From Diplonema papillatum (Eukaryota; Euglenozoa; Diplonemea; Diplonemida; Diplonemidae), in the NCBI GenBank assembly GCA_030068145.1, contig JAPJBO010000256.1, forward strand, positions 1-64,000: a stretch of DNA of 64,000 bases. The letters are read 5' to 3'. Both the position numbers and the translations under genes were made by a program. This document shows, piece by piece, positions 1-64,000 of this stretch. Each line of letters begins with the position of its first letter. Within the stretch, counting starts at the first letter, position 1. The notes under the pieces were generated by a model that did not search any database, was not told the DNA's origin, and saw only the letters and a list, made by a program, of their open reading frames with translations.

Positions 1-356
1 GTCCAAGCACCCGGGGAGGCTCTACTACTCACGTCCCTCCACTCTTCCTCATTGAACAAGGTCCGCAGAAACGCGACCCACCCAATCATCTTTTCTGGGG
101 CAGGGAGGGCGGGAAGAAAAGAGAAAGAGAGACATAAATAGAGGTAGCGAGGGTTTGGAGGAGGACGCTGGCGTGCGTCGGGGCCAGTGAGAAGCACCGG
201 CTACATTCAAGCCTTCGAGTTTGCTGAGCCGGACGTCCAGTAGCTGTACCCCCTTCTGCAATACCTATGCCTCTTCTGTGATGTCATCTGCCTCGCACGT
301 GGGGGCCTCATAGCACCCACATGAACAAAAAACATTCTTCGCATCGTAAAACATAC

Positions 357-454
357 CATTGTCCTGCACGTCGACCTTGGCACCAGCTACGATCAATTCC
401 TTGACAATTTCTGAGCTACCGAAGCAGCTGCAATAGACAGAGCCGTCCAACCAT
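357..454 (-). pseudogene. Ankyrin-repeat exon, copy 1, frameshifted
   Basis: This is the equivalent of the intact ankyrin exons in copies 2 and 3. It has the same acceptor (ACACAG before 454) and the same donor (GTATGT after 357), but is 98 nt rather than 99 or 102. One base is missing near the middle, in the GH-turn region. The first half reads DGWTALSIAA in one frame, and the second half reads EIVKELIVAGAKVDVQDNG in another. If it is spliced into an ankyrin protein it would break the frame. It could be a dead terminal unit, or its true acceptor could differ. The gene would continue leftwards beyond the window. Confidence 0.6.
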
Positions 455-770
455 CTGTGTCATTGGGTGAGCGGCTAAAATGTACAACTGAACACATGTG
501 TGGGTGGTAGCAATCAGATGCAGACTGCATCACGGGCAGCCTGAAGCGGGAGGTGTTACTTTCAGATTCACGTCTCAGGGTCGAGACGCTGGCGACAGAG
601 AATGGATGATCTTGGGCAAACACAAATCTTCCGTGTCATATGTTGACATGTGGCATCTTCTTGTCCGGAAAGTACACGTTGTGAGCCGCTCTCCACATTG
701 GAATTCGGTGCTTTTTGGGTTCCATCTTTGTTTGATAAGGGAACAAGGGAAAACGACATTCACCGATCTG

Positions 771-1079
771 CTATGTATCATCCTGCTTCTTGAAAACGTT
801 GTGACCCGAATCACCACATCTGGCGCACTTTCGTTTCTTTGCTGCTGGCGGTGGGTCACTTGACGTGCCGCGCTTGGAGCCCTTTCGTGGTTTGTTGATT
901 ACCTCGGAGCATATTCGTTTGCAACAACCACATCGAAGGGGACGGACCTCACCATTGCTTTTCATCCTTCGCTTTTTTTCCCTGCCCCCCAGGAGCGGTA
1001 TCGTAACGGGAGGAAGTATAATATTATACTTGCACTCAAGGGTTGCAAGGCACGGGCACTTGGACGGCGTAAGTCTCAC
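771..1079 (-). pseudogene. Zinc-knuckle ORF, copy 1, with fourth ligand lost
   Basis: The 102-residue open frame is basic (KKRK and RKGSKR clusters) and has several upstream cysteines (CGCCKRIC). It ends in what should be a CX2CX4HX4C zinc knuckle. Compared with copies 2 and 3, six bases are missing near 791, so the knuckle reads CARCGDSGHNV and runs into KKQDDT without the final Cys. Such knuckles are common at the ends of transposase and retroelement proteins. I cannot say which element it belongs to. It lies between the recombinase remnant and the ankyrin exon of the same unit. Confidence 0.55.
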
Positions 1080-1378
1080 GGATGGATTCCTTCAAATGAA
1101 CGGCATGGGTAAACGAGGCGGGGTCTTTTTTCATTCATCTTGCTATGATTGCGACGTTTGTAAGAATTGGTAAATTTGGTGGGCAACCTTGTAAAACGTA
1201 GTAAATATATGGGATCTTGCTTAAGAGCCACATCCATCACACTTGGGAAAACGTAGAGCTCTTTTGTGGAGCCCTCCGTTCTTCGGTGGCATGTCTCGCA
1301 GTCGACGTCGGGGACACGGGTTGCCTTCTTGTTCTTCACTTTCTGTACGAGAACTTCGAGTGGCTCGGTGTAAGCTTT

Positions 1379-2708
1379 TTACGCCTCAACACACCCTGGG
1401 TCCCTTAGGACTTTCTCGTCGTAGTGGGTCACCATGTCTCCTGATGCCCAATCACCCATCTTTTGAACCTGCATGGGGTCCATACCCGCTTTCAGAAGGG
1501 ATGCAACAACCATCTATCCGGGCACTGTGGGTTAGAAAACGCGCCCTCGTCCGTCCCGAGCAGTCGGCGTCGTTGAACGGCTGCAGGATGCCCCGCTTCC
1601 CCGCAGTCCCGCGGAGGGCATCCCTAAACGAGGCATGGACGGGAAACCGGCACAAGAGGCGTTTCCCCTTGGCCATGAGTTTCAGAAGGGAAAAGACCTC
1701 GACAGGGCAGTACAGAATAGACTCTGGCACGCTGTCGGGTCCATTCGGCAGGAGCAAAGGGGGCAACAGATTGATGCTTTCAAAGGTGAGGTATCTACTG
1801 CACGTCCCTGTTGCCTTGAACATAGTCGATCCAACCCTCACGCCGCCCTCGCCGACGCGGACATCCTCCGTCAGGATCGACTGCATGGAGAGTGAAGTGC
1901 TCACCCAGCAGCTGCACATCCGCGCCGTACCCGCCAACGGTCCGCACGAAGCCGAAGATCTGACGGGACTGTGCGGCGCCTCGGGGCTCGTCGCTCTCAG
2001 GGTCAGGCGCCGCTCTCTTCAACGCTCTGATCATCCTGCGGATGTCGTCAGCAGGATTCTCGAGAACCCAACCATCCGCCGTGTCCTCGGCTAAGATGGC
2101 GTTGATGATGTTGTGGGGCGCCTTGTACGCCTCATCTTTCATGCCTACAGGTATCCGCCGAAGTTCTCAAGCCTCCGGACCGTCGTCGGGTATGGATGCA
2201 CGCCCTCGCTCGCACGCCACTCCCTGTACGTGGCCGTGTTCGAGTTGTTGACCCTCCTTGTGCCTGCAGTCGTGTACAGGCTCCTCATGCGAGGGCGGGC
2301 TGCATCAGGGGGACGGTCCTCGAGGGCACGCTTTAGCGCCCGCCGCTGAGACGTTGACCTCTTCTCAACCGGTGTTACGGGACTGACCAGCGCAGGAGAG
2401 CTCTGATCACGCGCTCTCACCAAGTCCTGTACTCTGCGGTACAGCTCAGGACTGGGCACACGCACCGGAAGTGCCAACATCCGAAGCCTCTCCAGTGTCA
2501 GAAGGGTCGTATCGTCCGGGAGGCCTCGGAGGCTTCTACTCACGTCCCTCCACTCTTCCTCATTGAACAAGGTCCGCAGAAACGCGACCCACCCAATCAT
2601 CTTTTCTGGGGCAGGGAGGGCGGGAAGAAAAGAGAAAGAGAGACATAAATAGAGGTAGCGAGGGTATGGAGGAGGACGCTGGCGTGCGTCGGGGCCAGTG
2701 AGAAGCAC
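1379..2708 (-). pseudogene. Tyrosine recombinase remnant, copy 1
   Basis: Minus-strand pieces in three frames together read like a tyrosine recombinase. The N-terminal part (about 2708-2145, likely starting at MIGWVAFLRTLF) leads into a SAM-like core-binding segment with YREWRASEGVHPYPTTVRRL. The next frame continues with NIINAILAEDTADGW. The catalytic part shows an HSAR box (HxxR, at about 1518-1529) and then, after another frame change, MGDWASGDMVTHYDEKV, where the Tyr codon at 1421-1423 fits the nucleophile. A TAA at 1379-1381 ends it. Several frame changes are shared with copy 2, so inactivation preceded duplication. Crypton, DIRS and Ngaro elements carry such enzymes, and I cannot choose between them. 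Confidence 0.62.
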
Positions 2709-2868
2709 CGGCTACATTCAAGCCTTCGAGTTTGCTGAGCCGGACGTCCAGTAGCTGTACCCCCTTCTGCTATACCTATGCCTCTTCTGTGATGTCATCT
2801 GCCTCGCACGTGGGGGCCTCATAGCACCCACATGAACAAAAAAACATTCTTCGCATCGTAAAACATAC

Positions 2869-2967
2869 AATCGCCCGGCACGTCGACCTTGGCACCAGCT
2901 GCGATCAATACCTTGACAACTTCTGAGCGACCGTTCCGGCTGGCTGCAGACAGATACGTCCAACCAT
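2869..2967 (-). CDS. Ankyrin-repeat exon, copy 2 (single 33-aa repeat)
   Basis: This is an open exon of exactly 99 nt (33 codons) between a CACAG acceptor and a GTATGT donor. It begins and ends in phase 1, so exons of this type can be joined or dropped without a frame change. The translation GWTYLSAASRNGRSEVVKVL followed by IAAGAKVDV matches one ankyrin repeat: GxTxLxxAxxxGxxEVVKxLIxAGAxVxx. Ankyrin repeats are protein-binding modules. The flanking introns are about 2.4 kb and consist of tandem-unit sequence with transposon remnants. I infer a multi-exon ankyrin protein transcribed right to left. Start and stop exons are not in view, and the copy 2 donor base makes a Tyr rather than Asp at the junction. 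Confidence 0.68.
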
Positions 2968-3288
2968 CTGTGTCATTGGGTGAGCGGCTAAAATGTACAA
3001 CGACACGAACACAATGTGTGAGTGGTAGCAATCAGATGCAGACTGCATCACAGGCAGCCTGAAGCGGGAGGTGTTACTTTCAGATTCACGTCTCAGGGTC
3101 GAGACGCTGGCGACAGAGAATGGATGATCTTGGGCAAACACAAATCTTCCGTGTCATATGTTGACATGTGGCATCTTCTTGTCCGGAAAGTACACGTTGT
3201 GAGCCGCTCTCCACATTGGAATTCGGTGCTTTTTGGGTTCCATCTTTGTTTGATAAGGGAACAAGGGAAAACGACATTCACCGATCTG

Positions 3289-3603
3289 CTATGTATCATC
3301 CTGCTTCTTGCATGTCAAAACGTTGTGACCCGAATCACCACATCTGGCGCACTTTCGTTTCTTTGCTGCTGGCGGTGGGTCACTTGACGTGCCGCGCTTG
3401 GAGCCCTTTCGTGGTTTGTTGATTACCTCGGAGCATATTCGTTTGCAACAACCACATCGAAGGGGACGGACCTCACCATTGCTTTTCATCCTTCGCTTTT
3501 TTTCCCTGCCCCCCAGGAGCGGTATCGTAACGGGAGGAAGTATAATATTATACTTGCACTCAAGGGTTGCAAGGCACGGGCACTTGGACGGCGTAAGTCT
3601 CAC
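3289..3603 (-). CDS. Zinc-knuckle ORF, copy 2
   Basis: This 104-residue frame is nearly identical to the one in copies 1 and 3. It has a Cys-rich segment (CGCCKRIC), a basic linker (RKGSKR, AAKKRK) and a complete CX2CX4HX4C knuckle reading CARCGDSGHNVLTC near the C-terminus. The knuckle predicts nucleic-acid binding. The frame is repeated in each unit and lies in the putative intron between ankyrin exons, so it is more likely part of a mobile element than of the host gene. No transposase core is recognisable next to it in the same frame. Confidence 0.5.
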   Translation of the reverse strand: MRLTPSKCPCLATLECKYNIILPPVTIPLLGGREKKRRMKSNGEVRPLRCGCCKRICSEVINKPRKGSKRGTSSDPPPAAKKRKCARCGDSGHNVLTCKKQDDT

Positions 3604-3902
3604 GGATGGATTCCTTCAAATGAACGGCATGGGTAAACGAGGCGGGGTCTTTTTTCATTCATCTTGCTATGATTGCGACGTTTGTAAGAATTAGTAAATT
3701 TGGTCGGCAACCTTGTAAAACGTAGTAAATATATGGGATCTTGCTTAAGAGCCACATCTATCACACTTGGGAAAACGTAGAGCTCTTTTGTGGAGCCCTC
3801 CGTTCTTCGGTGGCATGTCTCGCAGTCGACGTCGGGGACACGGGTTGCCTTCTTGTTCTTCACTTTCTGTACGAGAACTTCGAGTGGCTCGGTGTAAGCT
3901 TT

Positions 3903-5231
3903 TTACGCCTCAACACACCCTGGGTCCCTTAGGACTTTCTCGTCGTAGTGGGTCACCATGTCTCCTGATGCCCAATCACCCATCTTTTGAACCTGCATGG
4001 GGTCCATACCCGCTTTCAGAAGGGATGCAACAACCATCTATCCGGGCACTGTGGGTTAGAAAACGCGCCCTCGTCCGTCCCGAGCAGTCGGCGTCGTTGA
4101 ACGGCTGCAGGATGCCCCGCTTCCCCGCAGTCCCGCGGAGGGCATCCCTAAACGAGGCATGGACGGGAAACCGGCACAAGAGGCGTTTCCCCTTGGCCAT
4201 GAGTTTCAGAAGGGAAAAGACCTCGACAGGGCAGTACAGAATAGACTCTGGCACGCTGTCGGGTCCATTCGGCAGGAGCAAAGGGGGCAACAGATTGATG
4301 CTTTCAAAGGTGAGGTATCTACTGCACGTCCCTGTTGCCTTGAACATAGTCGATCCAACCCTCACGCCGCCCTCGCCGACGCGGACATCCTCCGTCAGGA
4401 TCGACTGCATGGAGAGTGAAGTGCTCACCCAGCAGCTGCACATCCGCGCCGTACCCGCCAACGGTCCGCACGAAGCCGAAGATCTGACGGGACTGTGCGG
4501 CGCCTCGGGGCTCGTCGCTCTCAGGGTCAGGCGCCGCTCTCTTCAACGCTCTGATCATCCTGCGGATGTCGTCAGCAGGATTCTCGAGAACCCAACCATC
4601 CGCCGTGTCCTCGGCTAAGATGGCGTTGATGATGTTGTGGGGCGCCTTGTACGCCTCATCTTTCATGCCTACAGGTATCCGCCGAAGTTCTCAAGCCTCC
4701 GGACCGTCGTCGGGTATGGATGCACGCCCTCGCTCGCACGCCACTCCCTGTACGTGGCCGTGTTCGAGTTGTTGACCCTCCTTGTGCCTGCAGTCGTGTA
4801 CAGGCTCCTCATGCGAGGGCGGGCTGCATCAGGGGGACGTCCTCGAGGGCACGCTTTAGCGCCCGCCGCTGAGACGTTGACCTCTTCTCAACCGGTGTTA
4901 CGGGACTGACCAGCGCAGGAGAGCTCTGATCACGCGTTCTCACCAAGTCCTGTACTCTGCGGTACAGCTCAGGACTGGGCACACGCACCGGAAGTGCCCA
5001 CATCGGAAGCCTCTCCAGTGTCAGAAGGGTCGTATCGTCCGGGAGGCCTCGGAGGCTTCTACTCACGTCCCTCCACTCTTCCTCATTGAACAAGGTCCGC
5101 AGAAACGCGACCCACCCAATCATCTTTTCTGGGGCAGGGAGGGCGGGAAGAAAAGAGAAAGAGAGACATAAATAGAGGTAGCGAGGGTTTGGAGGAGGAC
5201 GCTGGCGTGCGTCGGGGCCAGTGAGAAGCAC
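3903..5231 (-). pseudogene. Tyrosine recombinase remnant, copy 2
   Basis: This is the second copy of the recombinase remnant, with the same HSAR box, the same MGDWASGDMVTHYDEKV tail and the same internal frame changes as copy 1. It also lacks one G in the run near 4838, which truncates the N-terminal frame earlier (140 residues against 187). The shared lesions show that the element was already dead when the 2.5-kb unit was amplified. An upstream block of the same gene, at 5121-5240, recurs on its own at 8714-8832. Confidence 0.6.
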
Positions 5232-5391
5232 CGGCTACATTCAAGCCTTCGAGTTTGCTGAGCCGGACGTCCAGTAGCTGTACCCCCTTCTGCAATACCT
5301 ATGCCTCTTCTGTGATGTCATCTGCCTCGCACGTGGAGGCCTCATAGCACCCACATGAACAAAAAAACATTCTTCGCATCGTAAAACATAC

Positions 5392-5493
5392 CCTTCCCCT
5401 CCTGCACGTCGACCTTGGCACCAGCTGCGATCAATTTCTTGACAACTTCTGAGTGACCGTTCTCGCTGGCAATATACAGAGCCGTCGAACCAT
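5392..5493 (-). CDS. Ankyrin-repeat exon, copy 3 (single 34-aa repeat)
   Basis: This is an open exon of 102 nt (34 codons) with a CACAG acceptor and a GTATGT donor, phase 1 at both ends. The translation reads DGSTALYIASENGHSEVVKK, then LIAAGAKVDVQEGK, a textbook ankyrin repeat. It differs from copy 2 at many positions that are surface-exposed in ankyrin folds, while flanking DNA is nearly identical between copies. It would be spliced upstream of the copy 2 exon, since transcription runs right to left. The next upstream exon is not identifiable beyond the junction at 6196. Confidence 0.7.
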
Positions 5494-5814
5494 CTGTGTC
5501 ATTGGGTGAGCGGCTAAAATGTACAACGACACGAACACAGTGTGTGGGTGGTAGCAATCAGATGCAGACTGCATCACGGGCAGCCTGAAGCGGGAGGTGT
5601 TACTTTCAGATTCACGTCTCAGGGTCGAGACGCTGGCGACAGAGAATGGATGATCTTGGGCAAACACAAATCTTCCGTGTCATATGTTGACATGTGGCAT
5701 CTTCTTGTCCGGAAAGTACACGTTGTGAGCCGCTCTCCACATTGGAATTCGGTGTTTTTTGGGTTCCATCTTTGTTTGATAAGGGAACAAGGGAAAACGA
5801 CATTCACCGATCTG

Positions 5815-6129
5815 CTATGTATCATCCTGCTTCTTGCATGTCAAAACGTTGTGACCCGAATCACCACATCTGGCGCACTTTCGTTTCTTTGCTGCTGGCG
5901 GTGGGTCACTTGACGTGCCGCGCTTGGAGCCCTTTCGTGGTTTGTTGATTACCTCGGAGCATATTCGTTTGCAACAACCACATCGAAGGGGACGGACCTC
6001 ACCATTGCTTTTCATCCTTCGCTTTTTTTCCCTGCCCCCCAGGAGCGGTATCGTAACGGGAGGAAGTATAATATTATACTTGCACTCAAGGGTTGCAAGG
6101 CACGGGCACTTGGACGGCGTAAGTCTCAC
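5815..6129 (-). CDS. Zinc-knuckle ORF, copy 3
   Basis: This 104-residue frame matches copy 2 and has the complete CARCGDSGHNVLTC knuckle. Unit homology stops about 70 bp to its right, at 6196, where retroelement sequence begins. As in the other copies it sits in non-exonic repeat DNA, so it is probably the tail of a mobile-element protein. Its function is not known. Confidence 0.48.
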   Translation of the reverse strand: MRLTPSKCPCLATLECKYNIILPPVTIPLLGGREKKRRMKSNGEVRPLRCGCCKRICSEVINKPRKGSKRGTSSDPPPAAKKRKCARCGDSGHNVLTCKKQDDT

Positions 6130-6311
6130 GGATGGATTCCTTCAAATGAACGGCATGGGTAAACGAGGCGGGGTCTTTTTTCATTCATCTTGCTATCTGT
6201 GACATCCCGTCGAGCTGCGACGTTGTCACCGGCGTCAGCGGGCTGAAATTCCCCGCGCCACGTACCAACGCCGCGATCTCCTCCGTCAACACCCCGCGAA
6301 TCACCGCTGTT

Positions 6312-8272
6312 TTGCTCAGACAATACGGGTTTCTGGAACGAGTTCCCCAGTCGATGATCACTTCCGTGGGCGCGCGAACCGCGGATGTGCCGGTACTCGG
6401 CGACAGTATCAAACGAGGGGCGGTCGACCACCTCGTGTGCGCGAAAGCGGCGGGGGCTCCGTTTCCCGAGCACCTGATTTCGCGCTTGGCGAAGCACCGC
6501 CGACAACGTCGACCCGACGTTGGCGCAAATGACGGTGAGGTACACGTCGGATGTGGTGGCACTGGCGCGCGTGTTGAGATCGGCGGAGGTGACCGAACAC
6601 CTGTGAAGGGCCGGAAGCGGGGCCACGATGATCCGAGACGGTTCATGCGGCAGCACCACTCGGTGTTCAAGCGCGGCAAACAGCCGCGCCTACCGAAGAC
6701 GGAGGACGAGAAGGCTTCGCCGTTGCACGTCGACAACGTGCGACTCATGAACGTGGGGCTGTTGCGTGGGCGTATGAACGAGACGACGCGGGCCAGGTTC
6801 GATGAGACGTGGCGGCGGACGTTCGATGTGGCGAAGTTGCGGCGGTCTTCTTCTCGACGGGTTTCGCGGCTGCAAGCGAAGCATGCGGAGGAGCTGGAGA
6901 TGAACGGCATTGCGCAACGGGCTAGCGGCCCGGGTAGGTCGGACAACGTCCCGTTCACTGTGGTGGAGGAAAAGGAGGGCGCACTGCGCCAGCGTTTTAT
7001 TTTGTGGACGCACGAGGCAAACGACGATCGAGGCGGATGGCTACGAGGCCCAGGTACCGCTGAAGCACGTCAGCACGTACCTCGACGCGGTGCACGCGGA
7101 GCGTGGCTCGACACGCGACCTCCACTGCGGATTTTACGGCGTAGAAGTTCCGCGGGGGGCACGGGATGCCTTTCGCTTCCAGGACGACGCAGGCGATTGG
7201 TGGGACCTCACCCGCCTGCCGATGGGCCACACGTGTGCACCGGAATTGATGCACACGTTGACTTCGACGATCGCCGGGCACCCCGATTTCGTTAAGACGG
7301 TGCATGTGGTGCCAGCGGCTGTGACGGTGCACACGTGGGTCGACAACGTGCGCTACGCAGGGTCCCGGAAAGACGTGCTCGAGGCGTCCCGCAAGGTTGA
7401 CGAATTGGCAGCTCGTTCGAAGGTAACGTGGAAAGACGCAGACACGAGAACCGCCAGCACCCGGTACGAGTTTATCGGGGTGGACTGGGACCACCAGGGC
7501 AGGAAAGTCGGCATTTCGGCAAGGTTGTCGAAGAAATTGGCACGGGATCTGGAAGAGGTGCGCAAGGGTGCGATGTCCGCGTCCGGTCTGGAGACGCTGG
7601 GTGGTCGGTTGCTGCACGCGTCGGCCATCGTGGGTGTTTATGTCGGCGAGTTCTACTTCGCCTTGAAGTTTCTTCGCCGGTTGACGAATGCGCTGAACCG
7701 GGGCGAGAAGGCCGTCGACCAGACGATTCGCCTCTCGGGTAGTGTGCAGCGGCTACTCGACGGCTGGGTTCGCGCGGTGTTGGAGAAGCGAAGAATGCCA
7801 GTGGCGGCCCGGGTGCCGTCGCTCACCGTGTTTGTGGACGCAAGTCTCGAGGGATGGGGCGGCGTGCTGGTTGACGTCGCCACCAACGCGATCGAAGTTC
7901 TGGGCTCGCGGTGGTCCAGGAAAGAGAAGGGCCTTCACATCAACGATTGCATTTGAACTTTGTGTGTCGGCAGTGCCTGACAAGTACGCGGGCGGCACGG
8001 TCACCGTCGTGGTTGACAACACGACGGTGCAGGGTGTTGCGCGGAAAGGGGCATGTCTGCGATCGCAGACTTTGAACGATGCCGTGGTGAACGGGCTCAC
8101 ACGCCTGCGCCACATGAACATTTCCTTATCTGTGCGCTGGGTAACAAGCGCCGGGAATCCTGCTGACCTTCCGTCACGGGTTCCGTTATCGGCAATTTCC
8201 GATAAGAATATGGCCGACATGGCACTTGCAGTTAGGCAGTTCCTGACTGGCGATATGGGTTTGGTGGTGTGA
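6312..8272 (+). pseudogene. Retroelement reverse transcriptase/RNase H, frameshifted
   Basis: Three overlapping plus-strand frames form one retroelement Pol. The first (to about 7020) is basic and ends with RQRFILWTHEAND, like the start of an RT palm. The second (about 7030-7956) carries RT signatures LPMGHTCAPELMHTL and WVDNVRYAG, followed by an RNase H start, VFVDASLEGWGGVLVD. The third (about 7950-8272) completes RNase H with FELCVSA, VVVDNTTV and a NPADLPSR segment typical of Ty3/DIRS-type tethers. Two frameshifts (near 7020-7035 and near 7947) make it non-functional. The usual YxDD box reads WVDN, so the second catalytic Asp is Asn. A link to DIRS/VIPER-like tyrosine-recombinase elements is plausible given the recombinase remnants nearby, but those are on the opposite strand. 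Confidence 0.72.
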
Positions 8273-8463
8273 CCTCCTGGCCTAGCCTGTTTCTCTCACC
8301 ATTCAGCGGCTATCTCGGGGGGTTACCCCATCGTAAGTGCAATTCGTTTAGTTTTCTTCCTTTCGCGTTCATTTCATTGAACTGATCATTGTCACCGAGT
8401 GAAGCGCACAAAGCATTCCGCATAGTTGTTTGGGCTGTTCCGCATAGTTGCGCATAGTTTTCG

Positions 8464-8643
8464 GGGACCAAAATTGGACCAAAATTAGACCAAAATTGGA
8501 CCAAAAAATTGGACCAAAATTGGACCAAAATTGGACCAAAATTGGACCAAAATTGGACCAAAATTGGACCAAAATTGGACCAAAATTGGACCAAAATTGG
8601 ACCAAAATTGGACCAGTATTGGACCAGTATTGGACCAGTATTA
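8464..8643 (+). repeat. 11-bp tandem array (TTGGACCAAAA)
   Basis: The 11-bp unit TTGGACCAAAA repeats about 16 times with few changes. Near the right end the A-tract changes to GTA (GGACCAGTATT). The A4 tracts recur every 11 bp, close to one helical turn, which would favour intrinsic curvature. Open frames across it, such as repeated GPILVQFWSN, are artefacts of the repeat. Confidence 0.93.
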
Positions 8644-8713
8644 GGGGACCCACCCACCCCGGCCACGGCCCCAGGGTGGGACATTGTCCGTCGGTATTCC
8701 AAAAACGTCATCC

Positions 8714-8832
8714 CCCAATCATCTTTTCTGGGGCAGGGTGGGCGGGAAGAAAAGAGAAAGAGAGACATAAATAGAGGCAGCGAGGGTTTGGAGGAGGACG
8801 CTGGCGTGCGTCGGGGCCAATGAGAAGCACCG
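8714..8832 (-). repeat. Stray 119-bp piece of the 2.5-kb unit
   Basis: This block is nearly identical to the segments at about 85-203, 2596-2714 and 5121-5239, which cover the N-terminal coding region of the recombinase remnant (LPALPAPEKMIGW). Homology stops abruptly on both sides. It lies in the same orientation as the array, to the right of the RT block. This suggests that the RT element inserted into, or rearranged, a longer array. Confidence 0.85.
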
Positions 8833-10823
8833 GCCACCTTGCTAGATAAATCCTGCCGCGGAAAAGGAGCCCTTTCATTCGCTGGGGTCACCACGGCCCT
8901 CTTCCGTGTGCCTTCACGCGGAAGGAAACAGTAGGCATTATTCAAAGACGCCGCGCCCCCTTCCCCCCCCTTCAATTTGTTAGTCTCTGGTGTCCAGGTC
9001 GGCGACCATGTTCTCGCACTGCTCAGTCAACTTCCGCACTCATCCGTCTCTCGAGCCTCGCTCACGAAACGGCTTCTGGTTTTTTTGATGTTGGCAAGAG
9101 CTTCCGCCAGCGCTTGCATTGCTTGTTGTTTGCTAGTACTTTTGTCCCCTGTACTGATATTTGTGGTCGACACACACATCAGTATAGACTTTCTCCGACG
9201 TGCTGCAATTCCTGCTTGGGGAGACGTCAAGGTGTCCTCAAGCAGCGGCACCGCAAAAAGAGACGTGATGAATCTGCCAACCAGACGCATTCGTTAAACT
9301 GCTTTCCGTCTTCGGTATTCTGAGAGGAGGCGTGGGGAGGGATCCCGGCGGGTTGGCAGGACCTTGGGATACAAGGTTGGTCTCCGGCTGGCTACCGACG
9401 GGGTATTACGTTCGAAGATTCTTCCGATCTGATTCGGGAGTGCGGGGAGGATGGGTGCGTGGATGTTCGAAGATGGGAACGAATCAATCCTGCAGAGACT
9501 ATGATGCGTAGAGAGGAACTGATTGCAAGAGTTACAAGAGTTTCATTAAAACTGCAGCACTGATTATGAGTCATACAACAAATTCATGTCAGAAGAGAGT
9601 GCATACTTAAGAAGCGAGCCATGTTGACACAGTTACGGTCGATGGAGATAGCTCTCCGGATGTCGCTCAGGTTTCAATTCTTGCGTGCTTCCAAGATCAA
9701 CTTCTCTGCGTCCAGATTCTTCGAATACTTCAAAAGGTCGGTGGGAGATTAGAATTTGAGGTGAGAGCGTTCCTGCGAAAAGGTTGACAATCACGGCAAA
9801 AAACGTACGAAGCTGTTGGTGTACACCTACCATTTGCCCACGATTTCAGTTTATTTGGTCTGGTTCGTCAATGAAGCCCCGTCTTGAGCAGGCACAGCAT
9901 CGAAAACGCAGTTTCAGTGCTGCCCACGGGTTCGGCGTGCACTGTTAGCCACCATGTGGGTGCTGACACTGCAATTCCTGCCCTGCCGCCCAAGAGTAGC
10001 GCTGCCGTTACTGCACCCTAAGATGGCCCTTGAGGAGCGTAGCCTGCCAATGGAAGCGACGAGCTTAAAGCACTGACCTACGCCCTTAGATGGCCCTTGA
10101 GGTAGGTCAGTTTGTTGAACGCTTACGTCCGCCACTCAACCCAGATCTACCTGTGTGTGTGCTACAGCGCATTTTTTCTTTGATCTTTCGCAGCTGGCAG
10201 TCTCCTCAAGCATTTCCTACAACCAGCAGGTGCTTATACAAAAAAGAGGTAGTCCCCTGCGTGAGCCGCGACAGCAAACACTTGCAACAGGTTCTCGAGG
10301 CGCAAATGCTTTTCGACGAGCGGAACGGAAGGTCTACATGTAGTGGAACAAATGCTCGAGACGTGAAACGCGAATCTATGCGCTTACGCCGCAGTGACCC
10401 ATGCCGATAGCGACAGCGGGAGACTTTGAGCAGTACAAGAAAAAGGGGGAAGCAAAGCCAGCACAGCACAGAGGAGTTTCTGCTCTTCGTATTTTCTGAC
10501 GAGAACTGCCTAGAAGAAAGGGAAAAGTAAGAACACGTCTTTGTAACTGATAGCACTAGCGCAAGGGAATGTTGAGTGACTGCCTTAACCCGGGGAAACG
10601 AGCTTGGGCGAGGTCACCGGGGGGTTAGGGAGGGTGGGAAAACTTGAATTTTTCTTTGAACCAACCACACCCTGAAGGCTGTGTGAAGTTCTCTAATCGA
10701 CTTTCGTGGTGCATCAACTCCCTCAGTGAAACTGTGACAGTGACGACTTCGCACCGCATCTCGGATGGCCAACAAGGAGCAAGGGGTTGGCACGAGGCAG
10801 GGAACTAAGCCGGTCGATCCGCT
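8833..10823. other. No convincing gene; possible minus-strand exon near 9030-9240
   Basis: I see no recognisable gene here. One minus-strand frame at about 9240-9030 reads like a helical coiled-coil segment (SKQQAMQALAEALANIKKTR). A second frame just beyond continues in similar style (VRKLTEQCENMVADLDTRD, then a stop), so it may be a broken or spliced exon. A 15-bp string AGATGGCCCTTGAGG occurs twice, at about 10022 and 10088. Confidence 0.25.
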
Positions 10824-11033
10824 CCTGATAGACCGTGAGAGACAGTCGAATCCAGACGAATCTAAATGCAGCTGCAGGGGATAGGGATGGACCTGATAGA
10901 CCGTGAGAGACAGTCGAATCCAGACGAATCTAAATGCAGCTGCAGGGGATAGGGATGGACCTGATAGACCGTGAGAGACAGTCGAATCCAGCACCAGACG
11001 AAACTAAATGCAGCTGCAGGGGATAGGGATGGA
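10824..11033 (+). repeat. 68-bp tandem repeat, three copies
   Basis: Units start at 10824, 10892 and 10960 with CCTGATAGACCGTGAGAGAC. The third carries a 6-bp insertion and one substitution. A fourth copy begins at 11034 and is cut off after seven bases. Confidence 0.93.
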
Positions 11034-11153
11034 CCTGATTGCACTGTTTGCCTCCGCACGTCCGGAGTCTGACGAGCCCGAAAACCCACCGGAATGATTC
11101 CGCGCACTTCCTTTTCTCCCTCATGAGTTGTCCCCCGCGGTCTATTACTAATA

Positions 11154-11195
11154 CAGACATGTCGGCGACAGACAAGCCTGTCGCCGACATGTCTG
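11154..11195. repeat. Perfect inverted repeat, 18-bp arms, 6-nt loop
   Basis: The left arm CAGACATGTCGGCGACAG (11154-11171) is exactly complementary to the right arm (11178-11195), across the loop ACAAGC. No T-run follows, so it does not look like a simple terminator. It could form a stable hairpin or cruciform. Confidence 0.92.
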
Positions 11196-12834
11196 AAAAC
11201 GCTCAGGCGTATTACAAGTATTGACATGGAAGAAAGAAGCGTGCGGGAAAGAAGGCTCTGGAGCAGGTTGCGCGAGAGGTTGGGTTTCTGACAAACTGTA
11301 CCCTGGGACGATGGTGACCGTTTGATCCGGCAAGAAATCAAGCAGCACAGGATCAGTGGCTTTGTCGTAGTTCCAGAAACGAAGAAAAAGAAGAAGCTGG
11401 AACAGAGCCTGGATCACCAAGGAAAAGGTCCTCCAACAGCGACATAGAAGAAAGGGCGAAGATAACACAGTGTGTATGCGAAAGATACCCGCGTAGACAC
11501 GTACTACTTCTACTGCAGGCGAGTTCCTTCTCCCACCCCGTCCCCCCATTTCCAGTCTTTTCTCCTTTTCTTTTTTCATAAGCGCCAGCTTGGAAGGAAA
11601 TGCTCCAGACAAAGAGCCGAAGGGATCCCAAGTGCTGTAACTACCGAACCACGTGTTGAACGGACGTGAGGTCATGCGGGTCTACCCCTACACGACAAGT
11701 CACAAGCACAACAGGTCAAAAATCCTGAGAGAGAAAACAGCACACGGTGGTGTAAGCGAAGAACAAGTCAGATTGTGTTTGTATTGTATTTGCCCCTCTA
11801 CCTCTATATTTCCTCCCCTCCATTCGGAGTCGAAGCAGCTACGTCGAGTATTTTTGCGATATCTCGCCTCGCCCCTTTTGCGCGACCCACTTGTTATGAA
11901 GAGAAGAAGGGATATCTGTTTTGTTGATAACACGGGACGAACACTGTGGCCACATGGGTTTAAACTGTGTTCACACGTAATCACGTGTTTTGTCTTTGCA
12001 TATGGTATGTCACACGTTGTATAACATGTGAGACATGGAGGGGGAGGGGGTGTGGGCATGAAGATACTGGAGGAACAATGATGATGGTGTGCTTGTATGC
12101 GCTCTGGGTAGCCAACATGAAATAGGGACGGTAGCTTCTTGTCTTTGTCTTGATCAGCTGGGTTTCGACGAATGACGTAGCACAACACGCATATCATCTG
12201 CGGGATTTATAGGGGAACCAGTTCGGCCTTGCAACTAACAGACCTTGCGAACGAGATGAAAGGAAAATGTTGGATTTGGACGTATTTTGGACCGGGCTTG
12301 TTATTGGACCGGACAAGTTTTGGATTTTTTGGCCAACAATAAGCGAACTTTACTCGAATAAGCAAGTGGGGATTTTTTGTCCGGTCCAAAACATTTTACG
12401 GTATATCGCTTACCCCGCCTGTACATCACCATCTCAATACTTTGCCAGAACCTTTGTTGCACACACGCCCTCCTTCCCTGCCCCCTTTAGACAGTTTACC
12501 ACGTGAAACCTCATAACAAGTGGGCCGCGTGGGCTAGCCAAAGTGATAACTATTGTGAAGATGTAAGTAAAGGGAGGCGGTCGGGGGGGGCGCGGGCGGA
12601 TAATTGTACACTTATTCGACAGAGACCTGATCGCCAAAAGGACTGTTTTCTTTTTGTAGAAACAATGCATTGGAGGCACGTAGTACAAAGCAAACACACG
12701 CCTATTCTTTTTTATATGCCCCACACAGGGGGATTTCAAGGCGAGCCAGCAGCGAGTCAATAGTCGCTGGTCGATGCACACGAGCTAGACGGCGGAAGTA
12801 GGCGCTGTCATTGACAGCCCGCCTTCATGCGGTT
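11196..12834. other. No supported gene
   Basis: Several open frames exist on both strands, but none shows a family motif or repeat-aware coding signal. The only local structure is a loose inverted similarity around GGACCGG near 12287-12385 (TTGGACCGG and CCGGTCCAA). I see nothing else to support. Confidence 0.3.
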
Positions 12835-13267
12835 CTTTTCGTAGACCCAGCAGTCCATGATATCCTTCGCGAGTTCTCCGTATCTAAGAGGTAATTGCGC
12901 AGATTGCAAATCGTTGTGCTGCCAGGTTCAACGGGCCCCTACTACTATCTGGGCGGTCACTTCATTCCGAAGATTCTGGAAGGAGTTCCGTTCCGCGAAG
13001 GGACGGAAGTCGTTATCAATCTCTGAGTTCTGGTTTGCGCTCAGTCCCCTTAAGAAGTAGTGCGCGTCTCGGGTAAGCAGCAAGCCGCCGATGCCAAAAG
13101 ACATCTCCTACAACGACACGCCCACCTATTTAAGGGTCGAGATCTCGTTCGTTAACGGAATCAACCTGACAAATCACTCCACCAACCAGGAGCGGCCATG
13201 CACCACCACACAATTCATCGAGAAAGAGCTCTCAATCTGTCAAATTCTTGAGATCGTCCTGACCTAG
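12835..13267 (+). pseudogene. Decayed coding stretch, unknown family
   Basis: Two plus-strand segments look protein-like although no long ORF spans them. The first (about 12910-13025) reads PYYYLGGHFIPKILEGVPFR then EGTEVVINL before a stop. The second is a clean 58-codon frame from ATG 13091 to TAG 13265-13267 and reads MPKDISYNDTPTYLRVEISF and onwards with NGINLTNHSTNQ. Stops and a frame change separate them. I do not recognise the family. It may be a dead gene, a mobile-element fragment, or exons of an unrecognised gene. Confidence 0.3.
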
Positions 13268-13779
13268 TAAAATTCCCCGTGTTGAGTCAAATAATCAGCA
13301 CAGGCAGTAAACCTGTCAGAATGTCACCTCTTTCTCGGTCTGGGAGTCTTCTTCTCCGTAGTTGCACAGGTTGCTCGTCGATGGTTGTCAATACGCGCTC
13401 TACAGTGCCCCTCTGACCGCACGGTGTGTGGCATGACAGCTCTTCTGACGATGGTTTTCGGTCGTGGGTGTGGTTCGCTGGTAGACATGTCGGTGACGTC
13501 GTAGAAAAGACCTGTGGTGCAACTGGTGGAAACAGGCGAGTAACCGGAACGAAAGACCTCTCCATCCGGACCAGACCGCTCTAGTTTCTTCATTTATTAC
13601 GCTCGATTACGCTCGATCAGGGGGTAGGTGAATTGGCTCATAAACTGGGATATAAGGACACAAATTTGTTTTGAGTGGGATATAAGGGCATTACACCTTT
13701 TTTTTTTTGCGCATTTGAGGTGCGCAAAAGATCGGATCGGCCGGACATTGTCTGCGCCACGAATGCTGGTGCCTCCCCT
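13268..13779. other. No supported gene
   Basis: I see no coding motif. A short run of T (13700-13710) sits between two related strings: TTTGAGTGGGATATAAGGGC and an upstream AAACTGGGATATAAGGAC. Beyond it the DNA grades into the satellite to the right. Confidence 0.3.
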
Positions 13780-14640
13780 GAGCAACGAGCGGCACCAGAA
13801 TGACAGTGAACGGCCATAGAGCGGTACCAGAACGACTGTGCCAGAATGCCAGCCAATGACCAAGGAGTGCGCCAGAACGACTGCAGATCCCCAGAGATCG
13901 CCCCAAGAATGACAGCCAATGACCAGCAAGCGGCACTAGAACGACTGCAATAGCCAAACTGCGGAACGAGAACGACTGCAACTGGCCGGAGATCGCCCAG
14001 GAAGGACAGCCAATGACCAACGAGCGGCACCAGAATGACAGCGAACGGCCATAGAGCGGTACCAGAACGACTGTGCCAGAATGCCAGCCAATGACCAAGG
14101 AGTGCGCCAGAACGACTAGAGATCGCCCAGGAAGGACAGCCAATGACCAACGAGCGGTACCAGAACGACTGTGCCAGAATGCCAGCCAATGGCCAAGGAA
14201 TGCGCCAGAACGACTGCAGATTGCCAGAGATCGCCCCCAGAATGACAGCCAATGACCAGCAAGCGGCACTAGAATGACTGCCTATGACCAATGAACGGCG
14301 CTAGAATGACCACAAATGCCCATTAGCCACACCTGACTGACGGTGAACGGACCAAGAGCGGCGCTAAACGACTGCAATGGCCAAACTGCGGAACGAGAAC
14401 GACCGCAACTGGCAATGACCAACGACGCGGCACCAGAATACAGCGAACGGCCATAGAGCATTACCAGAACGACTGTGCCAGAATGCCAGCAAATGGCCAA
14501 GGAGCGGCGCCAGAACGACGCCAATGGCCAACGAATGGTGCTAGAACGACACCCAATGTCCAACGAACGGCCGGCAAATGACCGCAGAACGGTGCCAGAC
14601 TGAAGCGGCACCAGAGTTAATGAACGGCGTCACACGTGAA
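13780..14640 (+). repeat. Degenerate ~30-bp satellite (CCAGAACGACTG family)
   Basis: Phrases such as CCAGAATGCCAGCCAATGAC, GAGCGGTACCAGAACGACTG and ACCAAGGAGTGCGCCAGAAC recur dozens of times with substitutions and length changes. Longer blocks are also repeated, for example 13800-13870 and 14034-14110. Open frames across it (repeated HWLAFWHSRSGT on the minus strand) are repeat artefacts. The same family reappears at 19858-20029 and 20990-21440. Confidence 0.88.
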
Positions 14641-15352
14641 TAGTATCGTTTGGCTGAACAGGAAACTGTCCAAACCTGTCAAAGAATCCTGATTAATCAT
14701 CAGTCAAAGACAGTTGGATAAACAACAAAGACTGCCTGCGTCGGCCGCGCTTGCAGCGCGTTTCCGAGGAACACCACGAGGAGGTGCAGGTCAGACTTTT
14801 GTCCATCATGTCAAAAACAAGCAATGAGCCATAATCTGGACTTCGAAGCGGAGGATGATGAGGGAAATCCTTTGTGTGACTCTTGATCTCTTTGAAGAAC
14901 AGTTTCCTGCAGTTCACAGATGAGTGCCCGTTCTCCTGATGTCGAAATGGGGGGGAAGTTCCGATCTTCGAAAGAACGTCGTTCGTCTGAACTTCGAATT
15001 CCTGTGAGGGTTTCTTCAGGTGCATCGGTCAAAACTATCATCAAATTGAGCACCACCCATACCGCTCTCCGAACCTGTTCACTTACTCGCAAAAAAATGG
15101 CATACTTCATTGTTTCCGGTGGGCGCCAAAACAACCGGCATTGAACCTCGTCACCCCGCCATCTTTTATTTTGGTGTCATGTTCTTCCGGTTGTTTTTAT
15201 TACCTTTTTTTGTCGTTTCATTTTGAATGGGTTCAACTTCTTCTTGCTCGAGTCGGGCCTCCCATAGATGAGAGGCCCCCTTTCCTGGACAAGACGGCCG
15301 CCTTCTTTCAAAGGTTCGGGATTCACGAGGGGGCCCGCTAGGGCCACCGAGA
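14641..15352 (+). repeat. Left copy of a ~0.7-kb direct duplication
   Basis: This segment matches 20030-20755 in order and orientation, with small indels. It starts near GTTTGGCTGAACAGGAAACT and ends exactly at GGGCCCGCTAGGGCCACCGAG. Both copies follow the CCAGAACGACTG satellite. Open frames on both strands are conserved between copies, such as plus-strand SPDVEMGGKFRSSKERRSSE and minus-strand GPLIYGRPDSSKKK, but I recognise no family. LTRs are unlikely: there are no clear TG/CA ends, primer-binding site or internal pol. Confidence 0.85.
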
Positions 15353-15965
15353 CTATAAATATTTGTGGCTTCAAAACCCGTCCGTCACAGTATAAAATTC
15401 ACCTTCGTCGAAAATTTTTATAAAACTCAAAAAAAAAATTTCAATAGGGTCCCCTACAGAAATCCGCGAAATAGCCTATAACAGTCCAGGTGTCAGGATT
15501 ACTATAAATATTTGTGGCTTCAAAACCCGTCCGTCCGTCACAGTAAGATTTTCCTTGTTTAAAATTCACCTTTTCAATAGGGTCCCCTACAGAAATCCGC
15601 GAAATAGCCTATAACCAGTCCAGGTGTCAGGATTACTATAAATATTTGTGGCTTCAAAACCCGTCCGTCCGTCACAGTAAGATTTTCCTTGTTTAAAATT
15701 CACCTTCGTCGAAAATTTTTATAAAACTCAAAAAAAAAAATTCAATAGGGTCCCCTACAGAAATCCGCGAAATAGCCTATAACAGTCCAGGTGTCAGGAT
15801 ACTATAAATATTTGTGGCTTCAAAACCCGTCCGTCCGTCACAGTAAGATTTTCCTTGTTTAAAATTCACCTTCGTCGAAAATTTTTATAAAACTCAAAAA
15901 AAAAAATCAATAGGGTCCCCTACAGAAATCCGTGAAGTAGCCTATAACAGGCCAGGTGTCAGGAT
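15353..15965 (+). repeat. ~150-bp A/T-rich tandem repeat, about four copies
   Basis: Units contain ACTATAAATATTTGTGGCTT, CAAAACCCGTCCGTCCGTCA and TAGGGTCCCCTACAGAAATC. They start near 15352, 15503, 15635 and 15803. The second unit lacks the CGTCGAAAATTTTTATAAAA segment found in the others, which explains its shorter spacing. The last unit is followed by unique sequence. Confidence 0.9.
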
Positions 15966-16280
15966 TGGTCGGGTTTGCAGCACAGGTTTGAAATGTTTTT
16001 GTGCACAGCACCACCTACTTACAGGTACTGCTTTGAAGAATCCAGGGGCAGTCCAAGTGCCCCCCGATTTGGGAATTAAAAAATTAAAGGAAGAATTCGA
16101 CATACTGTACTCACACTCTTGTGGCTTCCCCCTTTTGCGCATCGCTTCATCGATATATTGCTTCATCAATCCATTGCTTCATCTATTGCTTTGCGTTTCT
16201 TTGTTGACTTCTTGTGCAGCAAGCTGGACCCTAAGTGCAATGCAAACAACACACCTTTCGTTCTGCCACTGTTTGTTGTA

Positions 16281-16803
16281 GGTGCTGTTGATGCTGTTGA
16301 TGCTGTTGATGCTGTTGATGCTGTTGCTGCTGTTGCTGCTGTTGGTGCTGTAGGTGCTGTAGGTGCTGTAGGTGCTGTTGGTGCTGTTGGTGCTGTTGGT
16401 GCTGTTGGTGCTGTTGGTGCTGTTGGTGCTGTTGGTGCTGTTGGTGCTGTTGATGCTGTTGGTGCTGTTGGTGCTGTTGGTGCTGTTGGTGCTGTTGGTG
16501 CTGTTGGTGCTGTTGGTGCTGTTGGTGCTGTTGGTGCTGTTGCTGTTGGTGCTGTTGATGCTGTTGATGCTGTTGGTGCTGTTGGTGCTGTTGGTGCTGT
16601 TGGTGCTGTTGGTGCTGTTGATGCTGTTGATGCTGTTGATGCTGTTGCTGCTGTTGCTGCTGTTGCTGCTGTAGGTGCTGTAGGTGCTGTTGGTGCTGTT
16701 GGTGCTGTTGGTGCTGTTGGTGCTGTTGGTGCTGTTGGTGCTGTTGGTGCTGTTGGTGCTGTTGGTGCTGTTGGTGCTGTTGGTGCTGTTGGTGCTGTTG
16801 GTG
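16281..16803 (+). repeat. 9-bp minisatellite TTGGTGCTG, about 58 units
   Basis: The unit TTGGTGCTG is interspersed with TTGATGCTG, TTGCTGCTG and TAGGTGCTG variants. Variants are grouped at both edges, in a roughly repeated pattern (16281-16375 and 16615-16690). All frames are open. The minus strand gives a Gln/His-rich 210-codon frame (16231-16863) that could be a real low-complexity exon, but nothing else supports this. Confidence 0.93.
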
Positions 16804-16919
16804 CTTGGGCAATGGTATGTGTTTGTTTCTGCTTCCTGACTCCTGCTGACGCTCCCCCCTCATCTTCTGCTTCTCTATCTGCTGCCCCTAGCTGTTACCC
16901 TGGCTGCCCCTCCTAGCTG

Positions 16920-19857
16920 ATGCTCATCTTGCTTATTCCCCTGTTGATGCAGCTGCTGCTGCTCCTCTATCTGCTGCCCCTCTAGCTGTTGCTCCTCCAG
17001 CTGCACTCATCTTGCTTCGTCCCTCTTTGCGGCTCCTCTAGCTGCTGCTCCTCTAGCTGCTCCTGTCTTGCCTCCAGTGGTTGCTCATCTTGCTTCCTTC
17101 TTGCTGCTGCTCCTCGAGCTGCTGCTCATCTTCCTTCTTCCCTCTTGCTGTAGCTCTTCCTCCTGCTTCTGCTCCTCTATCTGCCGCCCCTCTAGCTGTT
17201 CTATCCTCTAGCTGCTGCTCATCTTGCTTCTTTCTCTCTTGCTGCAGCTCTTCCTCCTGCTTCTGCTCCTCTTTCTGTTGCCCCTCTAGCTGTTTTATCC
17301 TAGCTGCTGCTCCTCTAGCTGCTACTCATCTTGCTTCTTCCCTCTTTGCTGCTCCTCGAGCTGCTGCTCATCTTGCTCCTGCTCATCTTCCTTCTTCCCT
17401 CTTGCTGTAGCTCTTCCTCCTGCTTCTGCTCCTCTATCTGCTGCCCCTCTAGCTGTTCTATCCTCTAGCTGCTGCTCATCTTCCTTCTTCCCTCTTGCTG
17501 TAGCTCTTCCTCCTGCTTCTGCTCCTCTATCTGCTGCCCCTCTAGCTGTTCTATCCTCTAGCTGCTGCTCATCTTGCTTCTTTCCTCTTGCTGCTGCTCC
17601 TCGAGCTGCTGCTCATCTTGTTCCTGCTCATCTTCCTTCTTCCCTCTTGCTGTAGCTCTTCCTCCTGCTTCTGCTCCTCTATCTGCCGCCCCTCTAGCTG
17701 TTCTATCCTCTAGCTGCTGCTCATCTTGCTTCTTTCTTTCTTGCTGCAGCTCTTCCTCCTGCTTCTGCTCCTCTTTCTGTTGCCCCTCTAGCTGTTTTAT
17801 CCTAGCTGCTGCTCCTCTAGCTGCTACTCATCTTGCTTCTTCCCTCTTTGCTGCTCCTCGAGCTGCTGCTCTTCTTGCTCCTGCTCATCTTCCTTCTTCC
17901 CTCTTGCTGTAGCTCTTCCTCCTGCTTCTGCTCCTCTATCTGCTGCCCCTCTAGCTGTTCTATCCTCTAGCTGCTGCTCGTCTTCCTTCTTCCCTCTTGC
18001 TGTAGCTCTTCCTCCTGCTTCTGCTCCTCTATCTGCTGCCCCTCTAGCTGTTCTATCCTCTAGCTGCTGCTCATCTTGCTTCTTTCCTCTTGCTGCTGCT
18101 CCTCGAGCTGCTGCTCATCTTGTTCCTGCTCATCTTCCTTCTTCCCTCTTGCTGTAGCTCTTCCTCCTGCTTCTGCTCCTCTTTCTGTTGCCCCTCTAGC
18201 TGTTTTATCCTAGCTGCTGCTCCTCTAGCTGCTACTCATCTTGCTTCTTCCCTCTTTGCTGCTCCTCGAGCTGCTGCTCTTCTTGCTCCTGCTCATCTTC
18301 CTTCTTCCCTCTTGCTGTAGCTCTTCCTCCTGCTTCTGCTCCTCTATCTGCTGCCCCTCTAGCTGTTCTATCCTCTAGCTGCTGCTCGTCTTCCTTCTTC
18401 CCTCTTGCTGTAGCTCTTCCTCCTGCTTCTGCTCCTCTATCTGCTGCCCCTCTAGCTGTTCTATCCTCTAGCTGCTGCTCATCTTGCTTCTTTCCTCTTG
18501 CTGCTGCTCCTCGAGCTGCTGCTCATCTTGTTCCTGCTCATCTTCCTTCTTCCCTCTTGCTGTAGCTCTTCCTCCTGCTTCTGCTCCTCTATCTGCTGCC
18601 CCTCTAGCTGTTCTATCCTCTAGCTGCTGCTCATCTTGCTTCTTTCCTCTTGCTGCTGCTCCTCGAGCTGCTGCTCATCTTGTTCCTGCTCATCTTCCTT
18701 CTTCCCTCTTGCTGTAGCTCTTCCTCCTGCTTCTGCTCCTCTATCTGCCGCCCCTCTAGCTGTTCTATCCTCTAGCTGCTGCTCATCTTGCTTCTTTCTT
18801 TCTTGCTGCAGCTCTTCCTCCTGCTTCTGCTCCTCTTTCTGTTGCCCCTCTAGCTGTTTTATCCTAGCTGCTGCTCCTCTAGCTGCTACTCATCTTGCTT
18901 CTTCCCTCTTTGCTGCTCCTCGAGCTGCTGCTCATCTTGCTCCTGCTCATCTTCCTTCTTCCCTCTTGCTGTAGCTCTTCCTCCTGCTTCTGCTCCTCTA
19001 TCTGCTGCCCCTCTAGCTGTTCTATCCTCTAGCTGCTGCTCATCTTGCTTCTTTCCTCTTGCTGCTGCTCCTCGAGCTGCTGCTCATCTTGTTCCTGCTC
19101 ATCTTCCTTCTTCCCTCTTGCTGTAGCTCTTCCTCCTGCTTCTGCTCCTCTATCTGCTGCCCCTCTAGCTGTTCTATCCTCTAGCTGCTGCTCATCTTGC
19201 TTCTTTCCTCTCTGCTGCTGCTCCTCGAGCTGCTGCTCATCTTGTTCCTGCTCATCTTTCTTCTTCCCTCTTGCTGTAGCTCTTCCTCCTGCTTCTGCTC
19301 CTCTATCTGCTGCCCCTCTAGCTGTTCTATCCTCTAGCTGCTGCTCATCTTCCTTCTTTCTCTTTTTGCTGCAGCTCTTCCTCCTGCTTCTGCTCCTCTA
19401 TCTGCTGCCCCTCTAGCTGTTCTATCCTCTAGCTGCTGCTCATCTTGCTTCTTTCCTCTTGCTGCTGCTCCTCGAGCTGCTGCTCATCTTGTTCCTGCTC
19501 ATCTTCCTTCTTCCCTCTTGCTGTAGCTCTTCCTCCTGCTTCTGCTCCTCTATCTGCCGCCCCTCTAGCTGTTCTATCCTCTAGCTGCTGCTCATCTTGC
19601 TTCTTTCTTTCTTGCTGCAGCTCTTCCTCCTGCTTCTGCTCCTCTTTCTGTTGCCCCTCTAGCTGTTTTATCCTAGCTGCTGCTCCTCTAGCTGCTACTC
19701 ATCTTGCTTCTTCCCTCTTTGCTGCTCCTCGAGCTGCTGCTCTTCTTGCTCCTGCTCATCTTCCTTCTTCCCTCTTGCTGTAGCTCTTCCTCCTGCTTCT
19801 GCTCCTCTATCTGCTGCCCCTCTAGCTGTTCTATCCTCTAGCTGCTGCTCGAGCTGC
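16920..19857 (+). repeat. ~2.9-kb pyrimidine-rich higher-order tandem repeat
   Basis: The plus strand is overwhelmingly C and T. Blocks such as CTCTTGCTGTAGCTCTTCCT, CCTGCTTCTGCTCCTCTATC and GCCCCTCTAGCTGTTCTATC recur. Monomers of about 75-150 bp are assembled into longer units. A block starting CTTTCCTCTTGCTGCTGCTC begins near 17580, 18086, 18490, 18642, 19051 and 19451, with spacings of about 150, 400 and 510 bp. Plus-strand frames (SSCCCSSSCCSS) are repeat artefacts. The minus strand gives Glu/Gln-rich peptides with recurring stops. Confidence 0.92.
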
Positions 19858-20029
19858 TAGAATGACCAAAAATGCCCAAAGAGCCGCGCCAAAGAGCGGT
19901 ACTAGAGCGACTGCAAATCTCCAAAGCACCTTTGTTTGAAGGACTGCAGAACGGTGCCAGGTTGACAGCCAATGGCCAAGGATTGGCACCAGAATTAACG
20001 AACAGCGTGACACGTGAATGGTGTTGTTT
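19858..20029 (+). repeat. CCAGAACGACTG satellite, short block
   Basis: This block joins the pyrimidine array abruptly at 19858 with AGAATGACCAAAAATGCCCA and contains the same phrases as 13780-14640. It leads into the right copy of the 0.7-kb duplication, as the longer satellite does on the left. Confidence 0.8.
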
Positions 20030-20755
20030 GGCTGAACAGGAAACTGTCCAAACCTGTCAAAGAATCCTGATCAATCATCAGGCAAAGACAGTTGGATAAA
20101 CAACAAAGACTGCCTGCGTCTGCCGCGCTTGCAGCGCGTTTCCGAGGAACACCACCAGGAGGTGCAGGTCAGATTTTTGTCCCTCATGTCAAACAAGCAA
20201 TGAGCCATCGTCTGGACTTAGAAGCGGAGGATGATGAGGAATATCCTTTGTGTGACTCTTGATCCCTTTGAAGAGTTTTCTGCAGTTCACAGGGCCACCT
20301 TGCCAAAGGAGCTCTCAACAATGCGATGAGTACCCGCTCTCCTGATGTCGAAATGGGGGGGAAGTTCCGATCTTCGAAAGAACGTCGTTCGTCTGAACTT
20401 CGAATTCCTGTGAGGGTTTCTTCAGATGCATCGGTCAAAACCATCATCAAATTGAGCACACACACCGCTATCTGCACCTGTTCACTTAATCGCAAAAAGA
20501 AATGGCATACTTCATTGTTTCCGGTGGGCGCCAAAACAACTGTCATTGAACCTCGTCATCCCGCCATCTTTTATTTTGGTGTCATGTTCTTCCAGTTGTT
20601 TTTATTACCTTTTTTGTCGTTTCAATTTGAATGGTTTCAACTTCTTCTTGCTCGAGTCGGGCCTCCCATAGATGAGAGGCCCCCTTTCCTGGACAAGATG
20701 GCCGCCTTCTTTCAAAGGTTCGGGATTCACGAGGGGGCCCGCTAGGGCCACCGAG
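20030..20755 (+). repeat. Right copy of the ~0.7-kb direct duplication
   Basis: This matches 14641-15352 along its length, with a roughly 30-bp insertion near 20300 and point changes. It ends at the same GGGCCACCGAG boundary, after which the two sites differ (tandem array on the left, GC-rich unique DNA on the right). Confidence 0.85.
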
Positions 20756-20989
20756 TGCGGGTTTGCGGGTTTGAGGGGGAAACCTACCACTCAGGTGCTC
20801 ATAAAACCCTCCGAAACGGCGGAAAAAGTGGTCAGACGCTGAAATAATGGCTGCAGAATGCGAAAACAAGGCCAAATCACCCCCACAAGCCAATTCCTAG
20901 GCAATTCCTTAAGGCCCGAAGAAAAGGTGGCCCACATCAAGGTTTCGAAAGGCCAGTCCCTTGAGAAAAGTTGGCCCACATCAAGGCTT

Positions 20990-21440
20990 CGAAGGCTAGT
21001 CCCTTTGCTAGAATGACCACAAATGTCCAAAGAGCCGCGCTTGAATGAAGGACAGAACGGCCAAAGAGGGGCGCCAGAACGACTGCAAATCGCCAGAGAT
21101 CGCCACAAGAATGACAGCCAATGACCGACAAGCGGGACCAGAATGACTGCCAATGATCAACAATGGCGCTGGAATGACTGTGAATGCCCATAGAGCCACG
21201 CCTGAATGATGGTGAACGGCCAAAGAGGTGCTTAAACGACTGCAAAGAGCAGCGCCGGCAAGGCTGACAACGGCCAAACTGCGGCACGAGAACTACTGCT
21301 GGCCGGAGATCGCCCAGACGACTGCAAATGTCCAGAGCACCTTGCTTGAAGGACAGCAAATGACCGCAGGACGGTGCCAGAATGACTGCCAAAGCAAGGA
21401 GCGGCGCCAGAACGACTGCAAAACGCCAGACCCGGAAGTT
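20990..21440 (+). repeat. CCAGAACGACTG satellite, third block
   Basis: The same phrases as 13780-14640 recur here in degenerate form, including AGAATGACCACAAATGTCCA, CAGAACGACTGCAAATCGCC and GAATGACTGCCAATGATCAA. Just to its left, the string AGGCCCGAAGAAAAGGTGGC and relatives carry a short direct repeat (CCCACATCAAGG, twice, 20931-20985). Confidence 0.8.
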
Positions 21441-22753
21441 GGAAGTACGAGATGGGTGACACACCAGCAAGGTGCTGCTACGCTCACCCTGGTATACGCA
21501 ATGCACTGGAACGCCTCGTTGTTTGAGTGAGACCTCTCTACAGCCTCTTTCTGCTGCAGGCCACCTGTCCCATCTTTGCATCTTTCAGTGCCTCTCTGCA
21601 GAACCCACGCATTTGTTTCTCCGAAATAGTGGGACTTCGGGACCATTACTGCAACTCCGGGCACTGCAGGGTTCACAATGTACTGGAAATCGTGGGAAAT
21701 TGTGACTCGTGGGCTGTAGCCAGGTTGAGCTATGTGCACTGAAGAGAGAAAGCGAACCAACTTGTAATTCTGCAAGAGAATAAAGAGTAAGAAAACAAAA
21801 CCAGATAACTCAAAGCAGAGTCAAAGGAAAACGTGAGTCAACGGAAACAGCGGGCATGTAAACATAAGCCGAGCTACTTCGGTCATGAGCCGTCCATTTC
21901 AATGCATGGATGGGTTGTACTTCACCCCTTGGCATCTTCTTTTTGGCTTCAGGTATTGGAATGCAAGTACATGTGGACAGGAGCTTGCAATGCTTAGCTT
22001 GAAAGGTTCTAGTCTAATGGGAGTCGGTGCTGTGAAAAGAAGATGCGCTTCCACTTTCGTTAGGGTTCTTGACAGGATGGAGCTGAAGATTGCAATAGGG
22101 ATTCAACTGACCTCTCGTGGCAGGCATCTCTTTCACAGCCACCAAAGATGGGGTGAAGAAGAAAACGGTGAGTGGAAGAGAGAGATGGCTCGAGAGAGTT
22201 GCAAGATTGATAAAAGAGCTGCGTGTGAAGTCCAAGAGTCACATCTGAAGCGGTAGTCGTACAGGTTGGTTCAGAATTGGACTGAAAGACAATGTTCATC
22301 GCTCATTGTTTTGTTGCATAACGTGCCAGAAACATATCACGGATAATGCTACACGCTCGGTGCCAACAGGGAGAGCTTTTTGAAGGGGGACTGCTCAAGA
22401 GTAAAGAACTTCAAAGACAAAAGATAAAAGTAAAGTGCGGAGTCTACAAACAGATAGTGAATGTGGAAGGGAGTGAGGAATCCTGGGAAGAGAGGTAAAT
22501 CTAGACTCTTAGTATGTCGCCGGCCTTCCTTCTGCATCAGCACCAAGTTGATTCTCCTCAGACGAGAGCCAAAGTCTGCTGCTCAATGCTAGATACCCTG
22601 AATTGCTTGAATGGACCTGTTCACAAGGTTCTGGAGCTGGAGCACCTGTGTTGTTTCGGTTGTGCTGTGGATCATCACAAGAGTGTTGTAGTATGGCTAA
22701 AGATAAAGTGGTGTCACCTGGGGGTAATCTCAGGGCCGCCCACGTGATAAGCC
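21441..22753. other. No supported gene
   Basis: Open frames up to about 160 codons occur on both strands, but I find no motif, no convincing splice-joined frame and no repeat. Some may be exons of an unrecognised gene. Confidence 0.3.
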
Positions 22754-22806
22754 GTTAAGCATTGAGTTCTTTTAAGTACATGAACCACATGGATTAGCAT
22801 GCACTG
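22754..22806 (-). mobile_element. 53-bp LINE 3' tail (severely 5'-truncated insertion)
   Basis: This segment is identical to the 3' terminal 53 bp of LINE A (48033-48085). On the plus strand it starts GTTAAGCATTGAGTTCTTTT and ends GGATTAGCATGCACTG. No LINE coding sequence is attached, as expected if reverse transcription stopped early. Its flank beyond the 3' end contains CCGCCCACGTGA, also present beside LINE A. Confidence 0.85.
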
Positions 22807-23089
22807 TCAAGCAGCGGCTGCCGGCTTATCCCGTGACACCTTTTATATGTACGTTATTGAAAGAGTAGCGTTGGCACTCCTACAGGTTCGTTCCCTCGTA
22901 GCTATGTTACCGTTTCAGGTTTGGATTTTGGGAGCATTGCCTCCTGTGAATTCTGAGACCAATTTCTCCCACGAATGGTGAACCAGCTTTTGGTGACCGC
23001 TGTTCCGCAGTGGATGCATCGATATGTTTCCCGACTTGCGGATCGTGCTCGGTCATTTGAAGGGGCGCGGACAGTCGACGAGTGGTCTG

Positions 23090-23390
23090 GTTGAGATGAA
23101 GAAGCTCCTCGTTCGGCTGTGGATGTGGTATGACTGGACGTGGTTGTGGTTACGGATGCGGTTGAAGACGAGTCGGTGTGGTCGCTATGCTGGCGCTGAG
23201 GTTCCGGTGAGGCTCGTACCTCCAGGTGGTCACCTTCGCTCGCGCGCGGACAGAGTGAGATGAAGAAGCTCTTCGTTCGGCTGTGGATGTCGTATGACTG
23301 GACGTGGTTGTGGTTGCGGATGCGGTTGAAGACGAGTCGGTGAGGTCGCTGCGCTGGCGCTGAGGTTCCGGTGAGGCTCGTGGTGGTTAC
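23090..23390 (+). repeat. ~165-bp imperfect tandem duplication
   Basis: The block with GATGAAGAAGCTCCTCGTTC, GTATGACTGGACGTGGTTGT and GCGGTTGAAGACGAGTCGGT at 23092-23215 recurs at 23260-23385. Between the copies is GGTGGTCACCTTCGCTCGCG, which also recurs in altered form after the second copy. Confidence 0.85.
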
Positions 23391-24852
23391 CTTCGTCTCG
23401 CGCTGGGCTATCAGCCGGGTTACCGAACCCTTGGCACCACTGCTCCGCGTAGCTTGCTCGAAAAACCCCCGGGACGTAGTCGTAATGCGTCTCGCCGTAG
23501 TGAGCGAGCATAATTGCAGTCTTTATATAATGGCAGTACATCCAGGATTTCTGTCCCTGCAGGTCTAATGCTGAGTTGGGTCTGTTTGCCTAGTGACCGC
23601 CTTGACCAACATTTACAAGTGGATGCTGCAAGATTACAGGCGGCGCAAAACGCAGAGCTCTTAGCACGTCCGAGTGGTGTGCTAATAGGCTGACTCCTTC
23701 TTCTCAAGTCGTCTACGGATTCTATCCTGGACACCATTTCTGCTCTTTGTCTCGTTTTCCCTCAACTCACAACAGGGCCTCTTTGTAGGGATTGCTTGCA
23801 TCGAGGGATATTCTCCTTAAGAGGAATGCAGGCATCTTGGCCAAATAATAACAATTGAACAGTTTCTGACATACTTCAGTGTCCAAGCGGCTGCGCTGCT
23901 CAGTACCAGCACTTGGCAGATAGCATGTGTGTACCAAGGTCGAAATAGTATCGATCTTTGGTTTAATCTTGGACTCCATTATCGCCTTCAAAGCTTCCCT
24001 GTCCTTCGTGTGTGTCGCAAGTGCGCGCTGAAGGCCGAGAACTTCGCGTTGCGAAACCTGTGGCTGCGATTGCTGTGTTTTGTGTTGCCGAGATCTTTCC
24101 ATAGTATGCAAGCAAAGCAAATAATGAGCAAAACAACTTTTCTGAGAAAAAGCAAATTAGATTTGCCTTTATTTGCCTATTATTCGCATTTATTTGCTTT
24201 TATTCGTCTTTATCCGCTTATTGTTCGCTTGAGCAAATAAAAGCAAAACAAAGCAAAACATGATGTCTGCTGTCGGCTCGTCCACCAACCACAAACCCAG
24301 CAGAGGTGACCAGCCCCACGAAAGTATCGCGGAATAGGTGCCTGTTGTCTTTACTGCGGTTTCCCAAGTAATTGCATCGTTCACTGAACCCGTGCCACGG
24401 ATGGTTGATATTCTGCTGACACTCCGCTGCACACACCCTTTGGACAATCTGCATTGCCTGATGCTGCGATACCGCGGTGTACTTTACACCTTGTGGTTGG
24501 GTGATAGCACTTTGCTTCTTCCCTAGCGTGCTGTTTACCGTCACCGCAGGGATACTTTCCCAGGCGGGATTTCTCGGCTCCGCTACTTCTTTATTGCCGC
24601 CGCTGCGTCTTTGGGCCATGACATGATGCCTGCCAAAACGCTGAGCGGGACTTCATCCGGATGCCGGCGGTAGCAGGGCTTGCATAAGACACGCAGCCCT
24701 GATGCGCGTGGCCTTCTCCACACTTCGTCTTGCGACGTGTCTAAAAAGCAGAACCTTGCAGAACAAGCAAGGACTGGTGAAAGGTGAGTCCCGCACTGCG
24801 TGAATAAAAAATTGGTAGACTTGGGTTGAAGGTGATGACTCAACGACACGCG
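23391..24852. other. No assigned gene; possible 3' exons of the kinesin
   Basis: Minus-strand frames here have a helical, coding-like look, for example VSQREVLGLQRALATHTKDR near 24000 and KQSAITQPQGVKYTAVSQHQ near 24500. They could be downstream exons of the kinesin or of another gene. An A/T-rich stretch at 24115-24265 has a repeated motif, TTTATTTGC / TTATTCGC, on the plus strand. Confidence 0.25.
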
Positions 24853-27800
24853 TCAATCTCTGCCTTCGCTCTCGTCGCGTACCCCCTGGAAATGCAGCAA
24901 AGCCCCTTCTTGTTGTGTTAGTAAAGATACCTGTTGCTGCACCTGATGCAGTTGTTGCTGCAACACCTTGGTCTGTTTGTGTGCAGCATCTGCTTCGTCT
25001 TTGCACTGTTGAATGCTGATGTTAGCCTGCTCAAGGTCAGAGGACTGCTGCTGAACTTGCCTTTCCAAAAGAGTAATTTTGTTGTTTGCTACCGTTGGTG
25101 ATGACCGATCCGATTGGCTATTGGAAACATCAATGAAAGGCAGCCTGTCACACTTCTTTGCTTCCTGCTCGCTTTGCTGTACCTTCTGCCACAAACGGTT
25201 GAGCTCCGTCATGTTGTTGGAAGTTGAAGTGTCGGGAATGCTGTATCTCCTTTTAATTGTGAACAACTCAAACTGCAGACGCTCGCCTTCCTTCACAGCC
25301 TGTGGTTGTGTTCCGCAATCACTTGATGTTAGTTCACACGAACATACATTCCAGTGAACATACAGGAATGGCACGCAGTTGAATGACATTGGGGATTTAG
25401 AGTTGATTGAAAATCATACATGTCGTTTTTCAGCTTCCTTCGCGTCGAGGTCTCTTTTGATTGCGTTCAGCCTCTCCTCATATGGTACCTTGATTGTGGC
25501 CACTTCTTTGTTGATGATATCCTTCATGCGTGCATGGAAGTCGCCCTATATGTTTTTCAGATGCACAAGCAGATAACAAAGAAATAGCGCGCTGAGATTT
25601 CTGCAAGACTTTATCCATGTGACTCTCGACGCGAAAGTGAGAGGAATGCAATACAGTAGTGCCTTCTTCGACACTAACTTCAGATTATCTACTACTTAAG
25701 AGGGGTATTGAATTGAAATCGAACCTGAGCCCCATCCAAACGAGACAACTCCAGCGTGTATTCAGCATTTCGCAACCGCTCCTCCGCAAGCTGGTGTCTG
25801 CTGCGCCATTGCTCGACCTGTTATTGTTGTGTATGGTATCGGTACTGCAACCCCGAAAGATGCATTTGGTCAGGAGGTAGCTACCCTTTCGCTTCAGGCC
25901 AACAGAACTCTGGACAGTCTTTCGTGTCAGTGCACAAAAAAGATCACACCTCACGTTTGTAAGCTGCCACTCGCTCACCGACGACAGATTGGACCATGCT
26001 TTGCAGCCGCTCCTTAACAAGGTACTCCATCGCTGTTTTCTCCTCCTGAGCTTCTTGAAGGCGGTGTCGAATATTCGGAGGTTGAAGAGCTAGTTCCTGT
26101 GGTTTGAATATACTCTGGAGCCATCTCTAGCCCTGAGTTCAGACGTCTGAGTCAGCAACGATGCTAGCGGGTTCACTTCAGCAATCGCCCACAGTTAGCA
26201 CAGGAACCCGCGGTTGCGAAAAAGGTCAAAGAGAAGCCCTCGAGTGTGCCCTTCGGTGCACTGGGTAAAGAGCGCCAGCTATCCGGCCGATCTTTGCGCG
26301 TTCCTCTCATGTCTTGGACTCAAAAACAGTGGCGGCCAGGATACTGGCTGTACGACAGTTCCTGGCTCGCAAAGGGGCAGGCCTTGTCCGCAAGCTCGTG
26401 ATGGATTTCATCTTGCCCGCAATGCAGGTGACTCCCCGGATAGTTGTTCCCTTCAGAATATATCGCGCGAATTAGCAATCAACAAGCACGTAAGCTAGAA
26501 CACACCCTTTATGAGTCTCGGGGACCGTTTTGCTCAGCCCGGCGCTTGTGTGGGCCTCCCTTGGATTCCTCAGATCAGTTTTCCTGATGCTACAGGGGGT
26601 ATGTACTCAGCGGACCCTGATGCTAAGTCGGGGCCGTACCGTCAATTCCACATCAGAACAAACTCTACATACCTGGCGAAGCTGCGATACGGTTTGGAAA
26701 AGCTCATGAACCTTCTCCTCGGATGTGAGGTAGTATTCAGCATTGTCAGGCAGACTTGGTGAGGAGGCACACACTTCAGGTGGTGCATCTTCAATCAGCC
26801 ATTTCATGTGACCGGCTATCATCTCGCGCCGGAGGTGATTGCTAGATTGTGAAAACGTGCCTGGAGGGGCGGCAGCCGCAGCTGCTGACTGACTTTTGCA
26901 CTTTGGACAGATTGACGCTCTCAGCATTGCCTCTGTACGCTGGTCGAGCGCGTCTTCCATAAGTTTTTGCTGTTGATCATAAGCATCGAGTTCTTCTTGC
27001 AGCGACAAAATGCTTTCATCCCTTTCATTCAAGCGAGCTGTCAAAGCGATCATGATGTCTCGTTGCTTTAGAAGTAGCTGCTTGTACCGGTCCACTTGCG
27101 CCTTGTCCTCTTCAATGACTTGTCTTTCCTTGTCCAATGCATCGAGTTTTGCCATGTACTCGGCAGAGACCTGCAGTTTGTACAAAATGGAGCTCAAAAT
27201 GCAAGTTTCGCAAGTACATGAGTTAGCAGCAGGTGTTGGATACGAAATGATCGGGATCCCGTAGTTACGACAAGGCTTAGGTTATTGGCAGGACAAGGTG
27301 TGAACCAAAATGATACCTTATGAATAGCATCTTTGAACTGAGGATGTTTTCCTTGGGAGCTCAACGATGCGTTCGGGTCAGCAGAAGGCGCCTCGCCAGG
27401 CTTTCCCATGATGCTCAAAAACGGACCCTGAGCTGCTGCGGCCGCTGTTTGCTTCCTCTCCTCCAGAACAGAGTTCAGTTGCTCGCGCAGACGTTCTAGT
27501 TCACGCTCGTACTTCTTGATAAGGCCCTTCTGTCCAATATCTTCATTGACAACTGCCTCATTCTTAATGTTCTTTGCCCGATTCGCATATTTCAGCGTGC
27601 TCAAACTCTCGGTGTACGACTCAGGTGCTGGCGAGATGGTAGCGATCATAGTAGTTTTGCAGTTTCCACCAAGAGAATCTTCCAGAATTCTTGTCAGCTT
27701 TGAGTCACGATATGGGACGTGTTGGCGGAGGTGGCCGGGATCTTTCGATGTCAGAGCTGCGATCACATTTCCTGTGAGGAATATTGGTCCATTGTTGCTA

Positions 27801-29499
27801 ACGGTCTTGGTTCTCGGACTCCATTGTTTTGGGGTGCACATGGTATCAGATTTGGCCCCTGAGCCCAACTTATTGGACTTCGTATCTGTTTATTGGTTTT
27901 AGTATCGCGAACCTGGGTCACAAGATCAGGCATGGAATCCCCACCAAGGAGTGTCTCGCAGTCGGCGAGTTGCTTGGGCATCGTGATCTGGCGCCCACGC
28001 AGTTGAGAGGACCTCTCATAAGCAAGCAGGCGGGACCCGACGCGAGATACCTACCGCCTGATCAACGGGGGACCGTAGAGTGGCACACATTCTATCCGCC
28101 GTGCATCTTCGGGCTTCCCAGTCACGAGTCTCGCCACGCGTCGGTGGGGGGCGCGTCGGAGTCCCTAGAGACGGTTGGCTGGACCGCCAGATGATGCGGA
28201 CAACGCTCCGGTATGCGCGGACTCTACCAAGGACTAAATTATGTTCAATGATGCGAGCACATCGACGCACTTTCCGGCGGGCTGTGCGTCATCTACATGC
28301 CCCAATTGTCGACAAAGATGAGCGGGGTGAGCCCGGCTTCTTACAACTCCTCAGCTTTTCTCTCACCCGTTCTCGTTTTTCTGATCTGGGCACCTTCCCT
28401 CCCACTACTGTCCGCCCAAGGTGTTTCCGGGCAGAACCCGGAGCCGCTTTCCTTTGCGGGTCCACGGCAAGCCGCCAATAATTACAGCAGCCGGTGCCGA
28501 TAATGTTGCCAGCCGTGTAGGTTGCTTGAAAAGGTGCATACCGAGGTGCGACAACGATTTGTTGATGTACTTCGACTCCTCGAGTCGCTGGCCTGTGGCG
28601 CCTGTTTGCCGAACCTTTTCACTACCAGCTAAATCTACGATATTCAGCTGGCCCACTTTTACTTTTGCAACTTGCTCATCTTCGCCCTCACCCTCCATTG
28701 TTGTTTCGCACACAACAATACGAAAGATGGCATGCGACCGACTGGACAATTCTGACATCTTCGTATTACCGGTCACTCGCTCTCTGCCACCGCGTTCCAT
28801 CAGCGAGCAGATCTCCTGCGGCGAGCGGACAGGCCAGGATGAAAGCTGCTTCACGTAGACTCCCTTGTCTTTACCCTCGCGAACTGACAACCCCTGGGCA
28901 CAGGGCCGGAGAAGGTCGGAGATGACTTCGTTGTAAATTTGCATGTACGAGGCACGGACTTGGAAACGTTTGTTCTCTGGAGACCTCTTGATGTACTCAA
29001 AAATATCCTCCGTTGCCCGCGGAATAATACCCTTTTCCTTGCCAACACCTTCCATGGTGTATGTCTTCCCCGTTCCGGTCTGACCATAAGCTATCATGGT
29101 TGCGTTGTACCCAGCTAAGACTGCTTCGACAGCAGGTCGGGCAGTGTTTTCATAAACATCCTTCTGTTGTGCTGATTCCTCGTAGACTCGATCGAACGTA
29201 AAGTGCTGACTTGAGTACACCCCGCCTCGGCCATCCTCAGTGTCCAAGTGTTCAATAATGGTGATTGAGGTGTGGTCATCGTCTTGAGGTATCCTGACAA
29301 TGCTGTAGAATGGCTTCTCTCCCTCAAGTTCACGCGGTGCAGGAGGACGGACCCTTATGACAACTTTGAAGTTCTCATTTGTCGACTTCTTGTCTTTGTC
29401 CTTGTATCTCACCATGCTGGTGCTGCTGGATTCCCTACGGTCGAACTCGTCGTCGTCGTCAGTAGTAAGAACGGCACTTCGTCTCCGCGGGGGGGGCAT
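24853..29499 (-). CDS. Kinesin-like motor protein, seven exons
   Basis: This is an N-terminal kinesin motor, a microtubule-dependent ATPase. Exons on the minus strand are 28542-29499, 27317-27771, 26673-27170, 25950-26096, 25725-25817, 25420-25545 and 24853-25299. All junctions are GT-AG and in frame, giving about 907 residues. The motor shows the P-loop GQTGTGKT (139-146), switch I NTKMSELSSRSH (245-256), switch II DLAGSE (289-294) and YRDSKLTRILEDSLGG in exon 2. Exons 3-7 encode Gln/Glu-rich coiled coil for dimerisation or cargo. The neck reads IKNEAVVNEDIGQKG, like kinesin-2 or armadillo-type (ARK) kinesins. I do not assign a subfamily. The start is ATG 29497-29499. A donor-like GTACGC near the last codons leaves further 3' exons possible. 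Intron 1 (27772-28541) contains unrelated open frames. Confidence 0.88.
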
Positions 29500-30274
29500 C
29501 TGTTGCTGCTAGGTCCCTTCCCCCCGTGTGACAGTGTCTGTCACCTCCCCTGGGTTTAGAGTGTAAGTTTTGTTGGAAAGAGATAGCATGCGAGCTGGCT
29601 TATCAGCTCCCCTTCTACACACAAAAAAGTCCGCAGTGATTGATTGCAAGAATAATAAGCATTTATTCGGCAAGATAATTTCCGTTTATTTTGCCGAGGT
29701 GTCGGTTTTAGTCCCGAGGGAGGCCCGAGGGGGGTTTGCAACCCCGAGCCACGAGCGGAACTGAAAATAGCTGGCGGCGCAAAATAAATTCCGAGATCGG
29801 AAAAATTATTCGTTTATTTGTCCGGCCTGTGTAAACACAACGGAATCCTGTCAAATAAACGAAATTTATCGTCCTCCTCAAGCCATTTCCACCAGAGGGA
29901 ATTTATTTTTCCCAATAAAAACAGGGTTCCTTTTAACCGCAACAGTGCCCGACTACTTTGGACCCGAAGCCAGAGACCCACTAACCAACAATTTTCCGAG
30001 TCTAGAGGTTTGGTAAATTTGAAATTCTCAAAATTTAGCTCTCTAGCGAGCTATCCCACTTTTCTGGGGCAGGCCATGGGGTACCCCCATCCCGGACATT
30101 ACTCTACCGTTTTTTTTTTGGTCTTTTTGAGAATTCACAATTCATCGGAAAAAAAATTGCGGCGGACAACGGCATGGCACAGTTGTCAGTGGACGACATT
30201 CCTGACCTACTAAGTTCGGGATGCTGGCAAGTTCGGGGCGCATGGTCAGCCGGGACGGTGGCATCAGGCAGAAG
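29500..30274. other. Kinesin upstream region; no gene
   Basis: I see no coding motif. A/T-rich segments rich in TTTATT alternate with GC-rich ones. A string of T (30109-30118) is followed by GGTCTTTTTGAGAATTCACA. The kinesin promoter should lie in the left part, but I cannot identify a core element. Confidence 0.3.
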
Positions 30275-30412
30275 GTTCGGGTTGCACAAACGCCGGACTG
30301 GACAAAAAGGTGCGGGTTTGCACAAACGCCGGACTGGGCAAAACGGTTCGGGTTGCACAAATGCCACTGGGCAAAAAGGTTCGGGTTTGCACAAACGCCG
30401 AACTGAGCAAAA
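30275..30412 (+). repeat. ~37-bp tandem repeat, about four units
   Basis: Units read TTCGGGTTTGCACAAACGCC then GGACTGGGCAAAAAGG, with substitutions and small deletions. Open frames across it are repeat artefacts (ANPNLFAQ, HKRRTGQK). Confidence 0.85.
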
Positions 30413-30553
30413 ACTTCGAGACAACTATGAACATGCAATGTGAATACCCTCTATTCGAGCCAACCCGACTTTTGTCTAAGCAAAAAAGTGTATCGCTTTT
30501 GGACTGGATTGTTGAGAGCTAGCTTTTCTTCCCCCTTCCAAAATGCATAGGGA

Positions 30554-30606
30554 TGGCAGAGTGACCGGGTGTCGGCCTTCAGGCCGGTCGGCCCGAGTTC
30601 GAACCC
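30554..30606 (+). ncRNA. tRNA-like Pol III A/B boxes with hairpin, possibly SINE-like
   Basis: TGGCAGAGTGACCGG (30554-30568) fits the tRNA A box. AGTTCGAACCC (30596-30606) fits the B box at usual spacing. Between them CGGCC-TTCA-GGCCG forms a hairpin. However, no 7-bp acceptor stem and no 5-bp T-stem can be paired, so this is not a normal tRNA. It could be a tRNA-derived SINE head, a tRNA pseudogene or chance. Confidence 0.4.
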
Positions 30607-31146
30607 TGCCGATGATGTTTCCGGTCGAAGATTGTTTGCGGGGTTTGTTGATTTTCGGGGTCTAATGTGCCCGAAATGCGCGCCTCCCGGAGTTTCTCGA
30701 TATCTCGTCTTCTTGTTGTGTTAGTGGGGAGTCATTTGCAAGCAAATGAGTACCACGCTATGCCAGCTTGTCTCTACGTCCACGATATCTCGCGGTTTTT
30801 GGGTTCCCTCGGGTGTCGGAGTCGGGGGGACAGTGGTTTACATAACCAGGGGATCGGGCCCCTGGTTTTCAGCCTCGGTTTTCCCCACACAACTTCAGGT
30901 GAAAAACCTCTCATCAAGGGGTTGGCATTTTTTTTCGCATTTTTGGCAGGGGCCGCACTTTCGTTCTGGGTCCGAATCAATCCGATCTTTCCAAAGACAG
31001 CGGATCCTTCGGTACGCATTCATAGCTAGCCGTGTCGCCCGTCGAACGTGTGCAATGACCTCGCTGCGTTGGGGACGAAATTCGTTCGCGGCTGCGATCG
31101 CGATGTGCCTTCGTTTCCCTGCAGCTCGTCTTTTGGCGGAGTCGTT
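30607..31146. other. No supported gene
   Basis: There are open frames on the plus strand but no motif or splice-supported continuation. A run of T (30927-30935) is present. The last 20 bp lead into the 26-bp array. Confidence 0.3.
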
Positions 31147-31484
31147 GACGAATCCGGTACATTATCTACGTTGACGAATCCGGTACATTATCTACGTTGA
31201 CGAATCCGGTACATTATCTACGTTGACGAATCCGGTACATTATCTACGTTGACGAATCCGGTACATTATCTACGTTGACGAATCCGGTACATTATCTACG
31301 TTGACGAATCCGGTACATTATCTACGTTGACGAATCCGGTACATTATCTACGTTGACGAATCCGGTACATTATCTACGTTGACGAATCCGGTACATTATC
31401 TACGTTGACGAATCCGGTACATTATCTACGTTGACGAATCCGGTACATTATCTACGTTGACGAATCCGGTACATTATGCACGTT
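31147..31484 (+). repeat. 26-bp tandem repeat, 13 copies
   Basis: The unit is GACGAATCCGGTACATTATC followed by TACGTT. It repeats 13 times with no differences until the last copy, which has GCACGTT. This near-perfect homogeneity implies recent expansion. A degenerate half unit (GTCGAATCCGCAG) follows. Confidence 0.97.
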
Positions 31485-31624
31485 GTCGAATCCGCAGCGG
31501 CACAGTCGCTTCCGAGCCCACTCCGAGTTGTCAGACAACGTTCGCAAGACCCCGCTGTGTTAGAGAAAGACGTGTACATGACTGGCTGATCGAACCGTCA
31601 GCAATGCCGGTTTGTCAAAACAAA

Positions 31625-31747
31625 GCGTGAAGAGTCTCATTGCTGCAGCAAACCCTTCAGAGCGCTCTCTTCGCCGAGTTGCCAGCGTGAAGAGTCTCAC
31701 TGCTGCAGCAAACCCTTCAGAGACGCTCTCTTCGCCGAGTTGCCAGT
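31625..31747 (+). repeat. 61-bp tandem duplication
   Basis: The block starting GCGTGAAGAGTCTCATTGCT and ending CTTCGCCGAGTTGCCA occurs twice in succession, with one substitution and one inserted base. Confidence 0.9.
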
Positions 31748-32728
31748 CAACATTTGCGTGACTCCGCCGTGTTCGAAAAAGACGTTCACAGACAGCCCAC
31801 GAGTGTCGACTTTGACTGTCGTACACTTTGAGTAATCAACAATCACATGCACATGCAACCCACTGCCGTTGAACTCGACTTGCGTACATCGAATCATCAA
31901 CCATTCTTACCGTCCTACCGGTTGTCGAAAAGAAGAGAAAAGCCGTCCAGCTCATGCTTCGAACCCGACGCAGACGCTCTCATTGCGAGAGTCGTCAGCC
32001 AGACGCTTGGTTTGAAACCGGCACACCAGCCCACAAGCATCGAGCATGGCGATCGTACGTATCGATTCATCAACAATCCCCTCAATCTTACCGGCACTCA
32101 CTTTCCTAATGTTACGAGGTGTTCTTCACTCCAATGTTTTTAAAACTTCTGTCAAGCGAGACGCCAACAGCATGACGAAGTTTGCGAGGACAGATTACAG
32201 GTCCTTCCCGACGATCTCTCAGCAGTATTTGAGTGACTTCGCATTACAAAAGAGAGAGTGCAAAAACCAGCGGGAAAGAGAGAGTGCGAAATCAAGGAGA
32301 TAAAACAGCTATTTGAGCATGCGAACTCTGCTTGCTGTGTACTTAAGGCTTCAGCTGCTATTTGAAAGAGAAGCACAGTCACGAGACTAACAGACTCGGT
32401 AGTGAGATTCGAAGCAGCAGCAAAGAGCTGAAACCCTCCTTCGATCGAATACAAAGAGACAGACTATCGCAGGGGTATGCTGCCGATGCGTCTAGGAGGC
32501 AGGTGCTGCAGAAAGCAACTCTCGAAACACTCTCGAAGCCTTTACCAGTGTGTCCCCTTCGAATGGAACGATCTTGCGGAATTCACTGCCTGAAGCACTT
32601 TCAATGTACTCGGACTGAGAACGACTCGTCTGCTATCACTAAAGTACAGGTCGGCGGCAAACAATGATCCGCAGAAGATGCTGAGGCCGCCAAGAACGAG
32701 AATCAACTGAGTGGTGTGCGGTGTGATT
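31748..32728. other. No supported gene; possible 3' region of the J-domain gene
   Basis: Short open frames only. The J-domain gene may have a further 3' exon here, because a donor-like GTATGC occurs near its last codons. I cannot identify that exon. Confidence 0.3.
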
Positions 32729-34579
32729 TTACTTCAGTCGACGCGGAAATGGAGGGTGTTTTGCCTGGAATAATACACCTAATGAGGGCTCGAAGAAATG
32801 TCCATTCTTGGCACGATGGCTGGAAAAAGGGCATACCGTTGAAAAGCTTTTTCGCATTCGTTTCTCTTCTTCGGCTTCTAATTTCCGCTGAGCCTTCTTT
32901 CCTTTTGCGTCCAGTGTTGGCTCTTGGTGGCTCTTGATTGCTTCATCTATCAAAGTATCCATATTCTTTCGTTCTGCACTTTTAGTGGCTTCCTCTGGGG
33001 ATGATACGCATTCTTCAAGGGCCTGATCCCACTTCTGCGGAGAGCCCCAAGGAAGCATTCCCATGGGCGGATAAATCAATCGCTGTGCACAGGAAAGAAA
33101 GTACAGTCCAAAATACATGGCTCGGTAGGGGCTCGGTACACCCAGACAATAAGCCATGATGTCGTCGATGCAAATTTCAATAATCTCCCGAAGGCCAGCA
33201 GGAATACGGAGGAATCCAAACATGGCAGTGCGTTGAAAAATCGGATTCGGTCCTGCATAAGCTTGGGAAAGCAATCCCAGATTGAGGAAGACGTAAAGTC
33301 GGTGGCGGAAGATGAACGCACAAGTGTAAACCACACCCAACACAGTGCGTGTTATCAGAGTCAGCATTCCATGTCTGTATTGGCCCAAATAAACAAGGAT
33401 CCAGTATGTGACAGTAGCAGGAAATATGCAGTAGGACAAGTATCGTCGTGTTTCCCAGGCAACATGATTGCTATCTGGTGTGATAGAAAGTGTGACCTTC
33501 TGCCAAACGCTGATGACATACGACCAGCTGTTGAAAAGAAGAGGAAGATGGCCCAAGTGAACACGGCCTTCCGATTGAAGATGAAAAAAAATCGTCACAA
33601 TATATATCACTATAACAATCCATCTATTCGTTGCACCGTCTCGTGTGTCCAACACCCCGCGAATGAAAGCCGAAGCACCGTTTGAGGTTTCCTGCATGCG
33701 GCCCAAGATGAAGCCGAAGAAGACAACCACTTGGAGGTTGTTTTCTTTTGTCACGTCGCTAAAACCGTCATCTGGGTCTTTTGCCATCAGCTCTTCATAT
33801 GCGGACTTAATTGCCCGAAAAGTAGCAGGATCTCCGCCCTGATCCGGGTGGTGAACAAGAGCGAGCTGTTTCCAAGCTGTGAAGTTTGGTAAGACGGTAC
33901 GGCCTGTCGACAAAGTCGTTCAGCAAATCACACGCTCAACGACACAAGTGGGCAAACGTCGACACCAATGGAAGAGAAAGCAACGAGTGTTCCTTTCGCG
34001 TCGTTCAAGAGTGCAGATCTTTGATCGGACGGACATCCAACAAGTGAACAGCAAACCTGATCTTACTTCCGAGTGAGTAGCACTCGGTGTTAATCCGAGA
34101 GTAGAATACAATGTGGGCACTTCTGGATCAACGACACCACTCCACAACGGCCATTGGTTAACCAGCAGGACGGATATGACAGCATATAAGACCAGTCGAA
34201 GGCCTATCGACTCTTTCGTCGGGGCCTTTTTGTTTAGTTGTTGCTCTTCTGCTTCTGCTCCAAGAGGATTCAACCCGATTCCTAACAGGAACAAGGAATA
34301 CGCTAACGATCTTGGTACCCACAGCCGCCAAGCCTGCTTTGTCTGCGACCACCTCCGAAATGCTTCCTTCAGTGCCTTCGTCTCGTTGTTGTTTTCGTCA
34401 AAGAACTTCTTTTTTGTACTCTTTGACCACTGAAGGGAGACCCTCTCTTCATACTCGATAACAACTTTGTCTGCGGTCAGCTTCGGCATGTCGAGGGCAT
34501 ACACCTCGCAGAAAGCGCGGAACTTCCGGTCATTCAGATATGCCTTCTTCTCAGGTGATACCGTTTCTGACGATGCCAT
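32729..34579 (-). CDS. J-domain (DnaJ-like) multi-pass membrane protein
   Basis: Two exons, 34057-34579 and 32729-33876, give about 556 residues. The intron donor is TCAG|GTTTGC and the acceptor CACAG|CT. Only this junction restores a J domain: YSTLGLTPSATHSEVRS joins AWKQLALVHHPDQGG. The HPD motif (184-186) is what stimulates Hsp70 ATPase. Two hydrophobic segments precede the J domain (about 92-103 and 126-145) and several follow (such as WIVIVIYIVTIFFHL and YCIFPATVTYWILVYLG). The tail is a charged KKAQRKLEAEEEKRMRK stretch. The order (two helices, J domain, many helices) is unlike plain Sec63, so I leave it unnamed. It is probably an ER or other endomembrane co-chaperone. The start chosen is the first ATG (MASSETVS). 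A donor-like GTATGC after MRKSFST could lead to another 3' exon. Confidence 0.8.
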
Positions 34580-35863
34580 GTCCCCCAATACCCGTTGTGC
34601 TGAACACGGAGTCTTGCCTTTTTCTGGATTGTGGTTTAGAACTGGTTCTATCAAAAACGAAATTTCCGGAATCTGAAACCCCTGATGGCGACGCGTTTAG
34701 AACGTTCCTTGCTCACAAGTGAGATTTCAACAAACAAAAACGAGCCTTTAGCGGCAAGACATTGCAGCCAGGTTTCTGAATTGTTTTGAAGGTACAAAAT
34801 ATAGCAATGCAGAAAACGGAACCGTTCAGGAAACGGGAACCTCGCTAGAAGAGAAAGGCTGTGAGCAAGGATAGGAAAGTAAGCCAAGCACCGAGAAATC
34901 CAAATGAGCCCTCACAGCAAGTTATGAGCAATCGAGAAGCGTTCGGACATTGTCGGGAGTATGCTGAAGCATCCTCCGCGGCTCTTTGTATCGGTTCGCT
35001 GGGTCAGTTACTGCTTCGTAGACCTGTATGTTGATTTGAGTGGCTAAGGCTCAGGATTTCGATTTGATACTGAGGAATTGCAAGGCGAAGTAATCAATGC
35101 TTTGAAACCACGGGTGTTGTAAGGACAACCCTTTCCGAGTCTTGAGGTGCCTTTTGTTAAGACGGAAGTTTGTGACCCGTTTTCGTCAAACGTTGACGGG
35201 TCCCCCAGCGCTAAAACGTATCACGTATCGGACAGATCACGAATCACGATCCCAGGCACCCCGTATTGATACGGCTGCCAATGGACTAGAGCACAGCGCT
35301 CTTCTCGCTCATGGCCGCTTCAGCGCTGAGGGACGAGAGGAGGAGATTGGCGGGCGACTCCGGCAGCGCTGGCCGAAGGATGCAGCTGCTCGGGGTGCTG
35401 CTGCACCTGCCTGCGAACGTCGAGCGGGTTGCTGGGCGTACTTTCGAGCGGGTAAGCGGGTTGACGCGAAGAAACGTCAACAAGGGTACCTGACACGCTG
35501 TTCAACAAGCACAACCGCAACGCTTTCATCGCAGCGTTGCAGTTTTGACAGTGCGGAGAGGTCGGCTTCACCGAAGTGGTCATCGACGGGACGTGGTCGA
35601 TGAATAAGGCCAAGTTGGCGTGGGCTTCCTCACATCAACTACGCCTTGCTCTTTCTGGGCAGGCGCCGGATCACAGCCGTATCGCCGTCCACATAGTACG
35701 TATCATCGTCCGTCTACTACGTGTATCAAACCACCTAGTGCCTCCCCCGAACCGAAATGGAAAGATTCCTCAACGAAAAGTAGTGTAGTAGTAGTAGTAG
35801 TAGTAGTTCGAACTTGTTATGCAGCAACAATCTGTGTCGATAGACTGCACAAGCCGCTACAGA
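34580..35863. other. No supported gene; GTA microsatellite at 35784-35807
   Basis: The left part should hold the promoter of the J-domain gene. Beyond it I see only unsupported open frames. A run of about seven GTA triplets is found near 35784-35807. Confidence 0.35.
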
Positions 35864-38800
35864 CTACCTCTTTGCACGCGTCGTGTCATGCTTCGGTCGC
35901 TTCTTGCCCCGCGTACTGTTTGTCTCCGGTGCGCGCTTCACGTCCGAGGTGCAGTTTGATGACGAGGAATCACCAGATGATTCGGCGCACCTCCTTTTCT
36001 TCCTCGCAAGTTGTTTCCGCGGCCGAGATCTCGACTCCTCTATGCTCCCTGCCTTAGCCACCTCTCGTCTTCGCGGCTCCGCTTCGGTTGGGTTTGTGGG
36101 CTGTTCACTTTTGGGGTGCGCTTCTCGTTCAGAGGCGGCTGCTGCGGCTTCGGCTTCTTGCGGGCGCTCCCACCTGCTTGCTCGTCATCGCGTCCGCGCT
36201 TCCGCTGGGAGCAGGCACCGTCTGTCCCTTTTGCACGTTCACCGTTCGGTGGTGGCGTCCGATCTGTTGGTTGTGGGCCCTGTGGCCGCGGCTTCGGTTC
36301 CGGCACCTTCGAGGCGCACGCGCTCGCCCGTTGGTTGACAGGCCCTCACTTTACCGCTGGCTGTGCTCCGTGGTGCCCTCGCTTGCAACAGCTGCCTGGG
36401 CCGGCGGCTCCGCATGCACGTGCAGCTCGTGAGTCAGGCACTTGTGATGCAAATTCCTGCAACATGCCGTCACAGACTTGTGCGTGGAGCACGCCGTCAC
36501 GGTGCTTCGTGCACATCTTCACCGCCAGCCCGTCCCCTCCCTCGTGGTGGTTGGTGCAGCACCCTTCCAGCTTCAATTTTTGGCGGATGCAGCCCTCGCA
36601 CCTCGGCTGCCGTGCAGCGGACACACGCGCTGGTTTCCCTCGAAAACGGGGATACCATCGGAATCCGCTTCGGGTCGCCTCCCTGCACCGCCAGCTTCTG
36701 CCCCCTCGTGGCAGGTGCCGACACATCCTCGGGACCCCACTGGGCAGCATGATCACTCCTTTTGTCCACCATACTCCGGAAACACATCCGCACCCCACGA
36801 TTCGCCGTTAAAGCAATGGCGCGTACGCAGTAGCTGCGTTTCCAGCATTTCCCTCGTTTCTTCCCCTCCTCGGAATATCGGTCTTCGCGGGTACCCCGTA
36901 ATGTATGAAGAGCCACCAACCGTCCTCGGCGTGTCCACCCGGACTTTCTTTTCCGCTGGCATCGGCGAGCCGCCTCGGGCAGCCACCAGCGCGCTGCTCA
37001 GGCTCGCCACATCTTCGCCATCTTCTTCGTTCGCGTGAGGAGCGAGACTTTCAAGGAGGTCGCGATCAGGGGGCCCGGCAGGTGAAGACCTCAAGTCTAT
37101 CGCCAGCTCCGCCGTCGAGACCTCGCCCGCGGTTGACCAGTACATGCCGTCCAGCCATGCCTGTGCCGCCCGGAAGACCCTCTCTCCACCGACTGCCGCC
37201 ACTACTTCAGGTCGATCAATGCTGCTGAGGTCAACAGGGTGGGCACTGCACGTCTCGTGGTCCAACTCTCTCCACGGGTGGTTTCGCTCGGCCGGGATGT
37301 TTCCCGCTCCAGCTCTCGCTTCTTCCGGCCTGTTTCGGCGAACACCGTTTGCAGCAACTACACCTTTACCCCTTCGAAACCCTTCCTTTTTTCGGCAGGA
37401 TGCAATGAATGGTCAGGCAGCGTAGCCACGCACTGCGGTCGCAGAGCGACCCCTCTGCGTACTGGGGGTCCCGGCGTGTCGTCGTATGACCCCGTGTTCA
37501 AGTGTTTCCTTCTCACTGCTCGCAGTGAAGGCACCCTCGTCGCCGCTCCACCGCGCGGTGTGTGACCTCGTCGACATTGAACCGGCGATAACCCCCGCGA
37601 CGTCCCTCGCAATGTCAGGTGCCGTCGCGGACGCCGTCCAGAGCCCTGCTGACATGCCGCCGAAATCCGGACGACCACACTCGGAACGGTTATGGCCGCA
37701 CGGCCAGAGGCGCGTTGCTCTGGTCCTTCGGATCAGCGAGACCGACGCATTGAGCAGGGCTTCGGGCCATGTGCCAGTCGATCACATTAAACACCACCGC
37801 CAGGGCATCCAGAGCAGCAGCGGTAGCTTCTTCAGCTCCGCCATGCTCAGCCATCGACCCCGGGGGCACTCGCAGACTTCTTCGCTAGCACCCTCTCGAG
37901 GTCGAGACCCGCAACATCTACGCACGACATCGCATGTTCAGTTTACTCACGTAAAGCCTGAGGATGGGATTCATTCGCGCCGGAGAATCAAATCCATCTC
38001 ATTCATGTTGGCCGTCACAGCATTCGCTGACCTGAGCACTGACACACCTTCTCTCGGCCTCCGTTTGCATAACCCGAACAGCTGCGCCTTGCCCGAGCCT
38101 CTGCATCTTCGCATCCAATTGTGTCACGCGGTTCTTCCGCGCACGGGCTGCCAGCCCCTGACTTCGCTGCTCCAGGTTCCGCTCTACCTGCATCGCGTCC
38201 TCGATGGTAGGCGGTATTTGCCCCAGCTCCCTGACCACTCCATTGCCCCCCGCAGGCACCTTAGCGCCGCCAGCGTATTTTCCCACGGCCAGAATGGCCC
38301 GTTTGCGGCAGCCATCACGTCCCGTAGCCCTCGTACATGCGCGTTGAAGGCCTTGCGACACTTGACGGTGGCATACGTAGCTGCCCCAGCACCCCTCGGC
38401 GCCGCCCTCGCGGACACTGGTGCCTTTTTCGGCTGTCTCTCTAGACCTCTCCCCCGGTACGCTTCCATGTGGCCGTCCAAATGTCCCTGTCCGCACAGCA
38501 ATCCGAGCTAATATCCCTCGCAGGCCTCTGATGCTGCTCCCCACAGCCCCGTCACGTCGCTGGGATCAACCGCGGCGAATCCGCTAGGCAATCCTGGAAC
38601 CGAGTGCGGTCTCCCGTTCATATGTATTCGGGGGCGTTCCGTCGCTGCACAGCTCGGCAGCATCGTGCCACCCCGTCCTGGGCATGCACGCCAGGGCATC
38701 CAATGACTCGCGGTTGGTGTTAAAGTCACCGACGATGGCCACCGGCACGTCCCCAAGGGACGCCGCCTGTCTGTGGACGTCATGATGATACGCTCCCTGT

Positions 38801-39350
38801 CGTCGGCCCTCTTGTAGCCGCAGTGGGCGTACAAAGAGAACACGTGCAGGAAATGTTCCCGCTGCAGCCCCACTGCTGTGCGCACGCACCTTGTCGCCGA
38901 ACGAGCACCGCCACATCTCCCGGACCCCGTTCCGCTACCCACGGTGACGGTCCTTCCCTCGCGCCCTCACGTTCGGGGCAGGGGCACCCCACAGTGGCTT
39001 CCAGTCCTTTGACCTGTTCTCCGAAGTCCCGTTGCGCCCAGTCGGTGAGGTGCGTCTTTTGCACCGCCAGAACGTCTGCGTCGATGTGCTTCAGGAAGTG
39101 TGCCCGCTACCGAGAGAGGTGACGTGGACGGTAGCCAGTCGGAGTGTCTTCCGCCGCGCCTCGGTGGCGTGCGGCTCCGACGGCACGGACAGCGGCCGGG
39201 TCGGTGAAGGGCTGGTGGCGCTGTCGTGGTCGCGATCCGTAGCGACATTCGCGAGGGGCAGAAGGAGGCGACGGCGGGGCCGGATGTTGCATGTCGCGAG
39301 GCGGCTGGGGTGCGGATGCGTTGTGCGCAGTAGCGAGTCGAGCAACGATC
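35864..39350 (-). pseudogene. LINE C: decayed APE-type non-LTR retrotransposon
   Basis: Broken minus-strand frames align in order with LINE A ORF2. Near 39130-39160 LRLATVHVTSL matches the endonuclease start ATLNVTSL. Next come QKTHLTDWAQRDF and HVFSLYAHCGYKRADDRE. Then SLGDVPVAIVGDFNTNRES is followed by GWHDAAEL (endonuclease metal/phosphate motifs). A middle frame leads to AWLDGMYWSTAGEVSTAELA (compare AWLSDMQWTESGQASMLELA). The Cys/His region near 36600-36480 has CCTNHHEGGDGLAVKMCTKH, and a Lys/Arg-rich tail extends to 35864. The RT core is largely missing. Divergence from LINE A is high, so this is a related but different lineage. No AlkB or 2A segment is visible upstream of its endonuclease. 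Confidence 0.72.
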
Positions 39351-39773
39351 ACGGAGTCGACAAAAAGAAAAAGGCTGCTCCGTGTCCAGGAATGTGACAG
39401 TCAACCACAGTTTGCAAAGCTTGAGTCGAAGACAGCACAGTGTCACCCCGTCTGCTCTGCCCTGTGACTGACCGTCTCTACGAGCTTGTGCGTAAGCGCC
39501 AAGCCCCAAGGTGCCACGCCTTGATGTTTTAGTTTGGACAATCGGTAGCCACTTGACCCGTAGGCCGTAGCTCTGTAGTACCGCCGAAGACCCAACCAGG
39601 AAAAAAACGGCAACCCGCAGGAATGGACAGTCCGCTGGAACAGTTGGAAAGACTCGGTCGACTTACGAGCATGTCACCCACATTGATCTGTCACAGGTTT
39701 CTCTCAGGAATGGAAATGTCAGATGTACACGAGGCAAAAACTTAACATAACCTCAACTTGGATAACAACATAC

Positions 39774-42700
39774 CGTTTCATAGGCACTGCAGATGGACCG
39801 TGTGGCACGGGATCCGATCATCTCCTTAACTTTTGCCGCATGGATCTTGTCGACGAGCATCGGGACAGCAACAGAGCTTAAGGTATACATGTATTTGTAA
39901 AATGATTGAACAGCTTCATGAACATGCTCCGGCGATGTTGCAGACATAGCGGATAAAGGTTGACGGTCAGCTGCTGCTTTGTTGCCTCGGATGCTGTGTA
40001 CAACCTCTGCTAAACCTGATCGCTTCAGCAGAACTTCGGATTGAATGCTGACGAATTTTGCTACTTCAGCTTCAAGCCTGGCATTCAGCTTCATAGCTTT
40101 CGTTTGGGTGAAGGTCTGTTCACCAAATGTAGAGAGGATCAGCTGCAGGGTGTTGATCGTGAGAATTGTATGTGACGGCAGGTCAATGTCATCAACCTTC
40201 TCAATGACAGTGAGCAGTGGATCCACAATGCCAGACAGCACAGCAGAGAACTCCTTTTCCCGATCTTCGGGAGGTATAAGGCTGTCGGCTAGCGTGTCTA
40301 TCATGACACGGAGCTTCCCGAGAGCGTCACGAATAATCTGAGGATTTGCAAGAGGTCGGGAAATTTTCGAGTTATATTTAGGCAACTAATTTAGCCGCAA
40401 CCAAACCAAATGAAAGAGTAAGAGAGACGCCACGTTTTTGTCTTCTCTGCCGTGCTCCTACGTTCTGGTGCAAGTATATAATGATTCCTAAACAGAAAGT
40501 CCATACTGGAGGAGGGAGCAGATCAGCTGTGACCGTCACGTGACACGACAGAATCCTGTCGGACATCGCTTTCAGAAGATCAAAAAAGTTTTTAAGTGTG
40601 GTGAGCTTCAAGTAGTTGAGAAGGTTAGTCAATGCAGCATTTTGCCCGATGAGTGGTGGTACCATGCAACAGTAGAACTGTAAGATACTCTCAAGGCGGA
40701 AATAAAACACAAGATTCGCCTCGTTTGTCGGAGGTGCAACTTCAAGAGTTTGCTCAATCTTTGACCGAAGATGCTTCACCAACCCTTCGAAGGTCTGGTC
40801 CAAGGTGTCCGCCCGTGATACTTCGAAAGTGACCTCCCGCTGTGTGCGAGCATCACCTTCAGGTTTCGCCACGTGCGAAGTAAAGAAATTGTCGATCAAA
40901 TCGTTCTCTTCAGCGGCTATCTGGTGAACCCACGCAAGAACGTCTGAGACTGAGCGCAAAGGATCGTGGCCACTTTCGTGCCGACTCCCAGTTCTTCCTG
41001 CCGATGTTACAAAGCGACGAACTAAGACTCCGCGTCGGACTTTTGCTACTTCCTTTATGCAAGTGCACCACAGAGGCGGTCGGTCTTTCAAAGTGTTAAT
41101 AGCTCGCATAAAAAGGCTAGGTACATCCGGAATGTCCTGCCCCATGACAATCGGAATTTGCTGCAGTGTCCATTTGTTCAGTCGGTCATAACCCTGCGAT
41201 TGCTGCAGATAAGTCATTTCCATTACTTCGATTCCGGCCTGTTGATGCTGTGCGTTCAGGAGATCCGAGCAGTGGGTGTGAATGTCTTTCACCTTCTCCA
41301 AAACAGTGAAGAACTGTGGCGTAATCTCCCCTCGCAGTGATGTCTTCTCTTCTTGAGTGAGGTAGAATCGTTGGAGAAACATCTTCACCTGTTCTTCCTT
41401 CGCCTGTGATTTATTTTTGTGCGGTCTTCTTTTTTTTCGGTGAGAAAAAACCAGGGGTCTTTAAAGGTTTGGCGGTTGGAGCGGAAAACCCGGTGTCAGC
41501 CAAAACCCCGGTGTGAGGTCAGTAGTAGTGGTATACACAACACGGCTACAACACGAGGATGCAGCCCTGCTTAGGTGTGCACTCAGCCATCAGGCCATCG
41601 GCTGCTAAGCACCCCCCCGACCGGTCGATTTGCCACTTTTGTGGCCCTCTATTCGCCGGGCGGTGCTGTCAGCACTTGTTCCGCGTCGCATCAAGTACAT
41701 GATGCTGGCGGTTGGGGGATCGGCGACCGCGACTCAATTAAGGTGCGGTCAACAGTGTCACCACGTGAAGGCCCCTCCATGACACCTAAGCAGGTGTGAG
41801 GTCAAAAAAACAAATTCCAACACGTGGGCAGCAGGGATGCCTTGGGACGAAAATCTACGCTCTAAACCGGGTGTTTGAGGAACCACACGGCATTCAGCGG
41901 TGAGTCACCCCCACCCCTACTGTAGCCCCGACCCGCACAGTAGGCTGTGTTGACGCTTCGGAGGGGAAAATCTTAGTAGTAGCGGGGGGGGGGGGGAGAC
42001 CTGCCCGCGCAGCGATATATTTTGTGGTGGTGAGCCACCTTTTGGCTTCTGCGTGCGTGTGCCGCCTCTGGTGCACGATTGAACCAGCGTTAAACTCCGG
42101 AACACCTACCCAGCAACTCTTCTTGTGGCGGTTTTGTGTTTCTTAAAGGAGCCCTGCGCCGCAGGCGCGGAAACTTTGAAACGGCCGCACTTACGGATCA
42201 AAGCAGATGGGCAGTAGGGTGGCTCGTCACAACTAGGTTGGCTGACATGTCAATTAAACCTGCGCCGCAGGCGCGAAATTTTTGACGGTCGCACTTACAG
42301 CTATAGATGGACGGAAACACGTTGGTTCTTCCCCGGCTGCAGCAGGTTTTCGTCCTGCACAACGCCCCTGCATTGCCTGCCACGGTGGAACACTGTGAAC
42401 AGAATGAGCAAATAATGCGATAGCCCCACTCAGCCAAAATACCTGCGCCGCTGGTGCGGAAATTTTGTGGCGCATTTCTGGGCAGGCAGCTAAGTACGAA
42501 GATCGCAAAACAGTTTTCCGTGAAAGAAATTTCCGCCGGTGGTTTCTGCTATGAGAAGATTTCCATCAGTTTTCTGTCGTGAGAAAATTTCGGGTTCCGT
42601 TAGAAACATTTCCACCAACAATTGCATCATCCTGCGTAAAGTCATCTGCACTACGATCAACAGAATTCGCTCTCTAAGTACGGAGTCAAGTCTCGTACGC

Positions 42701-45161
42701 GATGCGGTTTACCGAAGCCATCGAGCGCCACGGCCAGGGATGGATACGTTTACTCGCCGATCGATGCTACGGCAGTACAGCAAACCCACTATGCAGCCTG
42801 AGTTCAGCCCCGCGCACCTAGCGCTCAGAAGGCAACCCGTGATCACTTCGGTGTGAGGGATCAGTCCTGACCGAGCCTATTGCCTGCCGGGCGCCTGCTC
42901 CGTTGCGGTGTTTGCTTTCTGACCAATGCGTTCCACGTCTGAAGGGTTCTTGCGTTAAGTTCGCGCCTTCTGCAGGTATACAGACTTGATCACGACTTTT
43001 GGAAACGAAGCTTACTCTTGAGATCTGGTGTGGAGGGCCATCGTTACCTGACAAAACCCACTCATGCAGCCTGAGTTCAGCCCCGCGCATCTAGCGCTCA
43101 CAAGGCAACCCGTGTTTTTTTTTTTTTTTTTTTTTAAGCAAGCACACTGCTTAGCACAGGGGTTTATATGGAAAGCTGGGTCCTCTGTATTCCTCCACAT
43201 GCCTGTGGGGGTGGTTAACTTTTACCAAGAAAGTGTTTTCTCAGTGTGGTTGCGGAGCTGCACCCAAGGACCCCCCAGTGTAGCATAGCGCAGCCCAGCA
43301 CAGCCGAATTGTGTCTCGTTCGTGTCTCGATCATAAAGGAAAAGGTGTATCAAGTGTACGGCAGGGAACTCCAAGTTAAAACAACGTAAGCTGCAAACGG
43401 GGCACTACAGACCTACAATACTAGCCTCAAAAAGGGGCACTGGATGTGCAACAACCAGGGTTCTTCTTGTAAGGACAGCTGCTGCTGTATCAAAGTATAA
43501 CGAAGCTCTTGCAAACTTGAGCTGTGTAGGGCGCACATTTGCATAGCCACAACCAAGTACTCCCTCAAAAGAGTCAACGAAGTCCGCTGTGACTGGCTCA
43601 TTCCACTGAAAGTGGACGCCAAGAACAAGCAAGCTGGCTCCCCGAGCCCGGCCCCCTTCAGTGGCTGGTCCCCCAGTGCTGGCCACTCACGGCAGCCCCC
43701 CGACAGTTTTCTTTTTTTTTTGGAGCGTGGGGGTCAGGGGTTTATATGGAAAGCTGGGTCCTCTGTGTTCCTTCACATGCCTGTGGGGGTGGTTAGCTTT
43801 TTACCAAGAAAGTGTTTTCTCGGTGAGGACCGCCCCTCCATTCCAGCCCAGGGTAGCCCCGCGCAGCATAGCGCAGCCCAGCACAGCCGAATTGTGTCTC
43901 GTTCGTGTCTCGATCATAAAGGAAAATGTGTGCCAAGTGTACGGCAGGGTAAGCTGCAAACGGGGCAACAATACTAGCCTAAAAAGGGGCACTGGGTGTG
44001 CAACAAGCAGGGGTTTCCTTGTAAGGACAGCTGCTGCTGGATCAGAGTATAACGAAGCCCTTGCAAACTTGAGCTGCGTAGGGCGCACATTTGCATAGGT
44101 CACTGGTGCTTCCTGAGTTCGAAGCTCTCCAGAATCACTGTCGTGATCTCTCTCATGACATGTGGAATGTCGCCACAACCAAGTACTCCCTCATAAAAGA
44201 GTCAACGAAGTCCGCTGTGACTGGCTCATTCGACTGAAACTGGACGCCAAGAACAAGCAAGCTGGCTCCCCGGGCCCGGCCCCCTTCAGTGGCTGGTCCA
44301 CCAGTGCTGGCCACTCACGGCGGCCCCCCGACAGTTTTCTTTTTTTTTTTTTTTTTTTGGAGCGTGGGGGTTACCCCCACGTAAGACCCCCCTAATAAAT
44401 CACTGGTGGGGGTTACCCCCACGTAAGACCCCCCTTATGAATCACTGAATTCCTCCGGTTTTTTCCTTAGCGGGAGCACTGAAATTCCGACGATCCCGAA
44501 TGGGCGTACAGATGGGTGTCTTTCGACGTTTTTTTTTTTCTGCCAGCGTTTCGCCGCCCGGGGGGATTGTACTTGGCTCAGCATTCTGTCTACTCGCTGG
44601 GTCTCTATTGGAGTGGCTAAAAAACAAACGCGTAGTTTTAGTGTACTCAAAACAAAAAGAGAAACGTCAACGCACCTGTGTTTCTTCTAATTCTGACTGC
44701 AAGACTGCCAGCTGATCGACCATACCTTGACTAGCTACCTTTGTGACTTGCAGTGCTGAGTGCATGTTGTCACAAGACTTGCACAGACGGCTGACATCAG
44801 CAGCCACCCGTCGGTACTGTTCTGTTACTGTTTTGAAATCCGCGAGAAACGCTTGGTGCAACTCCAGTGTGCGGGCTTCTAAGACGGACCTCAGATTCTT
44901 CCGTTCGGGTGCGGCAACATGATCCGACGTGTACACGTCACTTATAGCTGACAAGCTGGTTCGCATATTGTCGTCCATAGGCACATCCAGTACTTTTTTC
45001 AGCTTTCTCGTGAGAGTCGTGTGCTGCGAGGACGAACTGCCCGAGTACGATCCCGGCGGACGACTCAGCAGAGAAGAACTTTTGGTCAACGCATCACGGC
45101 TTGGAATTCGTGAGATCGACGCAGAACTGGCCGACGCAGCCAGCACCGCCGGCATCGACAT
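39774..45161 (-). CDS. COG6: COG6, conserved oligomeric Golgi complex subunit 6 (3' end unresolved)
   Basis: COG6 belongs to the eight-subunit COG tethering complex for retrograde transport within the Golgi. Exons on the minus strand are 44676-45161 (162 codons), 40507-41403 (299) and 39774-40337 (188), joined in phase 0 with donors GTGCGT, GTATGG and GTATGT. This gives 649 residues; human COG6 has about 657. Family-like segments include LTRKLKKVLDVPMDDN and CKSCDNMHSALQ near the N-terminus. Further on are GIEVMEMTYLQQSQGYDRLN, INTLKDRPPLW, HDPLRSVSDVLAWVHQIAAE, RSKIEQTLEVAPP and SGIVDPLL. Only a short C-terminal exon after GSRATRSICSAYET is missing. A 21-nt candidate (INVGDML, 39671-39691) is weak. 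Start ATG 45159-45161. The first intron, 3.27 kb, is packed with repeats. Confidence 0.9.
41404..44675. repeat. COG6 intron 1, filled with nested repeats
   Basis: A block with CCTGCGCCGCAGGCGCGAAA and GGTCGCACTTACAG recurs near 42147, 42259 and 42441. GCAGCCTGAGTTCAGCCCCG followed by GCGCTC recurs at 42793 and 43063. A larger unit of about 0.6 kb occurs twice (about 43140-43720 and 43735-44360). It includes GGGGTTTATATGGAAAGCTG, AAGAAAGTGTTTTCTC, GCACAGCCGAATTGTGTCTC and AAGAACAAGCAAGCTGGCTC, and each copy ends in a long T-run. A 22-base T-run is at about 43113-43134. No host ORF is supported. Confidence 0.8.
44365..44446. repeat. 41-bp tandem duplication with palindrome GTGGGGGTTACCCCCAC
   Basis: Two copies of a block containing the near-palindrome GTGGGGGTTACCCCCAC, then GTAAGACCCCCCT and AATCACTG, sit next to a T-run at the end of the second 0.6-kb unit. 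Each copy could form a hairpin. Confidence 0.85.
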
Positions 45162-45493
45162 CGTTCACTTCCCTTCTTTTGGTTGCCCAACAGCGTGGCG
45201 ATGCAGTGCCCCTACTTTCCTCAGGAATGAACCAGGAGCCCCAAGGGTTTTGGCCTTTTTACGTGACACAATATGCCTGCCAATGATATCCAACTTGCCA
45301 GATATCTATGAGTTTGCTCTGTTCGTGAGACAAAGTGCCGCAGAATGCTGAAGGAAACGGAGAGTTCTACAAACGCAAGAGGCTTTGACAGCGACCAGTC
45401 GTAGAGGCTGGCATAAGTCATTTCTGTTCCTCTAACGCTCGCCCCGCGGTCGAGTCTCAAAGCAAGGGAGTCACTAGGGCTTAAACGCGGGTG

Positions 45494-45685
45494 TCATTCG
45501 GCCGAAACACGGACGAACTCCTCCCGCGCGACACCAGCACAGCGGACAAAGTCCCTGGCCAAAGGTTCGCATGCTAGCAGTCCGACCGGATGAAAGTCCT
45601 GCGATGCTTCTTCTCGCTTAAAATCTTCTCGCAGTATGTCGTGATAACATTGATACAGCCGGACGCGAGCGGTTTCGCAAACCAT
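45494..45685 (-). CDS. Small twin-CX9C (CHCH-type) protein
   Basis: This 63-residue frame contains two perfect CX9C motifs: CETARVRLYQC near the start and CEPLARDFVRC near the end, separated by a charged helical linker (REDFKREEAS). Twin-CX9C proteins form two disulfides and usually live in the mitochondrial intermembrane space after oxidation by Mia40. Many assist respiratory-chain assembly. The start is uncertain. The first ATG in frame (45683-45685) follows a good acceptor (CATCACAG). Upstream, ATG GCG AGT CAA with a possible donor could add MASQ across a roughly 56-nt intron. It lies about 330 bp upstream of COG6 on the same strand. The exact family member cannot be named. Confidence 0.68.
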   Translation of the reverse strand: MVCETARVRLYQCYHDILREDFKREEASQDFHPVGLLACEPLARDFVRCAGVAREEFVRVSAE

Positions 45686-45964
45686 CTGTGATGTTGGTTG
45701 TGGGTGCCAGTCAGTGAGCAACCGTTGTCCGTGAATGTAACTTGACTCGCCATCGGACGGGCTTTTGCTTCACATTTCATCGACAGAGAGAAGTGACGAG
45801 CTCGAGTAAGGTTTTGTGCATCACGTCACTGCCACTGCGGCGCTATGGCAAGGATCGAGGGTGGGCGTGGGCGTCAGAAACTTCCTTCACAAGCCTGTAT
45901 CATATTCGCCGGAGCCAAAACAGGAAGGACAAAGTTCCTTATCCGGAGCCGAAGTTTTGGAATA

Positions 45965-46410
45965 AACCTTTGTATGGGCTCACTAGTTTCTAAAAGGGCC
46001 TTTTATGGACAGCAGAGTTTTGCAAAATACCCTTGTATGGACACAAGGTTTGCAAAATACCCTTGTATGAAGATTCTGAATAAATACCCTTGTATGGACA
46101 CACACATTCTCAAAAGGGACCTTGTATGGACAGACTTTTTTGGTCCCTTATATGGACGGCAGATGTTCAAAAATACCCTTGTATGGAGAACCTACCCTTA
46201 TATGGACGCCGTGCTTTCGAAAAGTCCCTTGTATGGACGACATACTTTTGAAAAGTCCTCTTGTATGGACACCTGACTTTTGAAAAGACCCTTGTATGGA
46301 CACCTGACTTTTGGAAAGACCCTTGTATGGACGACGTATTTTCGAATACCCTGGTGCACTATTGTGTCTGGAAGCCTGCTCCATTGCAAACTTGTGTGGA
46401 CGACGTACTT
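45965..46410 (+). repeat. Left terminal inverted repeat of the MULE: ~30-bp subrepeats (CTTGTATGGAC)
   Basis: About 14 subrepeats contain CTTGTATGGAC, with spacers such as ACACCTGACTTTTGAAAAGA. Spacing is close to 30 bp in the inner part (46262, 46292, 46322). The array is the inverted counterpart of 47549-47770, so the two could fold into a long stem around the transposase. Confidence 0.88.
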
Positions 46411-46543
46411 CGAATACCCCTGTGCACTATTGTGTTCGGAAGCCTGCTCTCCATTGCAAAAGTTTTGTGTGTGCGCCCCCCTCCCCTTTCCCTTTGCAAA
46501 TCCAAAATATTTGTGTTAGGGGTATGGTAAAGTCATAGCAAAG

Positions 46544-47350
46544 ATGACCGAGGCGACAGTTGTTTCGATTCTGAAGGACCTCCCATTCACCTCTGCGGAT
46601 GAAAAGAGTGATGTTCTTAGCCTTGCGTTTCGCGAGGATTTGCATGATGGCGTTGAAGCCCTCAAGGGTGAGCCAGATGTATTGTTAGCTGCATTGCGTA
46701 AACTCTTGAAGAGGAGCGAAAAGGTTGGCAAAACCGGGTCTTTGGCGTCTGAGACGAACGAGACGGACTCTGGGAAGGCATCAGACAACGAAGACGAAGA
46801 TGAAGACGAAGACGAAGCTGTTGGGACTGCCCCTGTCACCGGACACAACTTCTGTGTTGCACACTTTTTCCATCGGCCAACAGTTTTTTTGAACGGGTGC
46901 TAACGGTCTGTTACCTTCAGCGACGAAGCTCCGGCGTTCACAGAGAGCAACCCGTATTTTGCTGCCATCAGAGCAGTAGATCCGGACTCGCGTAGTCGGG
47001 TGTACACCAAGCGCGATGAAGAAGGCAGGCGGTTTACATTTTGTTTCCTGGCCTTCGGGGCCGCGATCCGTGCGACCGCCCACGTGGTCCCACTGATAAG
47101 CATTGACGCCGCGCACATGGAAAGGGGGGGGGTGCTTTTCAGTGCTGTTGGCATCGACGCCAACCTCGGCACAATTCCCATTTGCTACGCTTTGGGAACC
47201 ACGGAAGATACAGAGTCATGGTCTCGATTCCTTCAAAATCTGAGCGAAATACACGCTGGCAGCAACTTTGGCCTCATTTCTGACAGGGACAAAGGACTCG
47301 AGGCTGGGTTCTCCCCAGGACACCGAACTTACTTTGCCGGGAACACATAA
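46544..47350 (+). pseudogene. MULE (Mutator-like) transposase, broken
   Basis: One plus-strand frame runs from ATG 46544 across a single stop at 46901-46903 to 47350. The first part is acidic (DNEDEDEDEDE). The second reads NPYFAAIRAVDPDSRSRVYT, then RFTFCFLAFGAAIRAT, ISIDAAHM and GVLFSAVGIDANLGTIPICY. It ends with DTESWSRFLQNL and GLISDRDKGLEAG. This is the order of the MULE DDE core, with the first Asp in ISIDAAH and the second in SDRDKGL. After GLEAG the frame is lost; a CREHIKRN-like string appears in another frame near 47340. The third catalytic Glu is absent. The stop at 46901 could be removed by an intron ending TTACCTTCAG. The inverted satellite termini on both sides support a transposon. 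Confidence 0.78.
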
Positions 47351-47548
47351 AGCGGAACGTGGTTTCTTCTCTGGATTGTTCTGACACGGCATGATGTCGC
47401 TCTTTGATGCCTTTTCATACCCTTCCACTCAGAATGTGAAGGCTCCAATTTCACCGCAGCTTTGCTAATGTGTACATGGGTGAACCCCAACATCAAATAA
47501 ATCATTCCACGGGTCGACGTGCAGCAAGCAGGTTTCACTACACCGTGC

Positions 47549-47770
47549 AAGGGACTTTTCGAAAATCAGGTGTCCATATAAGGGACCTGGAAAGTTTGTC
47601 CATACAAGGGGCTATAAAAAATATCTCGTCCATACAAGGGCCTTTTCCAAAGTCAGGTGTCCATACAAGGGACTTTTTCAAAGTCAGGTGTCCATACAAG
47701 GGAATTTCGAAAGTTTGCTGTCCATACAAGGGACTTTTTCAAAGTCAGGTGTCCATACAAGGGACTTTAC
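47549..47770 (-). repeat. Right terminal inverted repeat of the MULE
   Basis: About seven subrepeats carry GTCCATACAAGGG at roughly 30-bp spacing (near 47629, 47658, 47688, 47718 and 47748). The internal phrase TCAGGTGTCCATACAAGGGA is the reverse complement of the left array's phrase. It has fewer copies than the left side. Confidence 0.88.
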
Positions 47771-48032
47771 CCAAACAGGAATTATTGTCTCAGGCAGAAG
47801 AGTCAAGTCGATCATCAAGAACTATAAAGGGGGGAAAATGTTCTTGGGTTTGAAGAGCGCGTGGTGCTTGCACCACTGTGGCCAGGTTATTTAACCGCGG
47901 ATTTAGTGAAGGATTGTTCAGGAAACGGTCGCGAGCGAAACCCGACCAGGTAACGACCATTTCACTGTCTTCTTTGTTTTGTGATGCGAACATCACGAGG
48001 TGCTGTCCGAAGACACCGCCCACGTGAGCACT

Positions 48033-48085
48033 GTTAAGCATTGAGTTCTTTTAAGTACATGAACCACATGGATTAGCATGCACTG
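48033..48085 (-). other. Conserved 53-bp 3' tail of LINE A
   Basis: This is identical to 22754-22806 and nearly identical to the LINE B tail at 56082-56134. Conservation at three loci marks it as the 3' end the reverse transcriptase starts from. Beyond it the three loci differ, apart from CCGCCCACGTGA at two of them. Confidence 0.85.
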
Positions 48086-48099
48086 CCTTGAAAGTCAGG

Positions 48100-51000
48100 T
48101 TATCGGATGACGTCGTCACCTGCCATTGCGTCGTCAAGGTCGAGCATTTGTGGAGCTAGCGGGGTTTGGCTTTCTTGCGATTCCAGAGACTGAGTCGGCG
48201 AGTACGAGGGCGGGCACGTGTGTCCGTTTTTCACTTTCGAGGGCATTGGTGTGCCCGTGGTCCCCGGTCGTTTCTGAGAGCTGCTTGCCCTCGGTACCTT
48301 CTTCTTCCTTCGATGCACCCCTGAGTCGGGGGTGGTCGCCTTCGTCTTCTTCCGCTTGCGGCCGGCGATCGGGCCTTCCTTCGGGGTGCCTAGCACCCTC
48401 TTCTTCAGCGCTGGTCGTTCGCTGGTTCCTGGCGTTGGTGGCGGCCTTTTGGTCGCCCGTCCGGTCGTCGCCGTCTCCTTTTTCGTTGCCGCGGGCGGCG
48501 CTTGCGCCGCTCGCTTTCCAACTGGCGTTCCCCGTTGTACGCCCACCTGGGTGGGTGAGGAGGGCCTCTTCTTCTTGTTGCGTCCGGGGGTTGACGGGAC
48601 GTTCGGCTTGTTGGACTGGTGGTGGCCGCGGCTGCAACATGCCGCCGGTCGCCTCTGCGTCAGCGTAGGGAGCCTTTTGCACTCTTGGCAGGTTCCTCTG
48701 CCATGCGTGCGGCAGGCATGATGCCCGCTGCGGCAACACGCCGCCGCCGTCTTGCACTCGCCGCACTTCGTCGTGCTGTGCTCTGTGCACACCGCGATCG
48801 GCTGCCCATCGTTCGCGTGGTGATGGTGCCGGCAGCACATCTCTACCGTGGGCACGTCCCTTCGGACGAGTGCTCTGCACGCCTCACACTTCCCTTTGTG
48901 ATGGGTCGCGCACGTGACGAGTGCCTTCTCTATATCGACACCCGGCATATGCACGGGGTCTGGGTGCAGTTGTGGTGGGGCAGGCAGGGCCCACCTCGCC
49001 GCTCTCCCGATCGTCCAGTCAGGGTACGCCGGGCACTGCGTCCCTACATCGCTTCCTTTCACTTGTTCCTCAAGTATCGTCCCCGTGTGTGCCTCGCGAA
49101 AGCGTGGCCTGGGCCGTACACCCGATATCCCCGAGATGCCCATGAACGACAGCGACGTCGTCGGGCACACCCTCTCCCCTCTCATGCAGCTTCCCAGCCC
49201 TTGCTGTGCCGCCAGCTTGTCCAACGCGCTCATCATGCAGCGCAGGACGTTTCCCCGTTCTCTCACCCCCTTCGGCGCATTCCCGTGCAGCGGCATGCTG
49301 AGGCCCGAGAAGAGTTCAAAGTCGATCGCAAGCTCTAGCATTGACGCCTGCCCGCTCTCGGTCCACTGCATGTCAGACAGCCACGCTACCAACGCATAAA
49401 ACGTCGGTAGTCCCCAGGTCTTGTTTCGCTCCCACGTCCATGCCGGGGCAATCCGCGCAAAGGGGTGGTCAAATTTCTCGGCAGGCATCGCATCCGCTCT
49501 CGACCAGGGGGTCGTGGGGTTCCTGGCTACCCAGCCACGTGCTTCGAGCCCTGCCCGTTCCGCAAGGATTTCAGCCATCATCTCCTGGAGCCGCCTCGAT
49601 AAGTGGGCGTTCTCCGGTACAACCACACCATGTTCCAGCGTGCATCGGGGCCACTCGGTTCGGTTGGCCGCCATCAGCCCGGCGTGTGCTTCCCGCCGGC
49701 GAATGTGTGAGTATGCGTCGCAGTCCCAGTAGATATGCTGTTCGTTCTCCGTCACGCCGCTCCCACAGTGCTTGCAGCTGGGCGCCTGCGGCTCAGCTCC
49801 GGCCTGCCTCATCCGCGACGTGAACTCCGCCGTGTTCACACCCCCCGCAATCGCAACTCGAATTAGCTTCGCCGTGTGCGCGGAACATTCCCTCGTCTTC
49901 CAGAACGCATTCGTGCGCTCCAAGTCGGCTCTTTCCAGCCCCTGATATCCTGGCCTTCTCGCCATCAGTCGGGCCCACGTCCTCGTTCTCAGGTCCGCCC
50001 TCACTTCGTGCCCCCTCTTCGAGGGCGACGAGGCCAGCGGGTCGAACACTGCACCATTCCGTCGTAGCGTGCGAGATAGGGGCCCAGGTTCCCATATGTG
50101 TCCACACTCCTCCATGCTCCTCATCGCCAGCCCGACTGGGCCGAGGGGTTGGTCCCCCTCGGCGTACCGCCCCCGGATACTCTCCATCAGAGGTAGCAGT
50201 CGCGGTAGCCTCTCGCACGCCGCGTAGAACGCCGTCGTCACCCGGTACGCTAAACACGTACCGGGGTCCGTCAGGTGGCCCTTCTCCTGGAAGTTCAGGA
50301 CCATTTCTCTCGCGCGCTTCGGGTTTGCTCCACCCCAGATCAGACCCATCACCGACGTCGTCAACCGCTTCATCGCCACCTTCGACACCGGCGCGAAGGA
50401 GCAGCCTGATAGCGCTGCCGGCAACACATTCGACTGCACAATACGGACCCGCTTTTCGTACCGGAACGGCGCGTGGCGGAGGCCTTCCGCTAGGGCCGCC
50501 GCCCTCTCTACCCTCTTAGAGTCGGACCTCTCCTTTCTGTTCTTCGCCGTTGAGACTAGGGCCCCCAGACACGTGACGGACTTGCTAAATCGCAGCAGCG
50601 CATTTCCGCTTCGGAGTCTGAGCGTCGACTGGTGCCTCTGCCTCGTCGAGAATGCGATGGTCTTCTCGAGGTTTAGCTGCATTCCGGTGAGTGTGCAGAA
50701 CTCGTCAACAATGTCGACTCCCTTTTGCAATGCGGCCTCTGACAGCCTGGACAGTAGTGTGGCATCATCCGCGTACGACTTAGGACTCACACCCTCAGCT
50801 TCTTTCTTGACCGCTTTCATCACTACCGACAGCAGGGCATTGATGAGTATGACGGACACAGGGCACCCTTGAAGGATACCGTTGGTCACACTAAACTCCC
50901 TGCCCACCCCTAGCGGCAACTTGAAGCGTCTCGCGAGCAGACTGTAAATCGCCCTCAGCGGCTTGAGAACCCGACCGTGCAGTCCTAAGTCCTCAGCCAA

Positions 51001-54000
51001 GCGTAGCACTACCTCTCGCGGGACCATGTCGAAACACTTCCGGAAGTCCAGCGCCACTCCGTAGAGCGGCTCTCCGTCCAGCAAGGCGTCCTCCACCTCG
51101 AGCCCTATCTCCATCAAGACGTCCTCGATCCGGTGGCCCGGCCGAAAGCCTTTCTGTCCTTCTTCGATCCACCCCTCCTGCCACAGGACAATGTCCGCAA
51201 GCCTGCGGCAGGCCCACAAGCGGTACACGGCGGACGTGACGGTTATCGGCCTCGTGTGCAGCGGGTCTTGGCTCTCATCTTTCGGCACCATCGACACCAG
51301 CGCAGTTGTCATGCTTGCCGGCCAGTCCCCAGTCGCTTCGACCAGGTTCATGACGTCTGCAAGTGCATTCAGCAGGGGGAGCGGCAACTCCCGCAGTTCA
51401 GCCATGCGCCAGCCATCCACCCCTGACGCGCTTTTCTTCGGCTTCTTCCTCAGCAGAATTCGCAGCTCCTCCCCCGTGATTGTTCCGGCTTCCATCAAGT
51501 GTGGGCCGATGTGATCCTGGAACCGATCCCGAAACGGCTCGTACTCCGGCTCTGGCCCGTCCTTGTACTTACGCAGGATAGGGTCCCACGCAGTGTTCAG
51601 CGCCTCGTCCATCTCGTCAACATTTGCAGTCACTCCCGCCCCCGTTCGCAACACCCCCGACGGCTCAGCGCGTCCGGCGCAGATGGTTGTCAGACATCGT
51701 CTGCTCGCATCGGCCCTCTCGTTCAGCTTGTCTCGGTACTTCGTAAACCTGGCCGCCGATCCTTCCCTTCCGAGCCTACTCGTCTCTTCCCGCAATGCCG
51801 TGAGAAGCTGCTTCGCCTCCTCATGATCCGGGAATCCTTCTGTCCCTTGGCCACCTTTCATGCACGCCTGTGCCAGCCGTCTGCTGTTCTGCCAGCAACG
51901 GGATACTTCATGCGGAACTGCCTCCGGCCCGCGTCGCTGCGCAAGGTAGCTGCAGATGCGTTCCATCCTGTGGATGGCCTTCCGGAGCCGTAGCTGTCTG
52001 CTGTTCGCCGCCCCCGACCCGTCGCTCGCAGTGCTTGCCGTGATACAGACTCTCTTAGGCGACGTCTTTATCCCCCGGCCGGTACTCCTTCCCCTTTCTT
52101 CCGCAGGGATTCCGAAGGCATCCTGCAAGTACTGCTCACTGACTCGTGACCACTCGAGCCAGGCCTCTTCCACTCGCTGTGCTGCCAGCCGTTCTGCGAA
52201 ATCGGAGTTGGTCAGTCTCTGTACGGCTTCCCTGTTAGCTTCTGTGTCCGAGAGGCCCCACTTGGGTCCCCCCTCGGTAGGGATTTCCCGCGGTACTTTA
52301 AATCGCCACACGATTTGGCGCAGCGCCGCAATGTCCAGGGTCATTGTCACGAGCCGGTGTCCCGGTACGTTCACCGCGGTGGTGACGCATTGACGGAAAG
52401 CTCCCGTCGTTATTCGGTTGAGGAGTATGCGGTCGATCCTCGTGCCTGTCGTCCGGGCGCTGGTAAAGGTCGGTGGTGGCGGTGTGTCACCGGTACGCGC
52501 ATGGTGCAGTTCCGCTGCGTCGGACCATCCGTTCCTTAGTGCCTTCCGCAGCACAGGGGACCGGTCTTCTTCCGTGTTCAGGTCACCCATCACCATTATG
52601 GGGACGTCACCGAGGCTATCTGCCGCTGCGAAGAGGATCTTCTCCAGCATGTCCTCACGCTCCTCGCTCTCCGCCCTCCCGTTTCCGGAAGGGCAGTAGA
52701 CATTGAACACGTGCACGAACGTGTTGCCGGCCCCTGTTGCTACTACCGTATGGCTCACTCGGTCCGGGGACCGTATTGCTGCGTGCGAGAGCGCCGTCAT
52801 CGTATCGTACGCAGGTATCGGTCTCAGTACTAGAGTGGAGAGCCCTCCGTTCGCGGCGTTCACCGTCGAGCGACTACCGGAGTTTCTACAGAGTCTTCCG
52901 GGAGGCGGCAGGCCCCAGTGGCAGCACCATTTCCGCAGGTATTCCTCCGCCTGCGCCCGTTTGCACGGAAGGAGTGTCACCTCCTGGCAGCAGAGAAGAT
53001 CCGCTTCCACCGCGTCGGCCGCTGGGAGATATTGAAGTAAGCTAGTTACGTTCAACGTCGCGAACTTCATCTCCGTGCGGCCGGGGCCCGGGTTCTGTTC
53101 GATGTCTCCAGCGCTTAACAGCTGCTGTCTAGTAGTTTCCTTAATAGATATAAGAGTTCTTTGGCGATTACACAAGTCAGTACGTGGCGCGGGGCTGAAC
53201 TGTTGCTGGGGGGGTGGGGAGGACGCCTGAGGGCGGGGCGGGGGGGGCATGGGGGGAGTTTCTTGCGGGGTGTCCCGGCCTTGCAAACGTTGGGAGGCGG
53301 CCTCGCGCACGGCCCTGTAGGTGAGCGAGACCCGGTCGCGTGCGACATCATCGGGACGAATCCCGTGTGTCCACAGGCTCCTGGCCTCGCCTTCCATGTG
53401 GCACAGTGTGCCGACCGGCAGGGGGGTTCTCACTCTCCGGCTCCCCCTCTCCCACTCCATGACCGTGTCGCTCAAGAGCGATACGGTCGCTACCCTCGGA
53501 CCCAGTTCTCTCTGGTCTTTGTGGGGGTTGATCCCCACTCCCCTCCGGTACCAGTTGGCCAGCAACTGGTCCGGTTCCCACCCGAGACGGTCACGTATGA
53601 GATCCGCCGCTTCTTTCAGGGGCCCCTCGGGGATACCCCGTTCCAGTCTGACCGGGGGTCCGCCCTGTCGGTAGGCGTGTCCCCACTGCTGGGTCTCTCT
53701 GCTTTGTTCTCCCCCCAGCCTCCTCCAAGTGGCTTTCGGCCCAAGCTCGGGTACTCGGCTCAGTCTGTCCAGAAGATCCCGAGGGATCGTCTGGAAGCTT
53801 AGTCCGGGGATTGCTCCCTCCACCCTGACAGGGCCCCCCCCGCAGGCACGCTGGCCTTTGTGGGGGGATTGTTTGTGCGCTGCGGGTAAATTTCCCGGGC
53901 TAATGAGGCCTGGCGCATTGTGGGAGAGAGGGGGGCAAAAAGAAGAAGAAGAAGAAGAGGGATCGCCACCACCTTCGCCTGCTCCATCGTCGAACTGCGT

Positions 54001-54030
54001 GCTGGGACTCACGCGCTGGGCGGCCTGCAC
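48100..54030 (-). CDS. LINE A ORF2: AlkB dioxygenase - 2A - APE endonuclease - reverse transcriptase - Cys/His tail
   Basis: This 1976-codon frame opens with a non-ATG codon (GTG). It is continuous with ORF1 except for one TGA. In order it contains: Pro/Ser-rich leader (1-70); AlkB-type dioxygenase (71-242); Pro-rich linker; 2A motif (about 302-316); APE endonuclease (321-566) with N327, E350, GDLN (482-485), RIDRIL and PGHRLV, where His replaces the usual SDH; and RT (about 855-1125) with LDFRKCFD, GILQGCPVS and YADD (1086-1089). A CX2C...HX4C finger, CKHCGSGVTENEQHIYWDC, lies near 1420. Repeated Cys/His modules (about 1710-1810) and a Lys/Arg-rich tail follow. The endonuclease would nick the target and the RT copy the RNA there. 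No ATG in this frame precedes the AlkB core; the first is codon 191. Clade not assigned. Confidence 0.9.
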   Translation of the reverse strand: MQAAQRVSPSTQFDDGAGEGGGDPSSSSSSFCPPLSHNAPGLISPGNLPAAHKQSPHKGQRACGGGPVRVEGAIPGLSFQTIPRDLLDRLSRVPELGPKATWRRLGGEQSRETQQWGHAYRQGGPPVRLERGIPEGPLKEAADLIRDRLGWEPDQLLANWYRRGVGINPHKDQRELGPRVATVSLLSDTVMEWERGSRRVRTPLPVGTLCHMEGEARSLWTHGIRPDDVARDRVSLTYRAVREAASQRLQGRDTPQETPPMPPPPRPQASSPPPQQQFSPAPRTDLCNRQRTLISIKETTRQQLLSAGDIEQNPGPGRTEMKFATLNVTSLLQYLPAADAVEADLLCCQEVTLLPCKRAQAEEYLRKWCCHWGLPPPGRLCRNSGSRSTVNAANGGLSTLVLRPIPAYDTMTALSHAAIRSPDRVSHTVVATGAGNTFVHVFNVYCPSGNGRAESEEREDMLEKILFAAADSLGDVPIMVMGDLNTEEDRSPVLRKALRNGWSDAAELHHARTGDTPPPPTFTSARTTGTRIDRILLNRITTGAFRQCVTTAVNVPGHRLVTMTLDIAALRQIVWRFKVPREIPTEGGPKWGLSDTEANREAVQRLTNSDFAERLAAQRVEEAWLEWSRVSEQYLQDAFGIPAEERGRSTGRGIKTSPKRVCITASTASDGSGAANSRQLRLRKAIHRMERICSYLAQRRGPEAVPHEVSRCWQNSRRLAQACMKGGQGTEGFPDHEEAKQLLTALREETSRLGREGSAARFTKYRDKLNERADASRRCLTTICAGRAEPSGVLRTGAGVTANVDEMDEALNTAWDPILRKYKDGPEPEYEPFRDRFQDHIGPHLMEAGTITGEELRILLRKKPKKSASGVDGWRMAELRELPLPLLNALADVMNLVEATGDWPASMTTALVSMVPKDESQDPLHTRPITVTSAVYRLWACRRLADIVLWQEGWIEEGQKGFRPGHRIEDVLMEIGLEVEDALLDGEPLYGVALDFRKCFDMVPREVVLRLAEDLGLHGRVLKPLRAIYSLLARRFKLPLGVGREFSVTNGILQGCPVSVILINALLSVVMKAVKKEAEGVSPKSYADDATLLSRLSEAALQKGVDIVDEFCTLTGMQLNLEKTIAFSTRQRHQSTLRLRSGNALLRFSKSVTCLGALVSTAKNRKERSDSKRVERAAALAEGLRHAPFRYEKRVRIVQSNVLPAALSGCSFAPVSKVAMKRLTTSVMGLIWGGANPKRAREMVLNFQEKGHLTDPGTCLAYRVTTAFYAACERLPRLLPLMESIRGRYAEGDQPLGPVGLAMRSMEECGHIWEPGPLSRTLRRNGAVFDPLASSPSKRGHEVRADLRTRTWARLMARRPGYQGLERADLERTNAFWKTRECSAHTAKLIRVAIAGGVNTAEFTSRMRQAGAEPQAPSCKHCGSGVTENEQHIYWDCDAYSHIRRREAHAGLMAANRTEWPRCTLEHGVVVPENAHLSRRLQEMMAEILAERAGLEARGWVARNPTTPWSRADAMPAEKFDHPFARIAPAWTWERNKTWGLPTFYALVAWLSDMQWTESGQASMLELAIDFELFSGLSMPLHGNAPKGVRERGNVLRCMMSALDKLAAQQGLGSCMRGERVCPTTSLSFMGISGISGVRPRPRFREAHTGTILEEQVKGSDVGTQCPAYPDWTIGRAARWALPAPPQLHPDPVHMPGVDIEKALVTCATHHKGKCEACRALVRRDVPTVEMCCRHHHHANDGQPIAVCTEHSTTKCGECKTAAACCRSGHHACRTHGRGTCQECKRLPTLTQRRPAACCSRGHHQSNKPNVPSTPGRNKKKRPSSPTQVGVQRGTPVGKRAAQAPPAATKKETATTGRATKRPPPTPGTSERPALKKRVLGTPKEGPIAGRKRKKTKATTPDSGVHRRKKKVPRASSSQKRPGTTGTPMPSKVKNGHTCPPSYSPTQSLESQESQTPLAPQMLDLDDAMAGDDVIR
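53083..53106 (-). other. 2A ribosome-skipping motif (DIEQNPGP)
   Basis: Codons 309-316 of ORF2 read DIEQNPGP, preceded by LLSAG, matching the DxExNPG|P consensus. The ribosome would skip the Gly315-Pro316 bond, releasing the upstream AlkB product and starting the endonuclease-RT product at Pro316. The endonuclease start (MKFATLNV) follows five residues later. 2A sequences are known in some non-LTR retrotransposons such as trypanosome L1Tc and sea-urchin elements. Confidence 0.9.
53305..53820 (-). other. AlkB-like 2-oxoglutarate/Fe(II) dioxygenase domain in LINE A
   Basis: Residues 71-242 of ORF2 match the AlkB fold pattern. NWYRRGVGINPHKDQRELGP supplies HxD (H170, D172), VATVSLLSD is the following strand, and WTHGI supplies the distal His (H222). 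RVSLTYR (R233 to R239) has the 2-oxoglutarate and substrate-binding arginines at the spacing seen in AlkB. Known AlkB enzymes remove alkyl lesions or methyl marks from DNA or RNA; plant RNA viruses carry them in their replicases. Here it might repair or demethylate the element's RNA or cDNA, which is inference. All ligands are intact. Confidence 0.85.
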
Positions 54031-54078
54031 CGGCCTGGCGGGGCCACAACTGGCGCCGGGGACGGGTCGCGGTGGCAG

Positions 54079-54084
54079 TCAACC
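54079..54084 (-). promoter_or_regulatory. In-frame TGA-CTG between ORF1 and ORF2: candidate readthrough stop
   Basis: ORF1 ends with TGA at 54079-54081. The next codons (CTG CCA CCG ...) stay open in the same frame through 16 codons into ORF2. TGA followed by C is the leakiest stop context known in eukaryotes. An alternative is a small intron from GTGTGC to GGTGCAG that would also remove the stop. A point mutation in this copy is another possibility. Confidence 0.55.
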
Positions 54085-55923
54085 CGCACACGCCTTGCAC
54101 GCGCCGACGTTGCAGCCCTCGCATGTCGTGCGGATCTGGCCCTTCGCCTTCTTCTTCCCGCATAGGGCGCAGGAGAAACCGGCGGTGGCCTTCGCCGGGC
54201 TCCCGAAGGCGTGGACGTGCCCGCCCGCCTCTGCACCGTCCATTGGGACATCGTCCCCAGCGGGTTCCGGCTCGTCCGCTGCCGGCTCCGGCGTCTTCCT
54301 CTTCTTCTGTCCGGCCGCGTCCGCTGGCGGGGCCGCCGGCTGCGGTAGCTCGTCCACCTCCGCCGCCGGCAGCCGCATCCGCCGCTTCCCGCTGGGGGCG
54401 GCAGCGAGCCGCCTGCGCCGCTCCCTCGGCAGCTCACCTCCGTCGTACGGGTTTACCCGGAGGTCGGGTGCCCCCTCCCGCTGCAGCACCCTGAAGGGAG
54501 GGTCGGCCGCCGACGTCACCACGCAAACCCGGGCCCCACTTCGCAGGAACGACGTGGCGACGTCGACCTGCCAGCCGGCCTCCCGCAGGACGTACTCGAC
54601 GTCCGCCTCGTGCTCCCGCGGCGTCGCACCCACCACGAGGAAGCGCGGCTTCGACTCGAGGGGGGCAGCAGCGTGTTCGGCGGCCGCCGCACGCACCTCC
54701 TCCAGCACAGCGCCGCTGCGTGCGCGCACGAGGAGGCGGCTGCCCGTGAGCACGAGACCGGCTGCCGCCGCGCCTGCCCGCTCAGCTACCGCCAGCGCGA
54801 CCGCCCTCGTGACCCCCTTTTGCAGGGCGACCACCGGCATGGCGTCCCGGCAGGCCTTCTCCGTCGACCGCCAGAATCCGCCGTCCCGGCCGGAGCTGGC
54901 CAGGATCGCTTCGGCCTGCGCGCGGGGCACCCGCACGACCAGCTCGCGCCTCCCCTGCTGCGACGACACGCCCCACATGGCGTCGTCGGGGACGCGGACC
55001 TCCGTCTTCAGGGCCGTCTTGACAGCCCTCCGGCACAGGCGAGTCAGGGCCGTGCGCGGGTCCCTCTCGACGCACTCCCAGGTCTCCGGCGAGGCGTGCT
55101 TCCTGGCCACGACGAAGGCCAGTACCGTCGTCGCGGCGTTCGGCTTCACCGCGCCGACGGGCATCTTCTGGACCTTCACCTGGCCCCGCTGGCATACCGG
55201 CCCGCCGCCCGCCCACAGGTACATATCCTGTACCCGCCCGCCTTCCAGCAGCACTGGGCCCCGGCGTGCGTCGTCGAAGGCCTCCCGGCACAGCACGCCG
55301 AGGCGCACCCGCTTCCCGTCGCGCTCTGCGACGTCCACCGCATCTGCTGCGGGACCCTTCGCTTCTTCGGCTGCGGCGGCGCTCGGGGCGACCCAGAGGC
55401 CAGCTTCGACAGCTTCGAAGTCGGGGGAGGGGAGTACCGGCGCGTCCCAGTCGGCGGCGTCGATTTTACCGGGTGGCGGGGGCCGCCTGGTCACTTCTGC
55501 CCAGGTGGGCGCGTACCCCTGCCGGGGCCGCTGTTGTGGTTGTTGCTGCTCCTGCGGGCGGCGCTGCTGCGTTTGCTGTTGCTGTTGCTGTTGCGGTTGT
55601 TGCTGCTCCTGCGGGCGGCGCTGCTGCGTTTGCTGTTGCTGTTGCTGTTGCTGTTGCGGTTGCGGTTGTTGCTGCGGTTGTTGCTGCGGTTGCTGCTGCT
55701 TCGGTTGCTGCCGCTGCTGCTTCGGCTGCTGCTGCTGCCTCGGTTGCTGCTGTTGCTGCGGTGGCGGCCGTTGTTGCGCCGGCTCCCCGCTGTTCGCCTC
55801 GATCTGACGCCGGAGCAGCGTCGTGGCGACGTCGAGGATGCCGAAAACGGCATCCAGCTGGTCGCGGTTGGCGCGTTCCGCCATCCCGCGCGCTTCCTGG
55901 ATCAGGGCGTTAATCCTGTCCAT
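54079..55923 (-). CDS. LINE A ORF1: poly-Gln, zinc-binding nucleic-acid protein
   Basis: The 614-residue frame starts at ATG 55921-55923 and ends at TGA 54079-54081. It has a short helical N-terminus (IQEARGMAERANRDQLDAVF), a long Gln/Pro-rich stretch (about 50-135), and a globular middle rich in Ala/Arg. Acidic and basic linkers follow, then a C-terminal Cys cluster, CX2C-X12-CX2C-X4-CX2C (CALCGKKK... CEGCNVGACKAC). That spacing resembles the cysteine-rich end of piggyBac-type transposases. LINE ORF1 proteins usually coat the element RNA. The stop is TGA followed by C, and ORF2 continues in the same frame, which suggests translational readthrough. Confidence 0.85.
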   Translation of the reverse strand: MDRINALIQEARGMAERANRDQLDAVFGILDVATTLLRRQIEANSGEPAQQRPPPQQQQQPRQQQQPKQQRQQPKQQQPQQQPQQQPQPQQQQQQQQQTQQRRPQEQQQPQQQQQQQTQQRRPQEQQQPQQRPRQGYAPTWAEVTRRPPPPGKIDAADWDAPVLPSPDFEAVEAGLWVAPSAAAAEEAKGPAADAVDVAERDGKRVRLGVLCREAFDDARRGPVLLEGGRVQDMYLWAGGGPVCQRGQVKVQKMPVGAVKPNAATTVLAFVVARKHASPETWECVERDPRTALTRLCRRAVKTALKTEVRVPDDAMWGVSSQQGRRELVVRVPRAQAEAILASSGRDGGFWRSTEKACRDAMPVVALQKGVTRAVALAVAERAGAAAAGLVLTGSRLLVRARSGAVLEEVRAAAAEHAAAPLESKPRFLVVGATPREHEADVEYVLREAGWQVDVATSFLRSGARVCVVTSAADPPFRVLQREGAPDLRVNPYDGGELPRERRRRLAAAPSGKRRMRLPAAEVDELPQPAAPPADAAGQKKRKTPEPAADEPEPAGDDVPMDGAEAGGHVHAFGSPAKATAGFSCALCGKKKAKGQIRTTCEGCNVGACKACAG

Positions 55924-56081
55924 TTTGACGGAGCTACGGGTAGCCCGCGTTCTTTTCGCGGATGGGTACCGCTGTTGTGTTATGGAGGGTGTTTGTCCTG
56001 GATGAATTCCGGGCGCACTTTACCGGCCGCGTGAGCAGCCAATAAAGTACAGAAACTGTAGCTTTTAAATCGTTGGTTGGT
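55924..56081 (-). other. 5' region of LINE A
   Basis: The 158 bp between the ORF1 ATG and the LINE B tail should be the 5' untranslated region and internal promoter. It contains AATAAAGTAC and GTGTTTGTCCTGGATG, but I see no recognisable promoter element. Confidence 0.5.
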
Positions 56082-56166
56082 GTTAAGCATTGAGTTCTTT
56101 TAAGTACATGAACCACATGGAGTAGCACGCACTGTATTGAGTTCTTTTAAGTACATGAACCACATA
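56082..56166 (-). repeat. LINE B 3' tail with an internal ~30-bp duplication
   Basis: The 53-bp tail (56082-56134) has two base changes compared with the others. It is followed on the plus strand by a second copy of ATTGAGTTCTTTTAAGTACA plus TGAACCACAT (56135-56164). Thus part of the tail is tandemly duplicated in this copy. Confidence 0.85.
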
Positions 56167-56188
56167 TGCTCTCTGTCGCCGCTTAAGG

Positions 56189-57349
56189 TTACTTTATGAC
56201 GTCGTCACCTGTCATTGCGTCGTCAAGGTCGAGTACTTGTGGCGCCAGGGGCGCTGGGCTTTCTTGCGGTTCTGGAGATTGCGTGGAGGGGCACAGGTGC
56301 GGACAGGCTTGCACGTTTTTCACTCTCGAGGGCACTGAAGTGCTTGGGGACGTCGAACGTTTCTGGTAGCGGTTTGCTTTAAGGGCCTTCCTCTTTCTTC
56401 GTTGCACCCCTGACTCGGGTGTGGTCGCCTTCGCCTTCTTCCGCTTGCGGCCGGCGATCGGGCTCTCCTTCGGGGTGCCGAGCACCCTCTTTTTCAACGC
56501 TGGTCGTTCGCCGGTCCCTGGCGTTGGTGGCGGCCTCTTGGCTGCCCGTCCGGTCGTCGCCGTCTTCTGCTTCGCTACGGCGGGCGGCGCCTGCGCCGCG
56601 CGCTTTCCCGCCGGCGTTTCTCGTTGTACGCCCACCTGGGTGGGTGAGAGGGGTCTCTTCTTCTTTTTGCTGTGTCCGGGGGTTGCCGGGGCGTTCGGTT
56701 CGTTGGGTTGGTGGTGGCCGCGGCGGCAGCACGCTGCCGGTCTCCTCTGCGTCAACGTAGGGAGCCTCCTGCATTCTTGGCAGGTTCCTCTGCCATGCGT
56801 GCGGCAGGCATGATGCCCGCTGCGGCAGCACGCCGCCGCCGTCTTGCACTCGCCGCACTTCGTCGTGCTGTGCTCCACGCACACGGCGATCGGCTGCCCA
56901 TCGTCAGCGTGGTGATGGTGCCGACAGCACATCTCTACCGTGGGTACGTCCCTTCGGACGAGTGCTCGGCACGCCTCACACTTCCCCTTGTGGTGGGTCG
57001 CGCAGGTGACGAGTGCTTTCTCTACTCCGACACCCGGCATATGCACGGGGTCGGGGTGCAGCTGTGGTGGGACAGGCAGGGCCCACCTCGCCGCTCTCTC
57101 GGCCGTCCAGTCCGGGTACGTCGGGCACTGCGTCCCTACATCGCTTCCCTTCACCTGCTCTTCGAGGATCGTCCCCGTGTGTGCCTCGCGAAAGCGGGGC
57201 CTGGGCCGCACCCCCGATATCCCCGAGATGCCCATGAACGACAGCGACGTCGTCGGGCATACTCTCTCGCCTCTCTCGCAACTCCCCAGCCCTTGCTGTG
57301 TCGCCAGCTTGTCCAACGCGCTCATCATGCAGCGCAGGACGTTTCCTCG
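56189..57349 (-). pseudogene. LINE B ORF2, C-terminal part
   Basis: From just after the inverted segment to TAA at 56189, this corresponds to the LINE A C-terminus: MMSALDKLATQQGLGSCERG, the repeated Cys/His modules (CATHHKGKCEAC, CCRHHHHADDGQPIAVCVEH, CRTHGRGTCQEC) and a Lys/Arg-rich tail. The frame is intact but disconnected from the upstream part by the inversion at 57350-57424. Confidence 0.85.
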
Positions 57350-57424
57350 CTTGCCATCGACTTTGAACTCTTTTCAGGCCTCAGCATACCGCTGCACGAG
57401 AATGCACCGAAGGGGGTGACGGAG
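57350..57424 (+). other. 75-bp inverted segment inside LINE B
   Basis: In LINE A (49258-49332) the minus strand encodes AIDFELFSGLSMPLHGNAPK. In LINE B the same 75 bp is reversed, so the plus strand encodes AIDFELFSGLSIPLHENAPK. Flanking sequence is collinear on both sides, and the segment length is the same in both. The inversion destroys the ORF, giving RHPLRCILVQRYAEA and a stop. Confidence 0.9.
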
Positions 57425-58776
57425 CTCTAGCATTGACGCCTGCCCGTTCTCGGTCCACTCCATGTCTGATAGCCACGCTACCAACGCATAAAACGTCGGT
57501 AGTCCCCAGGCCTTGTTCCGCTCCCACGCCCATGCCGGGGCAATCCGCGCAAAGGGGTGGTCGAGCTTCTCGGCAGGCATCGCATCCGCTCTCGACCCGG
57601 GGGTCGTGGGGTTCCTGGCTACCCAGCCTCGTGCTTCGAGCCCTGCCGGTTCCGCAAGGATTTCAGCCATCATCTCCTGGAGCCGCCTTGAGAAGTGGGC
57701 ATTCTCGGGTACTACCACTCCGTGTTCCAGCGTGCATCTGGGCCAGTCGGCGCGGTTGGCCGCCATCAGCCCGGCATGTGCCTCTCGTCGCCGTATGTGC
57801 GAGTACGCTCCGCAGTCCCAAAATACGTGTTTCTCGTCCTCGGTATCGCCGCTTCCACAGTGCTTGCAGCTGGGCGCCTGCGGCTCAGCTCCGGCCTGCC
57901 TCATCCGCGACGTGAACTCAGCCGTGTTCACTCCTCCCGCCAACGCTACACGTATAAGCCTCGCGGTGTGCGCGGGACATTCTCGCATCTTCCAGAAGGA
58001 GTTCGTCCGCTCCAGGTCAGCCCTCTGCACACCCTCGAATCCCGGCCGCCTCGCTACTAGACGGGACCACGTCTTCGCCCTCAAATCCGCCCTCACCTCA
58101 TGCCCCCTCTTCGAGGGTGTCGAGGCTATCGGGTCAAACATTGTACCATTCCTCAGCGTGCGAGACAGGGGCCCTGGTCCCCATACGTGTCCACACTCCT
58201 CCATGCTCCTCATCGCCAGCCCAACTGGCCCCAGGGGTAGGTCCCCCTCGGCGTACCTTCCCCGGATGCTCTCCATCAGAGGCAGAAGTCGTGGCAACCT
58301 CTCGCACGCCGCGTAGAACGCCGTCGTCACCCTATATGCTAGGCATGTACTGGGGTCCGTCAGGTGGCCCTTCTCCTGAAAATTTAGGACCATCTCCCTC
58401 GCGCGCTTTGGGTTGGACCCACCCCAGATCAGTCCCATCACCGACGTCGATAGCCGTTTCATTGCCACCTTCGACACCGGCGCGAAAGAGCAGCCTGACA
58501 GCGCCGCCGGTAGCACATTCGACTGTACAATTCGGACCCGCTTCTCGTACCGGAACGGCGCATGGCGGAGGCCTTCCGCCAGGGCAGCCGCCTTCTCCAC
58601 CCTCTCCGAGTCGGACCTTTCCGTCCTATTCTTCGCCGTCGAGACTAGGTTCCCCAGGCACGTGACAGACTTGCCAAACCGCAGCAGCGCATCCACGCTG
58701 CGGAGTCTGAGCGTCGACTGATGCCTACGTCTCGTCGAGAACGCGACCGTTTTCTGGAGGTTTGGCTCCATTCCGG
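57425..58776 (-). pseudogene. LINE B ORF2, RT thumb to zinc-finger part
   Basis: The open frame corresponds to LINE A residues from about 1115 onward. It includes NLQKTVAFSTRRRHQST, SVMGLIWGGSNPKRAREMVL, NFQEKGHLTDPSTCLAYRV and the finger CKHCGSGDTEDEKHVFWDC. It stops shortly after entering the inverted segment. The first residues (MGHA) lie outside LINE homology. Confidence 0.85.
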
Positions 58777-59844
58777 CGTGCCCCAAGTCGGTTCAGCGCT
58801 TTGACCCGCATCTTTCCTGCATCCTTTGACTCGACACGCAGCGCTAGAGGTCTCTTCCGATAAAAATGACTCCTGATTCGGAAGGAAACAGGGTTCCACT
58901 TCGTTTGCTGAGGGTACCACTTTGTTTGGGAAGTTGGGGGTTCCACTTCGTCCGCTGAGTTGGGGGGTGCACTTGGTGCACATAGACTCAGCAGAAGGAA
59001 GATTTCCACGCCTCGACGCGCCAACAGCGCTACAGGTCTCAGCAGGAGGAGCTTCAGTATGACAAGACCCGCTCAAGTATGTCATCCTATCAGAGCATCC
59101 AGATCTCCGGCTAAGGGACATGGCTACACGCTAGTGAGAGTCCGAACGTCGTTGCTGATCCGCTGCTGAAACACTCAAGTATTGTTTGTGCTTTCGACTC
59201 TTCGGCCCATCTTGATTGCCACGTTCCTGCGCGCTTGGTGCTTATCTTCCTCGTTTCATCGGCAGCATATCGACGGCATCTTCTTGACGCTTGGTTCTTG
59301 TTCGTGGGGATCAATGCGAACGTCAAGGTTGACAACAATCAACACAAAAAGGCGGAATAGCGCTGGCGTCGTCTGCTGGTTCGTAGACAAGAGTCCTACT
59401 AGGCGCTGGTTCTGGCTATCTTCCACCCAAAAGGTGCCCAGAAAATCCCCGACGGGTGTCACGGGGATGAAAGTCCCCGTTTTCCCCCCCGTGAACCCCC
59501 GTCGGGGAACGGTTCCCCCGTCGGGGGGGACATGTATGTTTATTATTTTACTTGTGAGTTGTCGACAACTTGTTGTGTTGAGGTGTCATTCAGATGTAAA
59601 TCTAAGAGGAATGGGATGAGAAGGAGGACAGACTGGGTGTCGCGGTTTGACAGGTAGTGACAGGAATAGCTGAGGCAAGGAGAGCAGGGAGCGGCCACAG
59701 TCGAAGACGGCACCCGAGCGAGGTCCATGTAGGAGGGGAACTCACCAGGAGCCCGGGGCCAGGTGGTGGGCGTTTTCCGGCGGTTTCCTGTTCTGACGTC
59801 GTGCTGCTTTTGTGACTCTTAACGAGTAAAAGTGACAGACATAC
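58777..59844. other. No assigned gene; GC-rich hairpin cluster at 59440-59530
   Basis: The left part has phrases such as GGTACCACTTTGTTTGGGAA and GGTTCCACTTCGTCCGCTGA, loosely repeated. At 59440-59530 TCCCCG...CGGGGA pairs across 10 nt, and CCCCGTCGGGG occurs twice. Downstream exons of the gene to the right should lie at 59550-59810. A 42-nt candidate at about 59737-59778 (ETAGKRPPPGPGLL, AG before, GTGAGT after) is plausible but unproven. Confidence 0.35.
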
Positions 59845-60433
59845 CGTGTCTGCGAGCCGGAAAATTGCTTCTCGTTCTTGAGCAACTGCCCTAACCCTTT
59901 CGATAGTACCGTTGAGCGATTCCATGAAGTTTACAACGGTTTGGCGCTGTGGTTGGTGAATTTCTAGGTTCCCCCGGCTCTTTCTCCACGTGTGACAGAG
60001 ACAAAGTCGGTTATTTGACTAAGCATACCGCATCTTTGGGCAGCTTCGCGAAGGCCGCATCCACGTCGGGCACCGGTCCTACATCGGACATGTCGACAGT
60101 CTGAGGAAACAGGGAATGTGGGCCATCGTATTTCTGAGGGGGCAGCGCAGCTTGAGGGGCGACCGATGTCCTTGAGCCGAAAGGAGCAAAGAGCGCATCT
60201 ACAGCAGAGCTGAGTTTCCCGAGAACGCCCGGCTTTGCACCAGGGGTGCGCGGAAAGTAGTTTATCGAGTGGAAGCTCTGAGGTTGCGGCAGCTCAGGGA
60301 GGCCCTGCGGGAAGACGTCATCAGGGGCAGCTAAACCCAAATTCAGCAAAACCTGCCCAAACAAGACTTCTCGCTTGTTCTCAAAAAGCGCTCTCCGCTG
60401 CTCGCGTGTAGGCTGCTGTGCAGTTGCTGACAT
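59845..60433 (-). CDS. Unknown small protein, two exons plus unresolved 3' exons
   Basis: Exon 1 (60029-60433) starts at ATG and reads MSATAQQPTREQRRALFENK, then REVLFGQVLLNLGLAAPDDV, with Pro-rich middle and DVDAAFAKLPKDA at the donor GTATGC. Exon 2 (59845-59946), after a CACAG acceptor, reads RQTVVNFMESLNGTIERVRA then VAQEREAIFRLADT before GTATGT. Junctions are phase 0. The second exon looks like an amphipathic helix. I do not recognise the family. Overall length is probably around 200 residues. It is on the same strand as its neighbours. Confidence 0.55.
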
Positions 60434-61977
60434 GTACCCCCCTCCTTTGTACCTACCATTTCTGTCGCACAGTGCACGAGCCCGAATCTGTGAGCACTCA
60501 TCACAATAAGCAGCCGTCAAGATTACAGAACGAAGACATGGATGTGTGCAGAGGGAGGATTGCACTTATAAAGACAGTCCGGACTGATAGCCAAAGAGCA
60601 ACACTACACGATCAAGGTGATACCGCTACGAGTTTGTTGAGCGTTTTGGGCCACTGCTTTGACTTGAATTTCGTCGTCAAGAAGCACCCCCACATGGAAA
60701 AGCGTCAAAATGCAGGCGAGAAAGATTGCCTTTGCTTCGTGTTCTTTTCTTCTCATGCCTCCAGATGGAGCTACGAACACACGTGAGAGAGCCCATATCG
60801 GTGCACTCCCCTCGCCCAGTCTGTTGAAGGAAACGAAAAAAGGCGAATGCTAAAAGGATGGAAAGCAGCAAGAATAAAAACGACTGCAGCAAAAAAAAAA
60901 AAAAAGAATGGCTCGTAATTTCTTCTCCCAGGGGGGAGGGCGATGCGGCGGCGGTAGGAGTGGACCCGACTGTGGTCTCCCCACGGGACGCTCGCGCACA
61001 CCACAACGCTTGCTTACTGCAGAGGATGGCTGCAAGACCTTTCTCGTTTACGAGAGCCTTGCATATCTGCACCACTGTCGTTCCATTTTTCGGCCACCAG
61101 GCGAACAAGAAAAAAAAAGTAAGTACGAAAGTAAAACGAACAAGTAAAAGGAAAAACAGTACAAGAAAGCAGAAGGGTCACAGAAAAAAAAAAGCTGAAG
61201 GGATCAAAAAATGTGTGAGAGAAAATCAAAAAAAGAAAATGAGGGCGGGGGTCGGTGGCAGGCGCGAAGGAAGCAACAAAAAGATAAGCTAAGCACTCGG
61301 TGATGCGTGCTACAAGAGGCTCGGACGGGGCGCCAAAGACCGCGTCTAGTGTTCAGTCCGCAAGATGGTGCACAGTCAGGTGCTTCGCAAGGTGACGTGT
61401 TCTATGGTCCCTTCTTTAGTCGTATGAGTGAAGGATGAAGAAACTAGAGACACAACCCACGTGAGGGAGCTCCCGGCAGAAGCTACACTGTTGTTGTAGC
61501 CCAACACAAAGAGCAAAGAAATAGCTGTGCTCAGTCGAACCGCCACGAGCTGGTGCGTAAAGGTTGGCTCGACAAGATAAGAGAGGCTGGGGACATGAAG
61601 AAATGTGAGAGAAAAGAAAGAAATGCACCCCGAAAGTCACAGAAGAAGGGGGGTGGAGAGGGGCGAGGCGAGACGCGAGTTGAAGACACGCTCTGCTCTG
61701 TCGGCCCATCGCTTGCTAGACATGCGGTGCCCTATGATTGTTTCTTAACGACAATGTCAGTTTGGTCTCTCGAATCAACTCAAAGCCGAAGCCCAGTTGA
61801 CCTGCCCTTGTAAAGATATGAGAGAGACAGAAGCGACACAGACAGCATTCCTCTTCGTGCGTTTGAACAGCGTTTATCTTCAGCTGCTGGCTGTGTGCCA
61901 GGCCTGCTCAACTCAGGGCTGAGGGATGACTTAGTCCTTCTTTAGACTCTTCGAGTGTCTTCAGCGATGAAGTCGCT
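60434..61977. other. No supported gene; A-rich tracts on the plus strand
   Basis: Long A-rich stretches occur at 60885-60905 and 61105-61250. Open frames over them (poly-Lys on plus, poly-Phe on minus) are composition artefacts. The interval holds the upstream region of the small gene on the left and the 3' end of TRAP-beta on the right. Confidence 0.35.
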
Positions 61978-62764
61978 TCACTTTCTGCTGGTTACTGGAG
62001 AGCTCCTGCGAACAGGGGAGCTGGGTCTCTTGATAGAGGCAGCCGCGGCCTCCTTCTTGGCAACAGCCCGCTTCTGCTTAAGAGAGTTGGTCGACGTCTG
62101 GAAGAAGAAGAACGGCATGCCAAGCGGGATGACGAGAAGCAGAATGAAGGCGAGCCACTCCTTGGTGCGGCGCGAAGTCTTCTTCTCGAAGGCGGCCTGG
62201 CTGAGGACGGGCATGCCTTCGATGGTTTCCGAGCTCGAGGTGTCGTGGAGGACGTTCGAGAACGACACTTTTACGTCAACGCTGCCGCTTTCCAAACGGA
62301 ACGTCACCTGCGCCGGCTTCGATTGCACTGCCTGCCCCGACTTCAAGGGCACGATAGTGTACTGTGTCTCCACGTTCGCGCCAGGGGCAATCGAGTCCCA
62401 GAAGACACGCTTGGGCATCGAAGCCAGGTTGGAGTAACCCGCGTCTTCCAATTCGACGTTGTAGGCTGCAGCGTCGCCGACGTTGAAAATTTGAACAAAG
62501 ATCTGTATGTAGTTTTTTTCTGTAATGCAGACACGCACGGGAGGAATTTGGAAACTCGACTAATGCATGCAAACACGATCAGGTCGAGTGAACGGAAGCT
62601 CTGGTAAGAACTCAGCTACAATCGGAGAAGTGAGGTTGACATACAGTGCAGTTTCTTCCTTCGACGAGGTCTTCGGTGTCCATCTCCTTCAGGACCGCCA
62701 AACTCGGCCCTTCGCCAACGGCGCAGGCAACGAGGGCTGCCCCGAAAATAATCGACTTCATCAT
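61978..62764 (-). CDS. Translocon-associated protein subunit beta (TRAP-beta/SSR2)
   Basis: TRAP-beta is an ER membrane protein beside the Sec61 channel that helps translocate secretory proteins. Exons are 62645-62764 (40 codons) and 61978-62502 (174 codons plus TGA), joined in phase 0 across a 142-bp intron (GTATGT...ACATACAG). The predicted 214 residues start MMKSIIFGAALVACAVG, a signal peptide. The luminal part reads DLVEGRNCT|IFVQIFNVGD then AAAYNVELEDAGY, the family's conserved segment, with an N-glycosylation site (NCT). APGANVETQYTIVPLKSG follows. One membrane helix (WLAFILLLVIPLGMPFFFF, about 156-175) is followed by a basic cytosolic tail. Length and layout fit the family (human SSR2 is about 183 residues). 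The splice acceptor chosen is the only one that keeps the family motif. Confidence 0.9.
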
Positions 62765-63186
62765 GGCGGGAGAGATGCGGTAGAGAGGGACGAGAGGATA
62801 TCAGGGGACAATTAACCCTAAGAAGAAAGCGTGCAGATTTTTTTTAAAATACTAAACAGCTTGAGATGCATGTGGGTGTGCGCCTCTTCATCTGATAGTC
62901 AGGGGGGGACACTTTTTGCAGCTTCTCAACAGCGACCATGCACCCAATCTTGAAGTTCGTCTGTTTAACACGTGTGCAAGGACAACAGTGACCTTCTAGG
63001 CTGGGTGTCTGGTAGTCGGGGGTGTAAACATATTTCCACTTAGATTTGGCTAGCCAAGGTTGTAACTACTGTGACCGACATCAAGACACTTTGGTATGAA
63101 TGTAGAGCAACAAGAGCGAATGGGATAGATAAGTGAGATGTCACCACTGACAGGCGCTACCATTTCTCCGAAGCTAGAAAGGGCGT
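62765..63186. other. Intergenic, TRAP-beta upstream region
   Basis: No ORF is supported. This should contain the TRAP-beta promoter and the 3' end of the SURP gene. I see no clear core promoter or polyadenylation signal. Confidence 0.35.
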
Positions 63187-64000
63187 TCAATAATCGAGTA
63201 GAAAGCCTTGATGCTCCTCCCGTTCAGGTGAACTTTCTATTTCTACTTTCCTTCGCTTGCTCGTGTCTGGCAGTTCGCTGCTATTCGCACGCTTGAGGAC
63301 CGGTGCTCGCACGACTCCGACAGCAGACAGGATTTCTTTGTAAAGCGCGTGATCAGCATGATCCGAGTGCACAAAGTCAAAAGTGTTCCGTTCTCGAAGC
63401 GTGCACTCAAACTGAGGGCCTTTCTCGGCTACAAGACGAGCTACCCGGACCATCACTGGATGGTTCTCGAAAAGGGAACCTGCTTGCGAGTGTGATGACG
63501 ACTCACCTTCGCATGACGGAGGAGGACTCGACATCTTGCGCCGTTCTTTCATGAGAGGAAGCGGCGCGTCGTGTACTTCTTTAGAAATCTCACTAGGATG
63601 GCCTCCAGTACTAGCAACAGGTTCGCTCGTTTGCTTGTTGCCAATCGTGTTTTGTGCGTCATTTTGACTGATAACTGCTTTACAAGGCACTGAAACGCTG
63701 TCTTGCGGATCAGTGATAACCGTGTTTGAGCTAGGTGTTGCAATGGCTTCGCACGCTGGAGTTGCTGGAATGCTCTCGTCAGCAGGTTCTGCGCTAACCT
63801 GCTGCACTACGTTCTCTTCTTGAGGCCTGGCACCCGCGTCACGAGATACTGAATCGCTGTCTTGCAGATCAGTAGGAACAGTCGTTGGAATGATCTCGCA
63901 AGCCGGTTCTGCACCTTTCTGTTGCTCTAGATGGTTTTCTTGAGGCGTTGGTTCATCCGCAGCAGCACCTGTACCTGTTTGCATGAGGGCCTGCAAGATG
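63187..64000 (-). CDS. SURP (SWAP) domain protein, C-terminal part
   Basis: The open frame runs off the right edge and ends at the stop at 63187. Its left part on the protein is a long acidic, Ser/Thr/Pro-rich low-complexity region (repeated ACEIIPTTVPTD, DESIPATPACEAI). Then comes a SURP domain: LFENHPVMVRVARLVAEKGP, QFECTLRERNTFDFVHSDHA and LYKEILSAV. It matches the pattern of a helix, VAxxGxxFE, then NxxFxFxxxxxxxxxxYxxxL. A basic tail follows (TSKRRKVEIESS). SURP domains occur in splicing factors such as SF3A1 and SWAP proteins, where they bind partner proteins. The N-terminus is outside the window, so the family member is not fixed. No ATG is needed at the edge. Confidence 0.72.
   Translation of the reverse strand, partial: ILQALMQTGTGAAADEPTPQENHLEQQKGAEPACEIIPTTVPTDLQDSDSVSRDAGARPQEENVVQQVSAEPADESIPATPACEAIATPSSNTVITDPQDSVSVPCKAVISQNDAQNTIGNKQTSEPVASTGGHPSEISKEVHDAPLPLMKERRKMSSPPPSCEGESSSHSQAGSLFENHPVMVRVARLVAEKGPQFECTLRERNTFDFVHSDHADHALYKEILSAVGVVRAPVLKRANSSELPDTSKRRKVEIESSPEREEHQGFLLDY

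Follow-up and report, generated by a model that had tools for sequence, protein, structure and literature searches.

An AlkB-type dioxygenase as apparently selected cargo between a UGA-CU stop and a 2A motif in a LINE of Diplonema papillatum

Fungal KDZ DNA transposons have linked TET/JBP dioxygenase genes, which encode 2OG/Fe enzymes acting on nucleic acid and represent another dioxygenase family and another element class than the AlkB-bearing LINE of Diplonema papillatum described here. The gag-pol stop codon of Moloney murine leukaemia virus is UAG. In this retrovirus, a same-frame downstream ORF is expressed through stop readthrough (PMC5009743, available text), as is proposed here from sequence for the Diplonema element, where the stop is a UGA-CU, the carriers are LINEs, and the stop is combined with a 2A motif. 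A retrotransposon family with an AlkB domain has been described among Ty3/Gypsy elements of Phalaenopsis orchids, for which in vitro assays established RNA binding and demethylation of m6A (PMC9289625, available text). The orchid element is a plant LTR element with AlkB in an extra ORF, whereas the Diplonema element is an APE-type LINE of a euglenozoan, with AlkB lying between a UGA-CU stop and a 2A motif and with related modules in other element classes. In plant RNA viruses of the Alphaflexiviridae, Betaflexiviridae, and Closteroviridae, likewise selfish replicons, AlkB is fused to the replication polyprotein (same source), and structural matches of the Diplonema module include viral proteins; unlike the LINE, these viruses have no reverse transcriptase (RT) or APE endonuclease (EN). 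Within Euglenozoa, the ingi and L1Tc elements of trypanosomatids are APE-RT LINEs like the one studied here, and 2A-like motifs have been reported in trypanosome LINEs (PMC12278014, PMC4981915). The available text of PMC12278014 describes ingi with APE, RT, and RNase H and does not mention AlkB, whereas ORF2 of the present element shows no RNase H among Pfam matches at E values up to 10. Full-text searches of the open literature, judged on titles and abstract beginnings apart from PMC9289625, recovered the orchid case and no earlier LINE with AlkB. A preliminary description of the locus likewise knew of no established LINE combining AlkB with a 2A motif.

The window analysed is a stretch of 64,000 nucleotides (contig JAPJBO010000256.1, positions 1 to 64,000 of the forward strand). 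It contains an active-looking APE-type LINE of D. papillatum, referred to as family A, which lies on the minus strand, a point absent from the preliminary description. Its features are as follows:
48038..56077, minus strand: full LINE copy of family A, about 8.0 kb, with the 5' end at 56077 and the 3' tail motif ending at 48038; the ends are recurrent among oriented copies
54082..55923, minus strand: ORF1 coding part, 614 aa, Gln-rich, with a Cys cluster in the final 30 residues (by eye)
54079..54081, minus strand: UGA that terminates ORF1, sharing the ORF2 frame and followed by CUG; proposed readthrough site
48103..54078, minus strand: ORF2 frame, 1992 codons long and uninterrupted between the UGA and the ORF2 stop (48100-48102), with no ATG ahead of AlkB
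53308..53802, minus strand: AlkB module of 165 residues, LSFQ to TYRAV
53556-53548, minus strand: NWY (NxY)
53523-53515, minus strand: HKD (HxD)
53373-53359, minus strand: distal His in WTHGI
53334-53314, minus strand: RVSLTYR (RxxxxxR)
53083..53109, minus strand: 2A (StopGo) motif GDIEQNPGP
53070-53047, minus strand: endonuclease start MKFATLNV
52414..53055, minus strand: APE endonuclease domain (PF03372)
50647..51261, minus strand: reverse transcriptase domain (PF00078), with YADD at 50775-50764
56192..58792, minus strand: older relative directly upstream of the family A copy, 84% identical in amino acids over 850 residues, 5'-truncated near the RT end and with an in-frame stop inside

Pfam detects both APE (PF03372, 1.4e-8) and RT (PF00078, 1.1e-18) in the single ORF2, as in an APE-type LINE, and ORF1 is homologous to N-terminal parts of proteins P0020 and P0039. 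The Gln-rich repeat of ORF1 (55518-55777) varies in length between copies, by multiples of three bases where the frames are open. The window also holds another LINE 3' tail (22759-22782) and, at 36831-38820, fragments of ORF2 from a more distant LINE (about 37% identity). Among copies of the LINE found at 48038-56110, several have 5' ends joined to TGCTTAAC or similar and a TTAAC-like sequence and CGTGGGCGG after the 3' end, and some stand head-to-tail behind the 3' tail of another copy. Elsewhere, the gene model P0013, named phosphatidylserine decarboxylase, contains the family A RT and is probably an annotation laid over an inserted LINE.

The genome searched comprises 271 Mb in 2910 contigs, in which a 738-base segment of family A has 282 candidate copies; each of the 40 scored is 99-100% identical, 36 of them over the full 738 bases. 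Both frames are open in 11 of the 20 fetched loci (window copy counted), with length differences only in multiples of three. This near-identity, together with the open frames, makes family A look young and recently active. The 5' and 3' ends are recurrent in fetched copies. TTAAC-like ends, which might reflect a target-site duplication, also recur, but the flanks are themselves repeats; the LINE seems to be target-specific.

In AlkB 2OG/Fe(II) dioxygenases, catalytic and binding roles fall to HxD, a distal His, the 2OG-binding RxxxxxR, and NxY. The minus strand of 53083-53820 encodes 246 residues without a stop, ending in GDIEQNPGP, and residues 71-169 match PF13532 (2OG-FeII_Oxy_2, AlkB) with an E value of 3.8e-13 and 50.5 bits against a cut-off of 31.2. 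This profile search, proposed in the preliminary description, together with the positions of HxD, the distal His, and RxxxxxR, bears out its claim of a complete AlkB signature in a LINE ORF2. Its placement of DIEQNPGP just before the APE domain also stands, with GDIEQNPGP at 53109-53083 and MKFATLNV at 53070-53047, as does the union of AlkB, 2A, APE, and RT in one LINE ORF. The catalytic residues are invariant in all eight alignment rows, and structure prediction assigns the module an AlkB fold, with viral proteins among its structural matches; a separate AF2 model built from a four-row alignment had a pLDDT of 45.7 and was not used. A protein search with the AlkB region, which reaches relatives of similar length sharing short words, returned only three proteins, all from D. 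papillatum, and none of 1115 candidates was a similar-length relative of the 246-residue stretch at E 1e-3. As for a viral source, two peptide patterns matched 10 stretches in IMG/VR contigs, of which 0 were confirmed as relatives, and phage records gave no match to AlkB. In the D. papillatum gene model DIPPA_14024 (P0004), a membrane-protein-like portion is followed at the end by an AlkB segment of 98% identity, representing either capture by a host gene or an annotation artefact.

Genome-wide, an AlkB core pattern has 114 forward and 207 reverse matches, in which one site may count several times, while its reversed control has 0 matches. The matches listed represent four DNA types, of which B (L032) and C (L030) are LINEs whose EN-RT regions are 96% and 90% identical to that of A. 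Over 165 AlkB codons, dN/dS is 0.26 (A-B), 0.14 (A-C), and 0.15 (B-C) by NG86 and 0.33, 0.14, and 0.13 by YN00, compared with 0.09-0.13 for EN-RT among A, B, and C. The AlkB dS values of 0.155 (A-B) and 0.402 (A-C) are similar to those of EN-RT (0.191 and 0.393), so that AlkB descended together with the LINE. A longer cut of 180-181 codons gives dN/dS of 0.21-0.25 for A, B, and C (Fisher tests 5e-5 to 6e-11). Across all types, Fisher tests fall below 1e-4 for 21 of 21 AlkB pairs, and dN/dS is 0.18-0.33 in 18 of them; in the remaining three, silent sites are saturated. Judged by these codon comparisons, AlkB is under purifying selection in two LINE subfamilies besides A and is not a chance fusion. 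The preliminary description had proposed dN/dS across copies and had regarded absence of the domain from all related LINEs as the mark of such a fusion; subfamilies B and C keep AlkB, and selection between A, B, and C is of the purifying kind. Within family A, the same measure proved uninformative (0 synonymous and 2 non-synonymous changes in the AlkB segment among 20 copies), as these copies were chosen by their best match to that segment. A rival view would be that AlkB was taken up from the host and is merely carried along, with no role in transposition. Relatives lacking AlkB are likewise multicopy, the 2A of L034 type occurring at 13 places in the genome and that of L035/L036 type giving 209 hits, which indicates that AlkB is not essential in the clade; the dN/dS values, the invariant catalytic residues, and the presence of AlkB in three element classes nevertheless render a mere passenger most improbable.

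The number of AlkB matches bears on how the domain has been understood in this organism. The D. papillatum genome paper mentions a dozen AlkB homologues and interprets them as host regulation (PMC10161547, available text). In our PF13532 search, 150 of 250 candidates were scored. Open frames no shorter than 1000 aa contain 108 of these 150, a result that bears on the host-regulation reading, and 64 are located in frames about as long as ORF2 (1980-2050 aa). DNA was read for part of these matches, and for the rest "element" is an inference. Among 44 protein relatives of EN-RT, none was listed with PF13532; for the AlkB families themselves, the reason is that the first EN Met, behind AlkB, was taken as the start in models such as P0007. 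Another model, P0010, joins ORF1 to ORF2 while skipping AlkB, 2A, and EN; no transcript was seen for it, and it was taken as an annotation artefact.

The manner in which AlkB is produced can be approached from the junction between the two ORFs. ORF1 of the window copy ends with TGA at 54081-54079, and ORF2 follows directly in the same frame. No ATG precedes AlkB in A, B, or L038, the first ATG of A falling within AlkB itself, but in subfamily C a single in-frame AUG stands ahead of AlkB, at residue 32. The selection on AlkB implies that it is translated despite the missing ATG. TGA ends ORF1 in 18 of 18 family A loci holding the site, of 20 fetched; L026 and L027, without ORF1 at the site, were left out of the count, as was L039, a B-type locus with in-frame TAG stops in the linker and no visible ORF1. 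Outside family A, the junction was read in eight loci, namely C (L030, L037, L040), B (L032), L034, L038, L035, and L036, making six junction families with A included, as L038 takes its junction from the L034 family. TGACT followed by the ORF2 frame occurs in all eight and in A, and in 7 of 7 junctions compared pairwise. Of the 21 pairs among these seven, 18 have 22-42% identity over 123 ungapped nucleotides and 3 have 57-66%; outside A, the UGA-CU is represented by one to three loci per family, and the families share ancestry. UGA followed by CU is a leaky stop context. RNA folding downstream of the UGA gave z values of 1.0, 0.5, and -0.1 against shuffles, and no structured stimulator was found. 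The missing AUG, the continuous frame, and the conserved UGA-CU together make an ORF1p-AlkB fusion the likelier upstream product. The preliminary description had instead envisaged that the 2A would release a free dioxygenase; this is not upheld as written, since in the window no AUG stands before AlkB, the frame runs from ORF1 across a single UGA, and the UGA-CU is kept in all six LINE families read at this site. That description mentions neither the missing AUG nor the in-frame UGA directly ahead of ORF2.

Two other routes across the junction have been weighed. If UGA encoded an amino acid in this lineage, ORF1 and ORF2 would be one protein cut at the 2A, in keeping with their shared frame in every family looked at; however, the roughly 2600 ORF1 and ORF2 codons of the window copy contain no other in-frame stop, so that UGA appears to be avoided elsewhere and to behave as a stop, and this reading has very little probability. 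Alternatively, ribosomes might terminate at the UGA and AlkB might be made by restart at a non-AUG codon such as CUG, or from a separate trans-spliced mRNA arising between the ORFs, the 2A then freeing AlkB from EN-RT. The codon behind the UGA is indeed CUG in A, C, L035, and L036, but L032 has CUA there, and both L034 and L038 have CUC. Spliced-leader RNA genes exist in Diplonema (PMC10161547, available text), and an ATG closely precedes AlkB in OTU-RT retroelements (L033, L043) and Helitrons (L041, L042), so that a separate start is compatible with AlkB function. On the other hand, L035 and L036 have two 2A motifs with short peptides between them, and only 30 residues separate the UGA from the end of the first motif, an arrangement that makes little sense for restart and fits readthrough with skipping. 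A free AlkB produced in this way is therefore considered unlikely.

The fusion reading is consistent with the layout of related LINEs. The motif before EN is GDIEQNPGP in A and GDVEQNPGP in B and C, both matching the 2A C-terminal motif D(V/I)ExNPGP (PMC4981915, available text), and relatives without AlkB also carry a 2A right before EN. The slot between UGA and EN holds AlkB in A, B, and C, about 150 residues without a Pfam match in L034, and an OTU protease domain in the relative P0027 (Pfam 4e-10), where OTU appears as cargo in place of AlkB. By eye, the region before EN also resembles OTU in P0035 and P0030/31, and Pfam found no OTU in P0030. In the LINE group of L035 and L036, the two 2As, among the places listed mostly 252 or 336 nucleotides apart, bound a short peptide between UGA and EN. 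L038 shares 98.2% identity with the AlkB-less L034 over positions 61-2111 and 99.1% with B over positions 2118-3401; by this mosaic identity, L038 is a natural recombinant with its switch at 2111-2118, in the linker between UGA and AlkB. The simplest reading is that such LINEs would make ORF1p alone and, at a lower level, ORF1p with the slot content together with a separate EN-RT. For family A, most ribosomes would make ORF1p alone, and a minority would read through the UGA-CU into AlkB; a peptide bond would then be skipped at the 2A motif, giving equal amounts of ORF1p-AlkB and free endonuclease-RT. Through ORF1p, AlkB would be held at the RNA-protein particle of the element and could there remove methyl groups, whether damage or host marks, from the element's nucleic acid. 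Taken as a whole, this picture of a LINE with AlkB as selected cargo, made by readthrough and 2A skipping and acting in an ORF1p-tethered manner, is regarded as probable.

Related AlkB modules are also present in two other kinds of mobile element. In L033 (type D) and L043 (type G), one frame combines AlkB, a weak OTU match (7e-4, below cut-off), and RT (2e-21), with no APE match at E 0.01; at the end of the type D frame, visual inspection suggests a zinc-knuckle and restriction-like endonuclease region, and a second D-type locus, L031, has an identical AlkB. A tyrosine recombinase suggested by gene model P0006 as part of the OTU-RT element was dropped, as it was not seen upstream of the L033 AlkB ORF. 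In L041 (type E) and L042 (type F), AlkB (2.5e-14 and 5.7e-17) shares one frame with Helitron_like_N (about 5e-38), in L042 together with a PIF1 helicase (4.6e-42). The module is near the N-terminus in both kinds of element. All 76 candidates for Helitron_like_N were scored, giving 68 matches, with a top group of nine (135-138 bits) set off from the rest. In six of this group, an AlkB match is present on the same strand some 2.2-2.9 kb upstream, and in five of the six the open-frame length is the same; for the other three, none is found among the 150 AlkB matches listed, of 250 candidates. The AlkB of A is 77% identical to those of D and G and 42-45% identical to those of E and F. The pol stretches of L033 and L043 are 99.98% identical over 4693 nucleotides, whereas their AlkBs are 85% identical (dS 0.34); likewise, Rep/Hel of L041 and L042 are 97.8% identical (dS 0.09), with AlkBs 67% identical (dS 1.19). 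Such near-identical polymerase or Rep/Hel regions with diverged AlkBs indicate that the module seems to have been exchanged between elements, as observed in one pair per element kind. The ATG shortly before AlkB in these four loci, gone in the LINE, suggests by inference that the LINE was the recipient. A single host-like AlkB that was fetched (L044) is too distant for rooting the AlkB tree.

What AlkB does in these elements can be judged from its company. Removal of methyl groups from the element's nucleic acid is its likely activity, and the presence of related dioxygenases in two further kinds of mobile element suggests that this removal helps such elements survive. The preliminary description had proposed, as a conjecture, that the enzyme reverses alkylation or methylation of element RNA or cDNA. 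LINE and Helitron transposition both include single-stranded DNA steps. It is possible, though only tentatively proposed, that the enzyme acts on DNA and not on RNA, lifting a host DNA mark or mending single-stranded cDNA or Helitron DNA during transposition. The related AlkB in Helitrons, a DNA transposon class, favours a DNA substrate and makes it less likely that the role is confined to LINE cDNA; the orchid Ty3/Gypsy AlkB, which demethylates m6A RNA in vitro, and the AlkB domains of plant viruses (PMC9289625, available text) speak for RNA. In human cells, the eraser ALKBH5 suppresses L1 (PMC7873242, available text), which argues against a simple benefit of m6A removal. The two substrates are rated about equal, and single-stranded DNA or mRNA would suit all three element kinds.

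Collectively, these observations introduce a LINE whose AlkB domain is seemingly selected, a clade of LINEs that conserves a readthrough-like stop together with a 2A, and evidence for related AlkB modules common to three mobile-element classes in one genome. A broader interpretation, offered with less than even confidence, is that an anti-methylation cassette circulates in Diplonema, in which one AlkB lineage would have been passed among APE-LINE, OTU-RT retroelement, and Helitron and swapped even between elements with near-identical polymerase or Rep genes, like counter-defence modules among phages; the LINE clade would contribute a fixed cargo slot between the UGA-CU readthrough stop and the 2A, so that cargo, fused to ORF1p, would be produced at the same pace as the polymerase. 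If true, this would imply that methylation serves the host to mark or damage mobile nucleic acid and that mobile elements counter by erasing it. The system makes it testable whether nucleic-acid methylation restrains mobile elements beyond plants and mammals.
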